Source of the DNA: a virus
Virus record (IMG/VR): IMGVR_UViG_3300008050_008111
Span: 1-29,433 of that record
Direction: 5' to 3' (one strand)
DNA: 29,433 nucleotides
The notes beneath the pieces are model-generated. The model saw only the letters and a program-made list of their open reading frames with translations. It was not told the DNA's origin and did not search any database. The translations under genes were made by a program, and so were the position numbers. Shown piece by piece: positions 1 to 29,433 of the stretch. The first letter of the stretch is position 1, and every line of letters begins with the position of its first letter.

Positions 1-556
1 CGTTCATATATGATATCTTTGTTGCAAAAAAGCAATTGCACATGTATTTTATAAATTCTGCCGACGTTGGGTCTGTCGACACTATGTGAGTGTGCGGAAA
101 TCTATCGCGGTACAGGGCAGATACTCTATCACATGCTAAATCTGTACCTCCTATTACTATACGAGAGGCATTAATGAAATCCAGGCGGGCGCTCCTCTCT
201 GTTAAAAACTCTGGATTGAACACAATATCTATATTAGGATATTCTTTTGCTAACATATTTGTAGTACCTGGCAAAACAGTAGATTTCAAGATAAATATGC
301 TTTCTTTGTTATTGTTATGCTTATTTATCCTATCAAAAACGTTTCGTACAATGGAAAGATCTATTTTGTTGGCGTTTATAACGTTCATCGGTGTTGGCAC
401 TGCGATGAAAATAAACTCGCAATCCATCACTTCTTCAAAAGTATTAATAGTTTTTTTAGGATCTGCGTCGTATACGCACACATTAGCATGTAAAGCGAAG
501 CCGCCAGCAATTGCTGAGCCGACAAATCCATTTCCTATGATTCCAATATTATACAC
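1..556 (-). CDS. UDP-glucose/GDP-mannose dehydrogenase family protein, C-terminus cut by window edge
   Basis: Translating the minus strand from a GTG at 556 gives 185 codons open to the left edge. It starts MYNIGIIGNGFVGSA, a Rossmann GxGxxG loop, followed by an acidic residue ending beta-2 (VYDADP), the IAVPTP segment, KSTVLPGTT and NPEFLTERSARLDF, in the order found in UDP-glucose/GDP-mannose dehydrogenases; the central-domain helix EFIKYMCNCFFATKIS follows. The catalytic Cys region lies beyond the window. The family oxidises a nucleotide sugar to its uronic acid with two NAD+. The upstream in-frame stop (TAG) leaves only the GTG as a sensible start; a weak AAAGG lies 14 nt upstream. It is the last visible gene of the glycan operon. 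The exact substrate (UDP-Glc, UDP-ManNAc or GDP-Man) cannot be told. The plus-strand ORF over the same bases is a shadow. Confidence 0.9.
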   Translation of the reverse strand, partial: MYNIGIIGNGFVGSAIAGGFALHANVCVYDADPKKTINTFEEVMDCEFIFIAVPTPMNVINANKIDLSIVRNVFDRINKHNNNKESIFILKSTVLPGTTNMLAKEYPNIDIVFNPEFLTERSARLDFINASRIVIGGTDLACDRVSALYRDRFPHTHIVSTDPTSAEFIKYMCNCFFATKISYMN

Positions 557-597
557 TTTATCATTCTAACCTTTTTCTTTATTTTTTTTAATATGTT

Positions 598-1548
598 TTA
601 CCACTTAAAATTATTCTTGTAATGTTCCACTATTTTGTGGATTTCCTCATCAAATACTTTTTGCGATTTCCATCCAAGATGTTTTAATTTTTTATCGTCC
701 AAGGCATACCTAATATCTTGACCGACTCTTTTGTAATCAAAATCAACATAATTTAGATAATTTCTATTGTCATTATAATAAGAATGAACAATTTTTTCTA
801 CTGTTTGCTTGTTTTCTTGCTCATACCCACCAGAAATATTATATATTTGGTTTTCAACATCAGCCTCTAATATATGTTCAACGCCTAAAGCTGTATCTTC
901 GGCATGTAGCCATGTTCTTATAGGTTCTCCCCTATCATGCAATCGTACTCTTTTGTTTCTTTGTAGATGTTTAACTGTTATTGGAATGAGTTTTTCCGGA
1001 TATTGACCAATACCATAATTATTGGTTGGTCGCATAATAATATATTTTATTCCGTAGGTCCGTGACCATGCCAATATCAACATATCTGCAGCTGCTTTTG
1101 AAGCTGAGTACGGATTAGATGGTTTAAGAATGTCTTTTTCATTGTGGAAGCCGCTGTCTAAATCTCCATATACTTCATCCGTACTAAAATGAAAAAAGAC
1201 TGGTAATACATCAATATTTCTTGGTTTAAGGCGTATTAAGTCCAAAAGGTTTTTCACACCTGTTATGTTTGAATGAATAAAATTTTCACTGTCGATAATA
1301 CTATTTCCAACGTGAGACTCTGCCGCAATGTTAATCACATAATCACAATCCGGCAAATATGTTAAAGTGGCGATGTCTTCTTTGACAAAGGTAAAATTTT
1401 TATTATTTGAGAACTCTTGAATATATTCCATGTTGGCAGCATACGTGCATTTATCTATTCCGTAAATGCGCCAGCCTTTCTTGAGAAAATGCCTCGTAAC
1501 ATGAGAACCAATAAGTCCCAAGCAACCAGTGATCACAGCTAGTTTCAT
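598..1548 (-). CDS. rmlB: dTDP-glucose 4,6-dehydratase-like SDR enzyme (RmlB-like)
   Basis: This 316-residue extended short-chain dehydrogenase would convert dTDP-glucose to dTDP-4-keto-6-deoxyglucose using bound NAD+. Visible motifs are TGCLGLIGSH near the N-terminus (TGxxGxIG nucleotide loop), NIAAESHV, the RmlB signature STDEVYG that carries the catalytic Asp/Glu pair, YSASKAAAD (YxxxK), RPTNNYGIGQYPEKLIP, and GEPIRTWLHAEDTA near the substrate site. I start at the ATG at 1548, preceded by AAAGGAGACAAA and overlapping the upstream stop as ATGA; a longer reading from 1575 is less likely. Length is slightly below the usual 330-360. With no rmlA, rmlC or rmlD in view, the product may feed another branch, for example an amino sugar. 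UDP-sugar dehydratases share these motifs, so the nucleotide is not certain. Confidence 0.85.
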   Translation of the reverse strand: MKLAVITGCLGLIGSHVTRHFLKKGWRIYGIDKCTYAANMEYIQEFSNNKNFTFVKEDIATLTYLPDCDYVINIAAESHVGNSIIDSENFIHSNITGVKNLLDLIRLKPRNIDVLPVFFHFSTDEVYGDLDSGFHNEKDILKPSNPYSASKAAADMLILAWSRTYGIKYIIMRPTNNYGIGQYPEKLIPITVKHLQRNKRVRLHDRGEPIRTWLHAEDTALGVEHILEADVENQIYNISGGYEQENKQTVEKIVHSYYNDNRNYLNYVDFDYKRVGQDIRYALDDKKLKHLGWKSQKVFDEEIHKIVEHYKNNFKW

Positions 1549-2375
1549 TTTGTCTCCTTTAGATTCGAATTCCATGTTTTAAACTTCTCATATACATATT
1601 CTGCGGCTGGATGGTATTTATATTCTCCCAAAAACAGCATCGGCGTTCTTAATGGGTTCCAATTTTTTTCATACCTATCTAAAGATTTACACTGATCTCC
1701 CCAGACAATATGCTTGGCACCACATAAAGAAGCTAAATGCATTGGACCAGAAGATGAGCCGAAAGTATAACTAGAATTTCGTAATACAGTAAATAAATCC
1801 TCAAGAACAATGTCTCGTAAATCATCGGTACCCTCAATCCATCCGGATTCTTTTTTTGTTCCAATACACCCTATTTTATCACTTTTTAATAAATCTTTAA
1901 GCATCTTCCATTTTTCGATATTCCAATTATCTTCTTTTCTCAGATCTCGATTTCTCACGTGGAATATATAATCATATTGTTGTTTGGTTTTTTCTCCAAA
2001 ACAAACATATTTTGGCTTAAGCTGTTGATCTCCAAAGGCGACGGGCTGTGTATAATGAGTATAGGGTGGATTGCCAAGTCTTCTGGGTAGCAGAACAGCT
2101 GTGTTCTTGTTTAGCGCAATATTGTTTGAATCTAAAGATTCTTTTAGACAAGATTTGATATCAACGTTATACATAAAAAAAGAATCAGCCAAACCTCCTT
2201 GGGGTTCATAGCTAATAAATTTATCTGCGAAATCGCTGTATATTGCTTTTGAATTTTCTCTAGATATCACAATTGTTTTATCATATGATTCTGCCAGTCT
2301 GCGCACATAGGCTTGCCATGCAAACAATTCCCAACCAAACTCGCCAACCCACGGACCTGCAATTAGTGTTTTCAT
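1545..2375 (-). CDS. GT9-like (heptosyltransferase-type) glycosyltransferase
   Basis: This 276-residue protein has a GT-B C-terminal half. The stretch FGSSSGPMHLASLCGAKHIVWGD at about 212-234 matches the nucleotide-sugar binding loop of ADP-heptose:LPS heptosyltransferases (usual form: D-T/S-G-x-x-H-x-A-x-x-x-G). An N-terminal GPWVGEFGWELF loop would hold the acceptor side. The family transfers a sugar from an ADP-activated donor, and an HldE-like gene pair at 10515-11652 could supply such a donor. The gene overlaps both neighbours by 4 nt (ATGA), so it is probably translationally coupled. The start ATG at 2375 has only weak Shine-Dalgarno character, consistent with coupling. It is shorter than cellular heptosyltransferases (about 320-350). 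The assignment to a GT-B fold is firm; the donor is inference. Confidence 0.7.
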   Translation of the reverse strand: MKTLIAGPWVGEFGWELFAWQAYVRRLAESYDKTIVISRENSKAIYSDFADKFISYEPQGGLADSFFMYNVDIKSCLKESLDSNNIALNKNTAVLLPRRLGNPPYTHYTQPVAFGDQQLKPKYVCFGEKTKQQYDYIFHVRNRDLRKEDNWNIEKWKMLKDLLKSDKIGCIGTKKESGWIEGTDDLRDIVLEDLFTVLRNSSYTFGSSSGPMHLASLCGAKHIVWGDQCKSLDRYEKNWNPLRTPMLFLGEYKYHPAAEYVYEKFKTWNSNLKETK

Positions 2376-3064
2376 CCATATATTTCTTCGTAGTCTGCTT
2401 TGATTTGATTATTGCGGGTATCGACGTGACTATCAAATATGCCGCGACCGCCATAATGGATTATATGAGACTTAAATCTATCAGCCTTGTTGTTCCATGG
2501 TTCAGAAAACATAGTCATATGATTCCATCTATAATCCAACTCCTGAACTTTGTAATTATATTTATGTATATTGTAGGACATATGCAGGTCGGCGCTACCC
2601 CATTCTAACCAAAACTTCTTTTTATGTGGCAAAAATATATTTTTATGTTCTTTGGATAACAAAAAAGTACCAGCATTGGTATAACCAGCATGCCAACCGA
2701 CGTCCCCCCAATAATTTTGAATATTTTGTATTTTAGCCCTGCGGTCTGACATTCTTGTGCCGACGTCTTCATAAACACTACCTATAGAATCAGCGGGCAC
2801 CAGATTAAATAAATTAGGGCAATCTTTGTTTATTATCATGTCCGCGTCTAGGTGAAGAATTCTATCGTAAGTTTCTAGAAGTTCATATATTTTAAGTATT
2901 CTATAATGAGGTTTATTATCACTAGTCAAAAACGGTGCCTTCCCTGCTAAAATAATAAATTCTGCATTGCATTTTTCAGCATAGGATCTCATGACCGGAA
3001 TGGTAATATCAGTATATTCTTTTACATGTTCGTCTGCTCTTGTAATAATTGCTAATTTGCTCAT
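2372..3064 (-). CDS. GT-A glycosyltransferase, GT8/glycogenin-like
   Basis: A 230-residue GT-A enzyme. RILHLDADMII carries the metal-binding DxD motif, followed by TNAGTFLLSKE (the N-G-F segment after DxD in GT8-type enzymes) and a C-terminal HIIHYGGRG that resembles the conserved His-x-x-Gly region binding the donor phosphates. These proteins transfer a hexose from a UDP-sugar with a divalent metal. The N-terminal KLAIITRADEH and EFIILAG strands fit the Rossmann-like half. Start ATG at 3064 overlaps the upstream TGA by 4 nt, and its own stop overlaps the next gene in the same way. No membrane segment is visible, so it should be cytoplasmic. The acceptor is unknown. Confidence 0.75.
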   Translation of the reverse strand: MSKLAIITRADEHVKEYTDITIPVMRSYAEKCNAEFIILAGKAPFLTSDNKPHYRILKIYELLETYDRILHLDADMIINKDCPNLFNLVPADSIGSVYEDVGTRMSDRRAKIQNIQNYWGDVGWHAGYTNAGTFLLSKEHKNIFLPHKKKFWLEWGSADLHMSYNIHKYNYKVQELDYRWNHMTMFSEPWNNKADRFKSHIIHYGGRGIFDSHVDTRNNQIKADYEEIYG

Positions 3065-3939
3065 TTAAATCTTTTCCTTAGTTTATTAAAAATAATTTTT
3101 TGATCAAGATCATCCTTGGCGATTATTATTTTAATCAGCCCTTTACCACATACGACATGTGGACACTCATCTTCTAATTTATAAATTTTACCAATATGTT
3201 CTTCTCTATTGAGAATATCGAGATCTTCTGTTACTTTTATTTCTTCTAAATATATAATCTTATCTTCATATTTTGTAGTTGCGCCCATATAAGGATATCC
3301 CAAACTATAGACTTTTTGTTGTATTTGATTGGCGTCGTTACTCCAGTCAATTCTAGAATCTTCCTCATCTCTCCAAAGACTATAGGAACTACTTTTATAA
3401 TCTATTATAACAGGTACGGGACAATCTTTTAAAATATTATTAGCCATGTCAGCATATAATTGAGACACCTTTTCAAAAGCCTTTTTTAATGTTATTGGAT
3501 ATTGGATATACTTTTTTTTTCTATAGTAGACTTTTCCATAATCCGGTCCCTTGCTTAAATCTGAAGATGGCGCAAAACTAGTTGCACCAAGATATTGTGA
3601 TTTATCCAGCAGCGCTGATATAGTAGGAGCAAAGCCTCTTCTTTCAGGAAGGTAACTATCATGGAATACGACAACTTTATCTAAATTATTTTTGATCAAA
3701 AACTGCCATCCCACAACAAACAATTTATTTACCATATCAAATTGAGCTTGAATATCCTTTATTGCCTGCTTTTTATATAATGGAATATTATTTTTGTTAC
3801 AATGTTCAATTATTTGTTTATAGTGAAAAGAATCTTTGCGTTCCTTGTTATCATAAGTTACTACAAAATCAGGAGCTTGATTCAGTTTTTTTAAAAATAA
3901 AATCCCTTTGTATCCAGTGGTCAAAACACCAAATTTCAT
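3061..3939 (-). CDS. Formyltransferase-family protein, probable sugar N-formyltransferase
   Basis: A 292-residue relative of methionyl-tRNA and sugar N-formyltransferases, which move a formyl group from N10-formyl-THF onto an amine. The active-site loop reads VVFHDSYLPERRGFAPT: the catalytic His and the LPxxRG turn are present, but the Asn two residues before the His is replaced by Val. A DYGKVYYRKK segment may supply the catalytic Asp. The C-terminal part has RIDWSNDANQIQQKV then YPYMGATT, the signature between the N- and C-domains of ArnA/WbkC-type formyltransferases. I begin at ATG 3939 (MKFGVLTTG), which overlaps the upstream stop as TAATG; a longer form from 3966 is possible. With gmd and a DegT aminotransferase nearby, an N-formyl dideoxyamino sugar (such as N-formylperosamine) is the likely product. 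Confidence 0.75.
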   Translation of the reverse strand: MKFGVLTTGYKGILFLKKLNQAPDFVVTYDNKERKDSFHYKQIIEHCNKNNIPLYKKQAIKDIQAQFDMVNKLFVVGWQFLIKNNLDKVVVFHDSYLPERRGFAPTISALLDKSQYLGATSFAPSSDLSKGPDYGKVYYRKKKYIQYPITLKKAFEKVSQLYADMANNILKDCPVPVIIDYKSSSYSLWRDEEDSRIDWSNDANQIQQKVYSLGYPYMGATTKYEDKIIYLEEIKVTEDLDILNREEHIGKIYKLEDECPHVVCGKGLIKIIIAKDDLDQKIIFNKLRKRFK

Positions 3940-4658
3940 TATTTTATTTTTTCCTTTGGGACACATATGTATTCACCAAAGTTCTGAAATTGCGAAACTC
4001 TAGAATTATGTTCATTGTAAATATAATACCCTAATTCAGTAAAAGTATTGAAATCAAAACCTCCGTCTTCTGGCTTTACAAAGCCAGGATAACCATCATA
4101 CTTGATATCTAATCCAGCGTGATACCCTACTTGCCATATCGGTCTAATTTCTTCTAATAATCTTGTCATTCCAAACAACGCTAAAGTTTCCATTCCTTCA
4201 ATATCTATCTTAAGTAAATCCGGATGTTCTATGTTGTTTTCTTTTATAAAATCATCAAAAATTACGTAATTGATTTCTCTTTCTTCCGCTTCCTTTGTTG
4301 TACAATCATTAAACTTTGTTATAATGGTTTCTGTTTTGTTGTGAACTGCTATTTGGTAAACTTCAATGTTCTGATAGGGTGAACAGTTTTCTTTAAGTCT
4401 TTTGCAATTATCCGGAAACCCTTCAAATGAATGCACCTTCATGCCTTCTAAGGCAAATGGAATAGAAAACGTTCCTATATAAGCACCGATATCATACACT
4501 ACACTTTCGGGTTTTAGAAGCCTAAGCAGCGTACTGAAATCGTGGTCGGGACGTCCATAAAGTTTATCATTGATAATAAATTTATCTAGATTGTGTCCCT
4601 CTGTTAACAAATTTTTATAATGTATTGTGTTTTCTTTGTAATAAATCGATTTATTCAT
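3939..4658 (-). CDS. FkbM-family SAM-dependent methyltransferase
   Basis: A 239-residue class I methyltransferase. VVYDIGAYIGTFSIPFA is SAM motif I, HSFEGFPDNCKRLKEN is motif II with the acidic residue for ribose, and LLKIDIEGMETLALFG is the highly characteristic FkbM segment (KIDxEGxE). FkbM enzymes usually O-methylate a sugar or polyketide hydroxyl. The start ATG at 4658 follows AAAGGATAACATT, a good ribosome site. The 3' end overlaps the formyltransferase gene as TAATG. The enzyme probably decorates the glycan made by the neighbouring genes. A second FkbM gene lies at 6194-6841, but the two differ widely outside the motifs, so they are not a recent duplication. Confidence 0.88.
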   Translation of the reverse strand: MNKSIYYKENTIHYKNLLTEGHNLDKFIINDKLYGRPDHDFSTLLRLLKPESVVYDIGAYIGTFSIPFALEGMKVHSFEGFPDNCKRLKENCSPYQNIEVYQIAVHNKTETIITKFNDCTTKEAEEREINYVIFDDFIKENNIEHPDLLKIDIEGMETLALFGMTRLLEEIRPIWQVGYHAGLDIKYDGYPGFVKPEDGGFDFNTFTELGYYIYNEHNSRVSQFQNFGEYICVPKEKIK

Positions 4659-4670
4659 AATGTTATCCTT

Positions 4671-4955
4671 TTACTTCAATTTGTCAGTTTCTAAATAAGG
4701 ATCGTCGCCATACATTTTGGTGCTCCCTTGTTGATAAAGCTTTTGTATATCGCCAGTACTAATCATATGGTTGATTGCTTCATCTATCTCCTGTATAAGA
4801 TCGTTTCGTTGAGAATTTGCGACATTTGTGATACGACATGCGTTAGCAATCTCATTATCAGATGCACCTTTCTTTCGTTTAATATCTTCTGCAGCCCAAA
4901 TACGTAAATTCGTAATGGTCAACTTGTCTATCATGTTTCCTATAGTATCAGCCAT
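4671..4955 (-). CDS. Small protein, DUF4254-like
   Basis: A 94-residue soluble protein starting MADTIGNMIDKLTITNLRIW. That opening resembles the C-terminal half of DUF4254 proteins, a family often found beside glycosyltransferases in bacteria and phages. The middle is charged and predicted helical (IANACRITNVANSQRNDLIQ), with no catalytic motif I recognise. The start at 4955 has a good GAGAGGAAAATAATAA leader. It sits between a sugar C-methyltransferase and an FkbM methyltransferase in the same operon, so it probably acts in glycan assembly, but the role is unknown. The family match is from memory of the opening motif and should be treated as tentative. Confidence 0.6.
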   Translation of the reverse strand: MADTIGNMIDKLTITNLRIWAAEDIKRKKGASDNEIANACRITNVANSQRNDLIQEIDEAINHMISTGDIQKLYQQGSTKMYGDDPYLETDKLK

Positions 4956-4958
4956 TTA

Positions 4959-6197
4959 TTATTTTCCTCTCCCTATAATTTCAAACTCCGGACATGGGAC
5001 AATAAATTTCCCTCCACGTTCCAAAAATTCTGCTTCTCTTTCTACAAATTCTTTGATAAAGTGCCATGGCAAAACTAACAAGTAGTCCGGTTTAGCTTCA
5101 CGCATCTCTTTTTCAGAAATAATAGGAATATTTGTACCTACCGTAAATTTACCAAACTTTGCTGGACTTCTTTCAGCAATTGCTGTGATGTCATTGGGAG
5201 TTAAACCATAATACTGCAGTAAGGTATTACCCTTTGTAGAAGCTCCGTAACCATAAACTTTTTTCCCTTTTAAAACTTCAAGTCGTATGAAATTGACCGT
5301 TTGTTTTTTCATTTGCTCTAATTTGATATAAAATTCTTTCCATATCGCGGGATTGGATATATCCAAGTGATCATTTTCATAACTCAACAAAGTATTGACT
5401 CGATATTTGCATACATCTCGCAAAGGTGTCGTGCCAAATGAGGTCTCTTTTGCTTCTTTTTTTTGAAGATATACTCTGCAGCTGCCGCCATTTGTATCAT
5501 TAAGAGAACAATCGACTATTTTAAAACCATGTGGTTCTACTAGCTTTTTCATGCTATTCAAAGAAAAATAATAAACATGCTCGTGGCATATGTTATCAAA
5601 TGCCATTTGTTTTACCATCAAAGGAGTATACGAAAGTTGGACTACCCATACTCCGTCATCTTCTAGGATTTTGTATACGTCTTCAATAAACGGATTCGGG
5701 TCGTCTAGATCATAAAACATTGCAATCGTTGTAATGACCTTACACTTCTTACCCCCAAATCCTGTTTTTTGATAAGAATCATATGAAAAATAGTCTTGTA
5801 TAACGCTGTCTGCCTCTTTCGAAGAGAGTTCTAAAAAAGAATCTTCAACAGGGTCGATACCAACTTTTATGAATTCTTCGGGAATGAACTTAAACATGGT
5901 CCCATCGTTACATGCAATATCAAGCCAAACATCACCTTTTTCATATTTTATACGACTGCTAACTTCTTGTGCAATATTTTTAAGCTGATTAGTCATTGAG
6001 GCGTTTGTACCGGATCGATACCAATATTTCCCATACATCACATCTGGATCTACCACCTCTGTCAGTCTTGGGGCGCCAATTTTCTCATCCATTGTCAAGG
6101 TTAGTGGTGCTTTTTCTTTACCTTTATAATCTTTTTTAATGTCAGATAAAAAATCTGATACGTAATGCATACCTATATCAAGTAGCTGTTTTGTCAT
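4959..6197 (-). CDS. Sugar C-methyltransferase (TylC3/NovU type), N-terminal Zn-site Cys missing
   Basis: A 412-residue enzyme with the three-part layout of sugar C-3/C-5 methyltransferases. The N-terminal LLDIGMHYVSDFL fits the start of the family, but the CxxC zinc cluster that normally precedes it is absent. Next come the SAM domain (VWLDIACNDGTMFKF, VGIDPVEDS) and the signature DNICHEHVYYFSLNSM plus NDTNGGSCRVYLQ. The C-terminal Rossmann-like domain contains VYGYGASTKGNTLLQYY and FIVPCPEFEII. The family adds a methyl branch to a keto-deoxysugar nucleotide, typically the product of a 4,6-dehydratase, and both rmlB-like and gmd genes are nearby. The start ATG at 6197 follows GGGAGACAACAA and overlaps the upstream stop as ATGA; a longer start at 6236 is less likely. 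Confidence 0.85.
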   Translation of the reverse strand: MTKQLLDIGMHYVSDFLSDIKKDYKGKEKAPLTLTMDEKIGAPRLTEVVDPDVMYGKYWYRSGTNASMTNQLKNIAQEVSSRIKYEKGDVWLDIACNDGTMFKFIPEEFIKVGIDPVEDSFLELSSKEADSVIQDYFSYDSYQKTGFGGKKCKVITTIAMFYDLDDPNPFIEDVYKILEDDGVWVVQLSYTPLMVKQMAFDNICHEHVYYFSLNSMKKLVEPHGFKIVDCSLNDTNGGSCRVYLQKKEAKETSFGTTPLRDVCKYRVNTLLSYENDHLDISNPAIWKEFYIKLEQMKKQTVNFIRLEVLKGKKVYGYGASTKGNTLLQYYGLTPNDITAIAERSPAKFGKFTVGTNIPIISEKEMREAKPDYLLVLPWHFIKEFVEREAEFLERGGKFIVPCPEFEIIGRGK

Positions 6198-6841
6198 TTG
6201 TTGTCTCCCTTTACATAAAAATCGTTGATTTTCCATCTAGTATCTTTTATATACCCAAATTTATTTAAATATTCTTCTATGTTTTTGTCATTATAATTGT
6301 TTTCTACAACCAGTAATTTAATGTTCCAGTGTGTTAAGTCTAGACCTTGCAAGACATCGAGTTCTGTCCCTTCAGTATCAATTGATATAAAATCAATATC
6401 TTTTTCAAACTTGGCTTCCGATAGAACACTATCTAAAGTTCGGACGTCAACCAAAATTTGATAGCTATGATTGATAAGATTTTTATCCTCATGTTCTTTG
6501 ACTAGTCGGCTGTCCGGACGTAATCCACTAACTGAGGACATTATGTTCCTTTGTCCTATGTCATATATTGTAAATGAAATATTATTCTCGTTGGATGCAC
6601 CACAAGCACATTGTATGGATTCCTTCCGAGTATTAGCAACCATATCATAATATTCTGGATTTGGCTCAATACACAACGTTCTCCAGCCCATCTTTTCGAA
6701 ATACAAAGTATTAGAACCACGAATGCCGTTAGCAGCCCCAACTTCGATGCACGTGCCATCAGTTTGTCCAACAAAATAAAGCTCTATAAGCACATCAGTA
6801 CTAAATTGCCCATAATATCCTTTTTTTGGTTCATAATTCAT
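6194..6841 (-). CDS. FkbM-family SAM-dependent methyltransferase
   Basis: A 215-residue class I methyltransferase of the FkbM group. GTCIEVGAANGIRGSNTLY is SAM motif I, TLCIEPNPEYYDM is motif II, and IDFISIDTEGTELDVLQGL is the FkbM hallmark. It likely O-methylates a sugar hydroxyl. The start at 6841 follows GGAAAAACTAT. It overlaps the C-methyltransferase gene by 4 nt (ATGA), suggesting coordinated synthesis of the two methylating enzymes. The C-terminal part (LLVVENNYNDKNIEEYL, then GYIKDTRWKINDFYV) matches the usual end of the family, where a conserved Tyr/Phe-rich strand closes the sheet. The acceptor is unknown. Confidence 0.88.
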   Translation of the reverse strand: MNYEPKKGYYGQFSTDVLIELYFVGQTDGTCIEVGAANGIRGSNTLYFEKMGWRTLCIEPNPEYYDMVANTRKESIQCACGASNENNISFTIYDIGQRNIMSSVSGLRPDSRLVKEHEDKNLINHSYQILVDVRTLDSVLSEAKFEKDIDFISIDTEGTELDVLQGLDLTHWNIKLLVVENNYNDKNIEEYLNKFGYIKDTRWKINDFYVKGDNK

Positions 6842-6856
6842 ATAGTTTTTCCATAG

Positions 6857-7615
6857 TTAGCAATAAAGAGCGCCATCTTGCAACAGATTAGCTAGTTTAT
6901 CATAATTTGCATCTTGAACACTTTGAGGCAAATGTTTGTAAACAAACAATATATCCTCTTTGCTGATTCCTGATGTTGATCCCCACTTTAGTTTTTCATC
7001 CCACCGGGGGAAAGGAATTCCTTTCTTATACACATTACAAGACTTATACAAAAATTCCTTTTGGTCTAAAGAAATTATTGTAGCATTATCTCTTTTTGAT
7101 TCTTCCATGTTTCGAGTCTCAAAATCCCATGCTGTAAAATCTGGTTTGAGAAATTTCAAAAAATAATTTTTTTCCCAAATCGATGGGTGAAGAGTTGTGC
7201 GATAATTGGCTTTTTGATGAAGTTTTAGTAAGCCCTTTTTATAAGGTTCTGCGCTCATATTCAAATGAGAATCTAATAATGCTTTTTGAGCATTATTCTC
7301 TTTTATTTCGTTTTCTAACAATTTGTATTTAGATATATCGACTGGTCCGACCAACATCACGTCTTCCACAGTAAAAATAAAATGATTGTCTTCTAAAGAT
7401 TCAATGTATGGAATAAGAGGGGTTGTCCAATATTTTCCAAAGTCCTGTTGTTTACCTAACGAAACAAATGAACAATTTGGCGGTAGTTTATCTATTTTTG
7501 ATGCATCAAACCCTAAAAAGATAATTTCTTGCCCTGGCCAGTTTCGATTAAACAGTTCGCAAAAGGGAGGAAGCAAAAAGCTATAATTATCTGAGGTTGC
7601 AACTAAAATTTTCAT
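6857..7615 (-). CDS. Putative glycosyltransferase of unassigned family
   Basis: A 252-residue soluble protein that I cannot place firmly. MKILVATSDNYSFLLPPF followed by EIIFLGFD looks like the first strands of a GT-A nucleotide-sugar fold, and HFIFTVEDVMLVGPVD at about 77-92 could be a degenerate DxD region (EDV). The C-terminal half contains aromatic-rich segments typical of acceptor pockets (FTAWDFETRNMEES). It sits between gmd and an FkbM gene, with a TAATG junction to the upstream gmd, so a role in the same glycan is likely. The ribosome site GGAGATAAAAAATA is slightly far from the ATG. No signal peptide or membrane segment is visible. Confidence 0.6.
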   Translation of the reverse strand: MKILVATSDNYSFLLPPFCELFNRNWPGQEIIFLGFDASKIDKLPPNCSFVSLGKQQDFGKYWTTPLIPYIESLEDNHFIFTVEDVMLVGPVDISKYKLLENEIKENNAQKALLDSHLNMSAEPYKKGLLKLHQKANYRTTLHPSIWEKNYFLKFLKPDFTAWDFETRNMEESKRDNATIISLDQKEFLYKSCNVYKKGIPFPRWDEKLKWGSTSGISKEDILFVYKHLPQSVQDANYDKLANLLQDGALYC

Positions 7616-8583
7616 TATTTTTTATCTCCTAGTAGGTTGATATCATTGATAATCATCCTTTCTACCATATTTTCAAAAGAAATGCTTGGAGACCATCCAA
7701 AAGCTTTTGTTGCTTTTGATGCATCGCCAACTAGTTGATCAACTTCCGCTGGTCTCATATATCTAGGATCTTGTTGGATGTATCTTTGCCAGTTTTCTAT
7801 ATTGACACATCTAAAGGCAGCGTCTAAAAAATCTCGAATAGAGTGGCTTTTCCCTGTAGCTATTACATAATCATCAGGAACGTCCTGCTGCAGCATCATC
7901 CACATAGCCTCAACATAATCCGGCGCGTAGCCCCAATCGCGAGATGCATCTAGATTACCTAATATTAGTTGTTCTTCGATTCCTAAATATATCTTAGCCA
8001 CTCCATCGGATATTTTTCTTGTAACGAATTCTATACCCCGTCGTTCTGACTCATGATTGAATAATATGCCACTACAGGTGTACATATTATAAGATTCTCT
8101 ATAATTTTTTGTAATCCAATGACCATAAACTTTTGCAACTCCATATGGGCTTCTAGGGTGAAACCGAGTTAGCTCACTTTGCGGTGTTTCAACAACTTTT
8201 CCAAACATTTCTGATGTTGAAGCTTGATAAAACTTAATATCTTTGCCAGATGCGCGGATTGCTTCAAGCATTCTTAGAACGCCCAATGCATCCACATCTC
8301 CAGTGGCTTCTGGGGAATTCCAACTTTCTCCTACAAAAGACATTGCACCCAAATTATAGATTTCATGAGGATTTGCTTCTTGGATACATCTTAATAAAGA
8401 ATTTTGATCGGTTAGATCTCCATTGATAAAAGTAATCTTATCCTCTAGATGACTTGTATTAACGCGATTTTTAGTAGAGCATCTTCTTTCCATTCCATAA
8501 ACTTTATACCCCTTTTTCAAAAGCAATTCAGCTAAATAACTTCCATCTTGACCATTAACTCCTGTTATAAGCGCTGTTTTCAT
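7615..8583 (-). CDS. gmd: GDP-mannose 4,6-dehydratase
   Basis: A 322-residue SDR enzyme that makes GDP-4-keto-6-deoxymannose from GDP-mannose. The match is strong along its length: ITGVNGQDGSYLAE (dinucleotide loop with the GQDGSYL specific to Gmd), YNLGAMSFVGESW, the catalytic STSEMFG, YGVAKVYGHW (YxxxK), and the Gmd segment NHESERRGIEFVTRKI followed by LGNLDASRDWGYAPDYVEAMW. The C-terminal DPRYMRPAEVDQLVGD is also typical. The start at 8583 follows AAGGGGGATAA and overlaps the aminotransferase stop as ATGA. The product is the precursor of GDP-perosamine, GDP-fucose and GDP-rhamnose; the adjacent aminotransferase favours perosamine. No GDP-fucose synthase is visible. Confidence 0.96.
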   Translation of the reverse strand: MKTALITGVNGQDGSYLAELLLKKGYKVYGMERRCSTKNRVNTSHLEDKITFINGDLTDQNSLLRCIQEANPHEIYNLGAMSFVGESWNSPEATGDVDALGVLRMLEAIRASGKDIKFYQASTSEMFGKVVETPQSELTRFHPRSPYGVAKVYGHWITKNYRESYNMYTCSGILFNHESERRGIEFVTRKISDGVAKIYLGIEEQLILGNLDASRDWGYAPDYVEAMWMMLQQDVPDDYVIATGKSHSIRDFLDAAFRCVNIENWQRYIQQDPRYMRPAEVDQLVGDASKATKAFGWSPSISFENMVERMIINDINLLGDKK

Positions 8584-9200
8584 TTATCCCCCTTGAGATT
8601 TTTAAATAAAGAAAATTCTCTCAAATCCCGATATTCTGGATATTCTGCCTGATCTTCGTTGTGTTCAGGATAATTTTGCATCAACATGAGTCCTCTGGCG
8701 GCTTGCTCCGGTGTCATATATGCATTCCATCCGTTTATTTCTATATCATCTTGGTGATACATTGCTTCGCCACGCCCTTCGTATCTTCCTCTTTTGAGCC
8801 ATGCAGCTGCCTTTAGATCATCAGTCAAAATCATGCCGCCTTTTCCTATTTTTAAATGTTTTTTAACATGAAAAGATAAACACATTAAGGTGCCTGGAAT
8901 GTACATATTTGATGTAAACCTTTTTGCAGCATCCCAAATAGGATAAGGTTCCAATTGATATATGCCTTTCCAGTGGTAATCTCTAAAATTTACTGTCCCG
9001 CCTGCATGTAAAATTGATTGAGGTACTGAAAGATAAGTTTTGCTGGGGATTGTTACGTCTTTAACTTTTAAATATTCGCAACACAGTAAAAGAGAGTCCG
9101 TACAACTATCTGTTGAAATGGCGTATTTAGAGCCGCAATAATCTGCTACCGTTTCTTCAAACATTTTAACAATTTTATAAGGATTATGTCTCATAATCAA
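8580..9200 (-). CDS. Short DegT/DnrJ/EryC1/StrS-type sugar aminotransferase
   Basis: A 206-residue PLP-enzyme homologue, little more than half the normal 370-390. TDSCTDSLLL matches the PLP-phosphate binding turn, TIPSKTYLSVPQSIL the family's P-x-x-T segment, PIWDAAKRF contains the Asp that contacts the pyridine nitrogen (D90), and LSFHVKKHLKIGKGGMILTD gives the Schiff-base lysine K114 in the SFHxxK context. The C-terminal small domain normally following this core is missing, yet the frame ends cleanly by overlapping gmd (ATGA), so it is not a truncation at an edge. The product may be GDP-perosamine-type. The start is ambiguous: TTG at 9200, 7-8 nt after GAGGA and overlapping the upstream TGA, or ATG at 9194. 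Confidence 0.8.
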   Translation of the reverse strand: MIMRHNPYKIVKMFEETVADYCGSKYAISTDSCTDSLLLCCEYLKVKDVTIPSKTYLSVPQSILHAGGTVNFRDYHWKGIYQLEPYPIWDAAKRFTSNMYIPGTLMCLSFHVKKHLKIGKGGMILTDDLKAAAWLKRGRYEGRGEAMYHQDDIEINGWNAYMTPEQAARGLMLMQNYPEHNEDQAEYPEYRDLREFSLFKNLKGDK

Positions 9201-9892
9201 TTACATTCCTCACAGGGACTAGTCAGGTTAAACCCAGTTTCTTCCCATCCCTTGTGACAGTTATGCCACACATTTCTAGTATAAGGATCAAAATTACTTC
9301 CTACGTCTAAAAATGTTATATCCGGATATTGTTTAAACCACTCTTTAACTAATACTCTTGCTGTCGGTCCCAAAGAAATAGCTACTACATCACCTTTTTT
9401 GAAAGTCTCTGGAAATGTTTTTAACATATGATCGTAATATTTCCAACTGTCTTTTCTAGGTATCAATGCTTTTTTGTCAACTGTAATATTAAGTTCTAAT
9501 AAGTTATCAACGTTTTGGTCATTACCGCCAATCCAAATTAGTCTCTTATCCTTTACAGCTGCTGGAAAATTGTCGATAAAATATTTCCAATTTTTGTTTG
9601 TTGTTATAACTGCACTAGTAAGATATTTATACTCCCCTGTCATATCGATAGCCGCCTGATTCAATATTGGATAGCACAAAGAACATGGAATTCCGACATA
9701 GTAATTTAGTTGTTTATGCGTTAGGGCATCTGTCAAAGCATTGCTTAGGCTCTCGTTGACATATTGATCACCTCTTGCTACCATTGAACCAACACTAGTG
9801 ACGCCCATCATTTCACCATCGTTGAATCTGGCAAAACCAAAAGGAACATTATTTTTTAAATTAGCTAAAAACCAATCCATGTTGGTTATCAT
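9197..9892 (-). CDS. GT-D-type glycosyltransferase (DUF1792-like)
   Basis: A 231-residue protein with FGFARFNDGEMMGV near the N-terminus, matching the R-x-x-D-G-E motif of GT-D glycosyltransferases in which the Asp/Glu coordinate metal and nucleotide sugar. The C-terminal region has VAISLGPTARVLVKEW and ITFLDVGSNFD, also typical of this fold (G-P-x-x-x-x-L then DxG). The start is the ATG at 9892, with GGGAG 6 nt upstream; a reading from 9931 would overlap the cupin gene needlessly. A cysteine pair near the C-terminus (CEEC) is unusual and may be a metal site or chance. Position between the cupin and aminotransferase genes supports a part in glycan assembly. Confidence 0.75.
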   Translation of the reverse strand: MITNMDWFLANLKNNVPFGFARFNDGEMMGVTSVGSMVARGDQYVNESLSNALTDALTHKQLNYYVGIPCSLCYPILNQAAIDMTGEYKYLTSAVITTNKNWKYFIDNFPAAVKDKRLIWIGGNDQNVDNLLELNITVDKKALIPRKDSWKYYDHMLKTFPETFKKGDVVAISLGPTARVLVKEWFKQYPDITFLDVGSNFDPYTRNVWHNCHKGWEETGFNLTSPCEECN

Positions 9893-9893
9893 A

Positions 9894-10241
9894 TTAATCT
9901 CCCTTTTGAATTCGATAGCTATCGCTATCAAAATGTTCCGTTGAAAATTCGAACAACTCCGAAGCTTCTAAAGCTAACATTTGGTGGCGTAACCCACGAT
10001 AAACATGAAAAGAGTCTCCAGGTAAAAGGATATACTCTTTAGCTTCTATTATATCATCTTTATCGGAATATTTAACTAGTAACTTGCCAGATTGAAGATA
10101 AAATACTTCATCCTTTAATTTATGATAGTGCCATGAGCATTTTTTATCTTTTTCAAAAAATAAAAGCTTGCCACAATATTCTGTCTTATTGACTATCCAT
10201 TTTTCGAAGCCCCAGCCTTTAGGAACAAACTTCATATCCAT
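9894..10241 (-). CDS. Cupin-fold protein, possible sugar-phosphate isomerase/epimerase
   Basis: A 115-residue single-domain cupin. KGWGFEKWIVN at the N-terminus resembles the K-x-W-G-x-E opening of mannose-6-phosphate isomerase type II cupin domains. The metal site is visible as CSWHYHKLKDEVFYLQSG (HxH-x4-E form) in motif 1 and LPGDSFHVYRGLRHQM in motif 2 with the second His group. A role in phosphomannose or keto-sugar isomerisation is plausible because gmd, which needs GDP-mannose, is nearby, but a cupin fold alone does not fix the reaction. The start overlaps the upstream HAD gene stop as TAATG; GAAGAAA is the likely ribosome site. Confidence 0.75.
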   Translation of the reverse strand: MDMKFVPKGWGFEKWIVNKTEYCGKLLFFEKDKKCSWHYHKLKDEVFYLQSGKLLVKYSDKDDIIEAKEYILLPGDSFHVYRGLRHQMLALEASELFEFSTEHFDSDSYRIQKGD

Positions 10242-10531
10242 TATATTTCTTCTATCCTTTTTGTTTTATCGCATATCAATATATCATAATGAGGCTTACT
10301 ATTCATCTTTAAGTCATGATATTTTGCTCCCCATTTTTTTAGTTGAGCAGCAGTAAGTTCTGACCAATCGTCTCCTGAGACTGCACCGCGAGCAGTCCAA
10401 TACACAATAGTATCACCTTTATCGTACAACTTATTGATTTTATTTATATTTTCTCTAATAGGTTTAGCTTCATCATATTTTCCATTTGTATTTGTACATA
10501 TGGTACCATCAATATCAACGTATAATAACAT
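10241..10531 (-). CDS. Minimal HAD-family phosphatase
   Basis: A 96-residue HAD hydrolase without a cap domain. MLLYVDIDGTIC carries the DxDGT nucleophile motif (D6, D8), IVYWTARG supplies motif II (Thr), and KMNSKPHYDILICDKTKR contains Lys and Asp of motifs III/IV. These small HADs occur in capsule and heptose loci. Here the gene lies next to an HldE-like kinase, so removal of a 7-phosphate from a heptose-1,7-bisphosphate (GmhB role) is a reasonable guess, although GmhB is about twice as long. The start ATG at 10531 has an AAGGAAG leader, and the gene overlaps the kinase gene by 17 nt. Confidence 0.75.
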   Translation of the reverse strand: MLLYVDIDGTICTNTNGKYDEAKPIRENINKINKLYDKGDTIVYWTARGAVSGDDWSELTAAQLKKWGAKYHDLKMNSKPHYDILICDKTKRIEEI

Positions 10532-11309
10532 TTTGAATATCTTCCTTCGTTAGCGCATATACTCCACTTTTTGTTACTGTTATTCTAGCACACATATTAG
10601 CAAATTTTATAGCTACACTTAGATTTTTATATAATGTATGTTTATATATGAGAGCAGCAAAAAAAGTATCCCCTGCGCCGCAAACATCATGTACTTCGAC
10701 CGGACGTGATTTATACAATATATTGTTATGATAAGCTCCCTTATCGCCTTCCGTTACAATCAAATTATAATTCTTCGGAAAAGCTATAACTTTTGAAGCT
10801 TCTGCTGCATTTATTTTTATTATTGGATTATTGTAATACGACAAATCATTCTTTTTGCTATCTACGAACAAAGGTATATTGTAATCAGCAGTTTTTTTAG
10901 ATATGTACATTGCTACTGAATTATCAATAAATCCTTTATCATAATCCACTATAGCTATAGCATCATATGCCTCATATTCGATTTGTTGTGCTTCTGCTAA
11001 AGTAAATGGCTTTAGTTTACATGTTTCACCGGTATCAAATCGTAATAAATGATTTTTAGTTTTGTTATCAATGAAACGCTCTTTTGTGATTGTTTGGTGG
11101 TTAGTTATAATGTCGACTTTTGCTTGAAATGATTCTAAATTTCTTTTGACATTAAGAGCCATGCCTTCTTTTCTTTCCGTATGCAAAAGCTTTATAACAG
11201 GTACTGGGGCTTCGGGGCTTATTCTATCACATGTTCCATAGTGATATACATCTAAGCAGCTATCTCCCACTATGAGAACGTTCAATAATTTTGGTTGTTG
11301 AGTATCCAT
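10515..11309 (-). CDS. PfkB-family kinase resembling the HldE/RfaE heptose-7-phosphate kinase domain
   Basis: A 264-residue ribokinase-fold kinase. VLIVGDSCLDVYHYGTCDR followed by ISPEAPVPVIK is the N-terminal signature of HldE (RfaE1), and VHDVCGAGDTFFAAL provides the anion hole and catalytic base (D214). The usual GGAANVAxNL motif is altered to EGMALNVKRNL, and the protein is about 50 residues shorter than the HldE kinase domain. The expected reaction is phosphorylation of D-glycero-D-manno-heptose 7-phosphate at C1. It follows, with a 50-nt overlap, a separate nucleotidyltransferase gene equivalent to the HldE C-terminal domain. The start ATG at 11309 has no good ribosome site, so a downstream start or translational coupling is possible. 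Confidence 0.82.
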   Translation of the reverse strand: MDTQQPKLLNVLIVGDSCLDVYHYGTCDRISPEAPVPVIKLLHTERKEGMALNVKRNLESFQAKVDIITNHQTITKERFIDNKTKNHLLRFDTGETCKLKPFTLAEAQQIEYEAYDAIAIVDYDKGFIDNSVAMYISKKTADYNIPLFVDSKKNDLSYYNNPIIKINAAEASKVIAFPKNYNLIVTEGDKGAYHNNILYKSRPVEVHDVCGAGDTFFAALIYKHTLYKNLSVAIKFANMCARITVTKSGVYALTKEDIQNVIIR

Positions 11310-11652
11310 CGATATATTTAAATATTTTTACTTCTGCTAGGTCGGCGCCAATTACCGTCGATGCAGTGTAATCTCCCCCTTTAACTATTATGTCAGGGTT
11401 AACAAGTTTTATCAGTTCATATGGCGTATCTTCATCAAATATTAGCACTTCATCAATATATTTTATTGATTCTAATATAAATTTCCTGTCTTTTTCAGCA
11501 TTTATTGGTCTTTCTGTACCTTTAAGTCTTCGCGTGCTAGCATCACTATTCAAGCCGACAATCACATGTCCCATAGCTTTACAATATTTAAATAATTCTA
11601 AATGGGCACGGTGGAGAATATCAAAACATCCATTTGTAAATACTTTTTTCAT
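11260..11652 (-). CDS. HldE C-terminal-type sugar nucleotidyltransferase (RfaE2-like)
   Basis: A 130-residue cytidylyltransferase-fold enzyme beginning MKKVFTNGCFDILHRAH. It carries GLNSDASTRRLKGTERPIN, FDEDTPYELIKLVNPDIIVKGGDY in consecutive segments, and a C-terminal YSTTKIIER, matching the heptose-1-phosphate adenylyltransferase domain of HldE. The usual HxGH active-site motif reads HRAH (residues 14-17), with Gly changed to Ala. In most bacteria this domain is fused after the kinase; here it is a separate gene placed before the kinase. The start at ATG 11652 lacks an obvious ribosome site; a TTG at 11673 is the alternative. The expected product is an ADP- or other NDP-heptose. Confidence 0.85.
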   Translation of the reverse strand: MKKVFTNGCFDILHRAHLELFKYCKAMGHVIVGLNSDASTRRLKGTERPINAEKDRKFILESIKYIDEVLIFDEDTPYELIKLVNPDIIVKGGDYTASTVIGADLAEVKIFKYIDGYSTTKIIERSHSGR

Positions 11653-11656
11653 TTTT

Positions 11657-12490
11657 TTATAATGATTCTTCAAACATTTGTAAAGCTTTGTTCTTTCTTT
11701 TCCTGATTTCTTCTATCAAAGACTCACCGGTCATATTAAATATTTTTTCAGAACCAAACCCCAATAGTCTAGGATTTGTAGCTAATTTGCAATTCAGCAT
11801 TTTAGCTTCTGCAGATATTCTAGAGAACGTTTCTAACACTCCAGGGATAAATACTAATCCTTCGTATTTTGCCAATTGTTTTAGTAGCTCTTCTTCTCCG
11901 CAAGGTTCTATCAAGTCAAATTCAATATTGTTTTTATTACAAAAGGTTATAGCGCGGGATGTATTTTTTATAGGATTACTTGATTGTAAAATTGCATACT
12001 TTTCATTCTTTTCTTCGCCTATTAGGGTTTTGATATAGTCTAACCTATCATCAGACCATAAGCTACATCCTATACTAAAAACATTGTCAATTTGCAGTGT
12101 TTTTTGCAGTATTTCTTTACATATAGAACTCAACACTACTACCATTTTAGCATATGCATAAAATTCCTTATTTATAACCTGATCTTCTGGTATTTGGAAA
12201 CCAGGAAAAACACTTGGATCTCTAGTTTTTATATATTTGTGATCATGTTCATATATGATATACGATTTCCCTTTGAGAAGCGCTTTATTATTCTCGCTAA
12301 GAAACACAAAATTGCTTATAATAAAGAAATCACCGTCTTCAATATGTTTTGAGGTTAGGGTCTGACAACTGATCAGCTGCAGGTTTGGAATTATTGATTC
12401 TAGATGCTTGATTAATATATGATCATTGCTTTCTGCTCCTCCTAAAAAATCAGAACGAAACATATCTGCAACAAAAATTATTTTTTTCAT
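11657..12490 (-). CDS. GT-B glycosyltransferase (GT4-like)
   Basis: A 277-residue glycosyltransferase. The N-terminal FVADMFRSDFLGGAE resembles the glycine-rich acceptor-side loop of GT4 enzymes (GGAE). The C-terminal domain has YAILQSSNPIKNTSRAI and GLVFIPGVLETFSRISAEAKML, equivalent to the donor-binding E-x7-E region of GT4 (ETFSRISAEA). It is compact compared with the usual 350-400. The start overlaps the upstream gene's stop as ATGA. No membrane helix is visible. The donor and acceptor are unknown; the retaining GT-B type is inferred from the ExxxxxxxE motif. Confidence 0.75.
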   Translation of the reverse strand: MKKIIFVADMFRSDFLGGAESNDHILIKHLESIIPNLQLISCQTLTSKHIEDGDFFIISNFVFLSENNKALLKGKSYIIYEHDHKYIKTRDPSVFPGFQIPEDQVINKEFYAYAKMVVVLSSICKEILQKTLQIDNVFSIGCSLWSDDRLDYIKTLIGEEKNEKYAILQSSNPIKNTSRAITFCNKNNIEFDLIEPCGEEELLKQLAKYEGLVFIPGVLETFSRISAEAKMLNCKLATNPRLLGFGSEKIFNMTGESLIEEIRKRKNKALQMFEESL

Positions 12491-13746
12491 ATTATTTCAA
12501 TTGCATCTAACTCTTGTTGCCAATTCAATTCTTCTGCGGAGGGGAGGAAAATTTTTATAGATTCAGCAAATTCTTCGTATTGTTGTTCTTCGGAAAAATT
12601 CTTTAGTATCCATTTGCGCAGTTTTTTAGCTTGTGACTTGTAACGCCCATGATCTTTGTATACTTCGCGAAGCTTCATCTTATAAGATCCTTGTTGAGCA
12701 TACGCCCACATAGAATCAGCCTGTACAACGCCATCCCATACAGCAGCTTTTTGTACGAGTTCTAAATCATAATCGACTTTTGCATATTGAGCTTTTAATT
12801 TTTCTTTGCCTTTCTTGCTTTTTACCGGCATATAAAGAAAATCTAAATGTCCACTCCAATCGGTTGCTAATACTGGAAGTCCTGAATATGCTGCTTCGAA
12901 AAGAGGAAGACCAAACCCCTCACCATGTGTTAGAGAAATAAGACAACTGATATCATTATGCGTATAAAGAGAATGCATTTCTTGATCAGAGAGATCTCCG
13001 TGGAGGAGGTATACCTTGCATTTTCGATTGTCATACTTTTTGAGAAGACTTGATAACTGTTTTCTAGCTTCAACTCTATCGATAAGAGAACCGCCCTTTG
13101 CAAACGTTTTGACAACCAATCCTACATCGGGATTGTCGATAAATTCTTCAATAAACCAAGTAATTGTATTATGTATGTTTTTTCTTGGTCCCCACTGAGC
13201 CACGGTAAGAAAATTGAATTTAGTAGTTAGATTTAGATCTAATTCCACCTCTTCAAACTGCTTTACTGGGTAATGTACAATTTCTATTTCTTTGTTACAC
13301 TTAAGAAAACCTTTTTGACCCGTTCTTTGATCTGTCCCTTCATAAACAGTGCTAAGAAATACTTCTTTTGAATGCTCAGAAATTGTAATTATTTTATCCA
13401 TTTCATTAGCTTTTCCAAGCCACTGTGGGGCAACTTTAGTTGTTTCGATACCAGCAGTAACTCCGACATTGATAGGAGCCATTTTTTGCCATTCGTTAGG
13501 AATAGTAACTTGAATGCTCATATCAAATTGACCTTGTTGTTGATTATGAATCGCTGTCTTTCGAATGAGATCATCCATCCACTTCCGCTCTTCATTATCT
13601 TCCCAAATCCAATTGGACTGACCCCAATTGACAGGAATTAAATATATATCTAGCCCTTCTACTTCACGTAAAGCTCTAAGTACAAAACGGCAATGTTCAC
13701 CATAGCCGGTTCTTGTTAATGCTGGACCTCTAACTAATACCTTCAT
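12487..13746 (-). CDS. GT4-family glycosyltransferase
   Basis: A 419-residue GT-B enzyme. The opening VLVRGPALTRTGYGEH supplies the N-terminal glycine loop. NFLTVAQWGPRKNIHNTI is the start of the C-terminal Rossmann domain (the W/GPRKN segment), and HGEGFGLPLFEAAYSGLPVL is the classical donor-binding E-x7-E motif of GT4 glycosyltransferases. A long C-terminal helical tail follows (LRKWILKNFSEEQQYEEF). A good ribosome site, GAGGTGCAAC, precedes the ATG at 13746, and the gene overlaps the upstream GT4 gene by 17 nt. It resembles its upstream neighbour in architecture; together they could add successive sugars. Confidence 0.88.
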   Translation of the reverse strand: MKVLVRGPALTRTGYGEHCRFVLRALREVEGLDIYLIPVNWGQSNWIWEDNEERKWMDDLIRKTAIHNQQQGQFDMSIQVTIPNEWQKMAPINVGVTAGIETTKVAPQWLGKANEMDKIITISEHSKEVFLSTVYEGTDQRTGQKGFLKCNKEIEIVHYPVKQFEEVELDLNLTTKFNFLTVAQWGPRKNIHNTITWFIEEFIDNPDVGLVVKTFAKGGSLIDRVEARKQLSSLLKKYDNRKCKVYLLHGDLSDQEMHSLYTHNDISCLISLTHGEGFGLPLFEAAYSGLPVLATDWSGHLDFLYMPVKSKKGKEKLKAQYAKVDYDLELVQKAAVWDGVVQADSMWAYAQQGSYKMKLREVYKDHGRYKSQAKKLRKWILKNFSEEQQYEEFAESIKIFLPSAEELNWQQELDAIEII

Positions 13747-15022
13747 GTTGCACCTCTTCTATTTCTTCTAGAACCCAACGTTGGGTTTCTTTTCTAGTTT
13801 CCCATGAACCTTCTTCTTCATGTAGTTGTGTGAGCGTATCGACCCACGTGCTATTAAACGTTTCGAAATTGTAATTATCCATTACATGTTGGCGACCAGC
13901 TAATCCTAGCTTAAGTCGCTCTTCTTTACTCATAGAATACATTGTTTCCAGTGCGTTCGCAACGTCGCCACCATTGACTCTATCTTCATAGATCCATGGA
14001 ATCTGTTGTGAACCAATAATTGCCTTTGATGCAGGTTCAATACCAATTCCAAATGTCTTGTCTCCAAACTTAACCTGTTCTTGTAAGCCACCTGTCATAG
14101 AAACAATAATGGGAGTTCCGCAAGAAAGTGATTCTAGAGTTGCCAATCCAAAACCTTCTGCATCTGATATATTGACTGTACAATCAGCTATATTATAAAA
14201 CATGGCTAGCTTCTCCGGTGGAACTTTAGCTTGACTAAACAATATTTCACCATTGGTTAGTCCTAGTTGCGCCACAATTGCTTCAAGATCTTGTCCATGC
14301 TGGTCTTTTATTTCTGTATGCATTACTAGGCATGCTTTGTCATTGCCTACTTTGTCTAAGAAATCTTTGAACCAATATATTAGTGAGCCGCTTTGTTTGC
14401 GACGGGCGTTACGATTATTCCAAAAGAAAATAAATTTATCCGGATCATAATATTTACCAAATACTTCTTTTTTGACTGCTGTAATTTGTTCTTGATCATC
14501 AACCGGCTGGAAGATATCACTATTTACTGCATGGGGGATATACTGTGATTTTGTATCAGGTGCTACGGTCTTCACAATGTCTGCAGTTACTTTAGAGATG
14601 CAAGCAACAAAATCATTTGAATCATAGAATTTTTTATTAAAAGTAGGATAAGGATAGTTATCCCAAACGTGATAGTAAACCATGGGGAGTAATGGTCTAA
14701 TTTCGTTTTCCATCTCCCACAGCCATCCAAAAAAGCGAGGATCTGTCATAAACCAAAGAATGTCTGGTTTTTCTTGTCTAATAATAGAACGAAGTAATTC
14801 AGGATTGCCATATCCGTCGACGGGGAACATAATCCAGTCGTCGCCCCATTCTTCTGTTTTGATTGGTTGATAACTAGGATGTTTGATTGCGCCACCCAAA
14901 GATCTGACTTGAAAATTGCCTGTCTTAAGAAGCGCTTCACACATATACTTAGTTTGAGTTCCTACTCCGCTTGGTGATAATGGCATATCACTAATGGTTA
15001 GAACTTTAATTTTTTTGTCCAT
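13730..15022 (-). CDS. GT4-family glycosyltransferase
   Basis: A 430-residue GT-B enzyme and the first gene of the glycan block in transcription order. ISDMPLSPSGVGTQTKYM contains the acceptor glycine loop, FIFFWNNRNARRKQSG opens the C-terminal domain, and DAEGFGLATLESLSCGTPIIV is the donor-site E-x7-E motif. A YHVWDNYPYPTFNKKFY stretch lies in the acceptor domain. The start ATG at 15022 follows GAGGAATAA. An 8-bp gap separates it from the nuclease gene upstream, so the block probably shares transcripts with the nucleic-acid genes. No signal or membrane segment is visible. Confidence 0.9.
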   Translation of the reverse strand: MDKKIKVLTISDMPLSPSGVGTQTKYMCEALLKTGNFQVRSLGGAIKHPSYQPIKTEEWGDDWIMFPVDGYGNPELLRSIIRQEKPDILWFMTDPRFFGWLWEMENEIRPLLPMVYYHVWDNYPYPTFNKKFYDSNDFVACISKVTADIVKTVAPDTKSQYIPHAVNSDIFQPVDDQEQITAVKKEVFGKYYDPDKFIFFWNNRNARRKQSGSLIYWFKDFLDKVGNDKACLVMHTEIKDQHGQDLEAIVAQLGLTNGEILFSQAKVPPEKLAMFYNIADCTVNISDAEGFGLATLESLSCGTPIIVSMTGGLQEQVKFGDKTFGIGIEPASKAIIGSQQIPWIYEDRVNGGDVANALETMYSMSKEERLKLGLAGRQHVMDNYNFETFNSTWVDTLTQLHEEEGSWETRKETQRWVLEEIEEVQHEGIS

Positions 15023-15029
15023 TTATTCC

Positions 15030-15845
15030 TCACACACAGTGGTTTGTTTTATAGTATTCACACAAGCCAAACTTACCATGGCAAGAAAGCTTGTTTTTTA
15101 TGTAATTCTTATTGTTGATATTATAAAGGGATTTATTCAATAATTTAAGGGCATTCCCAATTTTTTTATCTCCATTAGATACTTTAAAGATCTCAACGTT
15201 TTCTTTTTTAGCAGTTCTTTTGAGAAGAGCAAAATGAGTTAGTACTTCCCCATATTCTTTATTATGTTTATTACACCAAAAATGCTTATATAATGTAAGC
15301 TGATATGTTGTCATTTTATCTGTTTTGCGACGTGTATCCCAACCCCAACCGCAAGTCTTCCAATCAATAATATGATATTTTTTATCTTCTGGAGTATAAA
15401 TGACTAAATCGATAAATCCTTTGAACTGTTGCCCTTGTTCTGGAATATTTTCATATAGTTCTTCTTCTACTTCTACTAATTCGAATTTTCCAAACGTTTT
15501 CTTTAGTGCTGGTATAATAAACTGAATGAGGTGATCGCCTTGGGTTCTCATCGCTTCAATCAAATCAGCCTTTAGTTCTATATCAGGTGTGTCTTGCTTA
15601 AGCTTCGTAAGATTGTTTAGAAACTGTTCTTGGAAATCTAGATGAGGATTATAGTCACGCCAAACGCTCATTGGTTCGTTAGATGCATCGATAGTGACTA
15701 GATTTTCACATATAGTATGCAAAGCAGTACCAAAAGCAGTATGCTCATTGCCTTTGAACTGCCTAATTTTATCAATGTAGTTTAGTTTATGCTTCCATGG
15801 ACAATTTGTCCATTCTTTAAGTTCTGAAAACGATATATGAGCCAT
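15030..15845 (-). CDS. PD-(D/E)XK nuclease, RecB/Cas4-like, possible Fe-S cluster
   Basis: A 271-residue nuclease. ISFSELKEWTNCPWKHKLNYI is the usual opening of RecB/AddB/Cas4-type nucleases, followed by FGTALHTICEN (H43), VEVEEEL, FKGFIDLVIY (D146), HIIDWKT (D161, K163) and YQLTLYKHFW (motif with Q182). Cys15 near the N-terminus and Cys255, Cys262 and Cys270 near the C-terminus match in layout the one-plus-three cysteines that hold a 4Fe-4S cluster in AddB and Cas4. Expected activity is DNA exonuclease, useful for host DNA breakdown or recombination. It starts with GAGGAATA before ATG and overlaps the upstream stop as TAATG. No Cas genes are present, so it is not a CRISPR protein here. Confidence 0.88.
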   Translation of the reverse strand: MAHISFSELKEWTNCPWKHKLNYIDKIRQFKGNEHTAFGTALHTICENLVTIDASNEPMSVWRDYNPHLDFQEQFLNNLTKLKQDTPDIELKADLIEAMRTQGDHLIQFIIPALKKTFGKFELVEVEEELYENIPEQGQQFKGFIDLVIYTPEDKKYHIIDWKTCGWGWDTRRKTDKMTTYQLTLYKHFWCNKHNKEYGEVLTHFALLKRTAKKENVEIFKVSNGDKKIGNALKLLNKSLYNINNKNYIKNKLSCHGKFGLCEYYKTNHCV

Positions 15846-16222
15846 TATTCCTCTGTTGCAACACTCTTTGCTGTTCGTTTTGACTTAGAAGTTATATTTT
15901 TGGTTTTCTTCGTAGTCTTCGTAGTGGCTTTCGCTCCTAGATCCTTTGAAATTACAACTTCAGCAATAGTTTCTGTTTTTACAGGAGTCTCCACTACATG
16001 TCCAACCTTTGAAAATACAAAGGTGCCGATATGACTACCTTTGTGCTTAGCTAGTTTTTTTGGTCCACTAATTAGCGTATAACCTTCTATATCATACTTT
16101 TCTTTTATGATATCACAAAGTTCGTCTGTGTGATAGACTTTATATTCTCCACGGCGGCGGCGGTTGCCAAGATCCACAGTGATATTCTTAATGCCGTCTT
16201 CTTCTTGCATGGTAATGTTCAT
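15845..16222 (-). CDS. Unrecognised small basic-tailed protein
   Basis: A 125-residue protein with no family I recognise. The first about 85 residues look folded (NITVDLGNRRRRGEYKVYH, EGYTLISGPKKLAKHKGSH), and the last 35 are rich in Lys, Thr and Ser (KATTKTTKKTKN, then KSKRTAKS), resembling a disordered nucleic-acid binding tail. It lies between the nuclease and a metallopeptidase gene, with a TAATG junction to the nuclease, which hints at a DNA- or RNA-associated role. The start at 16222 has a GGAACAATAAAA leader; a second in-frame ATG lies four codons later. Confidence 0.7.
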   Translation of the reverse strand: MNITMQEEDGIKNITVDLGNRRRRGEYKVYHTDELCDIIKEKYDIEGYTLISGPKKLAKHKGSHIGTFVFSKVGHVVETPVKTETIAEVVISKDLGAKATTKTTKKTKNITSKSKRTAKSVATEE

Positions 16223-16224
16223 TT

Positions 16225-16902
16225 TTATTGTTCCTTGTCTTCTAAGACATGATATATTTTGTTACATAGCACCGGACTCAAATCCTTAAGTCTTTCTCTA
16301 TCTCCTAATAAATAGTTTTCAAAACCGTTTGCCCAATATTCTCTAAGAGAGGTAATGGCATATGGAGAATAGAAAAGCCCCGATGATATAGCTCTCAATT
16401 TGTCATAGCCGACGTCGTGATATAAATAATCATCAAACTTAGCATTATATTCTGCATTGTTATAGTTTAATATATTTATATTTTTATTGTCAACAAGATA
16501 ATAAAGAGATCTTCGTTTAGCTAAAAATTCTCTTTCTAATCCTTCATCTCCATAGATCAGATCTTGATACTCTTTTTCGAAAGAATGCGCGATTTCATGT
16601 ACAATATCATCTAATAGGTCTTTTGCGTCATCTTGTATTGGCGATATGTATATTGCGCCGTCTTTATACATCGCATTAAAACTTCTGCCCGTTCTATTAA
16701 AGCTTTTTAAATTTGCCACATAAATAACATCGATATTGTTCAGTAGTCGTGATGGCACTAATGATTCTACTTTAGCTATTACGCTAGCGAAATCAATATT
16801 ATTAGTAAAAGGCTGCAATGCCTGTACCGGAACTGAATGTAGATATAAATCTTTCTTTATGTCGGGCTGTTTACTTAAAGCTTTTTTAATATATTCTAGC
16901 AT
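16225..16902 (-). CDS. Gluzincin-type zinc metallopeptidase, anthrax-lethal-factor-like
   Basis: A 225-residue protein with LLDDIVHEIAHSFEKEY, giving the zinc motif HEIAH at 102-106. The segment SLREYWANGFENYLLGD near 186-201 resembles the third-ligand helix of lethal-factor-type peptidases (E-x-x-A-x-x-F-x-x-Y), with E188 the likely ligand. No signal peptide is present, so it would act inside the infected cell. The substrate is unknown. It follows a 90-residue unknown gene directly (stop TAA then ATG), without a clear ribosome site, so coupling is likely. Similarity is to motif order rather than full length, so the family name is tentative. Confidence 0.7.
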   Translation of the reverse strand: MLEYIKKALSKQPDIKKDLYLHSVPVQALQPFTNNIDFASVIAKVESLVPSRLLNNIDVIYVANLKSFNRTGRSFNAMYKDGAIYISPIQDDAKDLLDDIVHEIAHSFEKEYQDLIYGDEGLEREFLAKRRSLYYLVDNKNINILNYNNAEYNAKFDDYLYHDVGYDKLRAISSGLFYSPYAITSLREYWANGFENYLLGDRERLKDLSPVLCNKIYHVLEDKEQ

Positions 16903-17175
16903 TTACTTAGATAATTGCTTATCAGTCTTTGTATTATTTTCCATAGCGTCGATATCCGTCATAGCTTGTTGATATCCTCGAATAAAATTTTCTTCTGCCA
17001 CAACCAGTAAAAGTTCTGGAAATTCTTCTGCTAATGTGCCTAATGCCATTTCTACAGTCACTTCATCGTTCTCTGGTTGAAGCTTCTCACCAACATAGCT
17101 AACAAGAAGCTTCTTCAACCCACTATCATCAGTTACAACTTTGAATAGATCGGGGTTTTCGTTTTCAATACTCAT
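16903..17175 (-). CDS. Unrecognised small acidic helical protein
   Basis: A 90-residue acidic protein that I cannot name. The central part (EVTVEMALGTLAEEFPELL followed by VVAEENFIRGYQQAMTDID) looks like two amphipathic helices and resembles short conserved phage proteins near phoH, although I cannot confirm this. The C-terminal MENNTKTDKQLSK is probably disordered. A clear ribosome site, AGGAGAATAAATT, precedes the ATG. It lies downstream of the PhoH gene with a 45-bp gap and directly abuts the metallopeptidase gene. Confidence 0.7.
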   Translation of the reverse strand: MSIENENPDLFKVVTDDSGLKKLLVSYVGEKLQPENDEVTVEMALGTLAEEFPELLLVVAEENFIRGYQQAMTDIDAMENNTKTDKQLSK

Positions 17176-17220
17176 AATTTATTCTCCTATAAGTACATAA
17201 TAACACAATTTTTTTTTATA

Positions 17221-18534
17221 TTAAAGTATTTTCGATGCTAGAGTTGCGACTTTAGATCTCTCACCTTTTATCAAGGTAATGTGTCCTGATATGTCGTGAT
17301 CTTTGAATTTTTCTACTGCATGAGCCAAACCATTGGAGGTTTCATCCAAATAAACATTATCAATCTGCTCAATATCTCCAGTTAAAATAATTTTTGTATT
17401 CTCGCCAACTCTTGTGATGATGGTTTTTAGTTCGTGGGCTGTTAGATTTTGTGCCTCGTCGACAATGATGTAGGCATTAGATATAGAACGTCCACGGATG
17501 TATGTGAGAGCTTCTACTTCTATAACCCCATTTTGCATAAACATCTCCAATGCTACTTTGTCATTTCCCATGAGAAACTGCAGGTTGTCTTGGATTGGAG
17601 CAACCCAAGGAGCCATTTTTTCTTCCATTGTCCCCGGCAAGAAGCCAATATCTCTACCCATCGGCTGGATTGGGCGCGAAATCACTAGTCTTTTGTATTC
17701 TTCTGTTTCTGTTACCTGATGTAGTCCTGCTGCTATAGCCAATAACGTTTTGCCACAGCCTGCTTTGCCAACAAGAGTAACCACATCAATATCTTTGTCT
17801 TGCAGCAGTTCTAGAGCGAAAACTTGCTCTTTATTCCTTGGTTTTACACCCCATAACCCTTGTTTGTGTTGCCCATTTATTCGCTTGAGGGGTTTCATAT
17901 AAGAAAAGAACCTAGCTAATGCTGTTTTCTTCTCATTTTGATTAGATACTAATAAAATAAACTGGTTAGGGCATAGTTTTAGATCGCTCTCTTCGATATA
18001 TATTTCTTCGCCAGCATAAAATCTATCTATCACTGGTTCATCTACTAAATGGTTTATGAACCCTGTATACATATGGCTTGTGTCAGTAACTATTTGATTT
18101 GATTGGAAATCTTCTGAAAGTAGACCCAATGCATCGCATTTCACTCGCATATTTATATCACGAGTTACTACAATGACTTTTCGTTTAAGATGCTCATCTT
18201 TCTGATTGAGAGCAACGCCAATAATCTCATTATCTGGTATCGATAGATCTAGATCTTCAGGTATGTTATCTTTTTTGCAAAGCTTTACGCTTATAATACC
18301 TTTACCGGCGCCTAATCGTATACCCTTATAAAGACTACCTTTTTCGCGGAGTGCGTCAAGCTTGCGGATAGTTTCTCTGGCGTTAACGCCGACGCTATCT
18401 TGCCTTTTCTTATGATTATCTATTTCTTCCAGCACTTTCAAAGGTAAGATAATGTCATTGTTGCTGAAAGCTGTGATGCAACTAGCGTCGGTTAAGCAAA
18501 CACTAGTATCTAAAACATATATTTTTTTAGCCAT
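17221..18534 (-). CDS. phoH: PIN-PhoH ATPase (PhoH2-type)
   Basis: A 437-residue fusion of a PIN ribonuclease domain and a PhoH P-loop ATPase. The PIN part shows YVLDTSVCL (D9), LKVLEEIDNHK, NEIIGVAL (E103) and VVTRDINMR (D126), the expected acidic metal ligands. The PhoH part has GKAGCGKT (256-263, Walker A), VISRPIQPMGRDIGFLPG, YIIVDEAQNL (Walker B, DEAQ at 359-362) and ILTGDIEQID. PhoH2 proteins are RNA-unwinding, RNA-cleaving enzymes; phoH genes are common in marine phages, though the PIN fusion is less often noted there. It starts this minus-strand block next to the divergent region at 18535-18678. The ATG at 18534 has only a weak GGT upstream. Confidence 0.95.
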   Translation of the reverse strand: MAKKIYVLDTSVCLTDASCITAFSNNDIILPLKVLEEIDNHKKRQDSVGVNARETIRKLDALREKGSLYKGIRLGAGKGIISVKLCKKDNIPEDLDLSIPDNEIIGVALNQKDEHLKRKVIVVTRDINMRVKCDALGLLSEDFQSNQIVTDTSHMYTGFINHLVDEPVIDRFYAGEEIYIEESDLKLCPNQFILLVSNQNEKKTALARFFSYMKPLKRINGQHKQGLWGVKPRNKEQVFALELLQDKDIDVVTLVGKAGCGKTLLAIAAGLHQVTETEEYKRLVISRPIQPMGRDIGFLPGTMEEKMAPWVAPIQDNLQFLMGNDKVALEMFMQNGVIEVEALTYIRGRSISNAYIIVDEAQNLTAHELKTIITRVGENTKIILTGDIEQIDNVYLDETSNGLAHAVEKFKDHDISGHITLIKGERSKVATLASKIL

Positions 18535-18569
18535 AAATTACCAATCATTCTACGCAGTAACCTGCATAA

Positions 18570-18577
18570 TATAAATA
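18570..18577 (+). promoter_or_regulatory. T4 late-promoter-like TATAAATA
   Basis: An exact TATAAATA, the core of T4 gp55-dependent late promoters, lies in the only divergent intergenic region and points to the plus-strand protease gene. Expected transcription would start around 18584, leaving a leader of about 95 nt. The genome is AT-rich, and the same octamer occurs by chance inside genes elsewhere in the window, so support is modest. A TACTAT hexamer at 18631-18636 is an alternative -10 element, but it lacks a good -35. Confidence 0.3.
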
Positions 18578-18678
18578 GTTTCTCATTTTTTATTTCGGTT
18601 TTGGAGAACAATTGTTTTTATTCCCTTATTTACTATAGAGACTTTATGTGGAACGCCACCCAAAGGAGGGAAACAAAA

Positions 18679-19452
18679 ATGGCTAAAATAATCAACCTAG
18701 TGATGATTATTCTAATGTTGACATCTTGCAGTACTAGTAGTACAAATTTGTCCGTAAGCGAGGTACTTCCAAGAGAAGGATATGTATATATTAAAAAGAT
18801 TGTTATTTTGAGAAAATGTGAAGGCGCCAGTTGTGTTAACGGACGTATAGCCTCCTCTGGTTCTGGTTTCATAGTCAAAACAACTTTCAAAGGTTCTTTT
18901 ATTGTGACAGCTTCTCACGTTTGCGTTTCTAACAGAACAAATCTTTTACCGGGAGTCACAGCAACAGATATGTTACAAGTAGAAACATTAGAAGGCAAGT
19001 TTTACGATGCTACTGTGCTTAGCCATGATCCTGATATTGATGCATGTTTGATGTTTGCTAATAATTTAGTAAATGGCGGTGAAGAAGTAAATTTATCCGA
19101 CACTGCTCCTGTTCCCGGCGATAAAGTCTATAATATTGCTTCTCCATATGGCATCCACTATCCCAATGTAGTGCCTATTTTTGAGGGAAGATATATCGGT
19201 GAAAGAGGACATAAAGGCTTTTATACTTTTGGGGCTGGTCCCGGTTCTAGCGGCTCTATGATATTGAATGAGAATGGAGAACTGATTGGATTGCTGCATT
19301 CTGTGTATCGCCAGATGCACGAAATTGTTGTTTCTGTTGATTATGATTCATTAATGCAGTTTATTCGTCGAGGGCTGATAGAACACTCGACTAGTCATCA
19401 TCGCGAAATGAACGAATGGAATAGGTTTAGTTCAAGTAAAGTTATGTTCTAG
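18679..19452 (+). CDS. Trypsin-like serine protease, predicted lipoprotein
   Basis: The only plus-strand gene. I start at the ATG at 18679, preceded by the strong site AAAGGAGGGAAACAAAA, giving 257 residues; a longer frame from 18601 has no ribosome site. MAKIINLVMIILMLTSC is a lipoprotein signal peptide with lipobox LTSC (lipidated Cys17, +2 Ser). The trypsin-fold triad is visible: TASHVC (H80), DPDIDACLM (D121) and GPGSSGS (S191), plus GSGFIV before the His as in trypsin-like peptidase_2 proteins. It would be anchored in the envelope facing the periplasm or outside. Its end overlaps the convergent 74-residue ORF by 11 bp. Lipidated proteases are rare in phages; a function in envelope modification or superinfection exclusion is a guess. 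Confidence 0.88.
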   Translation: MAKIINLVMIILMLTSCSTSSTNLSVSEVLPREGYVYIKKIVILRKCEGASCVNGRIASSGSGFIVKTTFKGSFIVTASHVCVSNRTNLLPGVTATDMLQVETLEGKFYDATVLSHDPDIDACLMFANNLVNGGEEVNLSDTAPVPGDKVYNIASPYGIHYPNVVPIFEGRYIGERGHKGFYTFGAGPGSSGSMILNENGELIGLLHSVYRQMHEIVVSVDYDSLMQFIRRGLIEHSTSHHREMNEWNRFSSSKVMF

Positions 19453-19666
19453 AAGATCTTTTAGATCTTGCGCCTACAACCGTTTTTGGGGAAATAAAGG
19501 ATATTTTTTTATTTTTATTGTTGACGTCTTGCAATATTAGATATTGATCGGTATTCCAGGCTAGATATTGAATGTCTTCTAGAAGCCAAAGCTTATTATT
19601 ATAATAGACCTTGCCTCCTATATAAACCTTCTTACCTCCAGCATCTAATGTAAATCTACCCGTCAT
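19442..19666 (-). CDS. Unrecognised small protein
   Basis: A 74-residue ORF whose start ATG directly follows the stop of the 66-residue gene upstream (TAAATG). It is rich in beta-forming residues (KKVYIGGKVYYNNKLWLLEDIQ) and has a basic tail (KRSSRT); the first half looks like a small SH3-like barrel, but no family is recognised. The 3' end overlaps the convergent protease gene by 11 bp and contains a 7-bp perfect inverted repeat (19453-19469). It is likely real because of its tight placement and the absence of a competing frame. Confidence 0.6.
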   Translation of the reverse strand: MTGRFTLDAGGKKVYIGGKVYYNNKLWLLEDIQYLAWNTDQYLILQDVNNKNKKISFISPKTVVGARSKRSSRT

Positions 19667-19867
19667 TTACTTCTTCTTTTTCTTGTTATTCTTTTCGACC
19701 GGGCGTTTCCAAACTTTTAGTTTATAAGCGCCGTTTCTTTTCTTTTCTCTTATAAGTTTGATTTTATAAAGATCATACTCGTCACCTAACTCGCTAATCT
19801 TTTTAGTAACTTCTCTGTATTCATCATATATTCCATAAGTTGTCCAAGTTTTAGTATTATCAGTCAT
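19667..19867 (-). CDS. Unrecognised small basic protein
   Basis: A 66-residue protein starting MTDNTKTWTTYGIYDEY and ending in a Lys-rich run. I choose the second of two adjacent ATGs (19867) because GGAG lies 6 nt upstream; the first (19870) is only 3 nt away and overlaps the glutamine synthetase stop as TAATG. The middle (YDLYKIKLIREKKRNGAYKL) could be a beta-hairpin with basic residues, suggesting nucleic-acid binding, but no family is recognised. Confidence 0.65.
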   Translation of the reverse strand: MTDNTKTWTTYGIYDEYREVTKKISELGDEYDLYKIKLIREKKRNGAYKLKVWKRPVEKNNKKKKK

Positions 19868-19869
19868 CA

Positions 19870-20889
19870 TTAACTCCAATTTGTTTCACAAACAGTTTCT
19901 GTAATCAATTTTGTAACCATATAAGGGTCGCAATTTGCATTTGGGCGCCTATCTTCAATATAGCCTTTACCATTTTTCGCAACTTGCCAAGGAATTCTTA
20001 CAGAAGCGCCTCTGTCTGAGATACCCCACTTATATTCCCTATAAGAACAAGTTTCGTGATCACCAGTTAGTCTCTTTTCAATATCTGCGCCATAATTCTT
20101 GATATGGTGGTGCGCTCGTTCTCCTAAAGCCACCGCTGCTCTTTCACAAGCAGCTAAAGAGTTTCTCATTTCTTTTGTTGAAAAATTAGTATGACATCCA
20201 GCGCCATTCCAATCTCCTTCTGCTGGTTTTGGCTCAAAAGAAACAGCCAGTTCGTGTCTTTCTGCAATTCTGTGAAGTAACCAACGAGCAATCCATAATT
20301 GGTCAGAAGCTTCTATAGCGTTAACAGGACCAATCTGGAATTCCCATTGTCCCGGCATTACTTCGGCATTAATGCCTGATATAGTCAATTTTGCTTCCAA
20401 ACAGGCATCTAAATGTTCTTCTACTATTTCTCTACCAATCGCTCTTCCTGACCCAACACTACAATAATATGGACCTTGTGCTGCTGGTTCATATCCATCT
20501 TTCAGACAATAATCTAGCCCATAAGATGTATTGTTCCAGCGATTAACAAAGGTATATTCTTGCTCCATTCCAAACCATACGTCTTCAGATTTATTTTTTT
20601 CATATACTTTGCATAAATCTGCTCTTGTGTTCGATTCGTGAGGTGTCATATCTGTGTTTAGTACCTCACATAACGCTAATTCACCAGACCAACCTCGAAC
20701 TGGATCAGGACAAATATATACTGGGTTTAGAACACAATCAGAATTCGAACCTTCTGCTTGGTTGGTGCTAGAACCATCAAATCCCCAAATTGGTATTTCT
20801 TCGCCTTTGTTTATTATCTTAGTTTTCGATCTCAATTGTGGTGTCGGTTTTGTGCCGTCAACCCAAATATATTCTATCTTGCGATACAT
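19870..20889 (-). CDS. glnA: Type II (GSII) glutamine synthetase
   Basis: A 339-residue enzyme making glutamine from glutamate, ammonia and ATP. It matches the GSII class (plants, animals, some bacteria) rather than the longer GSI of most bacteria. Visible are YIWVDGTKP, IWGFDGSSTNQAEGSNSD, FGMEQEYTFV (E109, E111), VMPGQWEFQIGP (E183), NGAGCHTNFST (H233), GISDRGASVRIP and EDRRPNANCDPY (312-323), all typical metal, ATP and substrate residues, so activity is expected. The true start is the ATG at 20889 with AAGGAG 7-8 nt upstream. A 27-residue longer reading runs into the tmRNA and is rejected. The ATG lies 21 bases past the tmRNA 3' end, so both could share a transcript. Presence in a phage suggests nitrogen metabolism takeover. 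Confidence 0.96.
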   Translation of the reverse strand: MYRKIEYIWVDGTKPTPQLRSKTKIINKGEEIPIWGFDGSSTNQAEGSNSDCVLNPVYICPDPVRGWSGELALCEVLNTDMTPHESNTRADLCKVYEKNKSEDVWFGMEQEYTFVNRWNNTSYGLDYCLKDGYEPAAQGPYYCSVGSGRAIGREIVEEHLDACLEAKLTISGINAEVMPGQWEFQIGPVNAIEASDQLWIARWLLHRIAERHELAVSFEPKPAEGDWNGAGCHTNFSTKEMRNSLAACERAAVALGERAHHHIKNYGADIEKRLTGDHETCSYREYKWGISDRGASVRIPWQVAKNGKGYIEDRRPNANCDPYMVTKLITETVCETNWS

Positions 20890-20910
20890 AATATACTCCT
20901 TTTCTGTATA

Positions 20911-21227
20911 CGGTGGAGATGGCGGGAGTCGAACCCGCGTCCAAAAACTATCAAAAACAACGTCATTCACAAGATTAGTCAGTTATTTGAACTCTGACAA
21001 ACACAAACCCTGCATGCGCGTACCACTTGTTTTGTAAAACTCGAAAAACAAGAAAACTTGCCTAGCTTCTTTAATGAAGTGCTAGAAACTCCAGATTACG
21101 CAGCTAGTGCGTAATCAAACTCAACATTATCGTTGGCGTTTATAAAGGTTTGAGCATTTTTACTGTGTTACTCACACAGTCTTGCACGTTTATTTTATTC
21201 TTCCTCTGTCGAAACCGTTTCATCCCC
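20911..21227 (-). ncRNA. ssrA: Transfer-messenger RNA (one-piece)
   Basis: The 5' end GGGGATGAAACGGTTTCGACAG pairs with the 3' end CATCTCCACC to give the 7-bp acceptor stem with the G3-U wobble that makes tmRNA an alanine acceptor. The T-arm is GCGGG-TTCGACT-CCCGC. Between them are an ACTGTGT/ACACAGT hairpin with a TGAG loop that can pair with CTCA downstream (PK1), the tag ORF, CTAGC/GCTAG and CAAG/CTTG stems, and a GTCAG/CTGAC stem, fitting PK2-PK4. The outer P2 pairing AACGT/ACGTT plus CAAGA/TCTTG is also visible. The encoded 3' end is ACCG, so CCA must be completed after transcription. The first 33 nt overlap the 3' end of the CDS at 21195-21581. Confidence 0.96.
21096..21137 (-). other. 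tmRNA proteolysis-tag reading frame (ANDNVEFDYALAA)
   Basis: Thirteen sense codons from GCC at 21137 to a TAA stop at 21096-21098 encode ANDNVEFDYALAA. The tag begins with the Ala resume codon and the common AND start, and ends in the ALAA degron read by ClpXP-type proteases. TATAAAC directly precedes the resume codon, as in other tmRNAs. The length and the VEFD middle differ from the 10-residue E. coli tag. Confidence 0.93.
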
Positions 21228-21581
21228 ATTCTCAAAGAAGGATTCCGTCTTATATTTCTTAATATAACGATTGAAATCCATATAATCTACTCCAAGGAAC
21301 CTAGCTGCTTCAGATTTGGTCCTTGCTATACTTAGTCCTGTCTTTAGAAGAGCATCTGTGACTGTATGTCTAGTTATTCTCCATAAAGGCATTCCAAAGA
21401 ACTTACCACTAGTATATCTTGTTGCTAATTCTAATTTAATGGCTATTAAGTCTTCTAAAGCTATATTATTAATATTATCTAAAGTACTATTGGTTATTTT
21501 ACCTTCAGTCTTAAGTTTATTAACAATACTATACTTGTCGTATTTAGTAGTTTTTCTTCTTCTTTTAGGTTTCCAAGTCAT
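21195..21581 (-). CDS. Small helix-turn-helix-like protein overlapping the tmRNA
   Basis: A 128-residue protein. The first ten residues are basic (MTWKPKRRRK). Residues 87-110 (ARTKSEAARFLGVDYMDFNRYIKKY) look like a Fis/NtrC-type helix-turn-helix (xxSEAARFLGVxxxxFxRY), so DNA binding is likely. Its final ten codons and stop (GDETVSTEEE) coincide exactly with the first 33 nt of the tmRNA on the same strand. The start ATG at 21581 lacks a clear ribosome site. The 71 bp upstream are very AT-rich and may carry a promoter. I cannot assign a named family. Confidence 0.75.
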   Translation of the reverse strand: MTWKPKRRRKTTKYDKYSIVNKLKTEGKITNSTLDNINNIALEDLIAIKLELATRYTSGKFFGMPLWRITRHTVTDALLKTGLSIARTKSEAARFLGVDYMDFNRYIKKYKTESFFENGDETVSTEEE

Positions 21582-21652
21582 AAGTCTAATTTAAACTATT
21601 CTAGAATATATGATACAATTTTACTATAATTTATATTGTTAATTAAAGAGAT

Positions 21653-22420
21653 TTATATTTCTAGCTCAGGTTCTTCTGTCTCTACTGCTTCTTCACCGTT
21701 TGGTTCATAATCAGGTGACTCAGGTTCTGGTAAAGAAGGTTGTAGTTCCTCTTCAAATCTATCAAAATACAGTTTAAGGTTAGTTAATAGGTAATCTTCA
21801 AAAACATCTCTGTCTTCTTTATCACCAAGGCTTTCATATGCATCTAAAATTTGATTTTCAACTTTATTGAAGGTAATAGAAGCAAAATTTCTACCAGTTA
21901 CGTTCATACCAGAAATTTGTTCGAATGATTCAGGATCAGCTTCCTCTTCTTCAGGATCAGGCTCTTCATCTTGGTCTCTGACTGGAATAAATTTATCTTC
22001 TTCAACATCGATATCCAATTCTACTTCTTCTTCTAGCTCTTCTTCGCCCCCAGGCTTGTTTAAAATAACTTCTGCCGGTTTGAGTGAGTTTTGTACAGCA
22101 TTTAAGATATGCTCTCTAAACGAACTACGTTGTTCTTCTGAGGTTGTGAGTGCTTTATAATCTTCCTCTACGATAGCAATAATATTTTTTAGTAATCCTT
22201 CTAAAACATTAATTCCAGTTGATCTTTGGGGTTGTTCGCCGGGTACAGCTGCAGACGTTGCTTCTTTTATCAAAGTTCGAATGATTTTTCTAAATCGATT
22301 TTCTTCTAAAAGAGTTTTATTTCCTTTTTCTTGTAAATAACCCTCTAAGAGACGACGTAAAACTTTACGTAATCGTTGCTCTTCTTTCATTTCAGTTAAT
22401 AGTTCATCGCGATTGATCAT
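21653..22420 (-). CDS. Acidic phage protein, possibly scaffold/prohead-associated
   Basis: A 255-residue protein with three parts. The N-terminus has two basic amphipathic helices (EEQRLRKVLRRLLEGYLQE and EENRFRKIIRTLIKEA). The middle, about 124-168, is extremely acidic (EEELEEEVELDIDVEED), as is the C-terminus (EEAVETEEPELEI). Between them lies a helical domain (NQILDAYESLGDKEDRDVFEDYLL). No family is recognised. The helices resemble terminal segments of neighbouring proteins (see findings). A good ribosome site, GGGGTG, lies before the ATG, and the gene closely follows the 675-residue gene. Acidic composition is common in phage scaffold/core proteins, but that is inference. Confidence 0.75.
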   Translation of the reverse strand: MINRDELLTEMKEEQRLRKVLRRLLEGYLQEKGNKTLLEENRFRKIIRTLIKEATSAAVPGEQPQRSTGINVLEGLLKNIIAIVEEDYKALTTSEEQRSSFREHILNAVQNSLKPAEVILNKPGGEEELEEEVELDIDVEEDKFIPVRDQDEEPDPEEEEADPESFEQISGMNVTGRNFASITFNKVENQILDAYESLGDKEDRDVFEDYLLTNLKLYFDRFEEELQPSLPEPESPDYEPNGEEAVETEEPELEI

Positions 22421-22423
22421 ATG

Positions 22424-24451
22424 TTACACCCCAAGTTTCTGTAATAAATAGTTTATTGCTTCGTTTACTTCTTTCTTGTCCATTTTTCTTTTTTTACGAC
22501 GGGGCTTGGTTATAGGAGCACTAAAGCCAGCCACAGCGCCTGCCCCAGTCATTTCTTCTAGTTCTTCCTCTTCTTCCTTGAGATCTTTAGATTTGCACAT
22601 CTCATCAGCTTCAGTTATTACTTCTTCTACTAGCCCACGAAAGATACCCAGAAAATGCTGGGTGTCCTCCTGCAGTTTCTCTTTTATCATATCAACTATG
22701 ACGTCAGCTTTGTCTTTCGAGCCAGCAGGGATAAATTTATCGATGTCTTCGTCGTTTTTTATAGCATTACGAAAGTCTGTTGCGCTAATCACCTCACCTA
22801 CGGGATCAAATGCGTAATCAAGCGGATTTAGCACCTCGGCGTCGTCGACATACTTCTGTAAATTACCAGCAAACCTCTCAGCGGCATCTCCACCTTTAGA
22901 AGAGGCACCTAAAATTATTTTTGTTCCTTGCATTTCTGGATTATTACCATATTCCATTGCTGCTTGTACCGGTGATGGATATTCCGACACTTCAATGTCT
23001 ACATTATTCAATCCAGCATCTCTAACATACATTTGTAAGAGTCTTTCAGACACGTCGGAGGTAATACCGTCCTTTTCTTTAGAACTAATCAATACAACTA
23101 CTCTATCAGCGTGTTCCAAGTAGTGTCTAATCATATCCAAATGCCCACGATGTGCTGGCTTATACTTCCCTGGTAAAATAGCTACTGTTTCTTTGCTATA
23201 ATCACCTTCGTTTTGGTCTAGAATCGATTCTTTTACCATTTGTGGGATGTTGCCCCGTCCATAGCGAAATAGACCCAAAAGTTGGTTCATTGGAGCAAAG
23301 TTTCCGGTAAATTTATACATCTGCCCTTCATGCTGAAATACAAAGCCTTCTACTACCGTATCGATGTTGTCGTGATGCTTGAGTTTCTTGAGTTGTCTAA
23401 CTAAGACATCATGCGCTGCTTCCTTTTCTGGACCCTGATAATCTTTGATTGCTCTAATGGCATCCTCAGTTTCTTTTTTGAGTCTTTTTACTTCAGAAGG
23501 GTTGTCTAACACATAAGCACTCTGTAAGCCACGTAGGAGTTCTACTGATAGGTCATGAATAGCCATCTCAATAGGGGTGATTAGTTCTTTTAGTATAAAC
23601 TTTGAGTTCTTGTTATACTGTGAAACAACCGCCTTTTCTTCTTTTGGCATGCCTTTGGTGATTTGAGGTGTTGTAGGAGCACCTTTCTTCTTTAATATAC
23701 GATCTATGAGAAGCTGTCGTTTGTTTTCGTCTAGCTGGGGCAAGTCTTTTTCGATCATAGGGTAAAGCTTGCTTTCTAGGTAGTCACCTATGGTCATATC
23801 ACCAGTATAGCCGGTTGCCTGTATCTTATCTAACACTCCATTGATGACTTCTTCGTCTGTGATACGGTTGAGGTCTAGAAATGCTGTTCTCTTGACGCTA
23901 AACGTCTCATTTGCTGTTGCTTGTTCGAATCTATCAATAACGTTATCTAAAAACTTTGATTGTTGCTCATTATCGACTACTTCTAGGCTGTTAGTCTCGG
24001 GAACATACTTTTTATGCCCCATATGATGGATACTGAGCACATTTTCGTCATAATTGACTACATTTGGAGCAACTGGTCCTTGTATCTCAGTATTGTAGAA
24101 GATATCGCCTGCTGGACCGAAGATTAATGCCTTTTCTTCGTCATTAAGGCTGTTTAATGCCTTCTCATAGGCTGCAAACGCTGTAGTATAGGCTTTTTTG
24201 GACTTCTCGCCCCCTCTAAACTCACGGTTAACGAGGTCTTCCATAGTCATACCACCACGGGACATATCACCTTTATTGCGCGCCGCACGTGCTCTACCAT
24301 CAACAAAACCGAGATAAATGTTGTATCCATCGGTCTTTTCGGTACCAATAAGCTCACCATTGGCTGCTTTTTGGAGAATTTCCGCCATTTTGTTGTAAGT
24401 TAAGTTACGATTATCGTAAAGGTGTGCTAAATGTCCTGCTACGCCGCCCAT
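22424..24451 (-). CDS. Two-domain nucleotidyltransferase: KxDG ligase-like domain plus HxGH domain
   Basis: A 675-residue protein. Near the N-terminus GTEKTDGYNIYLGFVDG carries KTDG (K39), the AMP-accepting motif of DNA/RNA ligases and capping enzymes. YNTEIQGPVAP (E122) may be motif III. VVEGFVFQHEGQMYKFTG (E368, K380) fits motifs IV and V, though spaced by a long helical insertion. Residues 423-565 form a HIGH-type nucleotidyltransferase: AILPGKYKPAHRGHLDMIRHY (HxGH at 434-437) and VISATDFRNAI (555-565), the ISxTxxR motif, as in NMN or pantetheine-phosphate adenylyltransferases. The tail has an acidic run, a basic patch and EAINYLLQKLGV. It may act on NAD(H) or RNA ends; I do not know. The ATG at 24451 has a weak, distant GGAG. 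Confidence 0.82.
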   Translation of the reverse strand: MGGVAGHLAHLYDNRNLTYNKMAEILQKAANGELIGTEKTDGYNIYLGFVDGRARAARNKGDMSRGGMTMEDLVNREFRGGEKSKKAYTTAFAAYEKALNSLNDEEKALIFGPAGDIFYNTEIQGPVAPNVVNYDENVLSIHHMGHKKYVPETNSLEVVDNEQQSKFLDNVIDRFEQATANETFSVKRTAFLDLNRITDEEVINGVLDKIQATGYTGDMTIGDYLESKLYPMIEKDLPQLDENKRQLLIDRILKKKGAPTTPQITKGMPKEEKAVVSQYNKNSKFILKELITPIEMAIHDLSVELLRGLQSAYVLDNPSEVKRLKKETEDAIRAIKDYQGPEKEAAHDVLVRQLKKLKHHDNIDTVVEGFVFQHEGQMYKFTGNFAPMNQLLGLFRYGRGNIPQMVKESILDQNEGDYSKETVAILPGKYKPAHRGHLDMIRHYLEHADRVVVLISSKEKDGITSDVSERLLQMYVRDAGLNNVDIEVSEYPSPVQAAMEYGNNPEMQGTKIILGASSKGGDAAERFAGNLQKYVDDAEVLNPLDYAFDPVGEVISATDFRNAIKNDEDIDKFIPAGSKDKADVIVDMIKEKLQEDTQHFLGIFRGLVEEVITEADEMCKSKDLKEEEEELEEMTGAGAVAGFSAPITKPRRKKRKMDKKEVNEAINYLLQKLGV

Positions 24452-24459
24452 TATCTGTG

Positions 24460-24714
24460 CTATTGCTCCATATAGTCATCGTCTGGTGAGTTTTCCGTGT
24501 CTTCTTTCCATTTTTGAGCATACATTTCAAAATTCTTTATCATATGCTCTCTACCTTCGGGTGGAGCTTGCCTATACATGTCCTCCGCCTTTAGCAAGAG
24601 ATCTTCTGTCATGTTAATCCACCAAACGTTCTCGCCGCTCAATTCTCTCTCTTGTACAGAGTTTTCAAGCTCTTCCTTAATAATCTGTTTAAGTTTTGTC
24701 TTAGTAAGCTTCAT
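24460..24714 (-). CDS. Unrecognised small protein with basic amphipathic N-terminus
   Basis: An 84-residue protein beginning MKLTKTKLKQIIKEELENS, an amphipathic helix rich in Lys, followed by a Trp/Met-bearing helical region (NMTEDLLLKAEDMYRQA, HMIKNFEMYAQKW) and an acidic tail. No family is recognised. The starter helix resembles the terminal segments of several neighbours. The start ATG at 24714 overlaps the upstream stop as ATGA, with GAAGGAAC before it. Tight packing supports that it is real. Confidence 0.75.
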   Translation of the reverse strand: MKLTKTKLKQIIKEELENSVQERELSGENVWWINMTEDLLLKAEDMYRQAPPEGREHMIKNFEMYAQKWKEDTENSPDDDYMEQ

Positions 24715-24968
24715 ATAATAGTTCCTTCTTCTAATATCTTGACTTGTTCTTCTAAAAGTGTTATTCTTTCTTCAAGCTTTCTGTTTAATCGCTTTATTTC
24801 TTGGAGATGCTGCTTTGCCACACTTATTTGTCTATTTTCTCGTTGACTTTTTGGTCGTACTTCGTCTATAATACGAATAACGGATTCAACGTAAGCGCGA
24901 ACTGATGGTTTTTTAGTCGATTCGCCTAATAAAAACCTTCTTGTTAGGTCATTAAGGTTTAGTTTCAT
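24711..24968 (-). CDS. Small coiled-coil protein
   Basis: An 85-residue protein. MKLNLNDLTRRFLLGES at the N-terminus is a short leader-like segment. The remainder is a long basic/acidic helix with heptad-like leucines (HLQEIKRLNRKLEERITLL, EQVKILEE), predicted to form a coiled coil. It may oligomerise or act as a scaffold part. The gene overlaps the next by 4 nt (ATGA). No family recognised. Confidence 0.75.
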   Translation of the reverse strand: MKLNLNDLTRRFLLGESTKKPSVRAYVESVIRIIDEVRPKSQRENRQISVAKQHLQEIKRLNRKLEERITLLEEQVKILEEGTII

Positions 24969-24972
24969 TATT

Positions 24973-25713
24973 TTACTCTGCTGCTAGCTCTTTGATAATA
25001 TTTTTAATGGTTTTACGAAGTTTTTGTTCTTCAAGTTCTTCTTTTTCGTCCAAAACCTTCTGTTTTGCGCCTGCTGACTGCGGGTGAGCCTCTAATACCT
25101 CTTCTTCGCCTTCTTCTAGGTCTTCGGGGGTCTCTTCTAGCTCGGCAGTAGCGTAATCAGTGTTTGATAGGTCGTATGTACCCTTTCCTTCTGCAAGAAA
25201 AGAGCCTTCTTTTGGAGTATAACCCCATTTTTCCATAAGCATCTCTTTTACTTCACCTTGTTTCCATTGTTTAACAGACATTTTAGCATCTCCTTTGATG
25301 TTCGTTTTATAAATAGTTTCATAAAGTTGTTTATTTGTTGTTTTTAGATTATCTTCCCAATCTCTAAAACACATATTACCGGTTTCATAGGCTTCACGCT
25401 CCATTTCACGCATATGTCCGTCTTCTTGGGCGTATCCTGGTGTTGTAGGACCAGCATTAGCTAAATCACCACGTTCATTTTGTAAATGGTGGACTAATTC
25501 GTGCGCTACAGAGCGTAAACAATCCTTTACGTGGCGTCCTGTGATATAAATGGTAATAGATTGACCCTCTGGGTCATAATAAGCTGTCTTTCCAAGCGGA
25601 TTTTGCCCATTTTGGGCGTCTTTTTGGAAGTTAATCGAAGGCTTATTCTCTATATTGTGCCTTTTCTGGAAGAAATTGGCTAGATTATCGGCATATTTCT
25701 GAATATTTTCCAT
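24973..25713 (-). CDS. HExxH zinc metallopeptidase-like protein
   Basis: A 246-residue protein with SVAHELVHHLQNERGD giving HELVH at 71-75, and MREMEREAYETGNMCF at 101-116 likely supplying the third ligand (a Glu in EREAYE). The N-terminus up to residue 60 (AYYDPEGQSITIYITGR) precedes the zinc helix as in many metallopeptidases. The C-terminal third is low-complexity and acidic (EETPEDLEEGEEEVLEAHP) and ends LRKTIKNIIKELAAE, an amphipathic helix also seen in neighbours. No signal peptide. Possibly a head-maturation or packaged protease, but that is inference. The ATG at 25713 has no clear ribosome site. Confidence 0.75.
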   Translation of the reverse strand: MENIQKYADNLANFFQKRHNIENKPSINFQKDAQNGQNPLGKTAYYDPEGQSITIYITGRHVKDCLRSVAHELVHHLQNERGDLANAGPTTPGYAQEDGHMREMEREAYETGNMCFRDWEDNLKTTNKQLYETIYKTNIKGDAKMSVKQWKQGEVKEMLMEKWGYTPKEGSFLAEGKGTYDLSNTDYATAELEETPEDLEEGEEEVLEAHPQSAGAKQKVLDEKEELEEQKLRKTIKNIIKELAAE

Positions 25714-25806
25714 ATAAACATAATTAGTTAGCTAGATCGAATAAGGTGTCCTAGAAAAGAAAACTTCTTTGAGATGTTTCCCATTAGGTTTTCATTTTAA
25801 TATAAT

Positions 25807-25835
25807 AATATAAACCGATTAAATATATTGTGCAA
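25807..25835 (-). promoter_or_regulatory. Sigma70-like promoter for the metallopeptidase gene and downstream genes
   Basis: On the minus strand TTGCAC (25835-25830) is followed after exactly 17 nt by TATATT (25812-25807). Both hexamers differ little from TTGACA and TATAAT. The site lies in the largest gap of the window (25714-25884) and points into the run 25713 to 21653. A leader of about 87 nt is predicted. The rest of this gap is AT-rich, and I see nothing coding in it. Confidence 0.45.
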
Positions 25836-25884
25836 ATGGAAAATAATATTTTTTCAATACCATATATGCATATTAGCATGCCCA

Positions 25885-28029
25885 CTAGGGAGTACTTTTT
25901 CCGCCGCAAGCTGTTTCATCAAGTATTTCTAAAAGATTTACATACATATCTATTGCCTGCATGGTAAGCTCATATAACTTGCCACCAACGCCAGCCAGCG
26001 TAAGTGCTTTATAGTTGTCCGCGTAAAGACCAGCCCCGTTTACTAAAAAGCTTGCGGTGAACACATAGACAGCTAAATCATCAGCAGCATTAATCATATT
26101 GACTAATATATCTTCCGTGATATCAGGTGTCAAATAAGTTTGTCCCTCTTCGTCGGAAAATAAAATAATTACATGCTTTGCATCTGGTCTCCAACTGATG
26201 TTCCATTGTTCTTTTGGGGGAATCGATTCAGCTTGCGAATTCCATCCATTTATCCAGCTTAAGTCAGTTAGCTGATATGGCAAATTTAGCGCTCCTACTA
26301 GATTGTGGATAGCTAAATATATTGCGTCATAGTTTTGTTCGTCTCCACCGCCAAGATTAAGCGCTGTTGAAGCAAACGCTCCTATGAATGTTTGGAAATC
26401 AACAAGATCTGTCTGCAATATAACTCTTTCATTCCAACTACCCGGTCCTGTAGCTGCTGTAAACACTAGTCCCCACTTTATAACATCAGAATCGCTATAA
26501 TATGCGGCAAATTGATTTAGAGCCGACATCACAGCGTTTATTTCTTCTACCATAGAGCCGGAAAGATCTACAATAAAAAGTATATCAGTCGGCTCTAGTT
26601 TCTTATCTTCATCAATTTTACCATCACAATTAGTATCTGTACCATTACATATATCTTCTAGTTCTGGAGTGACTTCCCCCAAACAAAGCTTATTGATGAA
26701 ATCATTATTATCATCATAATTGCCCCAATCGCCTTCAAAACAAGTCATTTCACCAGGGAGACATATACCAACTAACATTGTTTCAGCAGGACCACTGTAA
26801 CACATAGAGAACAAGTTTTCATCTATTTGCTGATTACAATTATCATCGTGATTGTTACATTCTTCTGGTTTGATCTCGCCTAAATATTTATCGCAGGTAG
26901 TACCAGGAGGCAATGTTTGTGGCATCCAATGGCAAACAGCCAAACATTCAGTTAGCTGCAACGTTGTACAATTTGGGTCATTGGGATCAGCACATTCACA
27001 CGTCTTATATCCTGCACCACACACAAGAGGATTTTCTTGACAAGGAAATAATGTTCCTATATCATTAATGGTGCAAAGACAGTCTAGATTTTCATCAACT
27101 TTTCCATCACAATCATCATCTAAGCCATTGCAAACTTCTACTGCTGGTTGTTTTGCTGTACAAATCCAGTTACCACCAACACAATATTGCAAATTTGTCT
27201 CACAGTCTGTAGTACATTCATCAATTAGATCTTCATCTATTAAGCCATCACAATCGTTATCAGCGCCATCACATATTTCTTCTTCCAAAGGACCGCATTT
27301 TCCACAAGCATTTAGCTGTCCTTCATCAATAGCACCATCGCAATTATCATCTAAACCATTACATATTTCTTCTGGCACTTTTCCACAAGTACCACAAGCA
27401 TTAGCTACACCATCATCAATAAGACCGTTACAATCATTATCAATATAATCGCATACTTCTTCTGGAAGATCCCCGCATTCTCCACAAGGATTAGTAACAT
27501 TTTCATCTATTAGACCATCACAATCGTTGTCTTTACCATCGCAGATCTCTGTAACACATTCAGTTTTACAGTCTGTATATTGTATTTGTCCCTTGTTACA
27601 AAGTTTATCTTTAATACCGGGATATCCATCTTCAGTTGTGCAGGGAATATTTGCTTCCAAGACGAGTTGAGCAGGATTACATTCTAAGTGTTCTTCACAC
27701 GCCCCTTCGTATACTACTGTGGGAGGGTCATCGCAGTTGTTAATACAGATTTGTTTCTGCCAGACAGCATCTAAGTTGCCGCAAAAATACCAAGCGCATT
27801 CAACGCACGGATCTGTCCAAACAGAATAAGTGTCTTCTTCAATCTCTTCTATTATTTCAGTTATATCTTCAGGAGTAGCATCAGGTTCAGAAGTGTCGGC
27901 TATGTCTAGAGTATCTTGGGTGTCGTGATTGCCAGAAAGTCCATCTTTATTATTGTCGCAAGAAACCACAGAAAGTATACCAAACAAGATTATTACAAGT
28001 TGTAGTAGCATTTTCTTAAGACGGTTCAC
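25885..28029 (-). CDS. Large lipoprotein with MopE-type DNDCDG repeats and a von Willebrand A domain
   Basis: A 714-residue secreted protein. MNRLKKMLLQLVIILFGILSVVSC is a lipoprotein signal with Cys24 lipidated; Asp25 at +2 would favour inner-membrane retention under the E. coli Lol rule. An acidic Asp/Thr/Glu-rich linker (25-70) follows. Seven copies of C(D/N)xxD(N/D/T)(D/N)C(D/N)(G/Q)xxD(E/D), the MopE metal-binding motif, begin at 163, 193, 223, 253, 300, 391 and 461; the first four are spaced exactly 30 residues. A VWA domain runs from 482 (DILFIVDLSGSM, MIDAS D488/S490/S492) to about 705. Such architectures are typical of Myxococcota-like envelopes. The start is GTG at 28029, 8 nt after GAGG. 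Cys content (over 50) implies a disulfide-rich ectodomain. Confidence 0.9.
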   Translation of the reverse strand: MNRLKKMLLQLVIILFGILSVVSCDNNKDGLSGNHDTQDTLDIADTSEPDATPEDITEIIEEIEEDTYSVWTDPCVECAWYFCGNLDAVWQKQICINNCDDPPTVVYEGACEEHLECNPAQLVLEANIPCTTEDGYPGIKDKLCNKGQIQYTDCKTECVTEICDGKDNDCDGLIDENVTNPCGECGDLPEEVCDYIDNDCNGLIDDGVANACGTCGKVPEEICNGLDDNCDGAIDEGQLNACGKCGPLEEEICDGADNDCDGLIDEDLIDECTTDCETNLQYCVGGNWICTAKQPAVEVCNGLDDDCDGKVDENLDCLCTINDIGTLFPCQENPLVCGAGYKTCECADPNDPNCTTLQLTECLAVCHWMPQTLPPGTTCDKYLGEIKPEECNNHDDNCNQQIDENLFSMCYSGPAETMLVGICLPGEMTCFEGDWGNYDDNNDFINKLCLGEVTPELEDICNGTDTNCDGKIDEDKKLEPTDILFIVDLSGSMVEEINAVMSALNQFAAYYSDSDVIKWGLVFTAATGPGSWNERVILQTDLVDFQTFIGAFASTALNLGGGDEQNYDAIYLAIHNLVGALNLPYQLTDLSWINGWNSQAESIPPKEQWNISWRPDAKHVIILFSDEEGQTYLTPDITEDILVNMINAADDLAVYVFTASFLVNGAGLYADNYKALTLAGVGGKLYELTMQAIDMYVNLLEILDETACGGKSTP

Positions 28030-28088
28030 ATATTATACCTCATAATATAACTATGTTGTGAAAAGGTAAAAATACGTTTGTTTCTTAT

Positions 28089-28445
28089 TTATCTGAAAAG
28101 ATCATCACTTTTTTCGGGCAATTTGTTGATTGAGACAGATAATATTCTATCTCCATCGTCATCCTGTAGTGTTCGGATTTTGTTTTTAAGATTTTCCAAA
28201 TAAGGAATAGCGTTTGCAGGATTGACATAAAAACGAACTGACAGGTTCATTAGTTTGTTATTGTATTGATCTTTTTCAATTGCTTCGGTAGAGCGAATAA
28301 CAGTAACACCCTCGATACCTCGGATTGCCTCAAATATTCTACCGTATAAACGAGTACCTGGTTGTGCTTTTACGCGAAGCTCTGCTGTATATACACTTTT
28401 AGTCTCGGTAAGAAAGTGTTTAAAATTATGTACGAAATCTTTCAT
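28089..28445 (-). CDS. Unrecognised small protein with leader-like N-terminus
   Basis: A 118-residue protein starting MKDFVHNFKHFLTETK, a short amphipathic leader ending in LxE, then a mixed alpha/beta part (YTAELRVKAQPGTRLYGRIF, EGVTVIRSTEAI, LMNLSVRFYVNP, RILSVSINKLP) that looks like a ferredoxin-like or ACT-like sandwich. No family is recognised. It overlaps the HAD gene upstream by 4 nt (ATGA) and has GAGGAAACAAA before its ATG. Confidence 0.75.
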   Translation of the reverse strand: MKDFVHNFKHFLTETKSVYTAELRVKAQPGTRLYGRIFEAIRGIEGVTVIRSTEAIEKDQYNNKLMNLSVRFYVNPANAIPYLENLKNKIRTLQDDDGDRILSVSINKLPEKSDDLFR

Positions 28446-29182
28446 TTTGTTTCCTCTAAACTGCCACCGAAGCCAACCGGGGCGCTTTTTGATCTTGCAG
28501 TCGGAGGCTTTTTCATTTTACCACCAACATTATATTTGTTTGGACCAGTACTAATAAGTCGCATTTTCATTTTGCGATAACCTTTCTTCACGGCTTGCTG
28601 GAAAGGTTCTGTTTGCTCGTCTATCTCTTCAGCATAAGAAACTTTACGAATGTCAAACTTGACTTCTGGATACTTATCTTCTAGTTCTCTAACGGCATCT
28701 ACGTTCTTGCCTGAATCGTCTATAAAAACTACATCGTTTGCACCATCTAGTATTCTTTTTTCTATCCAAGAACTTTTCATCTTGGGGTCAGCATCTCCTA
28801 ATAATACAAATGTAATTTTAGAAATGTCTATTCCAATACTCTCAAGATAATCTCTTATTGCGGTTTCAGATTCCGGTGCCCTGGCTGTGAGTATTACTAT
28901 TTCTCTGCCATCTGTTCCAGCACCTACAACACTTTTTAATACATCAGTTCCTTTCTTTAGCTCACGAGGGTCGACGACTGTTTCGAACTCCGAGTAATCA
29001 TAGGTGTTATCTGGCTTTTCGCCTTCGTGTGCAAACTCTGCTGGAGTTAGGTATGCTTCTGTGCCGTCTTCGCTGGTGACTTTTATGCGACTATCAGATT
29101 TTACTAATGTGTCATCAAAGTCAAATACTCTCAACTTCGTTTCTTTTAGGAGCTTTCGCCAATTTTCAAATAGGAGTTTCAT
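28442..29182 (-). CDS. HAD-superfamily phosphatase with leader-like N-terminus
   Basis: A 246-residue protein. MKLLFENWRKLLKETK is an amphipathic leader like that of the next gene. The HAD core follows: RVFDFDDTLV (D21, D23), VILTARAPESE (T99), a Lys-containing LGDADPKMKSSW and VVFIDDSGKNVDAV (D155, D156). It resembles the phosphatase half of polynucleotide kinase-phosphatases and other DDDT-type HADs, so a nucleotide or nucleic-acid 3'-phosphate could be the substrate, but that is inference. The C-terminal 60 residues are basic (RKMKMRLISTG, KMKKPPTARSKS) and probably disordered. GGGAGAAGAAG precedes the ATG at 29182; it overlaps the GNAT gene by 17 nt. Confidence 0.85.
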   Translation of the reverse strand: MKLLFENWRKLLKETKLRVFDFDDTLVKSDSRIKVTSEDGTEAYLTPAEFAHEGEKPDNTYDYSEFETVVDPRELKKGTDVLKSVVGAGTDGREIVILTARAPESETAIRDYLESIGIDISKITFVLLGDADPKMKSSWIEKRILDGANDVVFIDDSGKNVDAVRELEDKYPEVKFDIRKVSYAEEIDEQTEPFQQAVKKGYRKMKMRLISTGPNKYNVGGKMKKPPTARSKSAPVGFGGSLEETK

Positions 29183-29433
29183 CTTCTTCTCCCAACCAAG
29201 CTTTCAATTCTTGTTCGCCCTCTTCGGTGATTGCCCATGCACCATCGGCGCCAATAATCCAACGACTGTTATCAAGTTCATCATATACATCACTCATCGC
29301 TTGCGTCATGCTTTCTGTGTCTTCTTCAAAATCCATTTTAAAATCACTAGCAGCTTTAATAGCACCCAACAATAACATCGTGCCATAGCCATTTCCGCGA
29401 TGTTCAGGAAATATTTCTGCGGAGTTGTTAACA
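29166..29433 (-). CDS. GNAT-family acetyltransferase, N-terminus beyond window edge
   Basis: The frame is open to the right edge, so the gene continues beyond the window; its visible first ATG (29378) is not the start. The upstream codons give AEIFPEHRGNGYGTMLLLGA, the GNAT motif A (R-G-x-G-x-G/A) that binds acetyl-CoA pyrophosphate. After that helix come an acidic helical segment (KMDFEEDTESMTQAMSDV) and a C-terminal domain with RWIIGADGAWAITEEGEQEL, which resembles a winged-helix-like end. The acceptor substrate is unknown. It is the first gene of the run in transcription order and overlaps the HAD gene by 17 nt. Confidence 0.75.
   Translation of the reverse strand, partial: VNNSAEIFPEHRGNGYGTMLLLGAIKAASDFKMDFEEDTESMTQAMSDVYDELDNSRWIIGADGAWAITEEGEQELKAWLGEEDETPI

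Follow-up and report, generated by a model that had tools for sequence, protein, structure and literature searches.

Results

A Coding Sequence Ends Inside a tmRNA Gene

The window analyzed was a linear virus record of 29,433 bp, and all of the genes of the locus described here lay on its minus strand. A one-piece tmRNA gene was placed at 20911..21227 by ARAGORN and Rfam RF00023, and its tag reading frame, ANDNVEFDYALAA*, was placed by ARAGORN at 21096..21137 (coding part 91-132 of the tmRNA). According to the ORF translation, a coding sequence (CDS) for an HTH-like protein of 128 amino acids occupied 21195..21581. The two genes shared 33 nt (21195..21227), in such a way that the final 10 codons of the CDS (residues 119-128) and its stop codon were nt 1-33 of the tmRNA, the shared codons being GGG GAT GAA ACG GTT TCG ACA GAG GAA GAA TAA. 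Codon 118 (AAT) of the ORF abutted G1 of the tmRNA exactly, and therefore an RNase P cut at G1 would leave 118 complete codons without a stop, a putative nonstop message covering 21228..21581. The initial annotation had described a tmRNA whose 5' end is embedded in the 3' end of a same-strand CDS, with 33 nt in common and the junction near residue 118, and this geometry was confirmed in full by ARAGORN, RF00023 and the sequence itself. The range it assigned to the arrangement, 21195-21581, matched the ORF but fell short of the tmRNA, which reached on to 20911.

The intergenic stretch upstream of the HTH-like CDS (21582..21652) was the likely promoter site for a shared transcript, with a consensus that was weak in this lineage. 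A glutamine-synthetase-like gene (PF00120/PF03951) was found at 19870..20889, 21 nt downstream of the tmRNA, and was replaced by another gene in the relatives L002 and L005. Elsewhere in the window, positions 25885-28029 encoded a 714-aa cysteine-rich protein with many DNDCDGLIDE-type repeats, unusual for a phage.

The phages concerned form a family of uncultivated marine bacterial viruses. Of 22 related records, 12 carried the T4-type capsid protein Gp23, which suggests that the group is T4-like; these records included one in which the HTH gene is followed by a tmRNA (G021) and two from a clade lacking the tmRNA (G010 and G013), and Gp23 was absent from the window itself, a fragment of 29 kb. 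The same 22 records yielded no SmpB gene. A search of 50,697 records of cultured phages gave no protein match to the HTH protein, to a diverged homologue of it or to the second gene family described below, and the genome contigs searched contained neither a homologue of the HTH protein nor a genome coding for the same tag peptide.

Both Overlapping Genes Are Genuine

To regard the overlap as an annotation artefact, either the ORF would have to be no gene or the tmRNA would have to be degenerate. Apart from the risk, common to all AT-rich DNA, that a long ORF is spurious, nothing spoke for this. The region of the ORF before the overlap gave dN/dS values of 0.05-0.11 against the diverged homologues L003 and L005, and homologues of the protein were found at 80 loci, so that, as judged from sequence comparison, the HTH-like ORF is a real coding gene. 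On the RNA side, ARAGORN called the tmRNA at 20912-21227 with the tag ANDNVEFDYALAA, and the Rfam match to RF00023 was full-length (21227..20911, model positions 1-374, 117.7 bits, E 1.1e-45). The covariance-model match and the tag frame were accompanied by an acceptor stem with 7/7 pairs, GGGGATG/CATCTCC in L173, which is identical to the window. All seven pairs were retained in every overlapping lineage, and the pairs covaried among the variants GGGGATG/CATCTCC, GGGGGCG/CGCCTCC, GGGGGTG/CACCTCC and GGGGACG/CGTCTCC. The artefact reading was consequently rejected with near certainty.

As a result of this covariation, the second codon of the overlap encodes Asp or Gly, whichever the RNA helix demands; the structure of the RNA dominates the stretch shared by CDS and tmRNA. 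At the other end of the molecule, the tmRNA of the window finished in ACCG (20911-20914), and hence its CCA was incompletely encoded. Many tmRNAs of the HTH family likewise lacked an encoded CCA (ACCG, ACTA, ACCT, ACTT), whereas ACCA was encoded in the second family.

The HTH-like protein gave a sub-threshold Pfam match to the winged HTH family HTH_29 (E 6e-4), and a homologue gave one to the Fis-type HTH_8. As all of these matches were sub-threshold, the label "HTH-like" is a guess; no match of the protein to a rescue-factor family was found.

The Overlap Is Conserved but Dispensable in the HTH Family

The initial annotation had proposed checking whether related phages keep the overlap, and some of them do: the HTH-family ORF entered the tmRNA by 33 or 39 nt in 19 IMG/VR contigs, which represented 14 distinct upstream sequences or lineages. 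A read-in overlap of the kind known from selB-selC, with a same-strand stop inside the RNA gene in several lineages, was thereby found, and sequence conservation of this extent indicates that the overlap in the window is not a chance single case. In relatives outside the overlapping group, the tmRNA lay 35-54 nt or 160-290 nt past the stop of the HTH gene, or farther away with genes between.

In a tree of the HTH protein built without the protein tail, all of the overlapping lineages fell within one part of 34 rows (support 89/74) and the outgroups were gapped, which suggests that the overlap probably arose about once in this family. It was retained over about 55% protein identity, and this could reflect selection for the overlap.

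The overlap was nevertheless dispensable in some relatives, with losses in at least three places inside the same 34-row part. L187 had lost it and had a 35-nt gap, with a stop before the tmRNA. It was also lost in L218 (= L007), the sister of the overlapping L176 (support 100/93), where a tRNA-Asn and a tRNA-Thr (anticodon AGT) had been inserted precisely at the junction of HTH gene and tmRNA (L044 5373-5522, on the contig of L007/L218) and the HTH gene ended with its own stop. In a clade of 18 rows (support 99/98), no tmRNA was found on the 14 contigs searched, all of them fragments, of up to 138 kb; on this basis the clade is taken to have lost the tmRNA.

A Second Gene Family and Some tRNAs Are Also Involved

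In a second group of related T4-like phages (L249-L318, e.g., L264, L274 and L254), the tmRNA was preceded by a different gene of 66-85 aa, whose product starts like MWKVYKWNGRFIQGDLIS and is unrelated to the HTH protein. Of 70 contigs, 52 had this gene overlapping the tmRNA, the shared stretch being 8 nt, 12-13, 27, or 37-49 nt long. All three frames were used, two of which do not end on a whole codon where the tmRNA starts. The four states (gap plus three frames) required 19 changes on the second-family tree, which was based on 63 columns and had many weak forks. Within these limits, the overlap appears to have arisen repeatedly in the second family and to be labile.

In the 8-nt overlap the stop codon is a TGA at tmRNA nt 6-8. 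This TGA was present in 18 of the 20 lineages read in that frame and in 4 of the 30 others, an association that follows in part from the definition of the frame and was not significant when phylogenetically independent pairs, which were too few, were compared. The TGA was lost in several gap lineages nested among the readers (L270, L271 and L284/L306). Taken together, the sequence patterns suggest that, in lineages with a read-in tmRNA, it matters that translation terminates close to the junction.

With identical ORF criteria (upstream ORF of at least 60 aa), an upstream ORF overlapped 55 of 82 tmRNAs and 6 of 47 tRNAs in these loci, a comparison of non-independent samples that is biased by the choice of loci through genes adjoining the tmRNA. 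In four of the six tRNA cases, a conserved gene of ~85 aa preceded a tRNA-Asn and ended 10, 23 or 38 nt inside it, in more than one frame (L269 5309-5563, L297, L307 and L315). A further 29 IMG/VR tmRNAs, located by pattern matching and confirmed by ARAGORN, yielded just two overlaps of at least 8 nt, both with short ORFs that are unproven. Since tRNAs are also read into and overlap is rare in other tmRNAs, read-in appears to be a trait of this phage group; judged by these ORFs, it is not special to the tmRNA, though commoner there than in tRNAs.

The tmRNA Promoter Is Found in Gap Lineages

Promoters were scored with an E. coli sigma70 matrix, which may not suit phage-specific promoters. With this matrix, a strong sigma70-like tmRNA promoter was detected about 20 nt before G1 in seven of the eight distinct lineages with gaps of 35-54 nt, mostly TTGACA-17-TATACT or TATATT (median score 12.9, median shuffle p 0.005). 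In contrast, the best site within 90 nt was not above chance in the 14 overlapping HTH lineages (median score 5.2; median p 0.37 vs. dinucleotide shuffles and 0.37 vs. synonymous shuffles), nor was one detected above chance in 44 overlapping second-family lineages (median p 0.30). Around the junction, promoter-like sites were not enriched in the window, and the RNA fold there reached a z of only -1.6, which is uninformative. The simplest reading of the promoter in gap lineages and its absence from overlapping ones is that the tmRNA promoter disappeared when the two genes were joined, which left the tmRNA dependent on the upstream transcript. This distribution supports, at the sequence level, the premise of a shared transcript on which the initial annotation relied, and the HTH gene and the tmRNA would thus be co-transcribed.

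Upstream of the HTH gene, a promoter was strong in L208, L210 and L213 and weak in L173, whose protein is identical to that of the window. In the second group, TTGACA-17-TACACT was followed by the HTH gene, at least one small gene and the tmRNA, closely packed. In seven lineages (L226, L227, L230, L233, L236, L239 and L247), a conserved TTTGTGACAATCACT-like block and repeats of TAATCACT lay between this strong TTGACA-17-TACACT and the HTH gene; they may form an operator, possibly one bound by the HTH protein. A TATCAT-like motif was also conserved ~20-35 nt before the HTH start codon (window 21582-21652 and many relatives), in overlapping and gap lineages. The T4 late-promoter motif TATAAATA occurred 9 times in the window (4.7 expected); upstream of the HTH gene it was exact only in L210 and L213, and elsewhere it was not above shuffles.

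Discussion

The reading that we favor, with a probability of roughly 0.6, is mainly compaction of the genome, with regulatory effects tolerated as a by-product, that is, a read-in overlap of an upstream gene and a functional tmRNA and not a dedicated conserved switch. The recurrence of the overlap with different genes and in different frames looks like repeated packing of the genome. Under this model, the spacer holding the stop of the upstream gene and the tmRNA's own promoter would have been lost, so that the upstream ORF would now terminate at a stop codon supplied by the tmRNA, which would probably be transcribed from the promoter of the upstream gene. Maturation of the tmRNA 5' end by RNase P is established; for this locus, we infer the cut, the nonstop message and its tagging. 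The precursor would have two possible fates. If a ribosome translates to the stop inside the tmRNA, the full protein would be made; if RNase P frees the tmRNA at G1, a nonstop mRNA without the last ten codons and the stop would be left, and ribosomes at its 3' end would be rescued and tagged by the tmRNA together with host SmpB, such that the nonstop by-product would clear itself. Because the stop lies inside the tmRNA and the cut would fall at G1, each transcript would end up as a tmRNA or as an mRNA that can be translated, and one transcript probably gives the full protein or the mature tmRNA, not both. The reasoning of the initial annotation, that RNase P maturation would remove the stop of the ORF, is consistent with the position of the TAA at tmRNA nt 31-33.

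The premise of a shared transcript would fail if the tmRNA promoter lay inside the 3' part of the ORF and was not recognised by the matrix; transcription would then be separate, and the overlap would be packing at the DNA level. T4-like phages use modified promoters, and the Gp23 records suggest that these phages belong to that group. In addition, several overlapping lineages have a TATAAT/TATAAA-like hexamer ~21 nt ahead of the tmRNA. This hexamer, however, is explained by the conserved codons Lys-Tyr-Lys/Asn, also occurs in the tmRNA-less clade and is broken in L175 and L193, and the scores do not exceed those of synonymous shuffles, all of which makes an internal promoter rather unlikely. 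Another explanation attributes a purpose to the nonstop message: RNase P would deliberately generate a nonstop HTH mRNA, the tmRNA would tag the 118-residue protein for proteolysis, and the full-length protein would be seen only at times of limiting RNase P or tmRNA capacity, in a manner resembling arfA of E. coli. The geometry, with a codon boundary exactly at the expected cut, would suit such a loop, as would the missing tmRNA promoter in the overlapping lineages, the retention of the overlap in 14 distinct lineages and the higher frequency of overlap in tmRNAs than in tRNAs. A loop specific to the HTH gene is, however, disfavored by the second, unrelated gene, which overlaps the tmRNA in three frames, two of them without a whole-codon boundary at the cut, and by the tRNAs of the same phages, which are likewise read into. 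An obligatory loop, which the initial annotation expected a stop before the tmRNA in related phages to disprove, is at odds with exactly such stops in the close relatives L187 and L218, the latter nested among overlapping lineages, and with the clade missing the tmRNA. A dedicated loop of this type is therefore improbable.

The most far-reaching version of the idea would have the phage tmRNA wired in cis to the preceding gene, with each maturation event making a nonstop message. The result would be a self-limiting switch between tmRNA output and a DNA-binding protein, either one excluding the other, with synthesis of the protein mainly under rescue overload, the coupling having been rebuilt by selection several times with different genes. 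We regard this, too, as improbable.

These loci provide natural, repeated cases of a single RNA serving both as the end of an mRNA and as a structured RNA. What makes them more unusual still is that the overlapped RNA is the cell's own remedy for messages lacking a stop. RNase P processing as a gene switch becomes testable in this setting. If the reading frame of a gene is truly linked to the 5' nucleotides of the tmRNA, this would be an unusual coding constraint on a structured RNA. The findings also suggest that gene and RNA callers that forbid overlaps between CDS and RNA would truncate such genes or miss them altogether.

No report of a CDS overlapping the 5' end of a phage tmRNA was found in the open-access literature, and no discussion of CDS/tmRNA overlap was found in the accessible part of the 2025 tmRNA database paper. 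The Methylophilales phage Melnitz carries a two-piece permuted tmRNA with a glutamine riboswitch (PMC9004378). It resembles the present phages as a marine phage with its tmRNA in an operon with other phage genes, and differs in that the tmRNA here is one-piece and that no CDS overlap is mentioned in the available part of its description.

The closest demonstrated nonstop loop under tmRNA control is that of arfA of E. coli, in which a nonstop mRNA arises via RNase III or termination and expression is repressed by trans-translation (PMC10107115). The likeness lies in an RNase-made nonstop mRNA, which here is deduced from the sequence; in contrast to arfA, the enzyme would be RNase P and not RNase III, the tmRNA is encoded in cis, the tagging is putative and the product is only HTH-like by sub-threshold matches.

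The closest precedent is selB-selC of Alphaproteobacteria and some Gammaproteobacteria, in which selB has the tRNA-Sec gene nested in its 3' end or overlapping with it, and for which a nonstop mRNA arising from RNA processing was proposed, with protein and RNA as alternatives (Mukai, 2021; PMC8124441). Both systems have a same-strand CDS that extends into a tRNA-like RNA, with the stop inside the RNA in some lineages; the overlap is retained in many lineages, relatives regained a stop before the RNA, and a nonstop mRNA has been suggested. Unlike in selB-selC, the upstream genes described here have no known link to the function of the RNA. Relative to that system, the novel points are that the overlapped RNA is a tmRNA, the very molecule by which nonstop messages are rescued, that the genomes are viral, and that two genes and three frames are involved.
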